From contig CAIRGO010000018.1 in NCBI GenBank assembly GCA_903878115.1, positions 1-60,178 of the forward strand: a DNA stretch of 60,178 nt. Direction: 5' to 3'. Under the pieces are notes generated by a model. The model had not been told where the DNA came from. It saw only the letters and a program-made list of their open reading frames with translations, and did no database searches. Shown piece after piece: positions 1 to 60,178 of this stretch; within the stretch, counting starts at the first letter, position 1, and every line of letters begins with the position of its first letter. Source of the stretch: Akkermansiaceae bacterium (GTDB lineage: Bacteria; Verrucomicrobiota; Verrucomicrobiia; Verrucomicrobiales; Akkermansiaceae). A program made the position numbers and the translations under genes.

Positions 1-129
<129 letters not shown>

Positions 130-188
130 GGCACAAATGAAACTAGCGGGAATTGCATGGTATATTTCATGCAATGATCTTCAGCGGC

Positions 189-390
189 AATGGCGCGTCA
201 CCATACCAGCCTAGCCCATCGGGCTAGGACGCGAGTCGTTGAATATTCACGAAGACTGAAAGCTCGATCTATCGTGATGCTTCATTTGCTCACGGAACCA
301 CATAGGACGGGCTTTCAGCCCTGAATATGTTGATCGATCTTTTTCCACCTAGCCCGATGGGCTAGGTGGTATAGGTTGCGCCTTTGGCGC
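189..390. repeat. Palindromic MITE- or REP-like element
   Basis: Two near-perfect palindromes (210-228 and 345-369, both built on CCTAGCCC and its complement) lie in opposite arms. Their flanks are also complementary: GGCGCGTCACCATACC at 192-207 matches imperfectly the complement of 368-382. An inner pair CTGAAAGC/GCTTTCAG (256-263, 311-318) extends the fold, and a GCGCCTTTGGCGC hairpin closes the right end (378-390). The whole 200 bp could fold into one long hairpin. This is typical of non-autonomous elements mobilised in trans by IS or RAYT-type transposases. Short reading frames across it are not convincing genes. No transposase lies nearby. Confidence 0.6.
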
Positions 391-619
391 AGAGGAAGCA
401 TGTAGAATATACTCTGACATTCAGGCAAATTCCCGCAGAATATTTCGTCCTCTATTGCTGGCGGCATGTTATCCGACATCGACCGCACCGCAGAGCTTAC
501 CCCGTTACTTACCGAGGGGCGCAAGGAACTATCGAAGGCGCAAAAAGTAGCAGCTTAAAAAATATCACTTCATATTGTATTGCCGTCAGTCTCGAAAGGG
601 ACAGCGGTTTTTTGCATAC
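391..619. other. No gene seen
   Basis: Stretch between the MITE-like element and the promoter of the SHD1 gene. Short open frames cross it but none has recognisable protein features, and they run into the palindromic element. AT-rich towards the right. Confidence 0.5.
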
Positions 620-648
620 TTGACATAGGAAGAAACAGTTAGTAGTAA
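620..648 (+). promoter_or_regulatory. Candidate promoter giving a leaderless mRNA
   Basis: TTGACA at 620-625 is a perfect -35 box. TAGTAA at 643-648 follows after 17 bp as a -10 box. Transcription would start about 7 nt later, at or within a base or two of the ATG at 655, so the mRNA would have essentially no leader. No Shine-Dalgarno sequence lies before the ATG, which fits. Confidence 0.4.
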
Positions 649-654
649 TAACTG

Positions 655-1587
655 ATGACAAAAGCAAAATTTGTAATTTTAACGATCATTACATTCGGGA
701 TTTTGACGATTATCTCCAACTCGTATGAGCCTAGGATATGGACACGCTCAGATGGGAAAAAAGCAGCGGGAACTTTAGTTGAGTTCAAAAATGAAGAAGT
801 AACGATAAAATTTGGGGAGAGTGAAATCATAATTAAATTACAAGACCTTTCACCCGAAGACCGTGCTTACCTTTTAGCAATCGCTTCTCCACAAAAAGCT
901 GAATCTGATCGACTTATAGACAAGCAGTCTGATTCTGGGGTCAGCAAGAAATTTACAGATATTGATGAGGAAAAAGTTCTTTTTGAGATCAAGTTAACGG
1001 ATTCGGGTAACCATTGCTGGTGCCATGTTTTCATCAATAATGAACTGCCAAAACCTGAAGACGTTGATAAAATTGTTCGTTCTGCGCTTGAATCTGCCAT
1101 AATCATTTCGCCAAACAAAAACATATGGACAACCGCGTGCAGAAACGATGACGTTGGAACTACTCTCAAAACAACAGAATACTCTGGTACTTTGGTATAC
1201 GAATCCAAGGAAAAACGAATCGTAACAGCATCTGAACACAGCGGTGAAAAAATATCAGTAATTGATTCTGAAAATTACTACATGCAAATAGTTGAGAGCA
1301 AGACATTAGCTGGCATAAAGCCAGAAAGAAAGTGGTTATCGATCTCAATAGTTTTTCCGATACAACCAGATATTGACAAAGCAGCAGCAATCGCAATTGC
1401 TGAAATAGAGAAACGAGTAGCACTAGGAATTGACATCAACTTATATTTGAGAGTAGGAGATAAGAAGAATAAATTTAGCTGGCAGCAAATCAAAAATTCA
1501 GATCAACCGGGTTATGTGTGGTTCTCTTATGATTCTTTAAAACGAACAATCAGTGGTGGATCTAAGTTGATAAAAGTAGTGCCGTAA
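655..1587 (+). CDS. Secreted or membrane-anchored SHD1-domain protein of the island
   Basis: 310 aa. Residues about 5-21 form a hydrophobic N-terminal segment (signal peptide or anchor). Residues about 27-77 match the SLA1-homology-domain-1 pattern frequent in Verrucomicrobiota and Planctomycetes: RIW at the start, a central LVEF strand, then LSPEDRAYL. The C-terminal 230 residues, with a CWC motif near 120, are not recognised. The gene is more AT-rich than the chromosome around it and lies alone inside the tRNA-bounded island. A promoter with no room for a leader precedes it and a terminator follows about 180 nt downstream. Function unknown; SHD1 domains are thought to mediate protein binding. 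Confidence 0.75.
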   Translation: MTKAKFVILTIITFGILTIISNSYEPRIWTRSDGKKAAGTLVEFKNEEVTIKFGESEIIIKLQDLSPEDRAYLLAIASPQKAESDRLIDKQSDSGVSKKFTDIDEEKVLFEIKLTDSGNHCWCHVFINNELPKPEDVDKIVRSALESAIIISPNKNIWTTACRNDDVGTTLKTTEYSGTLVYESKEKRIVTASEHSGEKISVIDSENYYMQIVESKTLAGIKPERKWLSISIVFPIQPDIDKAAAIAIAEIEKRVALGIDINLYLRVGDKKNKFSWQQIKNSDQPGYVWFSYDSLKRTISGGSKLIKVVP

Positions 1588-2027
1588 TCCTTTCATACCT
1601 CGTTCTTAGGCACATGCTGTCGATAAAATCATTTCTTCCTAAAATCCCACGGAGCCACTGGACTCTATTGCGAGCAAATAACAATCCGCGCCGATCAAGA
1701 GGAAGGAAGGAACTAACCAAAGCGAGCAAAGCAGCGTAATTTTTCCCGAGTGGGAGCTTGTAAGTGAAACGTCTCTCAGAAATGGGAGGCGTTTTATTTT
1801 TGCCGATCATCAATAACGCATAAATTATACAAGAAGGAAATTAGGGCGCAACCTACCGCCATACGTGAGGGTTAGTCTTGCGCTGGAACTGGAATCAACC
1901 ATTGCAGCTAGGCTAAGGAGAATCAGCAAGGTGGACAAGGTGGAGTTTTGCTTTTGCAGAAATCTGAGGAAGCAAATCCAATCGACACCCGCGAACAAAT
2001 CGCATCCATCGCGGATTGGTATCTCAC
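1588..2027. other. Intergenic part of the island with a possible gene remnant
   Basis: 440 bp without a convincing gene. It contains a terminator (1767-1801). On the plus strand the frame open from about 1907 to 2062 has protein-like composition, with segments such as GGVLLLQKSEE and REQIASIADWYL, but it begins after a stop and has no start codon. It may be the C-terminal remnant of a decayed gene. I could not assign it to a family. Confidence 0.25.
1767..1801 (+). terminator. Rho-independent terminator
   Basis: AAACGTCTCTC (1767-1777) pairs with GGGAGGCGTTT (1784-1794) as an 11-bp stem with two G-T wobbles and a 6-nt loop, followed by TTATTTTT. It faces plus-strand transcription and probably ends the SHD1 gene's message, although it lies about 180 nt after the stop codon. 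Confidence 0.6.
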
Positions 2028-2726
2028 TCATTTCAACTTTTTGACTTTATCTAAAATCCTCGATTCATCGCCGACATAAACAACGCCGTTAATTTTTAAT
2101 GTTAGAATTCCTTTTGCGCTGCGACTATTAACGACAATTTTCGTATCTGGAAAGATGGTGGTTTCCTTGCCTGCTTCGTCCCGCAACGAGCATGTTCGGA
2201 CGACTAAAATGTTTAACGGAAATACCGCACCGTCTAAATTGCTGAGAATAACATCATCGTCAGCAATAATTTTATTTGCACTCTCTGGGACATTGCTCTG
2301 AGTTTCTGGGGCAATCTTAGGCGAAACTTTTTCCACTTCGGGGATTGGTGGCACTATCGGATTAGCTTTAGCGATTTTCGGCACAGATTCTGAATTGGAA
2401 TTTGTATTTAAAACGACTTCAGCTTTCTGTGCATACTTTTCCTGATTTTTGAGACTATTCGCACACGACTTAAGCCCACTCAAAATAACGAAACCCAAAA
2501 ATAGTGTGAAGATAATCGCAATTAGCATCTTAATTCCAGATGAGCCTTTACCGCAAGACTGACAACGCCACCCGCCGATTTTTAGCGAAGATAAGATCCA
2601 GATCGGAATCCATGCTCCGCAGAGAAACACTGTCACAATCAAGTGCAAAAGGTGATTTGTGCCAGGTCTGGCATGGAGAGTATACTGATTGCATTGAGGG
2701 CAATGTTTCTGCGTTTGTTCAACCAT
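2028..2726 (-). CDS. Zinc-ribbon membrane protein of the island
   Basis: 232 aa. CPQC (residues 9-12) and CQSC (55-58) would form one zinc ribbon. They are separated by a hydrophobic stretch (about 26-47), the arrangement of LITAF-like zinc ribbons that sit at the membrane surface. A second hydrophobic segment (about 67-84) should cross the membrane. A low-complexity linker with many S, N, E and P follows, then a C-terminal domain of mixed beta character (about 165-232). The ATG at 2726 directly precedes the Cys motif. The gene lies downstream of the duplicated tRNA promoter (3032-3060) in the same direction, so it could be transcribed from it. Function unknown. Confidence 0.75.
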   Translation of the reverse strand: MVEQTQKHCPQCNQYTLHARPGTNHLLHLIVTVFLCGAWIPIWILSSLKIGGWRCQSCGKGSSGIKMLIAIIFTLFLGFVILSGLKSCANSLKNQEKYAQKAEVVLNTNSNSESVPKIAKANPIVPPIPEVEKVSPKIAPETQSNVPESANKIIADDDVILSNLDGAVFPLNILVVRTCSLRDEAGKETTIFPDTKIVVNSRSAKGILTLKINGVVYVGDESRILDKVKKLK

Positions 2727-2810
2727 GCTACAACTCTAACACTTGTTAACTATTCTAGTCAAGCCTGTGATTATTTATCTCATTATCCACTGATTGATCC
2801 GCATCATATG

Positions 2811-2871
2811 AATGCATACTTCCGTGCATACCTGACCTCAAAAAGTATGCATTACAAACATTTAATGCACG
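2811..2871. repeat. Two interleaved inverted repeats near the island's right end
   Basis: AATGCATACT (2811-2820) is the exact complement of AGTATGCATT (2844-2853). CGTGCAT (2823-2829) is the exact complement of ATGCACG (2865-2871). The arms interleave (a, b, a', b'), so only one pair can form a simple hairpin at a time. The site is 80 bp inside the right repeat and contains no gene. It could bind a recombinase or repressor, or be chance. Confidence 0.4.
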
Positions 2872-2950
2872 TTTCCTACATTTGAAAAAGTCGCAAAATT
2901 ACTTTATCCACGACTGTTTGCAACACTATGCGAAGCAAATAGTGGCAATC

Positions 2951-3069
<119 letters not shown>

Positions 3070-3089
3070 ATTAACTCCGCAGCGCTTTC

Positions 3090-3974
3090 TTAAGGAGTTT
3101 TGCTCAGCCAGCGAACGGCGTTAGCGATTACCTTCAAAGGCTCCGCCTGCTGATAGATCGCATACGTCTCGTGGCCTGGTCGAAAGTAAAAGACCTTACC
3201 TTTTTCTACTTTCCAAACACAACCGCTATCGAACTGTTCACCTTTGTCCCATTTCTCTTGAAAAATAATTTCATCGGGATGAGGCACATGAAAATGCCCT
3301 CCATACATTTCTGTGTGAGGCATATCCCATGTTAGAGGCAGACCTCTCGCAATCGGATGATTCGGCAGCAATGTCGTGGTGTGGGATGGCGCGCCATCAG
3401 CGCGATAGGCGGGAAATACACATTGCGGTAGCGTTAACTCCCATGCATCGTCCTTTTTTGTTAGTGAAGGAGTGATCGCTGCATCTTTTTTTAGAACTTT
3501 ATAGATCACATCTTGATTGACAAAATTCCACTTGGCGGAGGCTCGTTCTGCGGCGGGAATTTGCGAGATCGCATCCGACTTAGCACGCTCTTGCATCAAG
3601 CGCACGAATGGTTTTGACCAATGCGCGGAGTGCAGAGTAATGAGCCCTAACTTACCCGCCTTGACCCGAGCAACGATACGCTCTGCGTTTGCATCGCTGA
3701 GTTCTTTGTTTTTTTTGTGCGACCAAAATACGATAACGTCCGTTTGATCCAGCATTGCTTCTTTCAACCCTTGTTCCTCGTCGGCTAAAGTAGCGCAAGT
3801 CACGGTAAAGTCGGGAGATTTTTTTAGTTCTGCAGCAATCGTTTCGCCGAGAAAAAGTTCACCATATGCCTGCTTTTGTTCTGGCTGTTGCTCGTCCCAA
3901 ATCAAAACGCGAATGGTATCGGCATGCAGTAACGACGATGTTATGGCAAGAGCAAGTAAAACTGGACGAATCAT
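3090..3974 (-). CDS. Secreted ThuA-domain protein
   Basis: 294 aa from the ATG at 3974; a TTG 12 codons upstream also opens the frame but is less likely. Residues 1-18 form a signal peptide ending LLHA. The mature protein begins TIRVLIWDEQ and has the class-I glutamine-amidotransferase-like fold of the ThuA family: a central GLITLHSAHW segment replaces the nucleophile elbow, and the late segments HPIARGLP and FYFRPGHE are family features. ThuA proteins are linked to sugar utilisation in Verrucomicrobiota and Planctomycetes, but no substrate is known here. The gene stands alone between the tRNA island and tRNA-Thr. Confidence 0.85.
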   Translation of the reverse strand: MIRPVLLALAITSSLLHADTIRVLIWDEQQPEQKQAYGELFLGETIAAELKKSPDFTVTCATLADEEQGLKEAMLDQTDVIVFWSHKKNKELSDANAERIVARVKAGKLGLITLHSAHWSKPFVRLMQERAKSDAISQIPAAERASAKWNFVNQDVIYKVLKKDAAITPSLTKKDDAWELTLPQCVFPAYRADGAPSHTTTLLPNHPIARGLPLTWDMPHTEMYGGHFHVPHPDEIIFQEKWDKGEQFDSGCVWKVEKGKVFYFRPGHETYAIYQQAEPLKVIANAVRWLSKTP

Positions 3975-4008
3975 GCATGCGCTACGTAATTCATGTAGTC
4001 GATCTTCC

Positions 4009-4040
4009 AAAAAAACATGACTCCATATCGAAATATGGAG
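4009..4040 (-). terminator. Terminator of tRNA-Thr
   Basis: On the minus strand an 8-bp perfect hairpin (CTCCATAT/ATATGGAG, 4021-4040) is followed after 4 nt by seven T residues. The stem includes the encoded CCA end of the tRNA, so termination and 3'-end processing share bases. Confidence 0.6.
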
Positions 4041-4110
4041 CCGGCTGTCGGGATTGAACCGACGACCTGCTGATTACAAATCAGCTGCTCTACCGCTGAG
4101 CTAAGCCGGC
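4036..4110 (-). tRNA. tRNA-Thr (TGT)
   Basis: 75 nt including an encoded CCA. Acceptor GCCGGCT (4110-4104) pairs with AGCCGGC (4046-4040). D-stem GCTC, anticodon loop TTTGTAA with anticodon TGT, and T-loop GTTCAAT are all present. The T discriminator base fits tRNA-Thr. Confidence 0.95.
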
Positions 4111-4213
4111 TAAAAAACTTGGCACGTTTTGCGTGCGGGCGGGATTTGTAGTCTCCCGCATCGTGGACGGCAAGGTTTTTTTTAGAAACTTTTTGCCGTC
4201 ACTAATAAAGGCA

Positions 4214-6046
4214 CTATTTGGCAAAGGGAGTGATCGAAACAATCTTCCATGATTCTTTCTGTTCCGTCTCGTGATCGCGGAGGGTAACAGTATCACCCAC
4301 TTTAGCATTGAGAAGGCCTGCGCCAGCTTCGGAAAGGTAGGACACCCATTTCTTTTCTGGATTGCTATCCCATGCTCCAAGCACGGAAATTTGGTAAGTA
4401 GCTCCTACGCTATTAGCGAGATTGACCACGGTGCCAATGTTTACGGCATCACAGCTCACGCCTTTGAAATCAGTGCCACGAGCGCGACCGACATCGCGTT
4501 CTAAGTCGCTGCGGCGACTGTTGAGATATTTCTCCATGTCTTTGGCAGCCTTGTACTCGAAATTTTCACGCAGGTCGCCGTGGGAACGCGCCACTTTTAC
4601 TTCCTCGCGGTTTTGCGGGATACGCACCGACACAAGCTCATTGAGTTCTGCGCGACGTGCTTCTAAGCTCTCCCATGAAACAAGAAGCTCCTCCTGTTTG
4701 TTTTTATCCTCGCCGCTCACCAATGATTCGGTTTCGGGACGCGCTTTGATCACACGAGCCATGAGAGATTTTTTATCAAGTTCGCTGAAGACTGGGCATT
4801 CCATCAGACGACGGCCAAAATTCCGCGCTTCATTGATGTCCATGCGACTCACAAGATCGGAGAGCAGATCTTTATCTTCGCCCAATAGCGATTGCAGACG
4901 TTGTGATTTGCGCGGACCATCAGCGATAAAATCAGATTCTAGCTGATTCAAAATCGCCGCGCCAACATCAGCATTGAATACATTCGCCGCCATTGTTTCG
5001 CGTTCGCGACAGACCCAAATAAGGGCATCATAACCTAACGAACGTCGAGTAATCGCACGTCGAAGGTAGTCCTCAAGCGCTGCAATTTCTCCGCGAGCTT
5101 CGAAAATTTTAGCGATTTCACCAACGCCACGCGCACCGGCTTTTTCCACCACGCCCATGAGTTTTTCTACCCAAATAGAACCGAACGAATCAGGAAACGC
5201 ATCATAAATTTCACGCTGACGCACAGCACTCATCCCAGAAATCGCTTCAGAAACGCGATTGTATTCTGATTTGATGACATCGATCAAACGAGCAGCATCT
5301 TCGGCTAGGGAAACCTTTGAAGAGTTGACCATTTGATCACGGATGAGCAAAAGTTCTAACACATGGCCTAACAAAAGGCGAGTTCCGCGCTTTACTTCAG
5401 CATCAATATCCGCATAGAGGCGCAGCAAAGATTCAGGCTCGTCGGCAAATAACTGCACTTCATTGGCGATGGCTTCCAATGCTTTAACTTTTACTTTCGG
5501 ATCGCGAGCGACTTCGTAATCAGCGACTAACGCTTGTGCTGGAGTCATTTCACCAGCACGAAGAACGATATTGTCCGTGCGACGCGTTGGCACGACTACA
5601 CGTTTGCTAGCGGCCATGGCTTTCTTTGCTCCATCCCACCATTTTTTGTAGTCAGCTTCGGCAATGACAGGGCCATTGAGTTCTTTTTCAAAGGCATCAA
5701 GCGTCATCGAATTCCCATGACTTTGCAACACATGCACGGCGAGTTCTACGGGATCAGATTTCGCAAAACGGCGTAAGTCCTCGATTTGTTCGAGCTTCTT
5801 GGCTCGGAAATCATCATTTTCAAGTGGTTCGGTTTTTTGCAGAACAAATTGCAAATCCATTTCTTGGGCGCTTTTCCCAATGAAATCCACAAAAACTTTT
5901 TTGTCTCTAAGACTCCATGACACGACCTTTCCTGCTCCCCACGATTTGCTGAGCAGGAAACAACCCGGAGCTACTTGAGATAACCGTTGACCGACGGCAG
6001 CGTTGATTCGGCCTGCTTCTACTAATTTAGCGACTTCTGGATGCAT
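4214..6046 (-). CDS. greA: Large GreA-family transcription elongation factor
   Basis: 610 aa from the ATG at 6046, against about 158 for ordinary GreA. The frame opens upstream to 6199, but that would overlap the PDZ gene and add unconserved residues. The last 150 residues are GreA-like: the coiled-coil tip motif ARSHGDLRENFEYKAAKD starts near residue 486 with both acidic residues needed to stimulate RNA cleavage by RNA polymerase. An FKBP-like C-terminal domain follows. The 450-residue N-terminal part is mostly helical and resembles the long extension known from chlamydial GreA. It should rescue backtracked RNA polymerase in the cytoplasm. It follows the sigma/anti-sigma/PDZ genes in the same direction. 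Confidence 0.88.
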   Translation of the reverse strand: MHPEVAKLVEAGRINAAVGQRLSQVAPGCFLLSKSWGAGKVVSWSLRDKKVFVDFIGKSAQEMDLQFVLQKTEPLENDDFRAKKLEQIEDLRRFAKSDPVELAVHVLQSHGNSMTLDAFEKELNGPVIAEADYKKWWDGAKKAMAASKRVVVPTRRTDNIVLRAGEMTPAQALVADYEVARDPKVKVKALEAIANEVQLFADEPESLLRLYADIDAEVKRGTRLLLGHVLELLLIRDQMVNSSKVSLAEDAARLIDVIKSEYNRVSEAISGMSAVRQREIYDAFPDSFGSIWVEKLMGVVEKAGARGVGEIAKIFEARGEIAALEDYLRRAITRRSLGYDALIWVCRERETMAANVFNADVGAAILNQLESDFIADGPRKSQRLQSLLGEDKDLLSDLVSRMDINEARNFGRRLMECPVFSELDKKSLMARVIKARPETESLVSGEDKNKQEELLVSWESLEARRAELNELVSVRIPQNREEVKVARSHGDLRENFEYKAAKDMEKYLNSRRSDLERDVGRARGTDFKGVSCDAVNIGTVVNLANSVGATYQISVLGAWDSNPEKKWVSYLSEAGAGLLNAKVGDTVTLRDHETEQKESWKIVSITPFAK

Positions 6047-6120
6047 GAGCCACACTTTGGTAGCTTTCCTTAAAAAAAGCAAGTTAACTTTCAACAATGC
6101 CGCACTTTCGCTTAACTTAG

Positions 6121-6954
6121 TTAGCGAGGTGGTGACACCGGTGTCAAGGTTGTGGGCAAGCTCGCTGGCGCATCTAGAGTAGATGAGCGGGGCTTGCATT
6201 CATGCTGCATCCGATCAACCAATGTGCGTTTCAATGCCGCTACTTGATCATGCCACATGGTAGGAATTTTTTTCTCGCTTTCTTCCGTTAAAATGCCGTC
6301 AAACACACTACTGCCTTCCTGACTGATGATCGATAACCAAGCGCCTTCTTCACGCAATTCCATTTCAACCACAGCATTGCCATCCTCTAAACGGGCTGTC
6401 CGGGTATTCACGTCCACGGCACGCGCGGGAGTAAGTTGTGGGATCTGCGTAGGATGTTGAATACTAGCGATTGTGGGGCCTACGATCGGCCGATCTTGAG
6501 GAACGGCACCGAGCTGCGCCTCGAGAACTTTTTCCTCCCCAGCGCGAAAAATCGTAAGCTGAACTTTTTCGCCTACTTTGCGTAGCTGCATCAAGGCATC
6601 TAACTGGACTTCGTTGATCAATAACTGGTCATCAAATTTCCACAAAACATCCATTGCCTGCATCCCAGCATTGTGGGCGGGTCCTACTTCATCTACTTTG
6701 CAAACGATAAATCCTACTCCTTTTGGCAACTTCGGCAGCTGGGCACGCACAGCCCCGTCTGCGCGAAGCACTTCAAACCCAAGCCATGTCGACTGCTGTG
6801 GCAAAGGCGAAATGACGGCCGCTTTGGTAGCTCCCTGCTGCGGCATGGGGGTAGATGGATCAGGCTTCGCTTCTTGCGCGAACAATGGACAAAACGACAA
6901 GAAAAGAATGATTTCTAGTCTTGTCATCGATCGCCATGAAAGAAAACTCTGCAT
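6121..6954 (-). CDS. Secreted PDZ-domain protein
   Basis: 277 aa from 6954, or 268 from a second ATG at 6927; both give a signal peptide with hydrophobic core IILFLSFCPLFA and a cut before QEA. Residues about 57-150 form a PDZ domain: WLGFEVL, then GVGFIVCKV, then AHNAGMQAMDVLWKFD. No protease catalytic domain is present, so it may be a substrate-binding or scaffold protein of the envelope. The C-terminal 110 residues are not recognised. It lies 5 bp after the anti-sigma gene and is probably co-transcribed, which suggests it belongs to the same envelope-stress circuit. That link is inference from position. Confidence 0.8.
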   Translation of the reverse strand: MQSFLSWRSMTRLEIILFLSFCPLFAQEAKPDPSTPMPQQGATKAAVISPLPQQSTWLGFEVLRADGAVRAQLPKLPKGVGFIVCKVDEVGPAHNAGMQAMDVLWKFDDQLLINEVQLDALMQLRKVGEKVQLTIFRAGEEKVLEAQLGAVPQDRPIVGPTIASIQHPTQIPQLTPARAVDVNTRTARLEDGNAVVEMELREEGAWLSIISQEGSSVFDGILTEESEKKIPTMWHDQVAALKRTLVDRMQHECKPRSSTLDAPASLPTTLTPVSPPR

Positions 6955-6959
6955 CAGAA

Positions 6960-7460
6960 TTAAAAACGAGTTTTTGGAACGAGAACTTTTTCATCACGCG
7001 ATTCAGAAACGGTAATGAGAAAACCACTTTTCGGATCACGGTAGCGCTCGCGTGTTTGAATGCGACGATTCACTTGACTCATCATGGAGCCATCCTCTGC
7101 GGATAATGTCCCCTCATAAATGCCAGAATCACTCACTTGCATGCGGTCAATTAAGACTGGCTGGTTGACTACTGCGCCGGCAGGGACTGGTTGCATAGTC
7201 ATCACTTGTGATTGGTTTGCGTCTGGCGGCATCAAGAAAAGTGCTGTTCCGATTCCGATCAACAGTGCCGCAGCAGCGCTCCAAGTGAACTTATGAGACA
7301 ACCGAGAAGATTTTCTCACCACTTCAGGTAATTCAATGATATCTTCACGAGCCGAAGCAAAGCGCGCAATGGCGCGAGAAACGTTATCTTCTCCCTGTGC
7401 GCTAAAAGCTGCTGGCATCAGGCGTTGAAGTGCTTTTTCAATTTCTTCAGGCGATTTCAT
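6960..7460 (-). CDS. Probable anti-sigma factor, single-pass membrane protein
   Basis: 166 aa. Residues 1-58 are cytoplasmic and charged, 59-77 are a transmembrane helix (SAAAALLIGIGTALFLM), and about 90 residues face outward. The start overlaps the end of the ECF sigma gene by 14 nt, the usual arrangement of a sigma factor with its membrane anti-sigma. No zinc-binding anti-sigma motif (HxxxCxxC) is visible, so the call rests on topology and position. The outward part may sense the envelope, possibly with the next protein, which carries a PDZ domain. Confidence 0.65.
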   Translation of the reverse strand: MKSPEEIEKALQRLMPAAFSAQGEDNVSRAIARFASAREDIIELPEVVRKSSRLSHKFTWSAAAALLIGIGTALFLMPPDANQSQVMTMQPVPAGAVVNQPVLIDRMQVSDSGIYEGTLSAEDGSMMSQVNRRIQTRERYRDPKSGFLITVSESRDEKVLVPKTRF

Positions 7461-7977
7461 GGCGACCCTCCTTCACGGTTTGTAATTCTTGAGATAGCTG
7501 TTCCAAAGCATAACGATAACGCGAGGCTGCGGTATTTGCAGGGATCGCCATCGCTTCTGATATTTGCTGAAATGTAAGTCCGCCCCATATCTTCATGACC
7601 ACTACATCGCGAAGTTTCGGAGCTAAGCGCTGCACGGCTTCGCGAAGCATGATGGCTTCCTCGTCATCTTCCAGTGTGGGATCGAGCCAAACATCTTCGA
7701 AATCATTGAGATAAATAATAGATTCCTCGCGTTTTTTTCTGCGTGAATCGGTGCGTTTTTGATTCATGCCGCAAAAACGAATGGTAGAAAACGCCAAGGG
7801 CAAATCGGGAGGCTCGCCTCCTTTGTCCTCTTGGTAGTTCCACATACGCACCATGGTTTCCTGGACCAAATCCTCTGCTCCCTCGCGTGTAGTGCTCCAA
7901 CCACGGGCAAAAAGCAACAAGCGGGCACCATTTTCACGGAACCACTTCTGCCAATTTTCTGCAGTCGTCTCAGCCAT
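7447..7977 (-). CDS. RNA polymerase ECF-type sigma factor
   Basis: 176 aa. Region sigma-2 (about 15-80) contains the core-binding stretch GAEDLVQETMVRMW. Region sigma-4 (about 115-165) has the helix-turn-helix LTFQQISEAMAIPANTAASR. Regions 1.1 and 3 are absent, as in group-4 sigma factors. It is the first gene of a run with the probable anti-sigma gene, the PDZ gene and greA, and probably controls its own operon; no clear promoter of its own was recognised upstream. Confidence 0.9.
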   Translation of the reverse strand: MAETTAENWQKWFRENGARLLLFARGWSTTREGAEDLVQETMVRMWNYQEDKGGEPPDLPLAFSTIRFCGMNQKRTDSRRKKREESIIYLNDFEDVWLDPTLEDDEEAIMLREAVQRLAPKLRDVVVMKIWGGLTFQQISEAMAIPANTAASRYRYALEQLSQELQTVKEGRHEIA

Positions 7978-8055
7978 TCACAAGAACAATGCCACAAATC
8001 CCCGCATTTGTCTCTGGTTTATGAAACTTTTTTGAAAAAATATTCGCTAAATAAA

Positions 8056-10098
8056 TTAAAACGGAGCTTCTTCGTCCGTCCAACTGCTACCCACATTCCA
8101 TTCCTCGATCATATCGATCGGAAAATCATTCAAAAACCGCGATGGCTGCTGCATGATATCACCCGTGTATGATTTTGGATTAATCATCGGATAAAGCATA
8201 TACAATTGATCCTTGGCACGGGTGATGGCCACATAAAACAAGCGCCGCTCTTCCTCTAACATACCATTATCCCCTGCTTCCAGAACTCTAGCATTGGGGA
8301 ACTGCCCCTCAGCGAGCCAGATCAGAAATACCACTTTCCACTCCAACCCTTTTGCTTGATGGATCGATGACATTGTCACTTGCGGACCAGCATCGGCTTC
8401 TTTTTTTTTCGCAGCAGGATCACCGTCCGTGTTGCTCATCAAAGAAAGCTGCTCAAGAAATAGCAACACATCATCGAATGTCGTGCCATACTCTAACAAT
8501 TTTTCCACATCATTTTTGCGGTGTTCGTAATTATCAAAGCTGCTTTTCATGTAATCGTCATACATGCCCTCTAACACCGAATAAATCATATCCGATGGCC
8601 GCGCAAACCCCTCAATGGGAGTCATTTCATCAAGAATAAATCCGATCTGCTGCCAATCTGCTGCCGATTTTTTGGGCACTTTAATCGCATCGAAAACGTC
8701 CGAAAATCGCTCAGGAAGCTCCTCCTTCTCTGCCCAGCCAGATTTATACCATGCGCCCCACATTTTATCCGCCGATCCAGGACCAATGCCGGGCAGAAGC
8801 TGCACCAATCGCTTAAAGGCAACTTCATCACGACGATTGGTGACAAAACGCAAAAACGCGCTCACGTCTTTGATATGAGCCTGTTCAAAAAATCTCAATC
8901 CACTAGTGATTGCAAAGGGAATTCCGCGCAAGGTCATCTCCATCTGTATTTCCATGCTCTGAAAATGCGCTCGATACAGAATCGCGATTTCATCCAGCTC
9001 AACGCCCTCATTTTGCAACTCGATGATGCGTTGACCAACAAACTCCGCCTGCATCGTTGGGTCATCGACACTAACCAAAGCAGGCTTCATTTCTCCGCCA
9101 ATGCGCGATGCAATGAGATTTTTTTCAAAACGTTCTTTGTTTGCGCGAATCGCCACATTCGATAAATCCAAAATCTCAGGCACACTACGATAGTTCGTTT
9201 CAATCGTAAACTGACGACTCCCGGGCTTTTTCTCAGGAAAATCTAAGATATTAGCCATATCGGCACCACGCCATGAGTAGATCGATTGCGCATCATCACC
9301 GACAACCATTAAGCTATTTGTTTCGCCTTCTAACAACTCAATCAACTCACATTGCACATGGTTCGTGTCTTGAAATTCATCCACCAAAATATGGCGAAAT
9401 TTTTTCTGATACAGCGCCAACAGATCAGGCCTGCTTTTCAACAATGCAACCGTGCGAACTAAGAGATCATCAAAATCCATCGAGTTGGTTTTTTCCTTTT
9501 TCGCGATGTATGCCTCCATCACTTGCGCTAGCTCGATCAACCAATCTTCAAAGTAAGGATAGCGTTCTAGCACAATGTCTTCCAGAGCTTGCCCAGTATT
9601 TACCACCAAACTAAACATCGACGCAAGCACATCGGCTTTGGGGAATTTGTTTTTTTTGGTCTCGATTTTGCAGGCCGTCACCACCGAATTCATCATTGAT
9701 TTTTGATCATCTCGATCAAGAATTGTAAATGATTTGGTAAAACCAAACTCTTCCGCATGACGGCGCAAAATCCGGCTGCCGATCGAGTGGAAAGTACCCG
9801 CCCAGAGATCCGAAGTATCTTGCGATACCAATTCGCGCACCCGCGTAATCATTTCTTTGGCTGCTTTATTCGTAAAAGTAAGCAATAGAATATTCCGCGC
9901 CTCTACATCATGATCTAACAACCACGCGACGCGATAGGTGAGAGTGCGCGTTTTCCCTGATCCTGCTCCCGCAATTACTAAGGCACGACCATCTGGAGAA
10001 CTTACAGCCTTGAATTGCTCATCATTCAATTCCTTACGGTAATCGATGCCGGATTTGCTGGCGGCAGATTTCCGCTGAATTTGATAGTCCCGTGCCAT
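8056..10098 (-). CDS. UvrD/PcrA-type superfamily-1 DNA helicase
   Basis: 680 aa from the ATG at 10098; an upstream GTG would overlap the preceding gene. Motif I GAGSGKT is at 44-50, followed by motif Ia TFTNKAAKEM, Walker B DEFQDTN, motif III GDDAQSIYSWRGA, motif IV near NYRS, motif V SSIHQAKGLEW and motif VI YVAITRAKDQL. This is the complete 3'-to-5' helicase set. The family removes damaged strands in excision repair and dismantles RecA filaments. It follows the adenosyltransferase gene by 2 bp, last of a three-gene operon. Length is slightly below E. coli UvrD (720), mostly at the C-terminus, where the RNA-polymerase-binding tail is not evident. Confidence 0.92.
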   Translation of the reverse strand: MARDYQIQRKSAASKSGIDYRKELNDEQFKAVSSPDGRALVIAGAGSGKTRTLTYRVAWLLDHDVEARNILLLTFTNKAAKEMITRVRELVSQDTSDLWAGTFHSIGSRILRRHAEEFGFTKSFTILDRDDQKSMMNSVVTACKIETKKNKFPKADVLASMFSLVVNTGQALEDIVLERYPYFEDWLIELAQVMEAYIAKKEKTNSMDFDDLLVRTVALLKSRPDLLALYQKKFRHILVDEFQDTNHVQCELIELLEGETNSLMVVGDDAQSIYSWRGADMANILDFPEKKPGSRQFTIETNYRSVPEILDLSNVAIRANKERFEKNLIASRIGGEMKPALVSVDDPTMQAEFVGQRIIELQNEGVELDEIAILYRAHFQSMEIQMEMTLRGIPFAITSGLRFFEQAHIKDVSAFLRFVTNRRDEVAFKRLVQLLPGIGPGSADKMWGAWYKSGWAEKEELPERFSDVFDAIKVPKKSAADWQQIGFILDEMTPIEGFARPSDMIYSVLEGMYDDYMKSSFDNYEHRKNDVEKLLEYGTTFDDVLLFLEQLSLMSNTDGDPAAKKKEADAGPQVTMSSIHQAKGLEWKVVFLIWLAEGQFPNARVLEAGDNGMLEEERRLFYVAITRAKDQLYMLYPMINPKSYTGDIMQQPSRFLNDFPIDMIEEWNVGSSWTDEEAPF

Positions 10099-10100
10099 GG

Positions 10101-10640
10101 TCAGATTTCTGATTTCTCCTCCACGCGAGCGAGAATCCACAGCAAATCAGAGAGTCGATTGAAGAATAAACGCACACATTCATCGACGAACTCTCCACTT
10201 TCATGCAAAATCCATACACTGCGTTCTGCGCGGCGCGCTATCGAACGAGCCATGTCAAGCGCTGCTGCGCCGATCGCGCCCTCAGCCCCTGGCCGTGCCC
10301 AATCGGTATAGCGGACGCCACGGGCTTCCATCGCTTGTGCTGTTTCCTCTAACCAAATGACATCATCATCATGAATCGCAGAATAGCCAGCAGCGCGATA
10401 GCGATCATGATCCTCGCACAAGGTTGCTAAAAGCCCCATCGCCGCCACTAAACGTTCTTGGATTCGATCGACGATGGCTTCCCATTCTATACGCAAACCT
10501 GCCGCTCTTGCCATTCCCAATGCAGCGTTTAGCTCATCCACTGCACCAAGAGCATCGATGCGCAACGAAGTCTTGGCAATGCGTTTGCCAAAAAGCAAAT
10601 CAGTGGTTCCTCCATCACCACGTTTGGTGATAATACTCAT
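10101..10640 (-). CDS. Cob(I)yrinic acid a,c-diamide adenosyltransferase, PduO type
   Basis: 179 aa, normal for the family. It transfers adenosyl from ATP to cob(I)alamin to make adenosylcobalamin. The N-terminal TKRGDGGTTDLLFGKR is the ATP-binding signature. LGAVDELNAALGMAR and the late helix ARSIARRAERSVW, carrying the conserved Arg pair, complete the trimeric helical bundle. The start overlaps the preceding gene by 4 nt. No other cobalamin gene is in the window, so it probably serves salvage of imported corrinoid. Confidence 0.92.
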   Translation of the reverse strand: MSIITKRGDGGTTDLLFGKRIAKTSLRIDALGAVDELNAALGMARAAGLRIEWEAIVDRIQERLVAAMGLLATLCEDHDRYRAAGYSAIHDDDVIWLEETAQAMEARGVRYTDWARPGAEGAIGAAALDMARSIARRAERSVWILHESGEFVDECVRLFFNRLSDLLWILARVEEKSEI

Positions 10641-11251
10641 GGCTGCGAATTTTTTTGAGCTTGCTGATTCTCCACCGTGCCTTTCGCATCAGGTTTTACA
10701 TCGGTCAAAAAATCCCAAGAAACTTTTTTACGATCCATGCGCAGTATTTCCGAGGCATAGACAGCATCCTCATTTTTCGGATCCATTTCTGCCGCGATTT
10801 CAATGAAGCAATGACCTAACAAAACATCCTCTTCTTGCCCTTGTTTGTCGAGCAATTGACCACGCGTTAACAATAATCGTGCAAGAACTTCAGAGCTATA
10901 ATCACCTTCGATTTTTTCTGGAAGGATTCCACGCTGCAATTGATAACACATCACCACAGCCTTACGGTTTCGCGAGGAAAGATGCAGCGAGAGAGCCAAC
11001 AAACGCCTGGCTTGACTCAATGATTCTGCAGAACCTTTCGCGATCGCGATTTGGTTACCCGCATAATTCGCAAGATTGATCGCATACTCCTCGCGTTCTT
11101 TATCTAGCATTCCCAATTTATCAGTGAATACGCCACTACCAACGACAGGACTCTTGAATTCAAAAGTTTTCTTCTCCTCCGCCTGAACCATCAGGGAGAG
11201 AAAAAAACTCCACATCATCGCTTGCCACACACGCATCATCGGCGTTAGCAT
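10637..11251 (-). CDS. Secreted protein of unknown function
   Basis: 204 aa, not recognised. An N-terminal hydrophobic stretch (MMWSFFLSLMVQA) is a likely signal peptide; a second ATG four codons on (11239) is an alternative start. Residues 60-180 are helical with a tetratricopeptide-like rhythm (YAGNQIAIAKG, ARRLLALSLHLS, LGHCFIEIAAEMDP), which suggests a scaffold of helix pairs. First gene of the operon with the adenosyltransferase and helicase, overlapping the next gene by 4 nt. Nothing links its role to theirs. Confidence 0.65.
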   Translation of the reverse strand: MLTPMMRVWQAMMWSFFLSLMVQAEEKKTFEFKSPVVGSGVFTDKLGMLDKEREEYAINLANYAGNQIAIAKGSAESLSQARRLLALSLHLSSRNRKAVVMCYQLQRGILPEKIEGDYSSEVLARLLLTRGQLLDKQGQEEDVLLGHCFIEIAAEMDPKNEDAVYASEILRMDRKKVSWDFLTDVKPDAKGTVENQQAQKNSQP

Positions 11252-11274
11252 CCAACCAACTCAGAATTTATCAA

Positions 11275-11823
11275 GTGCCAAATCATTCAATCGCGGAAAA
11301 CAAACGAATTTTGCGGAAAAAAATCCGCTCAATTCGCGTAGAAAACGCGCCAGAAAAATCGCAATTGCTGAGCGCCGCATTATACGATCATCTATCTTCT
11401 CGCCCGGATTTCCAAACGATTGCTCTCTATTCAGCGATGCAGGGAGAGCCTGACATCACCACATTGCTTGCTTTGTTGCCTTATAGAACATTTGTATTTC
11501 CGCGCATTTGCGAAGAGGAGATGCACTTCTATGTCGTGAACTCTCTCCACGACGATTTAGAAAAAGGTCGATGGGACATTCTCGAACCCAAATCGACCTG
11601 CGCGATGATCGACAGCAAAAAAATCGATTTATTTCTCTGCCCCGGCATGGGCTTCACAAAATCTGGTCAACGCCTTGGCAAAGGTCGCGGCTATTATGAT
11701 CGCTATTTCCACCACCACTCTCATCAGGCACCATGCTATGGCGTAACATTTTCTGAGATGATTTTTGCCGAACTCCCCCACGATCAGCACGATGTAACGA
11801 TGCAGATGGTGTTCGACGCATAA
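11275..11823 (+). CDS. 5-formyltetrahydrofolate cyclo-ligase
   Basis: 182 aa with a GTG start. The enzyme converts 5-formyl-THF to 5,10-methenyl-THF using ATP. The N-terminal basic helix (RILRKKIRSIR) binds nucleotide, and the signature GQRLGKGRGYYDRYF near residues 130-145 holds the phosphate and folate site. Length is typical. It is divergent from the 10637-11251 gene with only 23 bp between starts, and converges with the sulfotransferase gene. No Shine-Dalgarno sequence is visible. Confidence 0.9.
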   Translation: MPNHSIAENKRILRKKIRSIRVENAPEKSQLLSAALYDHLSSRPDFQTIALYSAMQGEPDITTLLALLPYRTFVFPRICEEEMHFYVVNSLHDDLEKGRWDILEPKSTCAMIDSKKIDLFLCPGMGFTKSGQRLGKGRGYYDRYFHHHSHQAPCYGVTFSEMIFAELPHDQHDVTMQMVFDA

Positions 11824-11842
11824 TCACATTCATAAAAATGAA

Positions 11843-12547
11843 TCAGGCGGAAACAGCGTCAGGATCAAAAACATAGCCCATCAATTTGATTTCACGTCTG
11901 AACTCATTCGCCACTTTTTCCTTCGTCTCTTCGTCGTAGTACTCACGATAATCAACCTTATCAGCAGTGATATTGGTTTTTTCCCGAGGCATTTTACCAT
12001 CATAAGGAACCCCCAAACGCTGGCAAAGTGAAGTAAAAGAATCGTTGAAGTTCTTGAAATCAAAGACCTCATCCATCATATTTGTTTCACCGTCGAAATA
12101 CAGCCGAGCATCAAGTGGCAGACGGTGAGTCTTCTTGAGAACGTAATCGCGAAATGACGGCAATTCGCGACCTTGTCCGAATTTTTTCCAGTTATAATAA
12201 GAAACGACTTTTTCCCAAGGATTTCTCTCGAAGCAAAATTTATGGTAACTATTCCAGATTTCTTCCCCGATAAGTTCACGCACGCGCAGAGCCGGCATGT
12301 GCTCGTAATACCATTTTCCTAACAACGGAGAATGTCGATCCAAGCATTTTCGCACCAATCGCGAATTAGCGTAGGCTCTACCTAGCAACGATGGCTCATG
12401 ATAGTTTTTTGCACAGCTCTTGTCAGAATCCATCGGGGTGACGACATCGTCCACTCCGCAGAGGGGGCCTAACGCCATTTCCATACTACTCCCAGCTGTC
12501 TTGTGGACTTTGATGAAAATAAACTTGAATTGGTGACTGATGATCAT
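11843..12547 (-). CDS. Sulfotransferase-family protein
   Basis: 234 aa. The N-terminal FIFIKVHKTAGSSMEMAL contains the 5'-phosphosulfate-binding loop (KVHKTAGSS, about 13-21) of PAPS-dependent sulfotransferases. CFERNPWEKVVSYYNW is the 3'-phosphate-binding element with conserved Arg and Ser. The family transfers sulfate to sugars of surface polysaccharides. It stands as a single gene convergent with the cyclo-ligase, with no glycosyltransferase nearby, so the acceptor is unknown. Confidence 0.85.
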   Translation of the reverse strand: MIISHQFKFIFIKVHKTAGSSMEMALGPLCGVDDVVTPMDSDKSCAKNYHEPSLLGRAYANSRLVRKCLDRHSPLLGKWYYEHMPALRVRELIGEEIWNSYHKFCFERNPWEKVVSYYNWKKFGQGRELPSFRDYVLKKTHRLPLDARLYFDGETNMMDEVFDFKNFNDSFTSLCQRLGVPYDGKMPREKTNITADKVDYREYYDEETKEKVANEFRREIKLMGYVFDPDAVSA

Positions 12548-12726
12548 CTCTCAAAAGAATCTAATCGCTCGGCCAATCTGTCGAGAGTTTTTTCGCTAAA
12601 TTCACGAATACCATCACCGCCTACTCAAAGGAAAGCACATGGCAACCAAGTCTCGCTAACTCATACCAGGCTTTCGTAGTTTTCCATAGCAATCTGACGA
12701 AAATCTGCTAAAATATTCCCCGTTAC

Positions 12727-14043
12727 ATGTTTGAAGTTAGAGAACGCCCCGAAATGGTCGAGAGAGCAATGCTAGTAAGCATTTATTTCGACCCACGTGA
12801 AGAAGTAGAAGCTGAATCACTGTTGGAAGAGCTCCACGAACTTGTGGACACTCTGGGCATTAATATCGTGCACACTGTTTTCTATCGCAGCCGTGCATTG
12901 CACAAACAATTCCTCTGCGGCACGGGAAAAGCGGAGGAGATTATTGCTCTGGCAAAAACGTATGAGTGCGATGTGATTGTTTTTGATAATTCACTGGCAC
13001 CATCGCAGCAACGGGCTTGGGAAAAACTCGGCGATGTTGCCGTCATCGATCGCGAGGAAGTCATCCTAGATATTTTCAATCGTCGTGCGCAAAGCAAAGA
13101 AGCACGCATTCAGGTCGACTTAGCCCGCATGCAATATGCGTTGCCACGCATGGCACGTATGTGGGGTCACCTTGATCGTGAAGGTGGTGGCGGATCTAGT
13201 GGCGGGGGAGCGGCCAACCGTGGTATGGGCGAAAAACAAATCGAGGTGGACCGTCGATTAGCGCACACTCGGATTGATCGACTCAAACGCGAGCTAGAAG
13301 ACGTCCGCAGTCAGCGGAAGACTCAACGTAAAGAACGCGAAAAATTAGGCACCGCGCACGCCGCCATCGTCGGCTACACCAACTCAGGGAAATCCACGTT
13401 GCTCAATCAGCTATCAGGCTCCGACGTGCTTGCGAAGGACATGCTCTTTGCCACATTGGATACCACCACGCGACGCATCGAATTGCCTGATGGCCAGCCA
13501 TTATTACTCACCGACACGGTAGGTTTTGTGCGGAATCTGCCGCACCGACTCATCGAGGCCTTCAAAGCAACTTTAGAAGAAGCCGTGCTCGCCGATTTCC
13601 TGATTCACGTATTGGATGCATCATCACCAGAAATTGATCGACTTTACGACACTACGCTAGAGGTGCTGGAAGAACTGGGTGCTGGTGATAAAAAAATCAT
13701 CACTGTATTGAACAAACACGATTTGTTAGAAGATCCGGTGCAACGGCTACTCATCGAAAATCGCTATCCTGGCGCGATCTTTATCTCCGCATCACGTGGC
13801 GAAAATCTAGATACACTAATGTCGAAATGCTGCGAGGCATTAGCGGATCGCATCCACAAAGCATACTACCGCATTCCGCAAACACGTGGCGACATACTCA
13901 ATCTATTACACCGCGATGCAAAAGTGCTATCGACCACCTACGAAGAAAATGATATATTACTCTCAGCGATTGTTCCTGCTGCCATTGCTGGGAAGTTAGA
14001 AGCTTTTGCTGAACCATTGCCGACCATTGATTCTCCCCTATGA
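12727..14043 (+). CDS. hflX: GTPase HflX
   Basis: 438 aa. The N-terminal HflX domain (about 1-190) ends in the glycine-rich linker GGGGSSGGGAANRGMGEKQ. The GTPase domain has G1 GYTNSGKST, the G2 region TLDTTTR, G3 DTVGF and G4 NKHD. HflX binds the large ribosomal subunit and splits stalled 70S ribosomes, for example after heat stress. An A/T-rich TAAAAT lies shortly upstream of the ATG. The stop overlaps the start of the next gene (ATGA), so the two are translated together. Confidence 0.95.
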   Translation: MFEVRERPEMVERAMLVSIYFDPREEVEAESLLEELHELVDTLGINIVHTVFYRSRALHKQFLCGTGKAEEIIALAKTYECDVIVFDNSLAPSQQRAWEKLGDVAVIDREEVILDIFNRRAQSKEARIQVDLARMQYALPRMARMWGHLDREGGGGSSGGGAANRGMGEKQIEVDRRLAHTRIDRLKRELEDVRSQRKTQRKEREKLGTAHAAIVGYTNSGKSTLLNQLSGSDVLAKDMLFATLDTTTRRIELPDGQPLLLTDTVGFVRNLPHRLIEAFKATLEEAVLADFLIHVLDASSPEIDRLYDTTLEVLEELGAGDKKIITVLNKHDLLEDPVQRLLIENRYPGAIFISASRGENLDTLMSKCCEALADRIHKAYYRIPQTRGDILNLLHRDAKVLSTTYEENDILLSAIVPAAIAGKLEAFAEPLPTIDSPL

Positions 14044-15167
14044 ACAAAATTCCGTTGATCTCACTTTGTGCTTTTTTCTGCATTAGTCTTCACTCCCATG
14101 CTCAGCAGCCAGCTGTCAAGGTGACGCCTCAAGCAATAAAAGTGACACCCTTACTCGACCCCGAGTCCACACCCTTAGCAAAACCGTTAGAGAGCGATGC
14201 CACTGTTCAAGGAAAGCCAACAGGCGATGATGCAATTCGTTTGCAAATATTTCTGGATCAATTGAATTTTGGACCTGGCGTCATTGACGGCAAACCTGGG
14301 CTTTTTACAGAGCACGCAGTCAAGGCATGGAATGAAGTAAATGGGCATCCGTTAGAAGATTGGACAGCTGTGATTGCCGCTGCTAACAAAGCCGTTGCGC
14401 AACCATTTATCGTCGCGAAAGTTCCAGACGTCATCGCAAAATGGGTCAATGGAAAATTACCCAACGATCGCATCATGCAATCAAAAGAAAAGCGCCTCAG
14501 TTATCGCAGTACTGGCGAACTTATGGCAGAAAGGTTTCATACCGATGTTGATTATTTATTGGAAATAAATGGCGCTAAAATCATCTACAATCTAAAAGTG
14601 GGAAGTGAACTCAAGGTTCCTAACGTGAAGCCATTCACCATCGAAAACGTTGCTGAAATACAATACCAGAAAGATGAAACAAAAGCGCAGCGTCATGTGG
14701 TGATCGACACCAAACGCAATCAACTGCGAATTTTTGAGGCTGCACCGGCAGCACGTGTCGTTGAGGAAAACCCCGATGGAACGATCAAGGAATCACCGCC
14801 AACGGCCAACCGCTCGTTGATTGCAACATTTCCCATCACTCCAGGCAAAAAACAATTTATACACTACGGCATGTGGGAAGTGAAAACCTGTGTTGAATTC
14901 CCAGGATGGCGTTATGACAAATCGTTATTAGAAACGGGCAAACGCAGCAAAGATAAATCGAAAGTGTATGACCTTCCCTCTGGACCTAACAGCCCCGTTG
15001 GCGTTATGTGGTGTGGACTCAGCAAGTCAGGCATCGGCATGCACGGCACGGCAGATCCAGAGACCATCGGTCGCGCTCAATCAGCTGGCTGCATTCGCCT
15101 AGCCAACTGGGATGCCATACGCCTCCCTACTTTGATCAGCCCCGGCACAACTGCTGAAATCCGTTAG
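14040..15167 (+). CDS. Secreted L,D-transpeptidase with peptidoglycan-binding domain
   Basis: 375 aa. It has a signal peptide (1-21), a proline/lysine-rich linker, and a peptidoglycan-binding-type fold around 62-105 (LQIFLDQLNFGPGVIDGKPG). A LysM-like stretch follows (about 155-195, YRSTGELMAERFHTDVDYLL), then the YkuD catalytic domain (about 220-375). The catalytic motif is HGTADPETIGRAQSAGCIRL, with the His and the nucleophilic Cys present. It makes 3-3 cross-links in peptidoglycan or attaches proteins to it in the periplasm. Translationally coupled to hflX by a 4-nt overlap. Confidence 0.9.
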   Translation: MNKIPLISLCAFFCISLHSHAQQPAVKVTPQAIKVTPLLDPESTPLAKPLESDATVQGKPTGDDAIRLQIFLDQLNFGPGVIDGKPGLFTEHAVKAWNEVNGHPLEDWTAVIAAANKAVAQPFIVAKVPDVIAKWVNGKLPNDRIMQSKEKRLSYRSTGELMAERFHTDVDYLLEINGAKIIYNLKVGSELKVPNVKPFTIENVAEIQYQKDETKAQRHVVIDTKRNQLRIFEAAPAARVVEENPDGTIKESPPTANRSLIATFPITPGKKQFIHYGMWEVKTCVEFPGWRYDKSLLETGKRSKDKSKVYDLPSGPNSPVGVMWCGLSKSGIGMHGTADPETIGRAQSAGCIRLANWDAIRLPTLISPGTTAEIR

Positions 15168-15183
15168 ACAATAACACGAGAGA

Positions 15184-16299
15184 TCATTTCCCCTCCAAGA
15201 TCACCTGCAAGGCGATGGAGAAATAATCAGCATAGCCACGCGGAAAGCTGTGGCTCTTTCCAGGAAACTCGTGACGATAAGCATGTGCTTTTGTAGCTCC
15301 TAACATTTTCACCATCTCGTTTGAACGAATTTTTGGACCATCCCCTTCCCCACTGATCCACGAGAAAAAATATGTTTGTGGCCGAGAATTTTTACCGCCT
15401 TTTTCTAATGCCTCACGAAAACGATTGCCATAACGAGAGCCAGGACTCATGACGATACAACCACACAGTTGTTCTGGATGAGAGGCTGTCACATCGGCAG
15501 CGAGTTGTCCGCCTTGAGAAAATCCAATAGCGCTGATTTTTCCGTGAAGAATCGTGACTTCATCACCGTGTCGTTTGATCGCTTGTTGTATATGTTGCCA
15601 ATCATTCTCGTAGCTGGCTGACCACATAAATGTATTACGTCCAATTGGAATACTGCCACTCACAGATAAAAAAGCAACGTTTAGGTCATTGCATATTTTT
15701 TGATGATCATCGCCAGAAAAATCCTCTGGCTGCGAACCGAAACCGTGCAGGCCCAAGACTAAGGGAATGGCTTTTTTACCATCGTAGTTACTAGGAAGCG
15801 TCAAGACATCGCGGTAAAATCCAGATGATTTCCATATTTCCGCACAGGACAACAAAAATGACTTTCCCGTTTGCCAACGAGTATCGGCAATGAGACTAGC
15901 AAAGCGCGGGTCCGACTGTATTTCACCAGCATCGCACTCATTTTCACGTGCCGCTCTTTGCAACCAATACCATGCAGCCTCAACATTTTTAGCCTCAGCA
16001 TTTCTCGCCGCCACCTCGAGGAAAAGATCGGCGCATTCTTGCTTCTCGACTAACCAAGTGAGCATCGCAATGGCATCGACCACTTGATTTTTCTTGTCAT
16101 CACAGGATTTCACCAAGGCTTCGATCTGCGCTCGGTTGAGCGATTCCAGTTGCCATTTTTTCACTAATTCAGAGTCAGCCACAGGCACTTCCACTGAAAT
16201 TGTTGCCGCAGGCATGTTGCTGGGCAATGGCGCTTCTTTGACCACAGTTTTTGCACTCAGAGGCAGAGTCAAAAAAGAACAATAGATGAACAGTTTCAT
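15184..16299 (-). CDS. Secreted alpha/beta-hydrolase (phospholipase/carboxylesterase type)
   Basis: 371 aa. Residues 1-17 are a signal peptide. About 18-150 is helical with a repeat-like region (AWYWLQRAARENE), and about 170-371 is an alpha/beta hydrolase. The oxyanion region is LGLHGFGSQPEDF, the nucleophile elbow is GFSQG, and the late SHSFP carries the probable catalytic His. The substrate is unknown. Last of three genes (18169 to 15184) separated by 5 bp or overlapping; all three products carry export signals. Confidence 0.8.
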   Translation of the reverse strand: MKLFIYCSFLTLPLSAKTVVKEAPLPSNMPAATISVEVPVADSELVKKWQLESLNRAQIEALVKSCDDKKNQVVDAIAMLTWLVEKQECADLFLEVAARNAEAKNVEAAWYWLQRAARENECDAGEIQSDPRFASLIADTRWQTGKSFLLSCAEIWKSSGFYRDVLTLPSNYDGKKAIPLVLGLHGFGSQPEDFSGDDHQKICNDLNVAFLSVSGSIPIGRNTFMWSASYENDWQHIQQAIKRHGDEVTILHGKISAIGFSQGGQLAADVTASHPEQLCGCIVMSPGSRYGNRFREALEKGGKNSRPQTYFFSWISGEGDGPKIRSNEMVKMLGATKAHAYRHEFPGKSHSFPRGYADYFSIALQVILEGK

Positions 16300-16304
16300 G
16301 ATGA

Positions 16305-17606
16305 TTATTTCACCTGATCCATCATCGCTTGATCAGCGGCATTGATGAATCGAATTTGTGTGTCGCTGATACGATCAACGCGTAAATAACGTCCTTCAGA
16401 GGTTTTGACTACTGCGCCAATGACAGGTTCAGTAGTGGATTCAACAAAACCTGCCAGCATAGATAAACTAGCATTCGTGGCTCCCTCGGCGGATTTTTTA
16501 TCCTTAAATGCCATGACCCATACGAGGTGGAAAGTCTGGTCATCCGTCGCAAATAAACGCCAGCGATCATCAACGAGCTCTTCCGCTAAATCACGTGACT
16601 CTTTTACATCGCCCAACCGATCAAACCACAGGCGTAATCCCAAAGCACCTGCTGCATCTTCAATCACCATCTCGCCCGGTGTCTCAGCTAACTCCAGTGA
16701 CTGCGTAGCGATCTCCCGCTCATAGGGAAACATGATCTCGGCTGAATGCTGCGGTGGTTTGCGTAGTTTATCTAATAACTCGGCAGAACCTTTTACCAGG
16801 AGTTCATCGGCATACGTTTTCCCTTCGATGCCTGCGAATGAAGCTAATCCTTGTAGAAATGGAGGCAAACTCAGCATCAACTGCGCGGCCTCGTTGTCTT
16901 CTTTCAACGACATAAATCCTATCGCCCGGGCATTTTCTTGAAAAAATTTCGACTCCACACCAGCCGCCACTCCGCTGTGTAAGGCATCACGAATGCGCAC
17001 GAACTCATCGGTAATTTCACCTTGCGCGGCTGGAAAATGTTGATTCAGTAAAATACGAGCCAAAGCCCGTAATAGCGATGCTTGGTCAGGAATATTTGCC
17101 ATTTGAAAACGATTGGTCACCCAGGCTTCGCCACTGAATTCATCGAACCAGGCACGCGCTCCAACGGCGCGAAGCGCAGCCAATTGATGACCCAAACGAT
17201 CCTCCTGACGCAGCCATCCAATCAACCGATAAGCGATTTGGCGATCATCCAATCCGCCATCGCCATAGCGAGCTTCCATGGAAGCCAACACACGATCAGG
17301 CAGTTCCTCTATCGCTACCTGATGCACTACCGGCGTCGAAACAAAACGAAGCCCGAGCTGCTTCTCAACACGTTCAATGAATTCTGGAGGAACCGAAAAC
17401 TCTCCTCCACCTTGAGAAAGCGAACGCAGTGCCTCGTTTTCCTTCGTAAGTTGATCCACCTGCTGTTGCAATGCCACCAATTCCACAGCATCTAACGCCC
17501 CATTCGACGGTAACATTGCACCGTTGTGAGCGCCATGCATCCAGCCACCCACAGCAATCGCAACCCCTAACAAAATGGGCAATAATCGATCTGCGGAAAC
17601 TCTCAT
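16305..17606 (-). CDS. Membrane-anchored protein of unknown function
   Basis: 433 aa, not recognised. A transmembrane helix (about 9-25) is followed by a short coiled coil (about 40-65, LVALQQQVDQLTKENEALRSL) and a large helical extracytoplasmic part. There are no cysteines in the mature part and no catalytic motif was seen. The start overlaps the preceding lipoprotein gene by 4 nt, and the hydrolase follows after 5 bp. It may bind the neighbouring exported proteins, but this is only positional. Confidence 0.7.
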   Translation of the reverse strand: MRVSADRLLPILLGVAIAVGGWMHGAHNGAMLPSNGALDAVELVALQQQVDQLTKENEALRSLSQGGGEFSVPPEFIERVEKQLGLRFVSTPVVHQVAIEELPDRVLASMEARYGDGGLDDRQIAYRLIGWLRQEDRLGHQLAALRAVGARAWFDEFSGEAWVTNRFQMANIPDQASLLRALARILLNQHFPAAQGEITDEFVRIRDALHSGVAAGVESKFFQENARAIGFMSLKEDNEAAQLMLSLPPFLQGLASFAGIEGKTYADELLVKGSAELLDKLRKPPQHSAEIMFPYEREIATQSLELAETPGEMVIEDAAGALGLRLWFDRLGDVKESRDLAEELVDDRWRLFATDDQTFHLVWVMAFKDKKSAEGATNASLSMLAGFVESTTEPVIGAVVKTSEGRYLRVDRISDTQIRFINAADQAMMDQVK

Positions 17607-18169
17607 CGTCTAGGCGCAACGCCGCCTGCGGGCGCATCATGAAAGGGATTTTTCTCTAATGCCGATGGTCGCGCATAAACCTCTTCTGATGTTTTCCCAG
17701 GTCGTAATACGATGGAAATTGGCTTATTCTGTTTCCCATTGGCATCATAGGTATAAATGAATCGACGCACAGGCATCTCCTCTTTTCCTGCGGGATCCAA
17801 ACGTTTCACCCGGGCATCAAACATTTGCTCTTCTACAAGCAGACCTGTGCGATTGTCATAACCATAACGAGCTTTGAACAATTCTTGTTTAAGCCCATCA
17901 TAAATTTTACAACCCAACGGATTGCCCTGACGATCCATGCGATAAACCGTCAACATGGTCAGCACCGAACTCGCATTGTAGGTACGCTTTTCAAGTACTT
18001 CATTGTTAGGAGAACGTTTGAAAACAGAAGTCGATCCATCTTGATTCCTCATCACCCGCACATATTGCGAGTCAGCCGCCTTGGTTGGATCGATGTCATT
18101 CGACACCTGTGCTTTGCAGCCCACAAGCGACAATCCAAAAATAAAACCGAAGTAGAGAAAGGTTTTCAT
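17603..18169 (-). CDS. Lipoprotein of unknown function
   Basis: 188 aa from the ATG at 18169. The frame is open 20 codons further, but this start places the lipobox correctly: LSLVGC with Cys at residue 18. The mature protein is rich in short beta-strand segments that resemble degenerate YD/RHS-like repeats (VYRMDRQGNPLGCKIYD, RYGYDNRTGLLVEEQMFD, FIYTYDANGKQNKP). It is probably held in the inner leaflet of the outer membrane. First gene of the three-gene envelope operon. Confidence 0.75.
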   Translation of the reverse strand: MKTFLYFGFIFGLSLVGCKAQVSNDIDPTKAADSQYVRVMRNQDGSTSVFKRSPNNEVLEKRTYNASSVLTMLTVYRMDRQGNPLGCKIYDGLKQELFKARYGYDNRTGLLVEEQMFDARVKRLDPAGKEEMPVRRFIYTYDANGKQNKPISIVLRPGKTSEEVYARPSALEKNPFHDAPAGGVAPRR

Positions 18170-18334
18170 GCACGCAGTATGAACGCAAAACGGGCGATGG
18201 CAAGTGGTAAAAATGAGCGCCTTGGACAAGATTGCTCAAAGTTCAATCCTTCACTTGCTCCACAAACACTTGCGAAACACAATCACGACTAGACACGATG
18301 CCGTGATCATGACAAAAAACATCTCCTCACATTT

Positions 18335-19276
18335 ATGGAAATACTTTCTGCTGCCGATGTTCATGCTTCTCTGCGCTGGCCTGATTTAATTCATACCCTG
18401 CGCCACACGTATACGAATCCATACACCATGCCGCAACGTCAGGTGATGAGATTGAATGAAGATCCTGCTAATCATGATGCTTTTGCGCTGCTACCTTCAT
18501 GGAATGATGAAATTATCGCCCTGAAAGCTTTTACTTATTTTCCTGAAAATCAAGCACCGCATCCTTCGCTGCATTCGCAGATTTTACTCTTTCATCGCAA
18601 TCATGGAGAGCCTCTCGCATTGATTGATGGCAGTAGCGTAACGTATTGGCGCACGGCGGGAATCTCGGCACTGGCTTCTGATTTTCTCTCACGTAAAAAT
18701 TCGCAAACTCTTCTTTTGTTAGGCAGCGGCAATCTCGCGCCACACCTGATTCGTGCTCATGCCAGCATTCGTCCGCTATCGCGCATTTTGCTTTGGGGGC
18801 GGAGTCCAACGAAAGTGCAGACGCTCATCGATTCCCTCTCTAACGAATTTCCACAGATCGAGTTCTCACTCGTGCCACATCTCCCAGCCGCATGCGCTGA
18901 AGCAGATGTCATCGTCGCCGCCACAGGATCGCAGGAGATTCTTGTGCGCGGTGCATGGATCAGACCCGGCACTCATGTGGACCTGCTTGGCAATCATCAC
19001 GCCAACCATCGCGAGTGCGATACCGAGCTTGTCATCAGTTCAAGGGTGTATGTTGACACCTATCTCAATTGCCTCAAGGAAGCTGGAGAAATTCTTCTAC
19101 CTATCGCCGAGGGAGTTTTTCATCAAGAGCAAATTCTTGGCGAACTCGCCGATCTCTGCACGGGAAAATCCCCCGCCCGCCAGAACGAACAAGAGATCAC
19201 ACTTTTCAAATCCGTCGGCGCGGCGCTAGGAGATCTCGCCACCGCACAAGCTGTGTGGAAGTCACGTGGAGCATAG
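18335..19276 (+). CDS. Ornithine cyclodeaminase / mu-crystallin family protein
   Basis: 313 aa. N-terminal substrate domain with MPQRQVMRL, then FTYFP and a Lys in LKAFTYF corresponding to the catalytic-site region. The Rossmann domain carries LLLLGSGNLAPHL (NAD-binding glycines) and the adenine-side loop LLWGRSPTK. Members deaminate ornithine to proline or reduce cyclic imines. The exact substrate cannot be read from the sequence. Single gene ahead of parE. Confidence 0.85.
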   Translation: MEILSAADVHASLRWPDLIHTLRHTYTNPYTMPQRQVMRLNEDPANHDAFALLPSWNDEIIALKAFTYFPENQAPHPSLHSQILLFHRNHGEPLALIDGSSVTYWRTAGISALASDFLSRKNSQTLLLLGSGNLAPHLIRAHASIRPLSRILLWGRSPTKVQTLIDSLSNEFPQIEFSLVPHLPAACAEADVIVAATGSQEILVRGAWIRPGTHVDLLGNHHANHRECDTELVISSRVYVDTYLNCLKEAGEILLPIAEGVFHQEQILGELADLCTGKSPARQNEQEITLFKSVGAALGDLATAQAVWKSRGA

Positions 19277-19361
19277 CAATTTTACGATTTCCCATCTTCT
19301 CACACTCAGCCCTTGCACAATCGGCAAAAGTGATTTACAAATTGCTTAACTTTTCCGAACT

Positions 19362-21218
19362 ATGGCCTCCTACACTGAAGACGACATCAAGAGCCTCGAC
19401 TGGCGCGAACACATTCGACTTCGCCCAGGCATGTATATTGGCAAGCTCGCCGATGGCTCATCTCCTGATGATGGCATTTACATTTTGCTCAAAGAGGCCA
19501 TCGACAACTCGATCGATGAACACATCATGGGCTTTGGCAAGGAAATCCGCATCGATGTGGATGAGCAAAGTCGTGTGGAAGTGCGCGATTTTGGACGTGG
19601 CATTCCGTTAGGAAAACTCTATGATTGCGCTGCTCAAATCAACACAGGTGCGAAATACGATAGCGAGGCGTTTAAAAAATCCGTTGGCTTGAATGGCGTT
19701 GGCATCAAGGCGGTAAATGCTCTATCCGAGTATTTTGAAATTCAGGCATGGCGTGAAGGCGAAACCAAGGCCATCGAATTCAGCAAAGGCATCGTCACGC
19801 AGGACATGAAAAATCCGCGCAAAGATGCCGAACCAAATGGCACGCGCTTGGCATTCGACGTGGATCGCACGATTTTCCCTGCCAAGACAAAATACCGCGA
19901 TGCATTTGTGGAAAAAATGTGCCGTTATTATTCTTATCTTAATCCAAGTCTCACGCTAATTTTCAACGGCAAGAAATTCCGTTCCAAAGATGGATTGTTA
20001 GATTTGTTGCGTGAGGAAATGGAAAAAGCGCCGCTCTATCCACCGATTCACTTGATCGGCAAGGACATCGAAATCGCCTTCACCCACAGCGAAGAAAGCA
20101 GCGAGGAATACTATACCTTCGTCAATGGGCAAAACACCTCACAAGGCGGCACGCATTTGCAGGCATTCCGCGAGGCATTTGTGAATGCGATCCGTGGTTT
20201 CTACAAAAAACAGTGGGAGCCATCAGATATCCGCGCAGGTATCGAAGCCGCGATTTGCGTTCGCATCGAGGAGCCAGTATTTGAATCGCAAACAAAGACC
20301 AAACTCGGATCGACCGCCACGAAACCAGATGGAGGCGAGTCACTGCGGACATTTATCGGCAATTTCCTCAAAGAACATCTCGATAACTACCTGCACAAAA
20401 ACCCACAGATTGCTGATAGCATTCAACGCCGCATCCTCACCGCCGAACGCGAGCGCAAGGACATGAAGGGCATTCAAAAATTGGCAAGAGAGCGCTCACG
20501 CCAAGCAAAAGTGCACAACAAAAAATTGCGCGACTGCCGCGTCCATTTGGACACCAAGCACAAACGCCGCGAGGAATCCACGATCTTCATCACCGAAGGA
20601 GACTCCGCTTCGGGTTCGATCACAAAATCTCGCGATGTCGAGACGCAGGCTGTATTTTCCCTACGTGGCAAACCACTGAACACCTTCGGCTTAGCGAGAA
20701 AAATCGTCTATGAAAACGAAGAGTTCGCTCTACTGCAAGCCGCGTTAAACATCGAAGAAGGAATTGAAGAACTGCGTTACAACAAAGTCGTCATTGCTAC
20801 CGATGCCGATGTGGACGGCATGCACATTCGATTGTTACTACTAACATTTTTCCTGCAATTTTTCCCTGAGCTGATTCGCGATGGGCACCTTTACATATTG
20901 CAAACTCCGCTATTTCGTGTTCGTAACAAAAAAGAAACCATCTACTGCTATAGCGAAGATGAACGGGTCAAAGCAATGAACAAACTCGGCAAAAATCCTG
21001 AGATCACGCGCTTCAAAGGACTAGGAGAAATTTCACCCGATGAGTTCAAATTCATGATCGGCGACGACATGCGCGTGGACCCTGTTAGTTATATCGAAGG
21101 CAAAGGTGTAAAAGAATTGCTCACATTCTATATGGGGAAAAATACTCCCGACCGCCAAGAATACATCATCGAAAATCTACGTGAAGATGTTGATCGCCAA
21201 ATCGCCGTACCAGCCTAA
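19362..21218 (+). CDS. Type IIA topoisomerase B subunit (ParE-like)
   Basis: 618 aa. GHKL ATPase domain: EAIDNSIDE binds magnesium, GRGIPLG follows, and [14 protein letters not shown] is the ATP lid. The transducer domain follows. TOPRIM begins with [10 protein letters not shown] (catalytic Glu) and has [10 protein letters not shown] (metal-binding Asp set). The C-terminal GyrB motif around [13 protein letters not shown] is present. It is shorter than GyrB (about 800 aa), matching ParE-like proteins of Bacteroidota and Chlamydiae. The A subunit that would cut DNA with it is not beside it; folK follows after 3 bp. Confidence 0.93.
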
Positions 21219-21221
21219 CAG

Positions 21222-21740
21222 ATGCAGCATCGTTCGCCAGTTCGCGTGACCATCGCCTTGGGATCGAATCTCGGCAATCGTCTTCTCCACTTGCAAGAAG
21301 CACGTGATTTATTGAAAAACATCGCAGCGCCTGGCGAGTTTTTTCAGTCCCCTGTCTATCAAACAGCGCCTCACTTATGCCCAGAAAATTCGCCGGATTT
21401 TTACAATGCCGTGGTGGAGTTTTTTTTCATAGGTACCCCACGAAAACTGCACAATCAAACCCAATCCATTGAGTTTCACCTCGGCAGAATGCAGGCAAGT
21501 GAAAGCAATGCACCGCGCATCATCGACGTCGATATTTTACTCATGGGTGAACTAGTTCACGACGATGGGCAATTACAAATCCCCCACCCGCGCATGCTCG
21601 ATCGACGTTTTGTGTTAGAACCACTTTCCAACATCCGTCCCGATGCAAAAGTTCCCGGTGATCGAGTAACAATTGTCGATCATTTGCGTCATTTGGACAA
21701 CCGCGAAGCCGCTCTAACCCTTGTACAAGCGCAGTGGTGA
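21222..21740 (+). CDS. folK: 2-amino-4-hydroxy-6-hydroxymethyldihydropteridine diphosphokinase
   Basis: 172 aa. It transfers pyrophosphate from ATP to the pterin precursor of folate. LGSNLGNR binds the pterin region, the central FQSPVYQTAP is family-conserved, and RIIDVDILLMGE holds the two Asp residues that bind magnesium, followed by IPHPRMLDRRFVLEPL. Directly after parE, so probably co-transcribed. Other folate-synthesis genes are not in the window. Confidence 0.95.
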   Translation: MQHRSPVRVTIALGSNLGNRLLHLQEARDLLKNIAAPGEFFQSPVYQTAPHLCPENSPDFYNAVVEFFFIGTPRKLHNQTQSIEFHLGRMQASESNAPRIIDVDILLMGELVHDDGQLQIPHPRMLDRRFVLEPLSNIRPDAKVPGDRVTIVDHLRHLDNREAALTLVQAQW

Positions 21741-21807
21741 AAAAAATGAAAAAAAAATCATTTTGCTATTGCCAAGTCCATCGGTCCTCATCTATTCTCC
21801 TCCCAGC

Positions 21808-22239
21808 ATGAAAAAACTCTTGGTTCTTGCCTCCACATTGTTCGCTCTGACTAGCATGGTATCAGCTGATATCCAGGCTCCTCCGGGTGCTGATTATACG
21901 TCCACTCGTAAGCTTGGTCGCGCTCTTTCCAACATTCTCTACGGCATTGTAGAAATTCCTGAGACTATTGTTCGCAGGACTGACACCTACGGCCGCAAAG
22001 CCGGAGCGTCATACGGCGTAGTTGATGGCACAAGTCGCGCATTCCGTCGCCTTGGCTATGGTTTCTACGAGCTCGTTACATTCACTTGCCCAACTTATCG
22101 CGGCACATACAAAGCACCATACGAAAATTGTGGTCAAGATGGTCGCATCGAGATGAGCCCATCACAAGGCCTATCCGAGTTCCCACCTGAATTGGGTTTT
22201 GAGTCATATTTCTCACACACCCGCACACAAACTTGGTAA
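21808..22239 (+). CDS. TIGR04073-type exosortase-associated secreted protein
   Basis: 143 aa from the ATG at 21808; the frame opens upstream but the signal peptide starts here (MKKLLVLAS to MVSA). The mature protein is compact: YTSTRKLGRALSNILYGIVE with IPETIVRR, then a glycine-rich middle (GVVDGTSRAFRRLGYG), then ELVTFTCPTYRGTY. This pattern matches the small TIGR04073 proteins that I recall as confined to genomes with exosortase systems. A strong terminator follows 22 nt downstream. Function unknown. Confidence 0.7.
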   Translation: MKKLLVLASTLFALTSMVSADIQAPPGADYTSTRKLGRALSNILYGIVEIPETIVRRTDTYGRKAGASYGVVDGTSRAFRRLGYGFYELVTFTCPTYRGTYKAPYENCGQDGRIEMSPSQGLSEFPPELGFESYFSHTRTQTW

Positions 22240-22261
22240 TCGCCTAGCGACACCCTTTATC

Positions 22262-22295
22262 ACCCGGTCCGGCTTTAGCGCAGACCGGGTTTTTT
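22262..22295 (+). terminator. Rho-independent terminator
   Basis: ACCCGGTC (22262-22269) pairs perfectly with GACCGGGT (22283-22290), loop of 13 nt, followed by a run of T. It ends the TIGR04073 transcript. Confidence 0.85.
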
Positions 22296-22373
22296 ATATG
22301 CTGGATGTTTTTGAAAGGAAAAAATTCAGCAAATACTTCAAAACTTTTTATCACTAGTTACGTTATACTTACG

Positions 22374-23162
22374 ATGCGTTTTACAATTCTCCTAGTTTCA
22401 ATCACTTGCTTTTTTCAACTCAGCCATGCAGAGACTCGCACATGGAAAAGCAAAGACGGTGGAAAATTTCTCGTGGCAGAATACGTGAGTCACACACGCG
22501 GAACCGTCACCGTAAAACGTCCTGATGGAAAACTTTTCACCCTCAATCGCAGTGATTTGCAAGAGGAAGACACAAAATTTCTCGCGACGCTGCCTAGTCC
22601 CACTGAGCCAGCAACCACTAGCACGCCAAACAAAACCAACGTTACGGCACCACAAGGAGTGGAAGATGCGGCCGTGTTTGATAACATCAAATTAGGAGAC
22701 ACCCACAAGGAGGTGACGGATAAAATCAAAGCCAGCAAATTGTTAGAGCTAACCGTTGATGAAATATACCTCGGACGTGTCGGACTCAATGGATCCTATC
22801 GCACAAAAAGCACCATAGGCGGACTAAAATGCCTGCTTTATTTCGATTGGGATACAGCAGGTTTGCTCAAAGAAGTCACCTTGCAAACCCAAGCGCAACC
22901 GCTCAGCGAATACCAAGGATTACTGCAATCGACATGGAAAGAATTGATCAAATTGATGACTTCTCTGCATGGAGCGCCGCTTCAAAACGCAAACTTCCCG
23001 GCAGCCAGTATATTACAAAACGACATGTCGATGAGCAGCCATTTGTGGCAACTCAACCCCAAAGGCAGCGCCTTGTTAGGCACATCAAAATCAGCCGAAG
23101 GCTACATGGTCAGTGTTCGCTTCACCACTGATAAAATTGAGCCAATTCGCGTGGAAAAATAG
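22374..23162 (+). CDS. Secreted SHD1-domain protein
   Basis: 262 aa from the ATG at 22374, which begins the signal peptide (FTILLVSITCFFQLSHA). Residues about 20-75 form an SHD1 domain: RTWKSKDGGKF, then VTVKRPDGK and DLQEEDTKFLA. A P/T-rich linker follows, then a C-terminal domain of about 170 residues (VFDNIKLGDTHKEVTDKI at its start) that I do not recognise. The N-terminal layout parallels the island protein at 655-1587, but the C-terminal halves do not look alike. Convergent with purA. Confidence 0.7.
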   Translation: MRFTILLVSITCFFQLSHAETRTWKSKDGGKFLVAEYVSHTRGTVTVKRPDGKLFTLNRSDLQEEDTKFLATLPSPTEPATTSTPNKTNVTAPQGVEDAAVFDNIKLGDTHKEVTDKIKASKLLELTVDEIYLGRVGLNGSYRTKSTIGGLKCLLYFDWDTAGLLKEVTLQTQAQPLSEYQGLLQSTWKELIKLMTSLHGAPLQNANFPAASILQNDMSMSSHLWQLNPKGSALLGTSKSAEGYMVSVRFTTDKIEPIRVEK

Positions 23163-23178
23163 AATACCAACAAAACAC

Positions 23179-24447
23179 TTACACCATGATCGTTTGCGAG
23201 CGATCGGGGCCAATGCCGACGAAGGCAACGGGAGCACCGCAAAGCTCAGCAAAACGGGTGAGATAGGCTTTTGCATTGGCGGGCAATTCTTCATAGGTGC
23301 GGCACGCTGTTGTATCAGATTGCCAACCTGGAAGCTCTTCATAAATCGCAACGGCTCGGTCCCATGCATCACGATCAGCAGGTGGCAGATCCATGATCAC
23401 GCCATCCACATCATACGCGGTGCAGATTTTTAGAGTTTCGTATTCGTCCAACCCATCGACGTTGGTAATCGCTAGGCCGGTAACACCATTGATCATGCAA
23501 GCAAAACGCAGCAATACGGTATCCAGCCAACCGCAACCACGTGGGCGGCCAGTAGTAGCACCAAATTCACGACCAAGATTATGCAAGTATTCGGATAAAC
23601 CTTCATCGCAGGTCGGGAAAGGCCCAGAGCCAACTCGAGTGGTGTATGCCTTGCAGACGCCGACCACGCGATCAATCGAAGTCGGAGGAAGACCTGAGCC
23701 CGTGCATGAACCACCGGCAGTTGTGTTAGAAGAAGTCACAAAAGGAAAAGTGCCGAAATCAACATCCAGCAGGCTTCCTTGCGCACCTTCGAATAAAATC
23801 ACTTTTCCTTGTTTCCAGGCTTGATGCAGCATCGGGATCACATTGGTCACGTGGGGCGCAATGCGTGCGAAGGCGGTGAGAACTTCATCCGCCATGGCTT
23901 CTGCATCAAATTGTGGTAGGCCAAATTTTGCAAGCACTTCATTCGCATCTGCTACGCGAAATTTTACTTGCTCACGGAAGTACGATGGACGTAGTAAGTC
24001 AGCAGCACGGAATCCGCAGCGATTGATTTTATCCGCATAGGCAGGACCGATACCGCGTTTTGTGGTGCCGATTTTACGATCACCCAGCGCCGCTTCACGG
24101 GCGACATCGAGTTCTTTGTGAAATGGTAATACAATGTGGCAACGATCAGAGATGAATAATTTATCCGTAGTCACCTTCACACCCTGCGCCTCTACCTTTT
24201 CAATTTCGGCAAGCAGTCCTACAGGATCAAGCACGACACCATTGCCGATGACGTTGATTTTACCATCCCAGAGAATGCCCGACGGAAGAAGGTGAAGCAC
24301 ATACTTTTTGCCGTGAGCAATGACAGTATGCCCAGCGTTATTACCGCCTTGAGAACGAACAACAACGTCGGCGTCCTCCATGAGATAATCAACAATTTTT
24401 CCCTTGCCTTCATCGCCCCACTGGAGGCCTGTGATAATGGTATTCAT
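23179..24447 (-). CDS. purA: Adenylosuccinate synthetase
   Basis: 422 aa from the ATG at 24447 (a TTG one codon upstream is not needed). It converts IMP and aspartate to adenylosuccinate with GTP. GLQWGDEGKGKIVDYL is the N-terminal GTP loop with the catalytic Asp, GGNNAGHTV carries the catalytic His, and the middle GTTKRGIGPAYADK and late GRPRGCGWLD are signatures. It follows carA by 21 bp in the same direction, so both nucleotide-synthesis genes are probably transcribed together. Confidence 0.97.
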   Translation of the reverse strand: MNTIITGLQWGDEGKGKIVDYLMEDADVVVRSQGGNNAGHTVIAHGKKYVLHLLPSGILWDGKINVIGNGVVLDPVGLLAEIEKVEAQGVKVTTDKLFISDRCHIVLPFHKELDVAREAALGDRKIGTTKRGIGPAYADKINRCGFRAADLLRPSYFREQVKFRVADANEVLAKFGLPQFDAEAMADEVLTAFARIAPHVTNVIPMLHQAWKQGKVILFEGAQGSLLDVDFGTFPFVTSSNTTAGGSCTGSGLPPTSIDRVVGVCKAYTTRVGSGPFPTCDEGLSEYLHNLGREFGATTGRPRGCGWLDTVLLRFACMINGVTGLAITNVDGLDEYETLKICTAYDVDGVIMDLPPADRDAWDRAVAIYEELPGWQSDTTACRTYEELPANAKAYLTRFAELCGAPVAFVGIGPDRSQTIMV

Positions 24448-24468
24448 CAAATTTATTCTAACAAAAAA

Positions 24469-25608
24469 TTACTTTACGGAATCAATCATCTCCGCAAATT
24501 CACGGAAAAAATACGAAGCATCGTTCGGACCTGGCGCGGCTTCAGGGTGATATTGCACACTGAACACCGGATGCTCTTTGTGTCGGATGCCCTCCACAGT
24601 TCCGTCATTCAAATTGATATGGGTTACCTCCACATTCGATGGCAAAGAATCCGCATCGACAGCAAATCCGTGGTTTTGCGAGGTGATCGAAATCCTACCA
24701 CTACGCAAATCTTTCACTGGCTGATTGCCACCGCGATGTCCAAACTTCAGCTTGAAAGTTTTTCCGCCGAAGGCGTGACCGAGAATTTGATTGCCGAGAC
24801 AGATGCCAAAAATAGGCTTCTTACCAAGAAGCTTGCGCATTTCTTCATGGATGTAACCTAGGGCCGCTGGATCACCAGGACCGTTCGAGAGAAAAATGCC
24901 ATCGGGATTTTTTTTCAAAACCTCTTCCGCAGTGGTGCGTGAATTGAGAACCTCCACTTCAAAGCCGGCCTGACGCAAACGGCGTAAGATGTTGTATTTA
25001 ATGCCAAAATCAAATGCCACAATGCGATGACGCGCAGGCGGCAACTCCAGATAATGGCTTTCCTGCTCCGCACAAACATTCGGAATCGTCCAATCGCGCG
25101 ATTCTGCAGTCCACAAAAACGACTCAGGCGTAGAAACTTCTTTCACATAATCCATGCCTTCCATAGACGGCGCATTCTTGGCTGCCTCGATGGCCTCCGC
25201 AACTGTCAGATCCGTCGTCAAGCATGACCGCATCGCACCGCGCGACCGCAGATGCTTGGTCAGTGCGCGTGTATCGATGTCCTCAATGCCCAGAACTCCA
25301 TGTTCAGTAAAATAATCCTGCAGTGATCGTGTTGCACGCCAGTTAGAAGGAGCCGCGCATAACTGACCAATCACGAACCCGCGAATGTGTGGTTGGGAAG
25401 ATTCACCATCAAGATCATTGATCCCATAGTTTCCAATTTCTGGATAAGTCATGGCCACAATTTGACCGCGATACGATGGATCTGTGATGACCTCCTGGTA
25501 TCCGGTCATTGATGTGTTAAAACAAATTTCCCCCGTCGTCGTCCCAGTCGCCCCGAAGGAGTCCCCCTCGAATGTCCGACCGTCTTCTAATGCTAAAATG
25601 GCTCTCAT
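24469..25608 (-). CDS. carA: Carbamoyl-phosphate synthase small subunit
   Basis: 379 aa. It hydrolyses glutamine and feeds ammonia to CarB for carbamoyl phosphate. The N-terminal CPSase small domain includes [15 protein letters not shown]. The class-I amidotransferase domain has [16 protein letters not shown] with the nucleophilic Cys; the residue after Gly is Asn, where His is more usual. It ends with the catalytic His and Glu in VQYHPEA. carB is not adjacent. First gene of the carA-purA pair. Confidence 0.96.
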
Positions 25609-25728
25609 GTGCGTGGCGGCAAAACCCTAGAGTCTCCCCCCGCACGTGGCAAGGGAAGAACGATAATTTGCTGAATTTTTCTTCCTCCCGCGTGACGGCT
25701 ATTTTCCACGTCACCAAGATCGAAAGTC

Positions 25729-26982
25729 TCAGGCGCCGAAACGCGCCGGAGCAAGCTGCTTCCAGCGCTCGGTAGAGACTTCTGGGGTTAGAAAGTCGGC
25801 GATCATTTCTCCCGTCACCGGAGCTAGACTAAGCCCCATCATCGCATGACCCGATGCGATGAGGACGTTTTGATGATGCGGAGCTCGTCCAATATATGGC
25901 AGGCCATCCGGCGAGACGGGGCGCAAGCCGGCCCACGGTTTCACCTGCGCAAAATCAGCAACTGTAAATTCCGGGAAATATGGTTGAATCGATTTAATGA
26001 TCCCTTGGACACGCTGTGGATTGACGTCCAGATTCATATCCCCCACTTCCATGGTCCCCGCAAAACGCAAAGTGCCATTCATCGGAGTAATCGCTACTTT
26101 TGCTTCAGCGAAAATGGAGCACAATGAGGGCAATTGTCGTGGGTTTTCTAGGGTTAGCGAATATCCTTTTCCAGCTTGCAAAGGCATGCGAAAATCTAAC
26201 ATTTTTACAATTTCTGCCGACCACGATCCCCCTGCAACCAGCAACTGATCGACCTCGAATCGTTGGTCTTGCGAATACACAGAAGTCACTACGCCATCTT
26301 GTTGATCCATGCGATTCAATGTCTTGCCGTATTCGATTTGTCCGCCCATGGCAATGATTCGCTGGCGCAATGCTTGCGAAAACAAAGCCGGGTTTAAATG
26401 ACAGTCATCAGGAAACCAAACCGACCCAGCCACGTTCATGGTGATACTTGGATCCATTTTAGCCGTAGCAGCGGAATCTAACACTTCTGCGCGGGCACCC
26501 ATTTGATGAGCCATTGCGGCGACTTCTGCTTCATCATCCAAGCCATGCTGAGTGCGACAAAGCATCAACAATCCACGCCGCTCAAGCCCGAAGTTGTTGT
26601 CTTTTGCCATCTCAGCGAACAGGGCACGACTTTCCAAATTTAAATCTAACAATAATTTTTTGCTCGCCTCGACGTGTCGAGCATTAGCATGACGATAGAA
26701 CAACCATCCCCAGCGCATTAAATCAAAGTCCAAGCGTGGCTTTACATAAAACGGACTCTGCGGATTAAACATCCAGCGCAATCCTTTGGACAACATTCCC
26801 GGAGCAGCGAGAGGAATAAAATGGCTGGGCACGACCATGCCAGCATTTCCAAGAGAGCAATTGTCACCATGTTCCAGCTCACGCTCCCAGATCGTCACCT
26901 GCCAGCCTCTCTTCAATGCAGAATAAGCGGAACTCAATCCAATCACGCCACCACCAATCACCAATAGATGTCTATCACTCAT
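25729..26982 (-). CDS. D-amino-acid dehydrogenase family flavoenzyme
   Basis: 417 aa. The N-terminal FAD motif is VIGGGVIGLSSAYSALKRGW, followed by the acidic residue of IWERE. The DAO fold is complete to the C-terminal FAD segment (LRPVSPDGLPYIGRAPHHQN and SGHAMMGLSLAPVTGEMIAD), as in DadA-type enzymes, which oxidise D-amino acids and pass electrons to the respiratory chain. Hydroxyproline or glycine oxidase-like activity cannot be excluded. It stands alone, divergent from the OmpH-like gene. Confidence 0.85.
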   Translation of the reverse strand: MSDRHLLVIGGGVIGLSSAYSALKRGWQVTIWERELEHGDNCSLGNAGMVVPSHFIPLAAPGMLSKGLRWMFNPQSPFYVKPRLDFDLMRWGWLFYRHANARHVEASKKLLLDLNLESRALFAEMAKDNNFGLERRGLLMLCRTQHGLDDEAEVAAMAHQMGARAEVLDSAATAKMDPSITMNVAGSVWFPDDCHLNPALFSQALRQRIIAMGGQIEYGKTLNRMDQQDGVVTSVYSQDQRFEVDQLLVAGGSWSAEIVKMLDFRMPLQAGKGYSLTLENPRQLPSLCSIFAEAKVAITPMNGTLRFAGTMEVGDMNLDVNPQRVQGIIKSIQPYFPEFTVADFAQVKPWAGLRPVSPDGLPYIGRAPHHQNVLIASGHAMMGLSLAPVTGEMIADFLTPEVSTERWKQLAPARFGA

Positions 26983-27108
26983 GTTTTATCCGCCACACAA
27001 CTAGGCTCTAGAAATGAAAATTACCAGTAAGTTCAGAAAAAATAATAGCGGGCGTCAGTGATGCAGGATTCGATAGACAAACATCTCGGATTTGTTTACA
27101 ATCGACGT

Positions 27109-27749
27109 ATGCTGTTTCTCCGCATGCTATTCCCCTATGCATTGACTTGTCTTACGCTACAAGCGCAACTCAAGGTGGCCACTGAGCGAATGTCCGACAT
27201 TTTTAATCAGTTTCCAGAGACAATTGTCTATAGCAATGAAACCAACGCCAGGAAATCAGCAATCGAGAATGACAAACGAAAAAAGGATTTCGAAGATAAA
27301 ATTGTTGCTATTAAAAAGCTCGATGAAGAAGGTCAGTTGCTAATTTTTAATTTTCAAAAACTCACAACATCTGCGGATAGAACACCTGAAGAAGCCAAGA
27401 TCCGTAGTTTGTTAAATAAACGTAAACTGGAAGAAGCAGCAGCGAAGAGCATCCAGGAGGAATTTATAGAATTCAAAGAGAAACCACTGCAGCGATTAAC
27501 AAGGAAATGGCTGTAAAGATGCGCAGCATTCTCAACACCCTCATAGCTGAAATCGCCAAATACGCGACGGCAAAAGGCTTCGATCTCGTCTTTGATGTGT
27601 CAGGCTTTAGCAATACAGGGCTGCCAGTGATCCTTTATGCCAAGCCTGGCAACACAACGGATATCACCGATGAAATTATCAAGCTACTATGCCCAAAAAT
27701 AGAAAAAGCCGATCCCAAAGAAGCGGCTCCTGTAGTTCCTAATCCTTAA
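27109..27749 (+). pseudogene. OmpH/Skp-family periplasmic chaperone gene with a frameshift
   Basis: Two overlapping frames together make one OmpH/Skp protein. The first (from ATG 27109, or an upstream GTG at 27058) gives a signal peptide and the charged coiled coil (ENDKRKKDFEDKIVAIKKL) as far as EEFIEFKEK, then ends in an aberrant tail at 27516. The second, open from before 27480 to 27749, carries the C-terminal half: INKEMAVKMRSIL, then GFDLVFDVSG and ITDEIIKLL. Adding one A in the run at 27481-27483 would restore the frame. It is a recent mutation, a sequencing error, or, less likely, programmed slippage. If real, the chaperone is lost unless another copy exists. Confidence 0.75.
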
Positions 27750-27752
27750 GTT

Positions 27753-28895
27753 TTAGCGTTGAGGAATAGAATAATAGATCTGCTCTAACGCCATTACTGC
27801 ATAAGCTGTGGTCAATACCGAATTGGATTCCATCCAGCGACCATTATCATTCATCCACGAGCCATCTTCGCGTTGTTTGGAGAGGATCACTCCGCAAAGA
27901 TCTTTACGCCAATCGGCTGAAGTGCCATCAGCTAGCGGCAATTTATCGATATTTGCTGCTGAGAGTGCTTTGGACATGGCAGAGTAGTAATAATAAACGC
28001 CCTGTGCACCCATGCCTGGATTTTCTTGTACGGTGTAGTTTTTACCCAACCATTCTTTAACGGCGACTACTCGTTCATCATCGGGAGTTAATTTTGCATA
28101 GATCAAAGAAAGCAAACCCGCATAGGACATCGATCCGTAAGAACGCAGTGGTGTTTTGCCATTAGCAAGTTTTTCGGATTCAGCTTTGGTTTCGTTAGGT
28201 CCGTAGAAAAAGCCACCTTTGTTTTTTTCATCGTTGGATGCATTGGGCTGATCGTTGGTCGACTCCAAATTTTGGCAACGTGATAAAAACTGAACTGCCG
28301 CACCCCAGTCGAGATCCGGTTGATCACCATGTTTGCCGTCCTCAATGATTTTCTCCGAGAGTTTGATCGCCTCGATCGAAAGATAGGTGTTCGACATATC
28401 AGAACGGTCATTTTTCGATCCGTAGCCCACACCACCGTCATTGATGCCGTCTGGCTTGCCTTTTTCGCCAGTGTCCCACTGATTATTGATCAAGTGTTTA
28501 CGAGCCTTAACGATCGCAGCCTCATAGCCCTCTTCACCAGCAGAGACTAACGCCGTCAAAGAGGTAGCCGTATTGTAAACGCTCAGGCCGCGATTATAAA
28601 TGCCACCGTCTTCTTTTTGATTCGAGAGCAACCACATAAATCCCTTCTTCAAATGCGCTGGTTTTTCAGCGCCGACTTTCAAATTGGGATCACGCGCTGC
28701 TGCTGTGAGTGCTAAAGCAGTAAACGCAGGCAACTCTGGGTCATCCCAGAATCCTTCTGCTTTTTGTTGTTTGGCCAACCACGCATTTCCGCGAGCGATG
28801 GCTTGCTTCATCTCTTCTTGCAAAGATAAGTAGGGTGAGACATCAGCCGCCATAACAAGCGTGCTAGAGGCGAGTAATACGAGTAGTGATTTCAT
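27753..28895 (-). CDS. Secreted prenyltransferase/squalene-cyclase-like repeat protein
   Basis: 380 aa with a signal peptide (1-16). The protein is an alpha-toroid built of helical repeats. QF/QW-like motifs recur: KQQKAEGFWDDPELPAFTAL, NQKEDGGIYNRGLSVYNTAT, a central GGVGYGSKND, and the final KQREDGSWMNDNGRW. The catalytic DxDD motif of squalene-hopene cyclases is not seen, and export also argues against terpene cyclisation, so this is more likely a structural or binding protein. Last of three exported-protein genes (30666 to 27753), and convergent with the OmpH-like gene with only 3 bp between stops. Confidence 0.8.
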   Translation of the reverse strand: MKSLLVLLASSTLVMAADVSPYLSLQEEMKQAIARGNAWLAKQQKAEGFWDDPELPAFTALALTAAARDPNLKVGAEKPAHLKKGFMWLLSNQKEDGGIYNRGLSVYNTATSLTALVSAGEEGYEAAIVKARKHLINNQWDTGEKGKPDGINDGGVGYGSKNDRSDMSNTYLSIEAIKLSEKIIEDGKHGDQPDLDWGAAVQFLSRCQNLESTNDQPNASNDEKNKGGFFYGPNETKAESEKLANGKTPLRSYGSMSYAGLLSLIYAKLTPDDERVVAVKEWLGKNYTVQENPGMGAQGVYYYYSAMSKALSAANIDKLPLADGTSADWRKDLCGVILSKQREDGSWMNDNGRWMESNSVLTTAYAVMALEQIYYSIPQR

Positions 28896-28920
28896 TGTCT
28901 ATTGTTGTTAGTGTGAATGA

Positions 28921-29658
28921 TTAATTAGGTTGAATGACAAAAGTGACACGCGCGCCTTGCTCAGGCATGCGTCGAGTGTTTGGCAGCCAAACTTCGTCAT
29001 TGAATTTATCGGCGCCAGCATAGAGGATAAGAGAATCATTGCTGACTAAGATGGATGCGATGTCACCGCTGGTTTCAGCAAGAAACTTGCCATTATACGT
29101 CATCGAACCACCATAGACCCATGGCTCTACGCTCATCGTCTTACTCGTAACAGAATTGATAATCCAATCAGCGAAACGAGTGGTTTGCAGGTGACCATCT
29201 TTGGTCCATTCCACCCGTAGATTTACACGAGCAGCTTTACGCGTCGACTCAGATACTTCTGGGTATTTTCCCGTGCTGAGGCCAGTAGCATCTTGGATGG
29301 CATAGAGCTCCTCAGAGGAAACATAGCGTAAGAGTTTGCAAGCAATATTCACATCAGTCGGTGACGCCTTGGTGCAGAGCAACGCTTCATGAATTTTCCC
29401 TTTCTCATTCACCACTGCATATTCAATTTGACCTTCCGTCATGTTGACGGTGCACGGCACACGAACTTGTCGAGTGCGCGGATCAAATGTCACGAGGCCA
29501 ATCTGCATCATGCCATTATCCAATTTTATGATCGCTGGCTTCGCGACCTTTTGCTCGGCTTCAGGATTGGCTGTTGCTGGCTGACTTGCTTCGACGGCAG
29601 CAGGTTCCGCGTGAAGCGCGGCCAGCAACAAAGTTAAAACAATAAAAATTCGAAGCAT
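28921..29658 (-). CDS. Secreted protein of unknown function
   Basis: 245 aa from the ATG at 29658; an ATG 7 codons earlier (29679) is possible. Signal peptide to about 17 (LHA, then EPAAVEA). The mature part is mostly beta: IKLDNGMMQIGLVTFDPRTRQVRVPCTVNM, in two halves, then VLLC-type segments and a C-terminal RMPEQGARVTFVIQPN. I do not recognise the family. Middle gene of the exported three-gene operon, 25 bp before the repeat protein gene. Confidence 0.65.
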   Translation of the reverse strand: MLRIFIVLTLLLAALHAEPAAVEASQPATANPEAEQKVAKPAIIKLDNGMMQIGLVTFDPRTRQVRVPCTVNMTEGQIEYAVVNEKGKIHEALLCTKASPTDVNIACKLLRYVSSEELYAIQDATGLSTGKYPEVSESTRKAARVNLRVEWTKDGHLQTTRFADWIINSVTSKTMSVEPWVYGGSMTYNGKFLAETSGDIASILVSNDSLILYAGADKFNDEVWLPNTRRMPEQGARVTFVIQPN

Positions 29659-29703
29659 CCTAGTAATATAACGAAACAAAGGAGTGAAATATTAGGAGAA
29701 TTT

Positions 29704-30666
29704 TCACGGTTTGACAATATTTAGATTAGTGGCGAATTCCTGCCAAGCCAATCGTGTGATGGCAACGGGGAAAAGCGCAGTAGGATCTTGTCCAGAGCTC
29801 GCATCGCGAGGCGGTGTAAAAGTAGTTTTTGCATCAATATCCTCACGGATGAGTTTATAAAGACTAAACAACAAGGAGCTGCGCATTTGCGCCGGATCTG
29901 CATATACAGAAGGAATACTGACTGTCGTAGATTGCCCCGAATTAACTGCGACCCCGCTAAACCATATCGCGATGGGTAATTTAGCAGAATCTTTCGCGGG
30001 CGATGGTCTTTCATGGATTTTTGCTTCCACCTTGAGAATACCAGAACTGGATGCGGTCAAAATGCTTGCCGCTTCTTCAAGAATTGGTCGGAGTATTTTT
30101 GCGGTATCACGGTCACATCCTGCATCTAGCATGATCACTACGGTGCTTGTAGAATCGATATTCCAATTGGGTACCATCGGGGTGAGACGCTGAATCGCCT
30201 TAATAGCAGTATCATACTGTCTGTCATCGGTGCTTGCCATGTCCACTACTCGCTCCCATACGAGGAGCGCTCGTTGAAGTTCGCCTTTCGTCTCTAACAG
30301 TGTTGCAAGGTCAATGAGATGCGTAGTGCCTTTTTCTGCAAAGCTCGCATAGCTATCCAAGCCAGGCGCAGAGAGCAAATCCCCCACATCCGTAACACTC
30401 TCGGTGTTGATGGGCGCGATTTCGGCAGCCTCTAATTTGGGATCTGGCAAGTTAAGTTTTGTCGCCTTGACTAAGATCGCCTTGGTTGGTTCATCAGGTA
30501 TAATCGCATCATGAATTTGCAACGATTCACGAGCTTTTCGTTGCGCCACAAGAATGGCCTCAGCATTAGGCGGGGTGATGAAGTCTTTCGATTTGACGCC
30601 ATTCCACCAAACTATTGCTACGGTTAATCCGCACAGAAGAGTTGCAATGATAAAGTGGATGCGCAC
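29704..30666 (-). CDS. Membrane-anchored protein of unknown function
   Basis: 320 aa starting with GTG. It has an N-terminal anchor (about 4-21), a linker, and a helical pair around 115-145 (LATLLETKGELQRALLVWERVV) like a TPR unit. An alpha/beta domain follows with STVVIMLDAGCDRDTAKIL near 185. No family recognised. First of the three-gene exported operon; the product may hold the other two at the membrane, which is inference from topology only. Confidence 0.6.
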   Translation of the reverse strand: MRIHFIIATLLCGLTVAIVWWNGVKSKDFITPPNAEAILVAQRKARESLQIHDAIIPDEPTKAILVKATKLNLPDPKLEAAEIAPINTESVTDVGDLLSAPGLDSYASFAEKGTTHLIDLATLLETKGELQRALLVWERVVDMASTDDRQYDTAIKAIQRLTPMVPNWNIDSTSTVVIMLDAGCDRDTAKILRPILEEAASILTASSSGILKVEAKIHERPSPAKDSAKLPIAIWFSGVAVNSGQSTTVSIPSVYADPAQMRSSLLFSLYKLIREDIDAKTTFTPPRDASSGQDPTALFPVAITRLAWQEFATNLNIVKP

Positions 30667-30744
30667 AGCAGAAGGATAACTTGCAAATGAACACGCGCAA
30701 GAAATTTACGCAAAAATGATCGATGCAAAAAAGAACGGTAACGG

Positions 30745-30777
30745 GCAAAAAAAAGGCGCGGTGTAAGCCGCGCCTTT
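30745..30777 (-). terminator. Rho-independent terminator of rplS
   Basis: On the minus strand AAAGGCGCGG (30777-30768) pairs with CCGCGCCTTT (30761-30752) as a perfect 10-bp stem with a 6-nt loop, followed by eight T. It starts 12 nt after the rplS stop codon. Confidence 0.9.
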
Positions 30778-30789
30778 CTTGAAAAAAAA

Positions 30790-31143
30790 TTATTGAATTT
30801 CCATAGACTTCACCAAAGTAGCACGCTTGCCAACGCGTTGACGCAAGTAATTCAACTTGGCGCGACGAACTTTACCTTTGTTGGTCACTTCGATTTTAGA
30901 AATACGAGGAGTGTGGAGAGGGAAAATACGCTCTACACCTTCACCGTAGGAAATTTTGCGCACGGTGAAAGCTGCGTTGATGCCATTACCGCCTTTACGA
31001 CCAATGACAATACCTGCAAAAATCTGCACGCGCTCTTTTCCGCCTTCCACAACGCGGGTGTGAACCTTGACGGTGTCTCCTACTTTGAAGTCGGCTACAT
31101 CCGCTTTCAGTTGTTCTTTTTCAATTTTTTCGATGATTGTCAT
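30790..31143 (-). CDS. rplS: Ribosomal protein L19
   Basis: 117 aa from the ATG at 31143; the frame is open further upstream but that part has no L19 similarity. L19 lies at the interface of the two ribosomal subunits. The fold is plain: [22 protein letters not shown], then [32 protein letters not shown] and [18 protein letters not shown]. The usual companions (rpsP, rimM, trmD) are not next to it; hisI lies upstream. A strong terminator follows. Confidence 0.97.
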
Positions 31144-31279
31144 AATGGTTGGTAGGAGATAATAACTTGATGTGTTTGCTAGTGATCGACAAGCGACCGA
31201 GGAAAGGAGCGCGGAAACTAGAGTTTTTTTCACAAGTTGGCAACTGTGAATTTCACTTTCTGGCATTTTTTTTGAAAAA

Positions 31280-31708
31280 TCACCGATTTCCCGCTAAAAA
31301 TTGCAATGCCGCTGGGGTTCCCGGCGTGACAGTGCGATAAAAACAGGAATTTCTTCCCGTATGGCAAGCTCCGCCACCTGCTTGCTCTACATAGAGAATC
31401 AGAGCATCTTGATCACAATCGGTGCGCATTTCGATGATTTTTTGAATTTGGCCTGATGTCGCACCTTTATGCCAAATTTCCTTGCGTGAACGCGACCAAT
31501 AAACGGCCTCACCTTTTTCCAATGTCATTCTCAATGATTCCTGATTCATCCACGCCAGCATCAACGGTTCTTTGGTATGAACGTCGATCGCCATGGCCGC
31601 GATCAATCCATTTTCATCGAATTTAGGAGCGAATTCTAAGCCGTTCTCGATTTGATTTTTATCAATCCGAGGAGCAAAACAGGAGCATAGTTGTGTATCA
31701 TCAGTCAC
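31280..31708 (-). CDS. hisI: Phosphoribosyl-AMP cyclohydrolase
   Basis: 142 aa with a GTG start. It opens the purine ring of phosphoribosyl-AMP in histidine synthesis. WMNQESL and the [16 protein letters not shown] segment bind substrate; [13 protein letters not shown] and [13 protein letters not shown] carry the zinc and magnesium ligands. There is no HisE (pyrophosphohydrolase) fusion. It lies upstream of rplS, 136 bp away, with no other his gene in the window. Confidence 0.95.
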
Positions 31709-31818
31709 GAAAAAATTTTAGCGCGCGAACAAGTATTGGCAAGCATCAACCACGAAAAACGTGAAGATTCACCGCATTGCAGATTGCCAAAGCGGGAAAT
31801 ATTTGCCATCACTCTGTC

Positions 31819-32685
31819 GTGAACGAAGTAGCAGCAATAGGCATCATCGGCGGCAGCGGACTCTACGAAATGGACGACTTTGAGCAAACCGACGAACGCA
31901 TCATCGAAACTCCTTATGGCAAACCCAGCGATGCGCTGATCGGTGGCACCATGGCAGGACGCACTGTTTGGTTTTTACCGCGGCATGGACGAGGGCATAA
32001 ATTGTTGCCCACAGAAATCAACCATCGCGCCAATATCTGGGCACTGCGCGAATGTGGTGTGCGCTGGCTCATCTGCGTGACAGCGGTCGGCAGCCTCAAG
32101 GAAGAATACCATCCACGCCACATCGTTTTACCCGATCAATTCTTCGATCGCACCAGCCGCCGTGAATTGCACACTTTTTTTGGACGCGGCATCGTGGGGC
32201 ATGTTAGTTTTGGCGAGCCTGTTAGCCAATGCATGCGTGAAATCCTGCGTGACAGCGCCATTGCTGAAAATCTAACAGTTCACGACCGTGGCACCTATGT
32301 CAACATGGACGGCCCCGCATTTTCCACGCGTGCCGAGAGCGAAACCAATCGTAGCCTAGGATTCGATGTCATCGGCATGACCAATCTACCAGAGGCAAAA
32401 CTTGCCCGCGAAGCAGAAATCGCCCTCGCTACCTTGGCAATGATCACCGACTATGATTGCTGGAAAATCGAAGAAACACCCGTCACCGCAGAGGCCGTGA
32501 TGGGTCACTTGCATGCCAACGTAGCAGCGGCAAAAAAAATCATCTCCCGCGCTATTTCGCAGATTCCGCTGATTCCAGATTGGCCCGATCACCGTTCGCT
32601 TGATGGAGCCATCATGACACCAAGGGCATTGTGGCCAGCGGAGCGCGTCATTGAAATGAACAAAATTCTCCATCGCCTCGCTTGA
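31819..32685 (+). CDS. mtnP: S-methyl-5'-thioadenosine phosphorylase
   Basis: 288 aa from a GTG at 31819, which starts NEVAAIGIIGGSGLYEM; a TTG at 31777 would add 14 unconserved residues. It splits methylthioadenosine with phosphate in methionine salvage. The phosphate site is GGSG and LPRHGRGH, with EINHRANIWAL, GTYVNMDGPAFSTRAES and GMTNLPEAKLAREAE as purine and ribose-site signatures. It is divergent from hisI, and msrB follows 30 bp downstream. Confidence 0.92.
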   Translation: MNEVAAIGIIGGSGLYEMDDFEQTDERIIETPYGKPSDALIGGTMAGRTVWFLPRHGRGHKLLPTEINHRANIWALRECGVRWLICVTAVGSLKEEYHPRHIVLPDQFFDRTSRRELHTFFGRGIVGHVSFGEPVSQCMREILRDSAIAENLTVHDRGTYVNMDGPAFSTRAESETNRSLGFDVIGMTNLPEAKLAREAEIALATLAMITDYDCWKIEETPVTAEAVMGHLHANVAAAKKIISRAISQIPLIPDWPDHRSLDGAIMTPRALWPAERVIEMNKILHRLA

Positions 32686-32715
32686 TTCTTGATGAACCTG
32701 TGATAAAGATAACAC

Positions 32716-33279
32716 ATGAAGAAAATTCTCATCCCCATTTTGATCGCAACATTGGGACTCTTTGTTGCAAAAGTCATCGCACAAGAAAAATCACAAAATA
32801 TGGAAACCGCTAAAACAGCACCAGAACAGCCTACCAAAAAGGTTGAGAAAACCGATGCCGAGTGGCAAAAAGAGCTAACTCCAGAACAATACCGCGTATT
32901 GCGCAAATCAGGTACAGAAGCAGCTCACGGAGAAGTTTACAAAGAATTCAAACAACAAAAGGGTGGCACCTATTACTGCGCTGGATGCGGAGCTAAGCTT
33001 TTCACTTCCGAACATAAATTTGACGCCCATTGCGGTTGGCCGGCATTCTATGATGCAGCGGATAATAAAAATGTAAAACTAGTCGATGATGTATCATTCG
33101 GCATGATCCGCACCGAAGTTCGCTGCGCCACTTGCGATGGACACCTTGGACATCTATTCAAAGGGGAAGGTTTTGACACCCCTAAAGATCAGCGTTACTG
33201 CATCAATGGCGTAACCCTTACTTTTGTTCCTGCTGGGGAAGAAAAAAAAGAAACACCCGTCGAAAAGAAGGAAAAGTAA
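32716..33279 (+). CDS. msrB: Exported methionine-R-sulfoxide reductase B
   Basis: 187 aa. An N-terminal hydrophobic signal (ILIPILIATLGLFVAKVIA) and a charged linker precede the MsrB domain (about 45-175). Zinc is held by CAGC and CATC. GHLFKGEGF and RYCINGV contain the active-site His and the catalytic Cys. The export signal implies repair of oxidised methionine in envelope proteins. The C-terminal tail is lysine/glutamate-rich. Follows mtnP, a methionine-salvage gene, 30 bp downstream. Confidence 0.93.
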   Translation: MKKILIPILIATLGLFVAKVIAQEKSQNMETAKTAPEQPTKKVEKTDAEWQKELTPEQYRVLRKSGTEAAHGEVYKEFKQQKGGTYYCAGCGAKLFTSEHKFDAHCGWPAFYDAADNKNVKLVDDVSFGMIRTEVRCATCDGHLGHLFKGEGFDTPKDQRYCINGVTLTFVPAGEEKKETPVEKKEK

Positions 33280-33489
33280 GCGCCGCAAGGTGACCTACAC
33301 ATATCTTTCTTGATCACGGCGTCACTGCCACAGCATAGCCGCGAAGACATTTCTTCGACATGACTCCGCAGCTACAATTGGAACGACTAAAGCGACCTCG
33401 GCAACATGTTTGGTCACACTCCGTTGGAGGAAGTGACGTGCAAATTTCGCGGCTTTCAAGTCCGCTCCTCTAGCCGATCAAACCATGAT

Positions 33490-33972
33490 TTATTTTTCTA
33501 GCGAATCATCTTGCCACTCAACATAGGGATGCTGAGATAAACGGGAATTGGAATAACGTAAATCATGGCTAACTTCTTCACCACACCAGAGAGGTTTTTC
33601 AACGAATGTTTCTTCGCTAGGGAGTTCAATCTCAGCAACAATGAGCCCTGCATTTTCTCCATGAAATTCATCTACCTCCCATTTCATGCCGGCGTGCCAA
33701 ATTTCATATCGCGTTTTTTCAATCAACGGCTTGGAACATAGTTCCATCATGTCATGCGCATGATCTAACGAAATTTCAAATTCGATTTCCACTCGCGTGA
33801 TGCCAGTCGTCCTCCCCTTCACGGTCATGAAGGCTTGATGATCACAGATTCTCACTCTCACTGTTGGCGCTGGATCTTGCGATAGATAACCTTGCTTGAT
33901 GCTTTTGCCTAATCCTTGACCACGCCACTCATCGCTGGTCAGTAAATATTTTCGTTCAATTTCTAATGCCAT
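33490..33972 (-). CDS. CYTH-domain protein (triphosphate tunnel enzyme)
   Basis: 160 aa. It begins with the diagnostic ALEIERKYLL, followed by alternating charged beta-strands of the tunnel fold: VRVRICDHQAFMTVKG, RVEIEFEI, EKTRYEIW and WEVDEFHGENAGLIVAEIELPS. Known members hydrolyse tripolyphosphate or thiamine triphosphate, or form cyclic AMP; the single-domain bacterial type is usually an inorganic triphosphatase. Last gene of the PPIase-rlmN-DUF1801 run. Confidence 0.88.
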   Translation of the reverse strand: MALEIERKYLLTSDEWRGQGLGKSIKQGYLSQDPAPTVRVRICDHQAFMTVKGRTTGITRVEIEFEISLDHAHDMMELCSKPLIEKTRYEIWHAGMKWEVDEFHGENAGLIVAEIELPSEETFVEKPLWCGEEVSHDLRYSNSRLSQHPYVEWQDDSLEK

Positions 33973-33985
33973 AATCTAACAATTT

Positions 33986-34423
33986 CTACGACAGCCAACC
34001 AGGTAATACGGCCACTTGCTTAATCCAAGAGGCCATCTGTGCCTCATCGAAATCATCTTCACGAATATCGACCCAACGCGCGTCTTTGCCCGTGCCACCT
34101 TTCGGAGTAGGCCGCAATAATGCGCCGCGAAAAAAACTCACTTTCACATAATGAGTGAAGACATGAAACCCTAGAAACCAACCATTGCCCTCCACACCAT
34201 AAAATGGCGAATTCCACTTCACCGCCTTTTTTACGTTAGGCACATGTTCCACGATCAAGGCATCGAGCCGCTTCCCTAGATCGCGTTTCCACCCTGGCAT
34301 CGCCTCAATGTATTCCTGAACTGGCACATCACCGTCAGCCTTTGCGATTTGTGGATTTCCACCCGCGAGTAACTTCACCGCTTTCCCCTTGCCTCGATCT
34401 GAATGACTGTTGTCCGATTTCAT
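33986..34423 (-). CDS. DUF1801-domain protein
   Basis: 145 aa from the ATG at 34423 (an ATG 4 codons upstream is also possible). The DUF1801 fold shows VPNVKKAVKWNSPFYGVEG and GWFLGFHVFTHYVKVSFFRGALL, then a tail with WIKQ. The biochemical role of the family is unknown. Situated 18 bp after rlmN and 13 bp before the CYTH gene. Confidence 0.8.
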   Translation of the reverse strand: MKSDNSHSDRGKGKAVKLLAGGNPQIAKADGDVPVQEYIEAMPGWKRDLGKRLDALIVEHVPNVKKAVKWNSPFYGVEGNGWFLGFHVFTHYVKVSFFRGALLRPTPKGGTGKDARWVDIREDDFDEAQMASWIKQVAVLPGWLS

Positions 34424-34441
34424 ACTGTTATGCACGACGAC

Positions 34442-35515
34442 TCATGAAACACGCTCTTTCTTTTCCACACGCAATTGACCACAGCCGGCAGCGACGTCGA
34501 TTCCCCTGCGCTGACGGAACGTGCATGCATGACCAGCATCGCGAAGGATGCGCTGAAACTGCTGTGCTGCTTTGTTTGCCGTTGCCGTCCCCGCATAGCC
34601 ATCGGTGATGTTCAGCGGTATCAAATTGATGTGCACGTTGATGCCTTGAAGTAGTGAGGACAATTGCTGAGCAATTTCGAGACTGTCGTTTTTTCCCGCA
34701 ATAAGCGTCCACTGGATAAAAATTTTACGATTCGTCATCGTTGCATAAGATCGACATGCGGCAATGAGTTGCTCAATCGGCCATTTTTTACTAATCGGAA
34801 TCAGTGCGCTGCGCTGATCTTCTGATGCACCGTGCAAACTAACTGCTAGATTGTATGGCCTTTTTTCCTCAGCAAATCGATTGATCGCAGGGACTAGGCC
34901 AACCGTGCTGACGGTAATGCGCTGCGGTGACAAACTAGGACCACGTGTATCGGAAATCGTTGTCAATGCCGCCATCACAGAGTCATAATTGTGCAGCGGT
35001 TCACCCATGCCCATCATGACTAAATTGCGCAATTTTTTTCCGAAATCTTGACGAAGCACTCGTTGCACATGAAGCACTTGCCCAATGATTTCACCGGGAC
35101 GCAGATGCCTGATAAAACCCATTTGCCCAGTGGCACAAAATACACAACCCATGGCACAACCTACTTGCGTGCTCACACAGGCCGTGAAACGCCCGTCATA
35201 AGCCATCAGCACGGTTTCGATCGTTTGCCCATCGCGCAGTTTCAATAAATACTTGCGTGTGAGCCCATCGCTACTTCGTTGTTCATCAACTGGCTGCAAA
35301 TGATCAAGGAAATACGTTTTTTCCGTGCCAACGTTGTGATCAACCCATTGCTGCAAAGGTGGCAAAAAGTGGTCGCATGCAGTGAGGTCCTCCGCAGCTT
35401 CCCTGTGCAATTGCCGCCATAATTTTTTTGCGTGAACGATTTTCACATCGTCTGCTCGCAAGGCATCTTCGATTTCGCGATAGCTCAAATCATGCAATGA
35501 GCGAGGTTCGACCAT
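34442..35515 (-). CDS. rlmN: 23S rRNA and tRNA (adenine-C2)-methyltransferase RlmN
   Basis: 357 aa. A radical-SAM enzyme that methylates C2 of A2503 in 23S rRNA and A37 in some tRNAs. The cluster motif is CAMGCVFCATGQMGF (three Cys near 119-126), with GMGEPLHNYD as the SAM-side GEP motif. The C-terminal AAGCGQL holds the Cys that forms the methyl-carrier adduct. The first methyl-donor Cys is in the TACVSTQVGC region. It follows the PPIase gene by 9 bp. Confidence 0.96.
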   Translation of the reverse strand: MVEPRSLHDLSYREIEDALRADDVKIVHAKKLWRQLHREAAEDLTACDHFLPPLQQWVDHNVGTEKTYFLDHLQPVDEQRSSDGLTRKYLLKLRDGQTIETVLMAYDGRFTACVSTQVGCAMGCVFCATGQMGFIRHLRPGEIIGQVLHVQRVLRQDFGKKLRNLVMMGMGEPLHNYDSVMAALTTISDTRGPSLSPQRITVSTVGLVPAINRFAEEKRPYNLAVSLHGASEDQRSALIPISKKWPIEQLIAACRSYATMTNRKIFIQWTLIAGKNDSLEIAQQLSSLLQGINVHINLIPLNITDGYAGTATANKAAQQFQRILRDAGHACTFRQRRGIDVAAGCGQLRVEKKERVS

Positions 35516-35524
35516 AGCAAAAAA

Positions 35525-36772
35525 TTAGCGGATCGGAATCATCACGAAGCCCTTGTCTCCGCCCACTTCTTGATAGCCAAATAAGAAGTTGTAATTGCTA
35601 CTCACGCAGCGACCCACAAGATTATTTTTACTTTTACTATCAAATCCAAGTTGCAAACGCATCCTTTTGGCAGCACCCACTTCCAATACTAGTGTCGCCC
35701 GATATGGGTGAAAATCAGCGCCGAGGATTCTAACGGCTCCCGTTTGTGATGTGGTCGAGCCCGTGGGGGTAAACATGTAGCCCATTGCACCCGCGAGTGG
35801 GAAAGAAAACAAATAAACACCTTCGGAATTTTCCATGGATATTGACCAGCCACCAAGCGAAATTGGTCCGAGCGCATCAGTTCCATATTTCACTAATACT
35901 GGACGAAAACCAGTAATGGGAGAGCCAGCAGGATAGGTAATGTCAAAGTAACGAATACTGTAAGGCGCTGGTGCGTGCCAACGATGCTCAAGTAGCTGCC
36001 ACTCTGCTTGGGCAGTGCCTAGCGAAGCGAAAGGGAGCAGATCGTTGCGCACCGCTTGCGTGAAAAAATACCTCGTTGTATTCGCTTCTGGTGCTGGCTG
36101 GGACTTGACTGTAGGCACGGTGACAATCGGCAAGCGCTGGCTAGTCGCCTTGAACTTGCCGGCAGCGCTACCCACTCGACGAATCACCACCGCTGTAATC
36201 GTTACGGGCGTGATCGGTTTGTCACCGCTATCTACTGGCGTAGCCAAAATACCATCAATCACCGATTGACCAGTTACGACTTTGCCAAAAACTGTGTGTT
36301 TGCCCTCAAGTCCAGGAATCGGACCTCCGGTAATAAAAAATTGGCTACCATTAGTATTCGGTCCCGAATTTGCCATTGCCAGATAATAAGGCTGATCGAA
36401 TTTAAACGTCGCAGGCACCGCAGCGCTCATTTCATCAGGAAAAGAGTAACCCGGGCCATCAGAGCCGTCCGCTTTTTTTGAACCAGCCTGGATGATCTTG
36501 AAATCAGCGTTATTGATCACTCGATGAAAAGTGATTCCAGGAAAAAATGGCACGGGAGGCTTGACGCTAGAGACCACGCCCGTTCTTTCATCACACCAAG
36601 CACGCGAACCCTCCGCGAGGGACACGAAGTTGCCCACAGTGCGTGGCGTTTGTGTGTAGTTTAGCTCGCAGGTAAAGTTTCCTAGACTAGTCGTAAAGTC
36701 AGCAAAAAGCTGGGCGTTACTCAGCCGAGCAGAAAAAAGCAAAACCGTGAGGGTTAGAAGTAGGTTGCGCAC
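35525..36772 (-). CDS. Secreted cyclophilin-type peptidyl-prolyl isomerase with extra domain
   Basis: 415 aa from a GTG at 36772 (a TTG 3 codons earlier also opens the frame). Signal peptide RNLLLTLTVLLFSARLSNA. Residues about 25-205 form a cyclophilin: NFVSLAEGSRAW, FHRVINNADFKIIQAGSKKADG, MANSGPNTNGSQFFITGG and HTVFGKVVTGQSVIDGI. These contain the catalytic Arg, Gln and Phe. The remaining 210 residues are beta-rich and unrecognised, about doubling the normal size. It probably folds exported proteins. First gene of the run PPIase-rlmN-DUF1801-CYTH. Confidence 0.9.
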   Translation of the reverse strand: MRNLLLTLTVLLFSARLSNAQLFADFTTSLGNFTCELNYTQTPRTVGNFVSLAEGSRAWCDERTGVVSSVKPPVPFFPGITFHRVINNADFKIIQAGSKKADGSDGPGYSFPDEMSAAVPATFKFDQPYYLAMANSGPNTNGSQFFITGGPIPGLEGKHTVFGKVVTGQSVIDGILATPVDSGDKPITPVTITAVVIRRVGSAAGKFKATSQRLPIVTVPTVKSQPAPEANTTRYFFTQAVRNDLLPFASLGTAQAEWQLLEHRWHAPAPYSIRYFDITYPAGSPITGFRPVLVKYGTDALGPISLGGWSISMENSEGVYLFSFPLAGAMGYMFTPTGSTTSQTGAVRILGADFHPYRATLVLEVGAAKRMRLQLGFDSKSKNNLVGRCVSSNYNFLFGYQEVGGDKGFVMIPIR

Positions 36773-36819
36773 GCGGGGCAACCTGCCACAGATTGGCGGT
36801 ATTTACAATAGAATTATAC

Positions 36820-36852
36820 AAAAAAATCCCGCCATTCCGCGGATTGGCGGGG
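36820..36852 (-). terminator. Rho-independent terminator after the aquaporin remnant
   Basis: On the minus strand CCCGCCA and TGGCGGG (36851-36845, 36834-36828) form a stem enclosing a second dyad ATCCGCGGAAT, followed by seven T. It is still intact 20 nt after the dead gene's stop, and lies 48 bp upstream of the PPIase start. Confidence 0.8.
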
Positions 36853-36871
36853 TTGAGGAAAATAACGCAGA

Positions 36872-37099
36872 TTATTGATCTGTGGGATTGACCGTTTTAA
36901 ACACCATCGCAACCATCGTCGCACCGATGATCTGCGGCAACAGATAAATCCAGCAGTCAGCAACTTTTAGTTTGTCGATCACCATCAACATGGCGCAGAT
37001 GGCAAATGGTGCAAATTGACCGCCGCCTTAAACCGCCGCAGTGGCGATCGTGACAGTGAAAAAAAATGTATCCATGAATTCAGGTATAGATTTGTTCAT
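36872..37099 (-). pseudogene. Aquaporin/MIP-family gene remnant with internal deletion
   Basis: In one minus-strand frame from the ATG at 37099, the first transmembrane segment (IPEFMDTFFFTVTIATAAV) meets a TAA. After GGG the frame continues with FAPFAICAMLMVID, which fits transmembrane segment 2. Then at once WIYLLPQIIGATMVAMVFK with VNPTDQ, which fits the last segment. Both NPA boxes and about 130 central residues of a normal 230-residue channel are missing. Stop codon plus deletion make the gene dead. Its terminator survives. Family call is from pattern only. Confidence 0.65.
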
Positions 37100-37213
37100 A
37101 AGTAAGATTGGGTTGACCATGCTGTTATGAAGATGCCTAATCATGTATCAAGATGCAATCGATCTGAGCCATTACTCTATTGCCTATTGGCTCTTCCTTT
37201 GATCTATCATGAA

Positions 37214-37552
37214 TTAGTGAGAAGAGCTTTGCGGCGGCGGCATTCGTTTCACAATTTTCACTTTCGTGCTATCAGCAAATGCATCTGTATGCGCCATAGT
37301 GCCAGTGCTGGGCATGCTCACCTGAGTAAGTGAAGTGCAACGACGAAATGCATCAGGTCCAAGTTTCACCAATGAATCGGGTAGGGTCACATTGGGCAGG
37401 GATACGCAGTGCTCGAATGCGCTGGCTTCGATGTGTTTTAGCGTATTTGAAAAAGAAACATTTTCCAATTGTGTGCAGTATTCGAAAGTATGGTGCTCTA
37501 TGGTTTCCACTTTTCCTCCGATGTCAATACTCTTGAGGGCGCGACAACACGG
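37214..37552 (-). pseudogene. Leucine-rich-repeat (BspA/LRR_5) protein fragment
   Basis: The frame is open from just after a stop at 37553 to 37214. Repeats of the LRR_5 type follow each other about every 23 residues: CRALKSIDIGGKVETIEHHT, YCTQLENVSFSNTLKHIEAS, HCVSLPNVTLPDSLVKLGPD and RCTSLTQVSMP. The repeat pattern continues upstream of the only usable start (GTG at 37510) right to the stop, and no signal peptide is present, so the 5' part of a larger surface-protein gene is lost. A weak LRR-like segment (VKGVRIPDE) further upstream in another frame may be more of it. Confidence 0.65.
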
Positions 37553-37729
37553 CTATTTGCTAGAGACGAGCGACTCAGTTCCACGAGGAAATCAGCAACA
37601 AAAACATTCTTTCATCGGGAATTCTTACACCCTTGACCGCTACCAAAAATAGGCATTTTGAAAAAATGTCAAAATTCTTTGTTTTAGGGACTTGTCAGCG
37701 GCCATCTGCAAGCTACTTTGGGTCTGCGC

Positions 37730-38599
37730 ATGAAAATATGGTTGGATGAAAAATTGGTGGATGAGCAAGATGCAAAAGTCTCAGTGTTTGATCACGGTCT
37801 GCTTTACGGTGATGGAGTATTTGAAGGCATTCGCTTTTACAATGGTCGTGTTTTTCGCTTGGAAGAGCATATCAAAAGATTATTCGATTCCGCACGTGCG
37901 ATCGTTCTAAAACTTCCTTGGACTCGCGAACAAGTCTGCCAATTCACCGTCGATACCATCAAAGCAAATGGTCTGAAGGATGGCTATGTGCGCTTGGTCA
38001 TAACACGCGGCACAGGCGGCCTTGGCTTGAATCCTTATCTGTGCGAACGCCCCAGCATGTTTATCATCGCTTCTACGATTAGCCTCTATCCAGAAGAGTA
38101 TTATCAAAATGGATTACCGATTATCACTTGTGCTACTCGCCGTCCTGCACCAGCAGCTTTGATGCCTCAGGTGAAGTCATTAAATTACCTTAATAACATC
38201 ATGGCAAAAGTAGAAGCCATTCAGGCAGGTGCCATGGAAGCGGTGATGCTCAATGAACAAGGCTACGTTGCCGAGTGCACTGGAGATAATCTTTTCCTCA
38301 TAAAAAATGGCAAACTGCTAACCCCGCCCGTCGCCGATGGCGCGCTCGATGGCGTGACACGCCAAGTCATTTTCGAATTAGCTGACCAACTAGGCATTCC
38401 ATGGGTCGAACAAACTCTCACTCGCTATGACATTTATATCGCAGATGAATGCTTCCTCACGGGAACAGCTGCAGAAGTGATCCCCGTGATTTCGTTAGAT
38501 CGTCGCCCCATTGGCGATGGCATACCTGGCTCCTTTACCATTCAATTCATCAACGCCTTCCGCGCTCTTGCCAATTCTACTGGCACCCCCATTGTCTAA
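37730..38599 (+). CDS. ilvE: Branched-chain amino acid aminotransferase
   Basis: 289 aa from the ATG at 37730. Fold-type IV PLP enzyme. DHGLLYGDGVFEGIRFY near the start, the PLP lysine in QVKSLNYLNNIMAK (K149), and ECTGDNLFLIKNG followed by DGVTRQ which bind cofactor phosphate. FLTGTAAEVIPV closes the active site. It transfers amino groups for leucine, isoleucine and valine; D-amino acid or aminodeoxychorismate activity is less likely. Upstream of mcsA by 11 bp, so it may be the first gene of the mcsAB-clpC operon. Confidence 0.92.
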   Translation: MKIWLDEKLVDEQDAKVSVFDHGLLYGDGVFEGIRFYNGRVFRLEEHIKRLFDSARAIVLKLPWTREQVCQFTVDTIKANGLKDGYVRLVITRGTGGLGLNPYLCERPSMFIIASTISLYPEEYYQNGLPIITCATRRPAPAALMPQVKSLNYLNNIMAKVEAIQAGAMEAVMLNEQGYVAECTGDNLFLIKNGKLLTPPVADGALDGVTRQVIFELADQLGIPWVEQTLTRYDIYIADECFLTGTAAEVIPVISLDRRPIGDGIPGSFTIQFINAFRALANSTGTPIV

Positions 38600-38610
38600 C
38601 AATTTCCCTC

Positions 38611-39132
38611 ATGAACTGTGATTTTTGCGATCAGAAAGCTACCGTTTTCTTAACTCAGCTAATCGATGGACAGATGAAAAAAGTCTGTCTCTGCGAGAGC
38701 TGTGCCAAGGAAAAAGGAGTTACTGACCCCACAGGATTTTCGCTGGCCGATATGCTGCTGAGCGGCATTCCCACGAGTGCGCTGCCAAGCAATCCAACAT
38801 TTTCTTCGAAAAATCGCATCAGCAGTGGGAAAAAATGCCCTACTTGTGGATTCGGCGCAGACGATTTGAATCGCGTTCGCCGCTTCGGCTGCAGCGATTG
38901 TTTTCAAGCATTCCGTCCCGAGATTGATCTGATCCTGCGCGGCATGCACCAAGGCATAACTCATGTTGGGAAAGTGCCTAAAGGATTCGAGGAAATTCAT
39001 GCACGCGATGAAAAACTCGAAGAACTCCGCGCAAAATTAGAACTGGCAGTGCAACAGGAACACTACGAAGAGGCTGCCACATTGGTCGAACAAATCCGCC
39101 AACTGGAACAACCCTCCCCCTCTGCGCCATGA
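38611..39132 (+). CDS. mcsA: McsA-like zinc-finger protein, activator of McsB
   Basis: 173 aa from the ATG at 38611. Two zinc-binding modules, each with two CxxC pairs: CDFC with CESC near the N-terminus, and CPTC with CSDC around 80-105. The C-terminal UVR motif (LRAKLELAVQQEHYEEAATLVEQIRQL) is shared with UvrB/UvrC and ClpC. In Firmicutes McsA binds and activates the arginine kinase McsB. The next gene is mcsB, whose ATG overlaps the stop codon here, which supports the call. Confidence 0.9.
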   Translation: MNCDFCDQKATVFLTQLIDGQMKKVCLCESCAKEKGVTDPTGFSLADMLLSGIPTSALPSNPTFSSKNRISSGKKCPTCGFGADDLNRVRRFGCSDCFQAFRPEIDLILRGMHQGITHVGKVPKGFEEIHARDEKLEELRAKLELAVQQEHYEEAATLVEQIRQLEQPSPSAP

Positions 39133-40256
39133 TGCGATTTTCTACATTAATCAAACACCCTGCCGATTGGATGATCGGCGGTGAGGTGGATAATGCGGTG
39201 GTGCTTACCTCACGCATTCGCCTCGCGAGAAATATCCGTTCACTACCATTTCCCGGCTGGGCCACCAAGGAACAGCGCCGCCTAGCCATGGAGCAAATCC
39301 TGCCAGTGATCGAAAATATTCGCCCGATGAAGGATGCGTTTTCTCAGCAATTAAGCGGGCTTACCTCAGTGCAAAAACAAGTGCTCGTAGAACGCCATCT
39401 GATCAGCCGCGAACACGCAGCCCGCACCGATGGCAGCGCCGCAGTCATTGAGCGACGTCAATCTCTGAGCATCATGGTCAACGAGGAAGATCATTTGCGT
39501 CTGCAATCAATCCGTCCCGGCCTCAATCTTCGCGTGGCTTTTGATGCGTTGAATATCGTAGATGATGAAATTCAAGAAGCATTGCCCATCGCTTTTGACC
39601 GGAAACTAGGCTACCTCACCACTTGCCCTACCAATCTCGGCACTGGCTTACGCGCCTCCGCCATGCTTCATCTTCCTGGTCTTGTGATCAGCGATCAGAT
39701 TAGCCAAGTTCTCAATGCCGTTAATCGCATGGGACTCGCCGTGCGCGGGCTCTACGGCGAAGGCACTGAATCGTTAGGCAATCTCTATCAAATTTCTAAC
39801 CAATCGACGCTCGGTGAAAGCGAAACACAAATCATCGAACGCCTAGAACGAGTCATCACTCAAGTTGCCATGCATGAAGCGAACGCACGCTTGAAATTAC
39901 TCGAAGATAACCGTTTGATGCTTCATGATAAAATCGGCAGATCTTACGGCACACTGATGCACGCTTGGCTGATCGATTCGAAAGAAGCTCTGAATCACCT
40001 CTCGATCATTCGCCTTGGTGCCAATCTTGGCTTTTTCCCTCACGAGGTCTCTCACCTTTGCGATAGCTTGTTGATGGAAATCCAGCCCGCTCACTTACAA
40101 TTGCACAGTGGCAAAAAGCTCACGCCAGAGCAGCGCGACGAAAGCCGTGGACAAATTATTCGCTCGCATTTGCAAAAATTGCCAACCCCTGCTATGGTTT
40201 ACTCACAAACAAAAAATACAACGTATCCAGATCCACCCCTAGACCTTGATTTATGA
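39129..40256 (+). CDS. mcsB: Protein arginine kinase McsB
   Basis: 375 aa. Phosphagen-kinase fold: LTSRIRLARNI holds nucleotide-binding arginines, NEEDHLRLQ contains the catalytic acidic loop, and TCPTNLGTGLRAS contains the active-site Cys. The C-terminal EQRDESRGQIIR matches the RDxxRA site that binds phosphoarginine allosterically, with Gly for the final Ala. McsB marks damaged proteins with phosphoarginine for ClpC-ClpP. Its start and stop overlap the neighbours by 3-4 nt, so mcsA-mcsB-clpC is one translationally coupled unit. CtsR, the usual first gene in Firmicutes, is absent. Confidence 0.93.
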   Translation: MMRFSTLIKHPADWMIGGEVDNAVVLTSRIRLARNIRSLPFPGWATKEQRRLAMEQILPVIENIRPMKDAFSQQLSGLTSVQKQVLVERHLISREHAARTDGSAAVIERRQSLSIMVNEEDHLRLQSIRPGLNLRVAFDALNIVDDEIQEALPIAFDRKLGYLTTCPTNLGTGLRASAMLHLPGLVISDQISQVLNAVNRMGLAVRGLYGEGTESLGNLYQISNQSTLGESETQIIERLERVITQVAMHEANARLKLLEDNRLMLHDKIGRSYGTLMHAWLIDSKEALNHLSIIRLGANLGFFPHEVSHLCDSLLMEIQPAHLQLHSGKKLTPEQRDESRGQIIRSHLQKLPTPAMVYSQTKNTTYPDPPLDLDL

Positions 40257-42787
40257 ATAACTTTACTCCTAGAGCACAACAAGTCCTCGCACTCGCACGC
40301 AAGGAAGCCGATCGTTTCAGCCATAATTATGTTGGCACGGAACACATTTTGTTAGGCCTGATCAAACTTGGCCAAGGCGTGGCGGTCAATGTGTTAGAGC
40401 GCATGGGGCTAGACCTCGATAGCGTCCGCATCGAAGTAGAAAAAGAAGTCGGCACGGGCACCGCTGGACAGGCAGGAAATAATATCCCCTACACTCCACG
40501 TGTGAAAAAAGTACTCGCCCTCGCGAATAAAGAAGCCAAAGCGCTCAATCATTCCTACGTCGGCACAGAGCATATTCTACTTGGACTCTTGCGCGAAGGC
40601 GACGGCGTGGCGGCTCGTGTTTTACAAAAACTCAACGTCGACATTCAACGCACCCGCAACGAAATCCTCGCGGAAATTGATCCAAACTTCACCCCTACCG
40701 ATGACAGTGAAGAGAACGATGAAGAGGAAATCGATGACGATGACATCTTTGCCGAATCAGAAAAACAATCACCTACACAAGGTGATACGCCAGAAGGAAA
40801 GTCGAAAACTCCTGCGCTAAAAGCTTTTGGTCGCGATCTAACAAAAAGCGCTCGCGATGGCGATCTCGATCCTGTGATCGGGCGCGAAAGCGAAATCGAA
40901 CGTGTCATTCAAATTCTATGCCGACGCACCAAAAACAACCCTGTTCTCATCGGTGAAGCTGGTGTCGGCAAGACCGCTATCGCGGAAGGCCTAGCCCAAG
41001 AAATCGCCTCAGGCAATGTTCCGGAATTGCTCCGTGACAAACGCGTCATCACGCTCGACCTAGCTTTGATGGTAGCCGGCACGAAGTATCGCGGCCAGTT
41101 CGAGGAGCGCATCAAGGCGGTCATGGACGAAATTCGCAAAGTGAAAAATGTCATTCTTTTCATCGATGAACTCCACACCATCGTCGGCGCTGGCTCGGCA
41201 GAAGGTGCCATGGATGCATCGAACATCATCAAGCCAGCCCTCTCCCGCTCGGAGATGCAGTGCATCGGTGCGACCACTCTCAACGAATACCGCAAGTATA
41301 TCGAGAAAGATGCCGCCCTTGAACGCCGCTTTCAGCAAGTAAAAGTGGATGAACCATCACAGGAAGACGCCATCAAAATTCTTGAAGGACTACGCGGTAA
41401 ATACGAAGCGCACCACAAAGCACACTTCACCTCCGCTGCGATCGTCGCTTCGGTCAAACTTACATCGCGTTATCTCACAGGTAGATATTTACCCGATAAA
41501 GCCATCGACGTGCTCGATGAGGCTGGCTCGCGTGCACGCATCAGTCAAATGACCCGCCCACCTGCCATCAAGCAGTTAGAGGTGGACATTGAAGTCATCA
41601 ACAAAGACAAACTCACCGCCATCGCCGAGCAGGATTTTGAAAAAGCTGCCGCCATGCGCGATGCCGAGAAAAATGCCAAGAAAAAACTCGAAGATACACT
41701 CAAGGCATGGCGCGCCCAATCGGAAGAATCCATCATCGAGGTGGGCGAAGAAGACATCATGGCCGTCGTTTCCAAATGGACTGGTGTGCCGCTTCGTCGC
41801 ATGGAGGAAAAAGAAACCGAGAAACTCCTCAAAATGGAGCAAGAACTGCAAACCCGAGTGATCGGGCAAAACGAAGCAGTTCATGCCATTTCCAAAGCCC
41901 TGCGCCGTTCCCGCGCCGACCTGAAGGACCCACGTCGCCCAATCGGCTCGTTCCTTTTCCTCGGACCCACTGGTGTTGGCAAAACATACCTTGCCCGCAA
42001 TCTCGCTGAATTCATGTTCGGCGATCCAGAGGCGCTGATTCAAATCGATATGTCGGAATACATGGAGAAATTCACCTCCAGCCGCCTCATCGGTTCACCT
42101 CCAGGTTATGTCGGCTACGAAGAAGGTGGCCAACTTTCGGAAGCCGTTCGCCGTCGCCCGTATTCGGTGATTCTTTTTGACGAAGTGGAAAAAGCCCACC
42201 CCGATGTCATGAACCTGCTGCTCCAAGTGTTGGAAGAAGGCATGATCACCGATTCGTTAGGCAGAAAAATCGACTTCCGTAATACCATCATCATCCTCAC
42301 GTCTAATGCTGGAGCTTCGACGATCAAACGCCAAAGTACCCTCGGCTTTAACGCGATGACAGCTGATGAAGGAGACTTCTCATCGATGAAAGAAAAAATC
42401 GTCGAGGAAGCGAAAAAAGCCTTCAAGCCTGAATTCCTCAATCGTTTGGATGAACTCGTGGTGTTCCACATGTTAGAAAAACCAGACCTCTCACGCATCG
42501 TCGATCTGGAAATCAGCAAACTCGCCAAACGCCTCAAGGACAAATCCATTACCCTTGAACTTAGCGAACAAGCGCGTGATTTGCTAATCACCAAAGGCTA
42601 CGATCCTAGCTACGGTGCGCGCCCGATGCGTCGTGCTGTAGAACGTTACTTAGAAGACCCTCTCGCCGAGGCCCTTCTGCGTGGCGACATCAAAGAAGGT
42701 GACCACGTGGAAGCTATCCGCCGCGATAACAGCGATGATCTACTCTTCAACCCCACCCGCCCCGCTCTAGCAACCAACGAAGAGTGA
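40253..42787 (+). CDS. clpC: ClpC-type AAA+ unfoldase
   Basis: 844 aa. Two N-domain repeats ([11 protein letters not shown] at about 27 and 102) bind adaptors or phosphoarginine. A strongly acidic linker follows (about 148-175). AAA-1 has GEAGVGKT (234-241) and its Walker B LFIDELHT. The short coiled-coil middle domain carries a UVR-like motif ([18 protein letters not shown]). AAA-2 has [17 protein letters not shown] and the pore loop GYVGYEEGG. The loop STLGFNAMT is in the place of the ClpP-binding LGF loop. It unfolds proteins for ClpP in the cytoplasm. clpP is not in the window. Confidence 0.96.
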
Positions 42788-43089
42788 TAAATTCCACCCA
42801 CCCTGGAGTGCGGAAGGCTTGCCTCCGCCCTAGTAGATGAGGCTTGTCTTACGCGGGGGGGATTTTTTTCACCGCTAAGACACGAAGATTGCTAAGGTTT
42901 GAAGAAGAATTTTTAACAGAATTTGTTAGATGGCAAATGCTGCAACTTCCTCAGCCCCAAAGAGGGCGGAATTTGATAGCCCAATGTAGCGCGCTGGGTT
43001 ATAAGCCGCGCCATCCAACGGCGGGTAACGCTCCAGTTTGCATTCGGGCTTCCCTCTCCGCCGTGGATGAGCTAGACGTTGTGCACAAA
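42788..43089. repeat. Intergenic region with repeat-like palindromes
   Basis: No gene. A hairpin (GCGG AAGG/CCTCCGC, about 42810-42828) lies shortly after clpC, too weak in T residues to be a clear terminator. Then comes a tract CACCGCTAAGACACGAAG of a kind common in intergenic DNA of these bacteria. From about 42945 to 43060 several short dyads appear (TAGCCCA/TGGGTTA at 42977-43001). An open frame continues through it in phase with the next gene, but its translation (PQPQRGRNLIAQ) is of the kind produced by dispersed REP/RAYT-like repeats, so I do not count it as coding. Confidence 0.45.
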
Positions 43090-43434
43090 ATGAAGACAGA
43101 GCGCGATACATCATTCCGCTACTTTCCGTGGGACATCGCGTTCGCTAGCGGAATCCCGCTCGTCTTGCCCTTCCTGCTCTTGGCGGTTCTTCAAAGCGTT
43201 CCGAGTAGAGGTATCTTCATTTTAGTGATCCTCATTTCTTGCGTTGCGTTCGCGGGCGGCGTCGTGATGAGTTGGGCGAAGTTACCATTGTATCGGCAAG
43301 GTCGATTTCTGCCCCTCGGACACACAGGACTCGATGAGCGTGGCATCCGATTTTACAGGATAGGACTTCGACTGGCGATTCTTGGCCTCATCGCTCAATC
43401 GGTTTTTGTTTTAGTTCTCTGGATGCCGGGGTAG
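43090..43434 (+). CDS. Small membrane protein of unknown function
   Basis: 114 aa from the ATG at 43090; a longer frame back to 42844 crosses repeat-like DNA and is rejected. Three transmembrane helices: about 17-35 (FASGIPLVLPFLLLAVLQ), 40-60 (GIFILVILISCVAFAGGVV) and 92-112 (LRLAILGLIAQSVFVLVLW). No family recognised. Confidence 0.6.
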   Translation: MKTERDTSFRYFPWDIAFASGIPLVLPFLLLAVLQSVPSRGIFILVILISCVAFAGGVVMSWAKLPLYRQGRFLPLGHTGLDERGIRFYRIGLRLAILGLIAQSVFVLVLWMPG

Positions 43435-43480
43435 CCATGCAAGATCAAGAAGCTCAGGTTCAAAAACGAAGTGTAACAAC

Positions 43481-43861
43481 ATGAAATTATTCAGCCAACT
43501 CCTTGTAATTCCAGTGATTTTCACAGCAATTTATACTTACTTTAGCAATCAACCAACGATTTATAACAATGAACCGCAATGGATCGATCTCTCTGCTCCT
43601 AGGAGTGAGGCTATCCTGAATCCTGATAGTAATCGGGATTTTGTTATCCAGGTTAGGCCTTCAGGAATGAATACGGCACCTATGGGTATGCCTATCCCTG
43701 ATAATAATTTGGTGCTCTTTATTGAATATGGAGGTGTTCGATTTGAAGCCGATAAATCACTAACAACGGTGAACTATGTCGTGGATAAAACATTAACATT
43801 CACCATTTGGAATGGAAAATATTCAAACTGTTTTAAGGGTGCGTGGCCCAATTTCCGTTAA
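43481..43861 (+). CDS. Small exported protein of unknown function
   Basis: 126 aa. N-terminal hydrophobic segment (LLVIPVIFTAIYTYF) acts as signal or anchor. The rest is beta-rich and polar, without known motifs. It is AT-richer than its neighbours, like the DNA to its right. 46 bp after the small membrane protein gene and in the same direction. The 242 bp beyond it to rhaB show nothing recognisable. Confidence 0.5.
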   Translation: MKLFSQLLVIPVIFTAIYTYFSNQPTIYNNEPQWIDLSAPRSEAILNPDSNRDFVIQVRPSGMNTAPMGMPIPDNNLVLFIEYGGVRFEADKSLTTVNYVVDKTLTFTIWNGKYSNCFKGAWPNFR

Positions 43862-44103
43862 GGTAAAGACTAATTCAAGGGAGTTTGTAGATAGCAGTGT
43901 TTTTCTTCAGTATAAAGATTAGAGTTAGAGAATGACATATTGCTAACCATTCGCTGCGGTAAAGAATTCGCAGGAACACAGTTTGTTGCTGGGCATGATG
44001 TTTCTTGCCGACTCAGTTCTTGACGCTCCGCTTAGGTTTATGTTCCAGGTGCCATTAGCGTTGTTCCCGTTGAACCACTCAGTTGGGCATAAGAAATGAT
44101 CTA

Positions 44104-45576
44104 TTACAAAAACTTCTTAAAAGTTTCGTAGGCGGCATTCCAGTTTTCTTGGTCTTGGGGTAAGTAGGTTTTGAAATCAAAAGATTTTTTGATCAATTCA
44201 CGGGCACTAGCCATATCTGGCAGATGTCCCGTGGCGATCATTTGAATGGCTACGTTGCCACAGGAGGTGGCTTCGATGGGGCCGGCGATGATTTCTATGC
44301 CTAGGGCATTGGCTGTAGCCTGTGCTAGGTGGGCATTTTGTATACCACCGCCGCCGACATGCAATCGTGCGAATGAATGTCCGGTGAGGGCTTTGATTTT
44401 CTCATAGGTCACCCGGTATTTCATGGCGATCGAATCGGTCGCAACGCGGAGGATTTTCCCTTTGACGTTAGGAATATCTTGGCCGCTGGCACGACAGAAT
44501 TCTTGAATTTTATCGGGCATTTCTCCTGCGGTGGAGAACGAACTGTGATCAGGGTCGATGAATGCAGTGAAAGCAGGTGCCTCGATCGCGAGCTCGGCGA
44601 GAGCGGCGTAGTCAAGATCATCGCCATCGATCGCCCATTGGCGCTTGCATTCTTGAATCAACCAGAGACCAGAAATATTTTTGAGGAATCTAACGGTTCC
44701 TGAGTGACCTAGTTCATTGCAGAATCCTGCATCGAACGCAGCCTGTGTGGTGATCGGCACGGGTGTTTCCAATCCCATGATCGACCATGTGCCGGAGGAT
44801 AGCCAAAGGTTATCGCCTTGACTCATCGGGATGCCGGCCACCGCAGAAGCGGTATCATGGCTAGCAGAGGCAATCACGGGAATATTTTCCATGCCGATGT
44901 AATCAGCGATTTCCGTGCGGATCGGGCCGAGAATCGTGCCGGGCGCGACGATATTGCCGAAAATTTTTCGTGGCAATCCCAGTGCATCAATCACCGGCCA
45001 TGCCCAATCGTCAGTAGCGGGATCAAACAGTTGTGAAGTCGATGCCAGTGTGCGCTCGTTCGCCATCACTCCGGTGAGCCAATAGGCTAACAAATCGGGG
45101 ATGAACAACAAGCGCTCAGCATGCATCAGCGAGGGCGACTGGCGGAGTTTTTCTGCCAATAAATGCAGCGAGCTATTGTAAAAATTCGTGCGGACTCCGG
45201 TGTGTTGATAGATTTCTTGCTCAGGCATCAACGCATGCATTTTTTCTGCCATGCCCTCGAAGCGAGGATCACGGTACTGATGCGGCATGCCGAGCATACG
45301 CCCGCTGCCATCAAGTAGTGCAAAGTCGCAACCCCAAGTATCAATACCGATTGAGCAAATCCTATTACCGTAGGTGGCGACCGCTTTGCGTAGGCCCTCT
45401 TGGATATCACGGAAGAGTCCGATGATGTTCCAATACGACCCTCCTGGAAGATCGGTGCCGGGATTATTGAATCGATGAACCTCTTCTAGATAGAGATGTG
45501 TAAAATCGGTCTTGGCCGCAATGATACGTCCTGAACCAGCTCCTAAATCGATGGATAGAAATACTTTTTTGGGCAT
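44104..45576 (-). CDS. rhaB: Rhamnulokinase
   Basis: 490 aa. FGGY-family sugar kinase that phosphorylates L-rhamnulose. N-terminal SIDLGAGSGRI is the phosphate-1 motif with the typical rhamnulokinase serine spacing. GIDTWGCDFALLD and GMPHQYRDPR line the sugar site, LSSGTWSIMGLE is phosphate-2, and LHVGGGGIQNAHLAQATANAL is the adenosine motif. rhaA, rhaD and a transporter are not nearby, so the other steps are encoded elsewhere. It follows clpX by 29 bp. Confidence 0.93.
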   Translation of the reverse strand: MPKKVFLSIDLGAGSGRIIAAKTDFTHLYLEEVHRFNNPGTDLPGGSYWNIIGLFRDIQEGLRKAVATYGNRICSIGIDTWGCDFALLDGSGRMLGMPHQYRDPRFEGMAEKMHALMPEQEIYQHTGVRTNFYNSSLHLLAEKLRQSPSLMHAERLLFIPDLLAYWLTGVMANERTLASTSQLFDPATDDWAWPVIDALGLPRKIFGNIVAPGTILGPIRTEIADYIGMENIPVIASASHDTASAVAGIPMSQGDNLWLSSGTWSIMGLETPVPITTQAAFDAGFCNELGHSGTVRFLKNISGLWLIQECKRQWAIDGDDLDYAALAELAIEAPAFTAFIDPDHSSFSTAGEMPDKIQEFCRASGQDIPNVKGKILRVATDSIAMKYRVTYEKIKALTGHSFARLHVGGGGIQNAHLAQATANALGIEIIAGPIEATSCGNVAIQMIATGHLPDMASARELIKKSFDFKTYLPQDQENWNAAYETFKKFL

Positions 45577-45605
45577 AGGAATCGTGAGAAAAAAGTAATT
45601 GTTAG

Positions 45606-46892
45606 TTACGCAGCGTCCTCGCTGTTGTCACCGCGGCGTTTTTTGATGGTTGGTGGTTTTTCGCCCATCACGACTTGCTTGTTAATGGTGACCATTTCCA
45701 CATCGGTGCGGGAGGGGATTTCATACATCACATCAAGCATGATGCGCTCGAAAATGGAGCGCAGTGCGCGAGCGCCAGTGCCTCGTTTGATGGCTTCTTC
45801 GGCAAAAGCTTTCAATGCATCGCGAGTGATATTGAGCTTCACATTGTTGAGCGCGAGTTGCTTCGAATACTGTTTCACCAGTGCATTTTTTGGCTCGCTG
45901 AGAATGCTGATCAATTCCTCTTCTGTTAGTTTACGCAATGACGAAATGACTGGAAGACGTCCGATGAATTCAGGAATCAATCCATAGTGAAGCAGATCTT
46001 CTGGCAAAGTGAATTCTAACACATCTTTGTCAGCGTCGATCTGTGCATGGTTGCTGTCGCCAGTGTGGAAACCAAGGGTGTTTTTGCCAAGACGACGGCG
46101 GATTTTATCGTCTAGTCCCACAAAAGCTCCGCCACAAATAAAGAGAATTTTTTCGGTATTCACCTGAATGTATTCTTGTTGTGGATGCTTGCGTCCTCCT
46201 TGAGGCGGCACATTGCAGATGGTGCCTTCGAGAATTTTTAGCAATGCCTGCTGCACCCCTTCGCCCGAGACATCGCGGGTAATGGAAACATTTTCTGTCT
46301 TGCGACCGATCTTGTCGATTTCATCCACGTAAATGATCCCACGTTCTGCTTTGGCGATGTCAAAATCGGCCGCTTGGAGAAGTCGTAAAATGATGTTCTC
46401 TACGTCCTCGCCGACGTAGCCAGCTTCGGTAAGCGTAGTGGCATCGACAATGCAAAAAGGCACATCAAGAGTGCGGGCGAGCGAACGAGCCAGCAGGGTT
46501 TTTCCAGATCCCGTAGGGCCTAACAACAGCACGTTTGATTTTTCAATTTCCACGTCGGCATATTCTTCCGAGGCTGAAAGAGACGATTGATTCAAGCGTT
46601 GGTAGTGATTGTAAACTGCGACGGAAAGAACCTTTTTCGCTTGATCCTGCCCGATGACATGGAGATCGAGTTGAGCACGAATTTCGGCAGGGGTGGGAAG
46701 CGATTGCTTTTTGCCCTTGCCGTTTTTATTTTTGCTAGGATCGACGGCGCGTAGTTCTTTCTCAAGAATGGAAACGCAGAGCTCAACGCATTCATTGCAA
46801 ATGTATACGCCCGGACCAGCAATAAGTTTTTTCACTTCAGAATGGCCTTTGCCACAGAAGGAACACATAGATAAATTAGAAGCTCGAGCCAT
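45606..46892 (-). CDS. clpX: ATP-dependent protease ATP-binding subunit ClpX
   Basis: 428 aa. N-terminal zinc-binding domain (CSFCGKG and ICNEC). Walker A GPTGSGKT, the pore loop EAGYVGEDV, Walker [11 protein letters not shown], and the ClpP-binding loop in the form LGF ([10 protein letters not shown]) rather than the common IGF. Sensor 2 is in [11 protein letters not shown]. It unfolds tagged substrates for ClpP. clpP and tig, the common neighbours, are not here; ribE lies upstream and rhaB downstream. Confidence 0.97.
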
Positions 46893-46985
46893 GAGAAGAA
46901 ATGATGATTACACGGGTAGTTTATGACATTATACATGAATCACAAGCTGATTCCATGGCATAATTTCCTTAAAATAGAATTATTT

Positions 46986-47588
46986 TCACGATAACTTCCC
47001 ACGACTAGCCTGGGTAAAACGGGCCGCATATTTGGCAAGCAAATCAGCTTCCAAATTAACCAAATCACCGATCTTAGATACTTGCAGATGCGTGTGCTGA
47101 AAGGTGTGTGGCGTGATCCAGAATACCGCAGCATCATCTAACAATTCCGCAATGGTCAGTGAAATGCCATCAATGGCGATGGATCCTTTATCGATGCAAA
47201 ATTGCTGAACAGAATGCGGTAAAGATACCATCAAACGATGATCTTGACCTAGGGCTGATAAATCGAGAATTGCGCCCACGTCATCAACATGCCCTTGCAC
47301 AAAATGCCCACCCATGCGCGAGGTGGCGAGCAGGGCGCGTTCGAGATTGACGAGAGAATCGCACGTTAGCTTGCCAAGAGAAGTTACTTTTAAGGTCTGA
47401 CTCAGCAGATCAAAAGTGGCGCATTCTTCGGTGAATGAGCTAACCGTTAGGCAGCAACCATTCACTGCGATGGATTCGCCGAGTTGCAACTCTTTGGCAA
47501 AGGGAATCGCTACGATCAGCTGCGCCTGCTCGCCAAGATCGACGAGGTCGATGATGCGGCCAGTAGTTTCGACGAGTCCAGTGAACAT
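46986..47588 (-). CDS. ribE: Riboflavin synthase alpha chain
   Basis: 200 aa. It joins two molecules of dimethylribityllumazine to form riboflavin. Both lumazine-binding repeats are present: MFTGLVETTGRI with GESIAVNGCCLTV in the first half, and GHFVQGHVDDVG with IDGISLTIAEL in the second. The start GAACATTTTTTGTTAG (plus-strand view) has no Shine-Dalgarno sequence. It follows the antiporter gene by 6 bp. Other rib genes are not in the window and no FMN riboswitch was seen. Confidence 0.96.
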   Translation of the reverse strand: MFTGLVETTGRIIDLVDLGEQAQLIVAIPFAKELQLGESIAVNGCCLTVSSFTEECATFDLLSQTLKVTSLGKLTCDSLVNLERALLATSRMGGHFVQGHVDDVGAILDLSALGQDHRLMVSLPHSVQQFCIDKGSIAIDGISLTIAELLDDAAVFWITPHTFQHTHLQVSKIGDLVNLEADLLAKYAARFTQASRGKLS

Positions 47589-47594
47589 TTTTTG

Positions 47595-49193
47595 TTAGTC
47601 TGCGTGAATGACTGCGGCGGGTGCTTTGTCCTCACTAAGTTGGCGATGCGATTCCGCATCAGGCAGCATTTTCATAGCGCAAATGGTGACCAATGTGGGG
47701 ATTAATGCGCCAAGAAAAAGTTTCAGTGGAGAAACACCTTCACCGAAAAATTTTCCTAAAATCGATTGTCCCGCAGGATTCGGGGCATTAGCGATGACGG
47801 TCAATCCGCCACCGGTGACAGCACCAGCTAGCACACTGTATTTCAAAGCGGGAGTGAGGTTTTCCACCTGACTAGCGAGGAAAGTAATCGCAGCGTTGTC
47901 ATTGAATCCAGTAAGAATGGTAGCGCCAAGATAGAGCGGCCATTCCGTTAGAGAAGAAATGACAGGGCCCAACCACCAACCTTGTAGCCCACCGTGGACA
48001 ACCAATGCACCCAAGAAAAATCCGACCATCAACGGCCCGCGTAAGTCAATCGGATTTTGGTGATGTCGCGTAGCTCGGCTAAATGCCAAGAAGAACAGAA
48101 AACCACCCATAAACAAAGGCGTGGTGTGCGCAAAGAACACCGTCCATGCCATGAAAGCAATGTGGACAAGCGTGACTTGCAGAGGGATTGGCACATCGCG
48201 CTGTGTCCAATCAGCAATGCCATCGCCATCGGCGTCAGTTACTTGCTTCGACATCCGCGCGAGTTCTTTGCGGAAAAACACAAAATAAAGTAAGGTAGAA
48301 ACAACGATAGCAAGCATGGCCTTATCGCCGAAATGCAAAAACATGTATGGCGTGGTTAGGTCCCATTTTTTCGCCACCATCAAGACGGGTGGCGCCGCGA
48401 AGTTGGTCAACACGCCGCCGATGGAAACATTCACAAACAGCAAACCTAATGTAGCGTAGGCAAATGTGTTCGATGGCTTGAGAGGGTAAAATTTCCGCGC
48501 TAACAGAAGGGCCGCGATGGTCATCGCTCCTGGTTCTGTGATCAACGATCCGAGAAGTGGTGCAACGATCAAAATCGACAGCCACCATGCGGCGGGAGTT
48601 TCCTTGCCAAGTCGCGCAACAAAACGCAGGCAATATTCTGCGAAACGAAGAATCGGACGGGTGGAGGCAATCGCCATGATCACAAAAACAAACAATGGCT
48701 CGGTGAAATTGACGCTCGAAACGTAAGATTTCATCTCCCCCATACCATGAAAATAAATGAGTGCTCCTAACAACGCGATGACCCAAATTCCGAAAACCGC
48801 TTCCACTTCACCAAGGAAATGCAAAATCGTGGCCTTGAACGAAACCATCTTGCGCTCTTCTGGTTGCTCATGGTGATCGTGAGCAATTTTCACAATCTTC
48901 TCATCGTGGTCATGCTGCACTTTGTGCGCATACTTGGAAATCGGGATTGCTACGAAGGTATGCAAAATTGCGAGAATGAAGATAAACGATGCTACTGCGA
49001 GAAACGGCTCTTGTTTGGCGCGGAAGGAAATCTTATTCCAGACACCATCGATTGCTTGTGCTTTTTCTAATACGGGAAAATTTTCCGCTTTTGTGATGAA
49101 TTCCGGTTTGCCATGCTCTTCCGCAGCCATCGGCAAAGGGCAAAAAGACAATAGGAATAGTCCGGCAGCAGCGATGAAGGAGAATTTTTTCAT
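47595..49193 (-). CDS. Putative Na+/H+ antiporter
   Basis: 532 aa from the ATG at 49193; the frame is open 69 codons further but this ATG begins a signal-like segment (KKFSFIAAAGLFLLSFCPLPMAA). About ten or more hydrophobic helices follow. The segments APLLGSLITEPGAMTIAALLL and GFNDNAAITFLASQVENL, with paired acidic or Asn residues inside membrane regions, recall the ion-binding half-helices of the NhaD/ArsB-like transporters. A histidine/glutamate-rich cytoplasmic loop (about 115-140) may bind metal or sense pH. Member of a family found in Chlamydiae and other PVC bacteria. Confidence 0.8.
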   Translation of the reverse strand: MKKFSFIAAAGLFLLSFCPLPMAAEEHGKPEFITKAENFPVLEKAQAIDGVWNKISFRAKQEPFLAVASFIFILAILHTFVAIPISKYAHKVQHDHDEKIVKIAHDHHEQPEERKMVSFKATILHFLGEVEAVFGIWVIALLGALIYFHGMGEMKSYVSSVNFTEPLFVFVIMAIASTRPILRFAEYCLRFVARLGKETPAAWWLSILIVAPLLGSLITEPGAMTIAALLLARKFYPLKPSNTFAYATLGLLFVNVSIGGVLTNFAAPPVLMVAKKWDLTTPYMFLHFGDKAMLAIVVSTLLYFVFFRKELARMSKQVTDADGDGIADWTQRDVPIPLQVTLVHIAFMAWTVFFAHTTPLFMGGFLFFLAFSRATRHHQNPIDLRGPLMVGFFLGALVVHGGLQGWWLGPVISSLTEWPLYLGATILTGFNDNAAITFLASQVENLTPALKYSVLAGAVTGGGLTVIANAPNPAGQSILGKFFGEGVSPLKLFLGALIPTLVTICAMKMLPDAESHRQLSEDKAPAAVIHAD

Positions 49194-49279
49194 AGGCGGG
49201 TCGCGATTAAGAACGAGATGCAGGGGAAAGCAAGCAGTTTGTGTTGTGCAGAAGGTGATATCCGTGCTATTTTCCCCCC

Positions 49280-50203
49280 ATGAATCGTTGTGACAGAAGT
49301 CTGTTGATCGTCTCCTGCTGCTTGATTTCTGCATGCAGTGTGACGCAGAAGAAAGATAAAGAGCGGGAAAAACCATTTGGCGAAACGGGCATCCCGCCAC
49401 AATTGCGCGGCCAAGCTGAGCAAGTCAATCCGACCGTAGCGGGTGAAATTGGCACGCCAGCCAGTGAGGTGGCCGTGGCACTAGCCAATCATCCATCGGC
49501 GGAAAACATCCTCTGGACCGACGCTGATGCAGAGGGCAAAAGTCTCCCAGAATTAGATCGATTGCTTTCGGCGCCGAAGCGTGGCATTTGGGAAAAAAAT
49601 GAGGAGATAGCCAAACGATCTGCGATCCGCGAGGGTAAATGTATTTTGATTTGGTTCACCGATAGCGTGCGCAGTCCCTTATGCAAAAGCTTGAGCGAAG
49701 AATTGTTCGGGCGAAAAGAATTTGGCGATTGGGCGAAGGATCACTTGGTGCGATTGGTTGTCGATCAAAGCGCGATGATGGCAAAGGGCGAAAAATACGA
49801 CAACGAAGTCGGCCAACAGGAATATGTGGAAATGATGAAAAAACGCTATAAATCGATAGGCACACCGAATTGTATTTTGTTGTCGCCTAAAGGTGAAGTG
49901 CTTGGAAAATTTCGTGGCTACAAAAAAGGTCAGGCAGAGTTTTTCTGGGGACAATTGAAATACAACTGCGGCGTAGGCGAAGCCGAATACGATGCCTGGG
50001 CGAAAAAACTTGAAAAGCAAGGCTTTCGCCGCTGGCAAGATAAAGAGAATCACCGCGTCTTGGCGAAATTGGTTACCTACGACAAAGGAACATTAGTGAT
50101 GGTGGAACCAGATGGTAGTCGATTCCGCACGAATGAAAGCAAACTCAGCGATGCTGATCAAGACTGGATCAAAGCCGAGAAAAAGAAACGCGGGATCCAA
50201 TAG
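49280..50203 (+). CDS. Lipoprotein with thioredoxin-like and SHD1 domains
   Basis: 307 aa. Lipobox LISAC puts the lipidated Cys near residue 19. Residues about 115-230 look like a thioredoxin fold (CILIWFTDSVRSPLCKSLSEELF, then GTPNCILLSPKGEVLGKFRGY with the cis-Pro-like GTP). The active site is S-P-L-C, with only one Cys, so ordinary disulfide exchange is unlikely. Residues about 245-300 form an SHD1 domain (FRRWQDKENHRVLAKL, LSDADQDWI). It may bind substrates or act by a single thiol at the membrane. The VanZ-like gene follows after 13 bp. Confidence 0.75.
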   Translation: MNRCDRSLLIVSCCLISACSVTQKKDKEREKPFGETGIPPQLRGQAEQVNPTVAGEIGTPASEVAVALANHPSAENILWTDADAEGKSLPELDRLLSAPKRGIWEKNEEIAKRSAIREGKCILIWFTDSVRSPLCKSLSEELFGRKEFGDWAKDHLVRLVVDQSAMMAKGEKYDNEVGQQEYVEMMKKRYKSIGTPNCILLSPKGEVLGKFRGYKKGQAEFFWGQLKYNCGVGEAEYDAWAKKLEKQGFRRWQDKENHRVLAKLVTYDKGTLVMVEPDGSRFRTNESKLSDADQDWIKAEKKKRGIQ

Positions 50204-50216
50204 AATCTGGAATCGC

Positions 50217-51497
50217 ATGAAGTATCGTGTTATTTTAACCAATCGTTATTTTTTACTTACCTGCTTATTGCTGGCAACCATGTTTGCCTGGCAGCTTCGA
50301 TTTGTTCGTTCCAGCCATCAATTGATCGATGATGATGCATGCGAAAAACTATCCTTTTGGCAAGGTGCACCGAAGAATTCATCTGACATTTCCGCGGGCC
50401 CCGAGGGATTGTATCTGCGCAAGCAGATCAATGGTTCGTGGTATTCTCTTTCCCGCAACATTGACCGAATGGAAGGCGTGCGTTTTCTTTCGTTAACCAT
50501 GGATGCGGCATGGGAGCAGGCGGAACCAGATCAGAAAGTCCTGTGGTCGCGTCCACGTTTAGTGGTTCATGGTAGCGATGAGAAAGGGCAATACTGCGCA
50601 CCAGTGGATCATGGGGTCATCAATGCTTCGGGAACTCGATCATGGCACGTAGTGAGTCGAGTGGTCGATCTACCACCGCAAATGAAACAGGTGCGCCTAT
50701 CGATCGATGCATACGGAAATCAAGGAGTTCTTCGCATCAATCATCTGCGGGTGGAGGCGGTGCACCAACGTCCGTGGTTTGTTACTGTGACGATTTTACT
50801 CATTGCGGCATGGATTGCCATGCTAACGGTTTTTCTATTGCCCCTTGTCATCGGCCGGGCGGCGGCACTACGCACAGTGATGATGAGTGCCGGCCTACTT
50901 TTAGGAGCATGGCAGTTTGTGTTTCCACAAGGTCGCACGATGTTTAGCCCTATCGCTACGAATTTTTGGATGGGCAGCGAAATCATGGAAGAGAAAAATC
51001 CTCCCCCTGCGCCAGTGGTCGCGGCTCCGGTAGTGGCAGCAGTGCCCCCGATCACTCAACGGCAACCACGCTTGCGCACGATTGTGCCAAGAAATCCTGC
51101 TGCTGTGACACCTGTCGCTCCAACTACTATTCCTGTAGTATTAAAAGAATTACCCGCCGTGGAAGCTCGTGAGAGTCCCAAATGGATCGAGAATTTGCGA
51201 TCACTCGATCGTCGATGGAATGTGAACAAATGGAACCTTACTCATTTCACCGCATTTTTAGGAGTCGGGCTATACGTTTTTTTGTTAGCAGGCCACAATC
51301 GAATTTGGCCGTTGCCGATGAGCATCGCGATCTTGGGAGAAATCATCCCCAATGCGCTATTCGATATATGGGACAGCGGCGATTGGTTTGATGTATCTGC
51401 CAATATGTTAGGCATTTTAGTCGCGATAGCAGCGATAGGATTGCTGCGCAGAAAAAGCCGAAAACCAGCCGAAGATCTTCAAGGCACTGCGGTTTGA
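50217..51497 (+). CDS. Membrane protein with C-terminal VanZ-like domain
   Basis: 426 aa from the ATG at 50217. An N-terminal helix (FLLTCLLLATMFAW), an extracytoplasmic beta-rich domain (about 35-180), two to three helices (about 180-240), a proline/valine-rich linker (about 265-320) and a final block of helices. In that block HFTAFLGVGLYVFLLAG and ANMLGILVAIAAIGLL resemble the VanZ family. VanZ lowers teicoplanin binding in enterococci, but for such distant members the role is unknown. Its 3' end overlaps that of the convergent moxR gene by 19 bp. Confidence 0.65.
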   Translation: MKYRVILTNRYFLLTCLLLATMFAWQLRFVRSSHQLIDDDACEKLSFWQGAPKNSSDISAGPEGLYLRKQINGSWYSLSRNIDRMEGVRFLSLTMDAAWEQAEPDQKVLWSRPRLVVHGSDEKGQYCAPVDHGVINASGTRSWHVVSRVVDLPPQMKQVRLSIDAYGNQGVLRINHLRVEAVHQRPWFVTVTILLIAAWIAMLTVFLLPLVIGRAAALRTVMMSAGLLLGAWQFVFPQGRTMFSPIATNFWMGSEIMEEKNPPPAPVVAAPVVAAVPPITQRQPRLRTIVPRNPAAVTPVAPTTIPVVLKELPAVEARESPKWIENLRSLDRRWNVNKWNLTHFTAFLGVGLYVFLLAGHNRIWPLPMSIAILGEIIPNALFDIWDSGDWFDVSANMLGILVAIAAIGLLRRKSRKPAEDLQGTAV

Positions 51498-52384
51498 TCT
51501 ACAGCCGCGTCGATTAACAATTGTGGATCAGTGCCGTCATCTGGTTGCAGACGATGACGCATCACATTGGCAAAAATCGCTTGCACGTGATCTGGATGCA
51601 CGGCTTTGCTACCTTCAAGAAACGCCTTAGCTCTTGCGGCCTGCATCACGTTGAGAAGTGCGCGGATCGACACCGATTGCTCTGCGCCGGAGAGCCTGCG
51701 CAAGGTATCGCCTAACGAGGTGATGTAAGCAGCGACTTTTGGATCGAGATAGACCGCATCGACTGATTTTTGCAAATCAAGAATCGCCTGGGTCCCAAGA
51801 AGCTCCGTGAGTGAATGTTGGTGAATTTCACCGACCGCGTGACCTAACAAAATCGAAGTTTGTACCTCAGTAGTGGGTAATTCCATGCGAATGGATAAAA
51901 GGAAACGATCCAATTGTGGCTCCGGTAGCGGAAACGTGCCAGTGGCATGTACATCATTCTGTGTGGCGATCACGATAAACGGCGAGGGCAGTTGGTGCGT
52001 GACACCATCGAGAGAAACTTGTTGTTCACTCATGCATTCTAACAATGCCGATTGTACCCGTGGCGAAGTGCGGTTGATTTCATCAGCTAGCACGCAATGC
52101 GCAAAGACAGGACCAGGGATAAACTGAAAATCGCCTTGATTAATGCGATAGAGTGAATAACCTAATAAATCAGCCGGCAATAAGTCGGGAGTAAATTGAA
52201 TTCGTTTGAAAACACCGCCGATTGATTTTGCTAAAGTAGCAGCAAGTGACGTTTTGCCAATGCCAGGAGCGCCCTCGATCAGCACATGGCCGCGCGCTAG
52301 CAACGCGACAAGCAATAGTTCAGCGGCGGCTTCTGAGCCTAAGACGCTTTGGTTCAATCGTTGGCGGAGCAATTCGAGAGACAT
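51479..52384 (-). CDS. MoxR-family AAA+ ATPase
   Basis: 301 aa from the ATG at 52384. Walker A GAPGIGKTSLA, Walker B CVLADEINRTSPRVQSALLE, sensor 1 IATQND and the Arg finger region LPEPQLDRFLLSI are intact. The small lid domain follows. MoxR ATPases act as chaperones that mature metal- or cofactor-containing enzymes, usually next to genes for DUF58 and von Willebrand A proteins; none is adjacent here. Instead it is last in a run yqeY-xth-moxR, 11 bp after xth. Confidence 0.9.
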   Translation of the reverse strand: MSLELLRQRLNQSVLGSEAAAELLLVALLARGHVLIEGAPGIGKTSLAATLAKSIGGVFKRIQFTPDLLPADLLGYSLYRINQGDFQFIPGPVFAHCVLADEINRTSPRVQSALLECMSEQQVSLDGVTHQLPSPFIVIATQNDVHATGTFPLPEPQLDRFLLSIRMELPTTEVQTSILLGHAVGEIHQHSLTELLGTQAILDLQKSVDAVYLDPKVAAYITSLGDTLRRLSGAEQSVSIRALLNVMQAARAKAFLEGSKAVHPDHVQAIFANVMRHRLQPDDGTDPQLLIDAAVDQTAVP

Positions 52385-52395
52385 CGTAATTTTTA

Positions 52396-53169
52396 TTAGG
52401 TAGAGGGTGCGAGAGTGAGGGTCACAGGGCAATGATCAGAACCAAGAATTTGCGGCATAATCCCCGCATCTACGATTCGTGATTTCAATGATTCGGACAA
52501 CAGAAAATAATCCAAACGCCAACCGATATTACGTTCCCTGGCACCCGCGCGGTATGACCACCAGGAATAGGCTTCTGTCGTTTCTGGATGTAAGTGTCTG
52601 AAAGTATCAGTAAATCCCGCATCTAACATGTTAGAAAACCCTTGCCGCTCCTGATCCGAAAATCCTGCGTTTTTCCGATTTTCCTTCGGACGTGCTAGAT
52701 CGATTTCTTGGTGGGACACATTTAAATCGCCACAAAAAATCACTGGCTTATTTTTCTCCTGCTCTAACTCTTTGAGATAGCGCAGAAAATCAACATCCCA
52801 TTGCATACGATAGTCCAGACGACGTAAAAAATCTTGGGAGTTAGGGGTGTAGACGGTCACTAACGAAAAATCTTCATACTCCGCTGTGATTACCCGACCT
52901 TCCGAATCGTGATGCTCGTGACGAATGCCATAATCGACCGAAATCGGTGGTGTTTTGGTGAAAATTGCGGTGCCAGAATATCCGGGTTTTTGTGCCGAAT
53001 TCCAGAAGCGATGGTAGCCAGCGAACTCTAATGGCAGGTCCACTTGTTCCTCGCGCGCTTTGGTTTCCTGCAAGCAAAGAATGTCTGGATTCGTATTGCT
53101 CACAAAATCCGCCATGCCTTTCGTTAGCGCAGCGCGGATCCCATTCACATTCCAAGAAATGAGCAGCAT
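52396..53169 (-). CDS. xth: Exodeoxyribonuclease III family AP endonuclease
   Basis: 257 aa. [14 protein letters not shown] at the N-terminus binds metal through Asn. LCLQETKA has the metal-binding Glu. [14 protein letters not shown] and the late [10 protein letters not shown] supply the catalytic Asp and His. It cuts abasic sites in base-excision repair. Length and motif order are standard. In the run yqeY-xth-moxR with 7-11 bp between genes. Confidence 0.95.
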
Positions 53170-53176
53170 AGAAAAT

Positions 53177-53632
53177 TTAGCTAAGGCGTTTCATCACCGC
53201 TTGTGAGAGCAATCGTCCATCGGCGCGCCCTTCGGTAAGCTCCTGCATTGCTTTCATAACCTTACCCATATCGGCTTTGCTCGTCGCGCCGGTATCGGCA
53301 ATGGCTTTTTCTAACATCTCCGCAACTTCCTCTTCACTTAAGGCTGCAGGAAGAAATTTTTCCAATATCACCAACTCTGATTTTTCGTTTTCTGCTAGCT
53401 CTGGACGACCCGCTTTTTCGAATTGCTCAATCGAATCAAGACGTTGTTTGATTTGCTTACGCACGATGGCGAGGCATTCGCTATCCTCAAGTGGGGTATT
53501 GAGTCCGCCTTTTTCGATCGAGGCATTGGTGAGGGCTGATTTTAACGCACGCAATGGGTTGAGGGCTGCTGCATTTTTTGCACGCATTGCGTCCTTGATA
53601 TTTTCCGATAAAGTTTCGACAAAAGTGCTCAT
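53177..53632 (-). CDS. GatB/YqeY-domain protein
   Basis: 151 aa from the ATG at 53632; the open frame reaches further but would cross the divergent gene's start region. It has the YqeY pattern: [25 protein letters not shown], then [20 protein letters not shown], and the C-terminal tRNA-associated GatB-like fold [20 protein letters not shown]. It resembles the tail of the amidotransferase subunit GatB; the free protein's role is uncertain. First gene of the yqeY-xth-moxR run. Confidence 0.92.
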
Positions 53633-53762
53633 AATAGAAAAATTGATTCGCCAACTGGCAACGAGATCTTGAACAGTTATCGGATGGCTGGCAAGAAGAA
53701 CCGATAAAATGCAAAAACCAGCGATTGACAATTCCACCTTAGCGCAGCAAATTTTTTCCGAA

Positions 53763-54650
53763 ATGAATCAAACAAAAGTAGCCATTGTGGGTGTGGGGAG
53801 AATGGGCGCGAATATGGCACGCCGACTTCATGAGGTGGGTTATCAAGTGACCGCCGTATTTGATGCGCGTGCAGAATCGGCACAACTCTTGGCCGCCGAA
53901 CTTGGCTGCGCGGCACCAGCAACATTGGCGGAGGTCACTGCCGCTGCGGAATTCATCATCACGGTGGTGACTGATGACCAAGCGATGCGGGCGATTTTTG
54001 CGGCCGATGGCGATTCTTTATTAGTCGATGCCGCCGGAAAATGTTTCATCAATTGCGCCACCGTAAGCCCTCAGGTGCACGAAGAAATTTTCCATGCCTG
54101 TGAAAACATCGGAGCAGCTGCGTTAGAGGCGTGCATGGCATCGAGCATCACCCAAGCACGCGAGGGAACTTTGTATTTGATGATTGGCGGCAAGGCCGGT
54201 GATTTTGCCCGAGCACAGCCATTACTCGAGGCATTGTCGAGCGCGCTGCGCTACGTCGGCGAGGTCGGTCAGGCCGCGAAAGTAAAAGCGCTAGTCAACA
54301 TGGTGATGAATAGCAACACCGCCGCGCTGGCTGAAGGACTCGGGCTGGGTGCTGCACTAGGCCTCGATCTCGACATGCTCAAAGAGATTTTTTCACAAAC
54401 GGGAGCCAACTCGCGCGTCCTGCAAACGGATGGTGATGACATGATTGCTCGCGAGCATGATTGTTATTTTTCCGCCAGTCATGCAGCGAAGGACAGTGGT
54501 ATCGCCAATCAACTCGCAGCAGCGGCTGGCGTAGCGGTTCCGATCTCATTGGCAACCGAAGCGCAGTATCGTAAGATGGTCACGCTCGGTCTTGGTGAGC
54601 TAGACAAATCAGGGATTGCAGAGTTGACTTTCCCAGGCAGATCGATCTAA
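53763..54650 (+). CDS. NAD(P)-dependent beta-hydroxyacid dehydrogenase
   Basis: 295 aa from the ATG at 53763; an ATG at 53709 would add 18 residues that do not fit the fold. The Rossmann motif AIVGVGRMGANMARRL, a substrate-side loop around LEACMASSITQAREGTL, and GQAAKVKALVNMVMNSN with the catalytic Lys define the 3-hydroxyisobutyrate / tartronate semialdehyde reductase family. The exact acid is not clear. Divergent from yqeY, and 10 bp before an alpha/beta hydrolase gene, with which it is probably co-transcribed. Confidence 0.88.
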   Translation: MNQTKVAIVGVGRMGANMARRLHEVGYQVTAVFDARAESAQLLAAELGCAAPATLAEVTAAAEFIITVVTDDQAMRAIFAADGDSLLVDAAGKCFINCATVSPQVHEEIFHACENIGAAALEACMASSITQAREGTLYLMIGGKAGDFARAQPLLEALSSALRYVGEVGQAAKVKALVNMVMNSNTAALAEGLGLGAALGLDLDMLKEIFSQTGANSRVLQTDGDDMIAREHDCYFSASHAAKDSGIANQLAAAAGVAVPISLATEAQYRKMVTLGLGELDKSGIAELTFPGRSI

Positions 54651-54660
54651 CATCTGGGCG

Positions 54661-55392
54661 ATGCAGGAACTTTCGACAATCCGTAATTCTCATGGTGAAG
54701 CTCTAGATTTCACGTTTCACCCGAGTAAAAAAGATGATTACCTCGTGATCATCGGTCACGGGGTGACGGGCAATAAAGATCGACCGCTATTAATGGCCAT
54801 TGCTGATGGATTAGCGGCGCGCGGTTGGCCATGTTTGCGATTCTCCTATACCGGCAATGGTAATTCCGAGGGCGACTTTGCCGCATCGACGATTACCAAA
54901 GAAATTTCCGATCTACAAAGCGTCTTTGACGCCTTAACCAAAGGAAAAAAAATCGCCTACTGTGGCCACAGCATGGGTGGAGCGGTGGGAGTATTAACAG
55001 CTGTTCGCGATGAACGGTTGCAGGTTCTCATCACGCTAGCCGGGATGGTTCACACCAAAGAATTTTGCCAACGTGAGTTTGGCGATGTGGTTCCTGATCA
55101 AGGATTGATGTGGGAAGATCCTCAATGCCCGCTTTCTCAGGCCTATGTGGATGACCTTGGGCACATCGATTCGACCTTAGAGGCAGCCGCAGCGATGGAA
55201 GTGCCGTGGTTGCTGATTCATGGCGATCACGATGACGTAGTCCCAGTAACCGATAGTCAGGCCGCTTACGCCGTGGCTCCAGAGCCGAAAAAACTCCATA
55301 TAGTGGCAGGTGCAGAGCATTCATTCTCCGATCAAACCTATCAAGAAGTCGTGCATCAGATCGACGAATGGCTAATCGATCACTTCCACTGA
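54661..55392 (+). CDS. Alpha/beta-hydrolase, serine-hydrolase type
   Basis: 243 aa, cytoplasmic (no signal peptide). Oxyanion loop IIGHGVTGNKDRP, nucleophile elbow YCGHSMGG, the Asp in HGDHDDVVP and the His in AGAEHSFSD complete the triad. The family includes esterases and acylglycerol lipases. Follows the dehydrogenase gene by 10 bp. Just after its stop a small dyad (CTACT/AGTAG) without a T run was seen, not a convincing terminator. Confidence 0.85.
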   Translation: MQELSTIRNSHGEALDFTFHPSKKDDYLVIIGHGVTGNKDRPLLMAIADGLAARGWPCLRFSYTGNGNSEGDFAASTITKEISDLQSVFDALTKGKKIAYCGHSMGGAVGVLTAVRDERLQVLITLAGMVHTKEFCQREFGDVVPDQGLMWEDPQCPLSQAYVDDLGHIDSTLEAAAAMEVPWLLIHGDHDDVVPVTDSQAAYAVAPEPKKLHIVAGAEHSFSDQTYQEVVHQIDEWLIDHFH

Positions 55393-55531
55393 AAAAATGC
55401 TACTCAATGCATAGTAGATCCGCTACTTTGCATGACACTGATCGCAAAAGTTGCCAAAAATAAAAACTTGCCAAGTAAACACAATGTATGTAATTTCATG
55501 GTGTTGTTGCTCAGCAAAAGAAACCATTCGC

Positions 55532-58500
55532 ATGAAACCAAAATCACCACCTCGACGCGGCTTTACCCTGATCATGACGATCAGTCTGATGGTTTTGCTT
55601 ACCATGATCGTGGTGGGCTTGTTGTCGCTAAGTTCAGTCAGCTTACGCAGCTCTAGTCAGGCCATGGATCAAGCAGCAGCGCGTGCTAATGCTCGTTTTT
55701 CCTTGATGTTGGCGATAGGTGAATTGCAAAAAAGCACTGGCTTAGACACCCGAGTCACCGCACGAGCTGATGTGCTCAACGCCAACAATCCGCCAATCAT
55801 GGGCGCGTGGAAAAGTTGGGAAGGCACAGATCATGAGACCAGTGGTGCATTTGTCGGTCGCCCGGTTGCTCCTTCCAATTACAAAACGGCAAAGGAAACG
55901 CGCTTCGTGCGTTGGATGGTCTCTGGCGAGTTCAAAACGCAAGCAACACTGCCCAACACCACCAAAGCCACCGGCAAAGCAACACTGATCGGTGATCGCA
56001 GCGTGGGCAGTGATGCGGCGCAGATCCCACAGCAAGTCCATCTCACGCCAGTCCCCATTACACTTGCCTCCCAAAAAGGTGCCTATGCCTGGTGGGTGGG
56101 TGGCGAAAATCAAAAAGCGCGACTTCCCCGCGCAGCGCCCCCTGAAACGGATAGCTCAAGTGGATGGGCTGCGTTTGTAAAATCACATGCCGTTGCTGAT
56201 ACCAAACCGTTTCTTCTCGATCCATTGATTGATGATACCGTAAGTGCTCAGAAAGCCGTCAATCTAAAACAAGTCGATTTGATCTCTACAGCCACTTCAG
56301 GATTGCAGAATTCACAGAAATTTTTCCACGACCTGAGCACCGTATCTACTGGCTTGCTGACCAATACCGCGACTGGCGGATGGCGTAAGGATTTATCATT
56401 GTTCACAGAAAATTACAGTAATTTGCCTTCATCAGGCTTAGCCCTCTTCCGTAATAAACCTGATACGGATATTCTTTGTACCATTCCTGCTGGCTCTGAT
56501 GCGATAGCCCCGAATTCGATGCTTTACTCATGGGCCAGCTACCGCGGCGGAAATACCATCCCGATCTATCAACACGGTCCAGTGACCTCATGGGAAAATC
56601 TCGCAGACTATGCCACTCTCTATAAAAGAATGACAGTCGGCAGTGGCGGTCGGATGAGCATTCCAGCAACTTCTTTCGCCATCGATGACGCAGGTAACAG
56701 TTATAACTACCTCCACAAGGTGAGAATTTTACCTGTCATCGCTCGTATTCAATGGGTGATGTCTCATTGGGCTGGCACTCCGCCCCCTCCAGCTGCAGGT
56801 CAACCGGCAAATCCCCCGGGCAGTTTGCAACCGCGTCTCCTATGCACACCCATCATCACCATGTGGAATCCCTACAGCGTGGAAATCAGCAGTCCTGCTG
56901 GCTTAAGTTTTGGAATTCCTACCCCACTTCCCGTGGCGCTTAAATACACTGTGGGAGGCATTAACTGCGATTATAGGTGTCTAACAGCTAGTAGCGGGGA
57001 CAGCAATTATGCAGGAAAATCAATGGTATCCGCCGGTTCATATTCTTACTCCATTCCTGATGTGTTCACTCTCAATCCCGGAGAAACACGGGTGTTTAGC
57101 CCACTCTCTACCACACCTGTAGCAGCCGGAACTTCGATTAGACTTTCCCCGGGGTACCGCAGTGGCGGTGGGCATTTTTTCCCCGTTAAAGACGACGCAG
57201 GCAATGCCCTAGTGGTCGCAGGCACAGCCACCATCAAGGCAGATGCAAAATTCAACGTAACATACAACGACCGTTCGATCGGCGTGGGCATCTATCTAGA
57301 CATGGGTATCAATGGCAGAAGACATCTCGTTTATCGTATGTGCTATCCGCTCGCAGTCGCAGAAAATGTATACAAGCCACTGACGAACATGGCTTCCTCT
57401 TCGCTAAATCAAGCACTTACTAGCCCCACTCCTTTTCTCTCGACAATGTTTGGAGCTCGGATGGCGAGTAATACGCACATCGCAGCGAAAGGATTTATTC
57501 AATCTAGTCCACTAGTAAACTACACTGCGATGGGCGGCAAAGATGTGGTGGAATCCACCATTGCTCGCCACTACGGTGGCACCAATCATCCGGTGAATTC
57601 ACCCTTTGATTACAGTTTCGTCAAGCACGCTCCCGGCGGTGATAGCTGGCTGCCTAATGCCAGCGACGCCAGCGGGCGCGGCTACATTGTCACAGGTTTT
57701 AATAAATCAGACGGACTGTCGCGCTGCGTAGCTGCGGAACTACCTACACGTCCACTATCTTCCCTAGGTGAGTTACAAAATTGGGACCTACGTTATGAAA
57801 ATCCCATCCCTCCCTATAGCTTTAATATCATTGGCAATAGTGACGCTTCGCCGCTGATGCCTTCAAATGCAGTGATCAATAGCAATGATAGTTCTTTAAC
57901 GGAAAATTTGCAATATGACGATTCATATTGTGCCAATCATATCCTTTTCGACGACTGGTTTTTTTCCTCCATCGCCCCATCACCCACCACGTTTGGAGCT
58001 TCGGGGAAATCACTGCAGGCGAACTATATTAGCTTTATTACGGGTGCAGTGCCGCTTGCCAATCGCGCATACAGACCAATTGCTGCAGACAGTAGTTTTG
58101 CCACAATATCCACAACGAATGCCAATACGCTTTTCACCAGAAACGTAAACAATAGCAATGCGTGGAGAAATATCGCATCGCGCTTTGAAGTGGAAGGCAT
58201 GTTTAATGTGAATTCCACCTCCGTCACAGCCTGGCGCGCATTGTTAGGTCATGCACGCAATCAAAAAGTGCCATTTATCTCCGAAGCACCTGGCACGTGG
58301 AGCGTCACTACCTCAGCCAAAATGGACTATCCATTTTCTCGCTTCAGCATCAATGGCGATGCCGAAGCCAAAGCCATAGGTAATGCGGGCGCGTTTCCAG
58401 ACTGTGCGGAATTTGCTGGTTACCGTCGCTTTAGCGAACAACAGTTAGATGCACTAGCAAAAAAAATTGTCGATCAGATCCGTTTGCGCGGCCCATTCCT

Positions 58501-59002
58501 TTCGTTATCAGAATTCATCAATCGCCAACTTTCTTCTGGAAATCTTGCCTTGGCCGGCACAATTCAATCGGCATTGAATGAGATCGCCCTCTCAGCGTCC
58601 ACTAACCCTTATGGTGTAATTCAGGCATTATCAAAAGACTCTACGCCGGCGTTAGCTTCTGCCGCTGATGCAGAATACAAATTCGCCGCCGCAGCCACTG
58701 GCGAAAGCGCCTACGGACTCCCAGGTTGGACACGTCAGGCGGATGTGCTGCGGCCCATAGCTCCGATCCTCTCGGCACGCGATGATACGTTCACCATCCG
58801 TGGCTACGGGGAAGCCCGTGATGCTAGCAACGCAGTGAAAGCCCGCGCTGTTTGCGAAGCAGTAGTGCGTCGCACCCGCAACTACATCGATTCCCGAGAG
58901 GCGGCTGATCTTGCGACTCCGCCCGTCAGACCTCTGAATAAGGCTTTCGGTAGGCGCTACGAACTGATATCATTCCGCTGGTTAGCACCAACTGAAATCT
59001 AA
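55532..59002 (+). CDS. Verru_Chthon cassette protein A
   Basis: 1156 aa from the ATG at 55532; the frame opens 27 codons upstream, but this start gives the pilin-like leader PPRRGFTLIMTISLMVLL. The leader has a basic stretch, the G-F-T-L cleavage site, and a hydrophobic helix. The usual Glu at +5 is missing, as in minor pilins and this family. The rest is a huge, mostly beta, secreted body, with GELQKSTGLDTRVTARAD near the N-terminus and a final VRRTRNY segment. The large size, leader and sequence match the cassette-A family (TIGR02600) of Verrucomicrobium and Chthoniobacter. Protein B, C and D genes of the cassette are not adjacent. The role of the cassette is unknown; a pseudopilus-like surface system is likely. 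Confidence 0.85.
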   Translation: MKPKSPPRRGFTLIMTISLMVLLTMIVVGLLSLSSVSLRSSSQAMDQAAARANARFSLMLAIGELQKSTGLDTRVTARADVLNANNPPIMGAWKSWEGTDHETSGAFVGRPVAPSNYKTAKETRFVRWMVSGEFKTQATLPNTTKATGKATLIGDRSVGSDAAQIPQQVHLTPVPITLASQKGAYAWWVGGENQKARLPRAAPPETDSSSGWAAFVKSHAVADTKPFLLDPLIDDTVSAQKAVNLKQVDLISTATSGLQNSQKFFHDLSTVSTGLLTNTATGGWRKDLSLFTENYSNLPSSGLALFRNKPDTDILCTIPAGSDAIAPNSMLYSWASYRGGNTIPIYQHGPVTSWENLADYATLYKRMTVGSGGRMSIPATSFAIDDAGNSYNYLHKVRILPVIARIQWVMSHWAGTPPPPAAGQPANPPGSLQPRLLCTPIITMWNPYSVEISSPAGLSFGIPTPLPVALKYTVGGINCDYRCLTASSGDSNYAGKSMVSAGSYSYSIPDVFTLNPGETRVFSPLSTTPVAAGTSIRLSPGYRSGGGHFFPVKDDAGNALVVAGTATIKADAKFNVTYNDRSIGVGIYLDMGINGRRHLVYRMCYPLAVAENVYKPLTNMASSSLNQALTSPTPFLSTMFGARMASNTHIAAKGFIQSSPLVNYTAMGGKDVVESTIARHYGGTNHPVNSPFDYSFVKHAPGGDSWLPNASDASGRGYIVTGFNKSDGLSRCVAAELPTRPLSSLGELQNWDLRYENPIPPYSFNIIGNSDASPLMPSNAVINSNDSSLTENLQYDDSYCANHILFDDWFFSSIAPSPTTFGASGKSLQANYISFITGAVPLANRAYRPIAADSSFATISTTNANTLFTRNVNNSNAWRNIASRFEVEGMFNVNSTSVTAWRALLGHARNQKVPFISEAPGTWSVTTSAKMDYPFSRFSINGDAEAKAIGNAGAFPDCAEFAGYRRFSEQQLDALAKKIVDQIRLRGPFLSLSEFINRQLSSGNLALAGTIQSALNEIALSASTNPYGVIQALSKDSTPALASAADAEYKFAAAATGESAYGLPGWTRQADVLRPIAPILSARDDTFTIRGYGEARDASNAVKARAVCEAVVRRTRNYIDSREAADLATPPVRPLNKAFGRRYELISFRWLAPTEI

Positions 59003-59009
59003 CTTTTTT

Positions 59010-59717
59010 ATGCTCCGCTTACTATTCTTATGCACTGTCGCTTTTTCGCTCATGGCGAATGTCTTAGCGGCGGAAAAATCAACAAGGTCATGCCGCATCA
59101 TCTTTTTGGAAGCGCCAGACGATGCTCCTGAAAAAATATTCCTGTCCGATGGTGTAAGCATGCGCGAGGTAGAATTACCCCGCATGAATTTGTCCGATAT
59201 TTACCCGCTCGCCGAGGGCGACATCACGCTGCGCATGTTTTCACAAAAAATTACCGATCTCGCTGCCGTGCCAACATCAGCACCAAGCGCTACCATCGGC
59301 GCTGACGTGAAAGATTTTTATCTATTAGTATCCACCGATCCAGCAAACAAAATTGCGCCCGTAAAGATGTCAGTCATTAATGCAAATGCAGCCAATTTCA
59401 AAAAGGGCCAAATGTTATGGTTTAATCTAACGAAAAATAAAGTTGGCGGCCGCGTCGGCGAACGTGATTTGGCGATGGATGCGAATTCAAAAACCATCCT
59501 TGATGCGCCGTCGAGAAAGAACGGCGACTACAATGTCAATTTGACCTTCCGCATGCCCGGCGATGAAAGACTGTTTCCTCTCTGCGAAACGAAATGGCAG
59601 TTCGATGACCGAACGCGTAATATATATTTCATCATACCAGTGGCTGGCAGTCGCTCTCCTCGCATCTTGGGTTTTCCCGATTATCGAGAGGAGCCAAAAG
59701 AAGCGAAAGAACCGTAA
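59010..59717 (+). CDS. Secreted protein paired with the Verru_Chthon A gene
   Basis: 235 aa. Signal peptide (LLFLCTVAFSLMANVLA). The mature part is beta-rich: CRIIFLEAPDDAPEKIFLSDG, FYLLVSTDPANKIAPV and FNLTKNKVGGRVGER. Small proteins of this layout commonly follow Verru_Chthon A genes; I know of no function. Seven bp after the big gene, so it is certainly in the same transcript. The start context TCTAACTTTTTTATG has no Shine-Dalgarno sequence. About 100 bp of featureless DNA separate it from the IS630 remnant. Confidence 0.7.
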   Translation: MLRLLFLCTVAFSLMANVLAAEKSTRSCRIIFLEAPDDAPEKIFLSDGVSMREVELPRMNLSDIYPLAEGDITLRMFSQKITDLAAVPTSAPSATIGADVKDFYLLVSTDPANKIAPVKMSVINANAANFKKGQMLWFNLTKNKVGGRVGERDLAMDANSKTILDAPSRKNGDYNVNLTFRMPGDERLFPLCETKWQFDDRTRNIYFIIPVAGSRSPRILGFPDYREEPKEAKEP

Positions 59718-59814
59718 ATGTGATGGCAAGGCGGCGCAGGTCTCACAGGGAGAAGTGAACGAGGGAGCTTATCCGCCGGTTGCCGCCCACAATGTGTTAT
59801 ACTATTTGCCAAAA

Positions 59815-60178
59815 CTAAGTGCCGTTATAGGAGCGGTTTGCGCAGACTGATTTGACGGTGTCAGGATCTTGTAAGAGTGATCGAAGTGTATCATAAAGCT
59901 TTTGTTCCAACTCGGCTCCTCGATTAGTGATGTAGCCCGCTAGATAATGACTTTTGAGGTATTGCCAGAGTCTTTCGATCGGATTAAAATCGGGACTGTA
60001 GGACGATAAATAAAATGGCGTGATATGATGCCAGTTGAGACTTTTGGCTTTGTGCCAACTGGCATTATCCAAGACGAGTAGGATCTCTTTGCCTTCTCGC
60101 TGCGGCACTTCTTGTGCAAAGGTATCGAGGAATGCCTGAAACACTTCCTTATCGTTATGCGGAACAATGAGGCTTACG
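59815..60178 (-). mobile_element. IS630-family transposase, C-terminal part (cut by window edge)
   Basis: The frame is open from the right edge to the stop at 59815. VSLIVPHNDKEVFQAFLDTF leads into the second catalytic Asp in LLVLDNASWHKAKSL, and YSPDFNPIERLWQYLK carries the final Glu of the DDE triad, as in IS630/Tc1-like transposases. The N-terminal DNA-binding and first Asp parts lie outside the window, so intactness cannot be judged. The terminal inverted repeat should lie between about 59720 and 59815 but cannot be recognised without the other end. Confidence 0.88.

Follow-up and report, generated by a model that had tools for sequence, protein, structure and literature searches.

Why would an operon for protein-arginine phosphorylation open with a gene for a branched-chain aminotransferase? 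In Bacilli the repressor CtsR is itself a target of the kinase McsB, and in Firmicutes ctsR can stand at the head of mcsA-mcsB-clpC. In the stretch of Akkermansiaceae DNA analysed here (the window, 60,178 nucleotides, from a genome that is 95.3% complete) four same-strand ORFs, ilvE, mcsA, mcsB and clpC, occupy positions 37730-42787 (+). No description of such an ilvE-led arrangement was found in the open-licence literature searched.

Genes and conserved residues of the operon

The genes and the motifs within them are as follows.

37730..38599 (+), ilvE: ATG start; class IV branched-chain aminotransferase, 289 aa
38611..39132 (+), mcsA: ATG start; 173 aa
39129..39132 (+), ATGA stop/start overlap of mcsA and mcsB
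39129..40256 (+), mcsB: protein-arginine kinase by sequence, 375 aa
40134..40148 (+), RDESR: predicted phosphoarginine receptor site, McsB residues 336-340, from the alignment
40253..40256 (+), ATGA stop/start overlap of mcsB and clpC
40253..42787 (+), clpC: AAA+ unfoldase with two Clp_N repeats, two Walker A motifs and an LGF loop
40334..40345 (+), GTEH in N-repeat 1 of ClpC (pocket glutamate corresponding to E32)
40562..40573 (+), GTEH in N-repeat 2 of ClpC (pocket glutamate corresponding to E106)

The original prediction held that all four genes are coupled by ATG overlaps. This is so for mcsA/mcsB and mcsB/clpC, but the ORF coordinates place a gap of 11 nt, without overlap, between ilvE and mcsA. 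Its assignment of the locus as a phosphoarginine operon of an Akkermansiaceae-type PVC bacterium agrees with the gene content and order and with the conserved residues. McsB scores above the cut-off of PRK01059.1-4 (400.6 bits against 385) and below that of NF053707 (364.7 bits against 500), and its closest solved structure is 6fh1 (6e-83). A guanidino-kinase active site is present, with the catalytic cysteine C166, the NEEDH motif and conserved arginines, and its residues are invariant in 24/24 aligned McsB sequences, the first letters standing outside the invariant list. The catalytic cysteine of B. subtilis McsB is C167 (excerpts of PMC7235348), and an RDxxR phosphoarginine (pArg) receptor site is described for the McsB C-terminal domain (excerpts of PMC8370763 and PMC7235348). 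Retention of this site, as had been claimed, is borne out by RDESR, of which R336, D337 and R340 are invariant in all 24 sequences.

In ClpC, Pfam identifies two Clp_N repeats, AAA and ClpB_D2-small, and none of the NCBIfam models among the matches listed (25 of 41) is exceeded at its cut-off. Its two AAA modules are accompanied by two N-domain repeats with the pocket glutamates, and the presence of GTEH in both repeats upholds the claim that the ClpC N-domains are kept; glutamates E32 and E106 line the pArg pockets of the ClpC N-domain according to excerpts of PMC12583610. McsA has a single NCBIfam match, NF053706 (124.4 bits, E 4e-36), whose cut-off of 210 it does not reach; it carries four CxxC motifs and a UVR-like C-terminus, UVR scoring slightly under the Pfam cut-off. 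The LGF loop of ClpC is presumably of the ClpP-docking type, and the genome encodes one YwlE-like phosphatase with the P-loop CTGNTCRSPMAE, which we take to be that of YwlE. McsB and ClpC thus retain the known functional residues, and protein-arginine phosphorylation is predicted.

IlvE is matched end to end by branched-chain aminotransferase models (PRK08320, 430.2 bits against a cut-off of 363; ilvE_I, 321.2 bits against 245.55) and has no extra domain; 5mqz matches its sequence at 5e-95. At E 1e-40 it is the sole ilvE_I match in the window's genome. The best model for a second class IV aminotransferase there is aminodeoxychorismate lyase, under its cut-off, and the protein is also under the cut-offs of the other 22 models listed.

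CtsR, HrcA and the region upstream of ilvE

The absence of CtsR is supported by a search with an alignment of nine CtsR sequences (eight from Paenibacillus, one from Thermobacillus). It detected the held-out control, a Brevibacillus genome, at 3e-56 and gave no match in the window's genome. The Pfam models CtsR and CtsR_C gave only matches below cut-off there, in a weak search whose control at E 0.01 detected only Lactococcus and missed B. subtilis. Across the window's phylum the same weakly controlled Pfam CtsR search gave weak matches in 2/194 genomes. One of these two lies slightly over the cut-off, together with its neighbours in a 254-aa frame. For the operator scan we used what we take to be the CtsR consensus: no tandem heptad with up to three mismatches occurs near the operon, and the positive controls were detected, two control loci carrying a perfect operator 49 and 54 nt upstream of the ctsR ORF. 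Hence a ctsR gene elsewhere with operators upstream of ilvE, named at the outset as the finding that would speak against the original prediction, was encountered in neither of its parts. With neither a ctsR gene nor an operator found, the locus does not qualify as a CtsR-controlled class III heat-shock operon; nor does it qualify as an HrcA/CIRCE-controlled one, since the HrcA search found none in the window's genome (its control was detected in 7/14 genomes).

What precedes ilvE is a recognisable element.

37691..37719 (+), promoter-like element CTTGTCA-N16-TACTTT, conserved in relatives

The form CTTG[C/T]CA-N16-TAnnnT is found in 11/11 close loci, the window included and two pairs being nearly identical, at 10-17 nt upstream of the ilvE ATG. 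In the window the ATG lies 10 nt past the -10-like hexamer and a near-leaderless mRNA is predicted. The exact pattern occurs 36 times in the genome against 13 for a reversed-pattern control; a generic promoter scan returned 9 candidates against a shuffle mean of 6.3, and the element before ilvE is absent from its list. Because the same element also precedes other, housekeeping-like genes, hisI among them, expression of the operon is probably vegetative. Other arrangements were considered and set aside. That ilvE is a stray gene with no promoter of its own is unlikely given the position of the element in all 11 loci. A sigma-32-like candidate in the 3' end of ilvE (CTTGCCA...CCCCCATTGT from 38567) overlaps the conserved last ilvE codons, and its CTTGCCA is retained, by eye, only in locus L010 among the relatives printed. 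For a riboswitch or RNA leader there is no Rfam match at E 0.1 across 36800-43500 and little space 3' of the promoter element.

Compared with the Firmicutes ctsR operon, this one lacks ctsR and its operator and has ilvE first, behind a near-leaderless promoter of vegetative type. The expectation that regulation must differ is supported by this vegetative-type element, by the almost complete lack of a leader and by the failure to find a CtsR operator.

The operon might instead answer to a stress-specific regulator, either a new repressor near the -35 region or an RpoS-like sigma factor, with ilvE dragged into a stress regulon. An imperfect inverted repeat directly upstream of the promoter element (37645-37685), noted in the window only, could be the operator of such a regulator, and one of the sigma factors in the genome is closest to RpoS. 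Moreover, excerpts of PMC8024496 describe a verrucomicrobial mcsB and a Clp unfoldase gene with neighbouring numbers in Methylacidiphilum (Minf_0242/0241), and report that formic acid induces both along with groEL and dnaK; at least one verrucomicrobium thus has some form of stress control. However, housekeeping-like genes carry the same promoter-like element, inspection by eye of the alignment with ten relatives does not show the inverted repeat, and the genome has neither an RpoH over its cut-off nor an HrcA match. We consider stress-specific control unlikely.

Distribution and inheritance of the ilvE-led locus

Among 80 named loci, the best 80 of 584 confirmed relatives, ilvE is present in 38 and ctsR in 29, neither is found in 13 (five of which, L003, L017, L024, L028 and L064, are too short upstream) and both in none. 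The 29 ctsR loci represent one narrow Firmicutes group (Paenibacillus, Thermobacillus, Brevibacillus and one uncultured Paenibacillaceae). Their mcsA-mcsB-clpC order and their active-site and pArg-site residues are identical to those of the window, and radA lies beyond clpC in 25 of them, as it does in four Omnitrophota-type loci with enough sequence. In Chlamydia trachomatis, a PVC relative that also has McsAB and ClpC, mcsAB lies apart from clpC, whereas the genes are joined in the window; its ClpC with ClpP1P2 degrades pArg-casein in vitro (excerpts of PMC10128030).

A survey of mcsAB-clpC neighbourhoods, which had been proposed as a check, revealed that the ilvE-first order recurs across Verrucomicrobiota and Omnitrophota. 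In the window's phylum ilvE is linked in 46/90 loci and 25/40 family codes, counting the window's own locus (L098) and, in f47, a locus (L180) whose ilvE match has just 40% identity. Sixty of the 90 are regions selected one per genus code from listed places, omitting genera near a contig start or low in the list (35 linked); the remaining 30, of which 11 are linked, were picked automatically as best matches and extend about 0.95 kb upstream of mcsA, where absence weighs less. When coordinates from two separate searches are compared, 37 of the 54 genomes of the phylum with both genes placed have ilvE one mcsA-length upstream of mcsB, a count that includes the window's genome and omits 7/61 genomes without a listed mcsB place. 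Linkage is absent in 16 of the 54, which keep both genes, and one more is undecidable at a contig end; eight of the unlinked genomes belong to a single genus of the window's own family. Five loci with family code f4, which we take to be the Methylacidiphilum family, have no mcsA or ilvE match within 1.5 kb upstream. Of the Omnitrophota-type loci, 25/30 have ilvE one mcsA-length ahead of mcsB. The arrangement is thus common to Verrucomicrobiota and Omnitrophota, which goes beyond the first reading of the locus. Several lineages have lost the linkage, and a single shared transcript is not general, since 11 linked loci of family code f5 have 147-654 nt between the ilvE match and the mcsA match; co-transcription is doubtful there and in L096, a locus of the window's family with a gap of 292 nt.

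Distances and trees were computed from loci in which both genes have long matches free of stops. The 89 loci of this set include L098, the same as the window, and L185, from the genome of L043; the Omnitrophota group of the distance test includes three loci without Omnitrophota in their titles (L043, L045 and L059). IlvE and McsB distances are correlated (Mantel r 0.79; 0/2000 permutations), and the trees of both proteins split the two groups at 90/90 tips. The ilvE-led locus is a real and old variant of a known system. The notion that CtsR was replaced by an aminotransferase gene is correct in that ilvE occupies the position of ctsR in Firmicutes loci, but it implies a loss of CtsR; a single older mcsA-mcsB-clpC locus with two alternatives for its first gene, we infer, fits the data equally well or better.

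Possible role of IlvE and implications

Our preferred reading, with a probability of roughly 0.7, is a vertically inherited ilvE-led variant of mcsA-mcsB-clpC that couples a vegetative promoter to a pArg degradation core. Judging from the conserved residues and the Bacillus system, McsA would activate McsB, which would phosphorylate arginines in proteins that are damaged or selected; the mark would dock in the two ClpC N-domain pockets and ClpC would pass the protein to ClpP, while a YwlE-type phosphatase could remove the mark. Since the searches for CtsR, its operator and HrcA gave nothing, the operon appears vegetatively driven, presumably from the sigma-70-type promoter directly before the near-leaderless ilvE start. 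The proteolytic machine may then be made together with the only branched-chain aminotransferase found in the genome, tracking growth, and stress control may be exerted mainly through McsB activity and less through removal of a repressor. Expressing a housekeeping gene along with a quality-control operon would suffice to account for the place of ilvE. The further contention that substrates must differ is justified insofar as CtsR cannot be a client, but not as a general statement on McsB clients.

But could IlvE itself be a functional member of the pathway, a regulated McsB/ClpCP client or an input linked to branched-chain amino acids or glutamate, as CtsR is in Bacilli? Its position is equivalent to that of ctsR, the linkage is retained in two groups whose other neighbouring genes change, and each of the 61/115 genomes with any ilvE_I match has exactly one over the cut-off. 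Then again, the aminotransferase models leave no room for an extra domain, and the 16 unlinked genomes manage with both genes apart. We judge such a role slightly less likely still than stress-specific control, and it is more improbable again that throughout Verrucomicrobiota and Omnitrophota IlvE takes the place of CtsR in the circuit, whether by being an McsB/ClpCP client or by setting proteolysis as a metabolic input. Chance or genome-specific adjacency of no evolutionary meaning would suit the missing linkage in some close relatives, yet it is very hard to reconcile with the linkage counts in both groups (37/54 genomes, 25/30 loci), the correlated distances and the turnover of the other flanking genes, which recur in 0-2 of 13 verrucomicrobial loci of 13 kb as compared to 10/13 for ilvE.

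McsB is present in 204/213 genomes of the window's phylum and 57/58 of the Omnitrophota-type group, and the mcsB loci examined from them, 90 and 30 respectively, contain no CtsR match. The kinase-protease core would accordingly seem independent of the repressor, which provides a setting for asking what role pArg has without CtsR. The linkage to ilvE is a testable pointer to amino-acid metabolism: if IlvE does act in the circuit, a phosphoarginine degradation machine would be wired to branched-chain amino acid metabolism in Verrucomicrobiota and Omnitrophota.

The operon and its phosphoarginine machinery

The operon comprises four genes; a clpX gene follows some 3 kb further on, on the opposite strand:

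37730..38599, + strand, ilvE (branched-chain aminotransferase), above the PRK08320 and ilvE_I cut-offs
38611..39132, + strand, mcsA, below its only curated cut-off
39129..40256, + strand, mcsB, above one curated cut-off and below another
40253..42787, + strand, clpC, clear from its Pfam domains
45606..46892, - strand, clpX

The original prediction that the four operon genes are coupled by ATG overlaps holds for the mcsA/mcsB and mcsB/clpC junctions (both ATGA) but not for ilvE and mcsA, which are 11 nt apart. In 13 related loci no true clpX match was found around the operon, the two clpX matches there sitting within clpC. Among the best 80 of 584 relatives, the closest named McsB sequences are 67-74% identical and come from Verrucomicrobiaceae, Akkermansiaceae, Prosthecobacter, Haloferula and one 'Verrucomicrobia' (loci L002-L013 and L022).

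Four low-molecular-weight phosphatase matches occur in the genome, one of which carries the P-loop CTGNTCRSPMAE, as in the phosphoarginine phosphatase YwlE. The GTEH motif is kept in both ClpC N-repeats, and the McsB active-site residues and RDxxR are invariant in 24 of 24 aligned sequences from Verrucomicrobiota, Omnitrophota, Lentisphaerae, Zixibacteria and Firmicutes. From its sequence we infer that McsB is an active kinase. Published work describes two McsB mutants, the inactive C167S and R337A/D338A, together with the phosphoarginine pocket at 337-342 (PMC7235348, PMC8370763), and names E32 and E106 as the ClpC pocket glutamates, both placed within GTEH by the printed primers (PMC12583610). 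According to a further report, Chlamydia differs in that mcsAB lies apart from clpC, whereas mcsA, mcsB and clpC stand together here; its ClpC with ClpP1P2 degrades phosphoarginine-casein (PMC10128030).

Search for CtsR and other stress regulators

The proposed lack of CtsR is supported by the searches. A profile built from nine CtsR sequences (eight Paenibacillus, one Thermobacillus) detects a Brevibacillus genome kept out of it as a control, at 3e-56, and finds nothing in the genome of the window; in four other genomes it gives a single match, at E 0.57 and with an internal stop. Nor did tblastn give a CtsR match in the mcsB loci examined, 90 of them verrucomicrobial and 30 of Omnitrophota type. 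The Pfam models CtsR and CtsR_C yield only matches below cut-off in the genome, a weak search because at E 0.01 the Lactococcus control alone responded and B. subtilis stayed silent. A search with the CtsR operator consensus recovered a perfect site in each of two control loci, 49 and 54 nt ahead of the ctsR ORF, but none near the operon. HrcA was not found in the genome, the control search being positive in 7 of 14 genomes. The RpoH model gives two sigma-70-type matches, both below its cut-off, one in a 712-aa frame taken as RpoD by its length and the other closest to RpoS, whose cut-off it likewise fails to reach. With an assembly of 331 contigs at 95.3% completeness, the absence of CtsR and HrcA is strongly indicated but not absolute.

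Spread and age of the ilvE-first arrangement

Of the 80 named loci (best 80 of 584 relatives), 38 carry ilvE in front and 29 carry ctsR; 13 have neither gene, five of them with too little sequence, and no locus has both. ilvE is placed upstream of mcsA except in locus L038, where mcsA is undetected and ilvE precedes mcsB; the 29 ctsR loci form one narrow Firmicutes group and show contrast rather than breadth. Of 213 genomes of the window's phylum, 204 give an McsB match, and ilvE precedes mcsA in 46 of 90 loci, which represent 25 of the 40 family codes. In a separate search 61 of 115 genomes each had exactly one ilvE_I match above cut-off, some with further matches below it. In 54 of these genomes mcsB is placed as well, and in 37 of the 54 the end of ilvE lies 511-834 nt upstream of mcsB on the same strand, which is about the length of mcsA. 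The stable linkage of the operon to the only branched-chain aminotransferase found is real. Of the other 17 genomes, eight belong to a single genus within the window's family and four to family f4, four are singles, and in G007 mcsB lies at a contig edge, so that linkage is undecidable. The phylum of locus L043 is taken as Omnitrophota by synteny; in it 57 of 58 genomes have an McsB match and ilvE leads 25 of 30 loci (1.5-kb flanks; one with almost no upstream sequence).

The IlvE and McsB pairwise distances of 89 loci and the window are correlated (Mantel r 0.79; reached by 0 of 2000 permutations), also within the two groups (r = 0.79 and 0.77), and each tree, at its best split, parts the groups at 90 of 90 tips. 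Across 13 verrucomicrobial 13-kb loci, mcsA and mcsB recur in 13, ilvE and clpC in 10 each, and the window's other neighbours in 0-2. The Omnitrophota-type order is lysS-lolC-lolD-ilvE-mcsA-mcsB-clpC-mla, followed by radA in the four loci reaching far enough; lolD before ilvE is retained in four Verrucomicrobia loci. L075 (Zixibacteria) and L077 (unplaced) have lysS-lolC-lolD-mcsA-mcsB-clpC without ilvE. The ctsR loci share radA after clpC with the Omnitrophota-type loci (25 of 29) but differ in that lysS and lolC occur in none of the 29. The simplest reading would be a single old mcsAB-clpC locus whose first gene is either ilvE or ctsR.

Several related loci deviate in other ways. Neither ilvE nor clpC lies in the stretch in 22 loci (families f9, f14, f19, f24, f39, f42 and f52). 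In L105, L108-L110 and L112 (f4) and L116 (f8), mcsB adjoins clpC, and neither mcsA nor ilvE is matched in the 1.5 kb upstream of mcsB; McsA may have been lost, have diverged or be encoded elsewhere. McsB matches are weak (E ~1e-14 to 1e-66, against ~1e-140 in sister genomes) in G005, G069, G105, G051, G137, G184, G193 and G201 of genus g2 in the window's family, and likewise in f21, f34 and part of f31, the alternatives being a truncated, decaying or divergent McsB. Similar membrane-protein-like ORFs of ~660 aa follow mcsA-mcsB on the same strand in the place of clpC in two Lentisphaerae-named loci and one Verrucomicrobia-named locus (L037 7065-9032, L040 4315-6312, L072 4164-6131), and a 1023-aa ORF separates mcsB and clpC in L056 (Omnitrophota, 7095-10163).

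Promoter and meaning of the linkage

The element CTTG[C/T]CA-N16-TAnnnT starts 39-46 nt before the ilvE ATG in 11 of 11 upstream regions (the window and ten close loci; about nine independent ones, given the nearly identical pairs L005/L012 and L007/L008), with the ATG 10-17 nt after the -10-like hexamer and diverged sequence further upstream. The genome contains 36 exact copies of the element and 13 of the reversed control, which puts the share of chance sites at perhaps a third. About ten of 30 inspected sites lie 6-14 nt before an ORF start (ORFs of at least 100 aa). One copy precedes hisI, and, judged by eye from translations, others precede alanine racemase- and mannose-6-phosphate isomerase-like ORFs or lie 49-57 nt ahead of aconitase- and ribosomal protein S1-like ORFs; no chaperone gene was recognised among the ORFs printed. 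A related element (N16 then TAGGGT type) precedes carA in the window. Because it recurs before housekeeping-like ORFs and the ATG follows closely behind the hexamer, the ilvE element looks like a vegetative promoter with almost no leader, which would leave no room for the usual leader-based attenuator; Rfam gave no leader RNA match at the operon. In the same genome ORF starts recur 6-9 nt after a -10-like hexamer (e.g. loci L218, L221, L228-L230 and L240), which suggests that this bacterium has near-leaderless mRNAs. An imperfect inverted repeat, AAAAATAGGCATTTTGA/TCAAAATTCTTTGTTTT (17 nt, 76%, 37645-37685), lies a short way upstream of the ilvE promoter; it was not seen by eye in the alignment with the ten relatives.

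But why would ilvE lead this operon? The linkage may reflect either a shared function or convenient co-expression, and its absence from lineages with both genes favours the latter. Measured from match to match, the ilvE-mcsA gap is 5-28 nt in many families but 147-654 nt in the 11 linked f5 loci and 292 nt in L096 of the window's family, so that linkage is broader than likely co-transcription. Purely constitutive expression is opposed by a Methylacidiphilum study, in which mcsB and a neighbouring Clp gene were induced alongside groEL and dnaK (PMC8024496). No description of the ilvE arrangement was found in the open-licence literature, together with which few subscription papers were covered. 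Taken as a whole, the observations are best explained by an old operon variant with ilvE first and vegetative-type expression, to which we assign a probability of about 0.7, lowered by the wide gaps in f5 and L096. The phosphoarginine machine very probably works as it does in Bacilli, while the logic of its expression does not.
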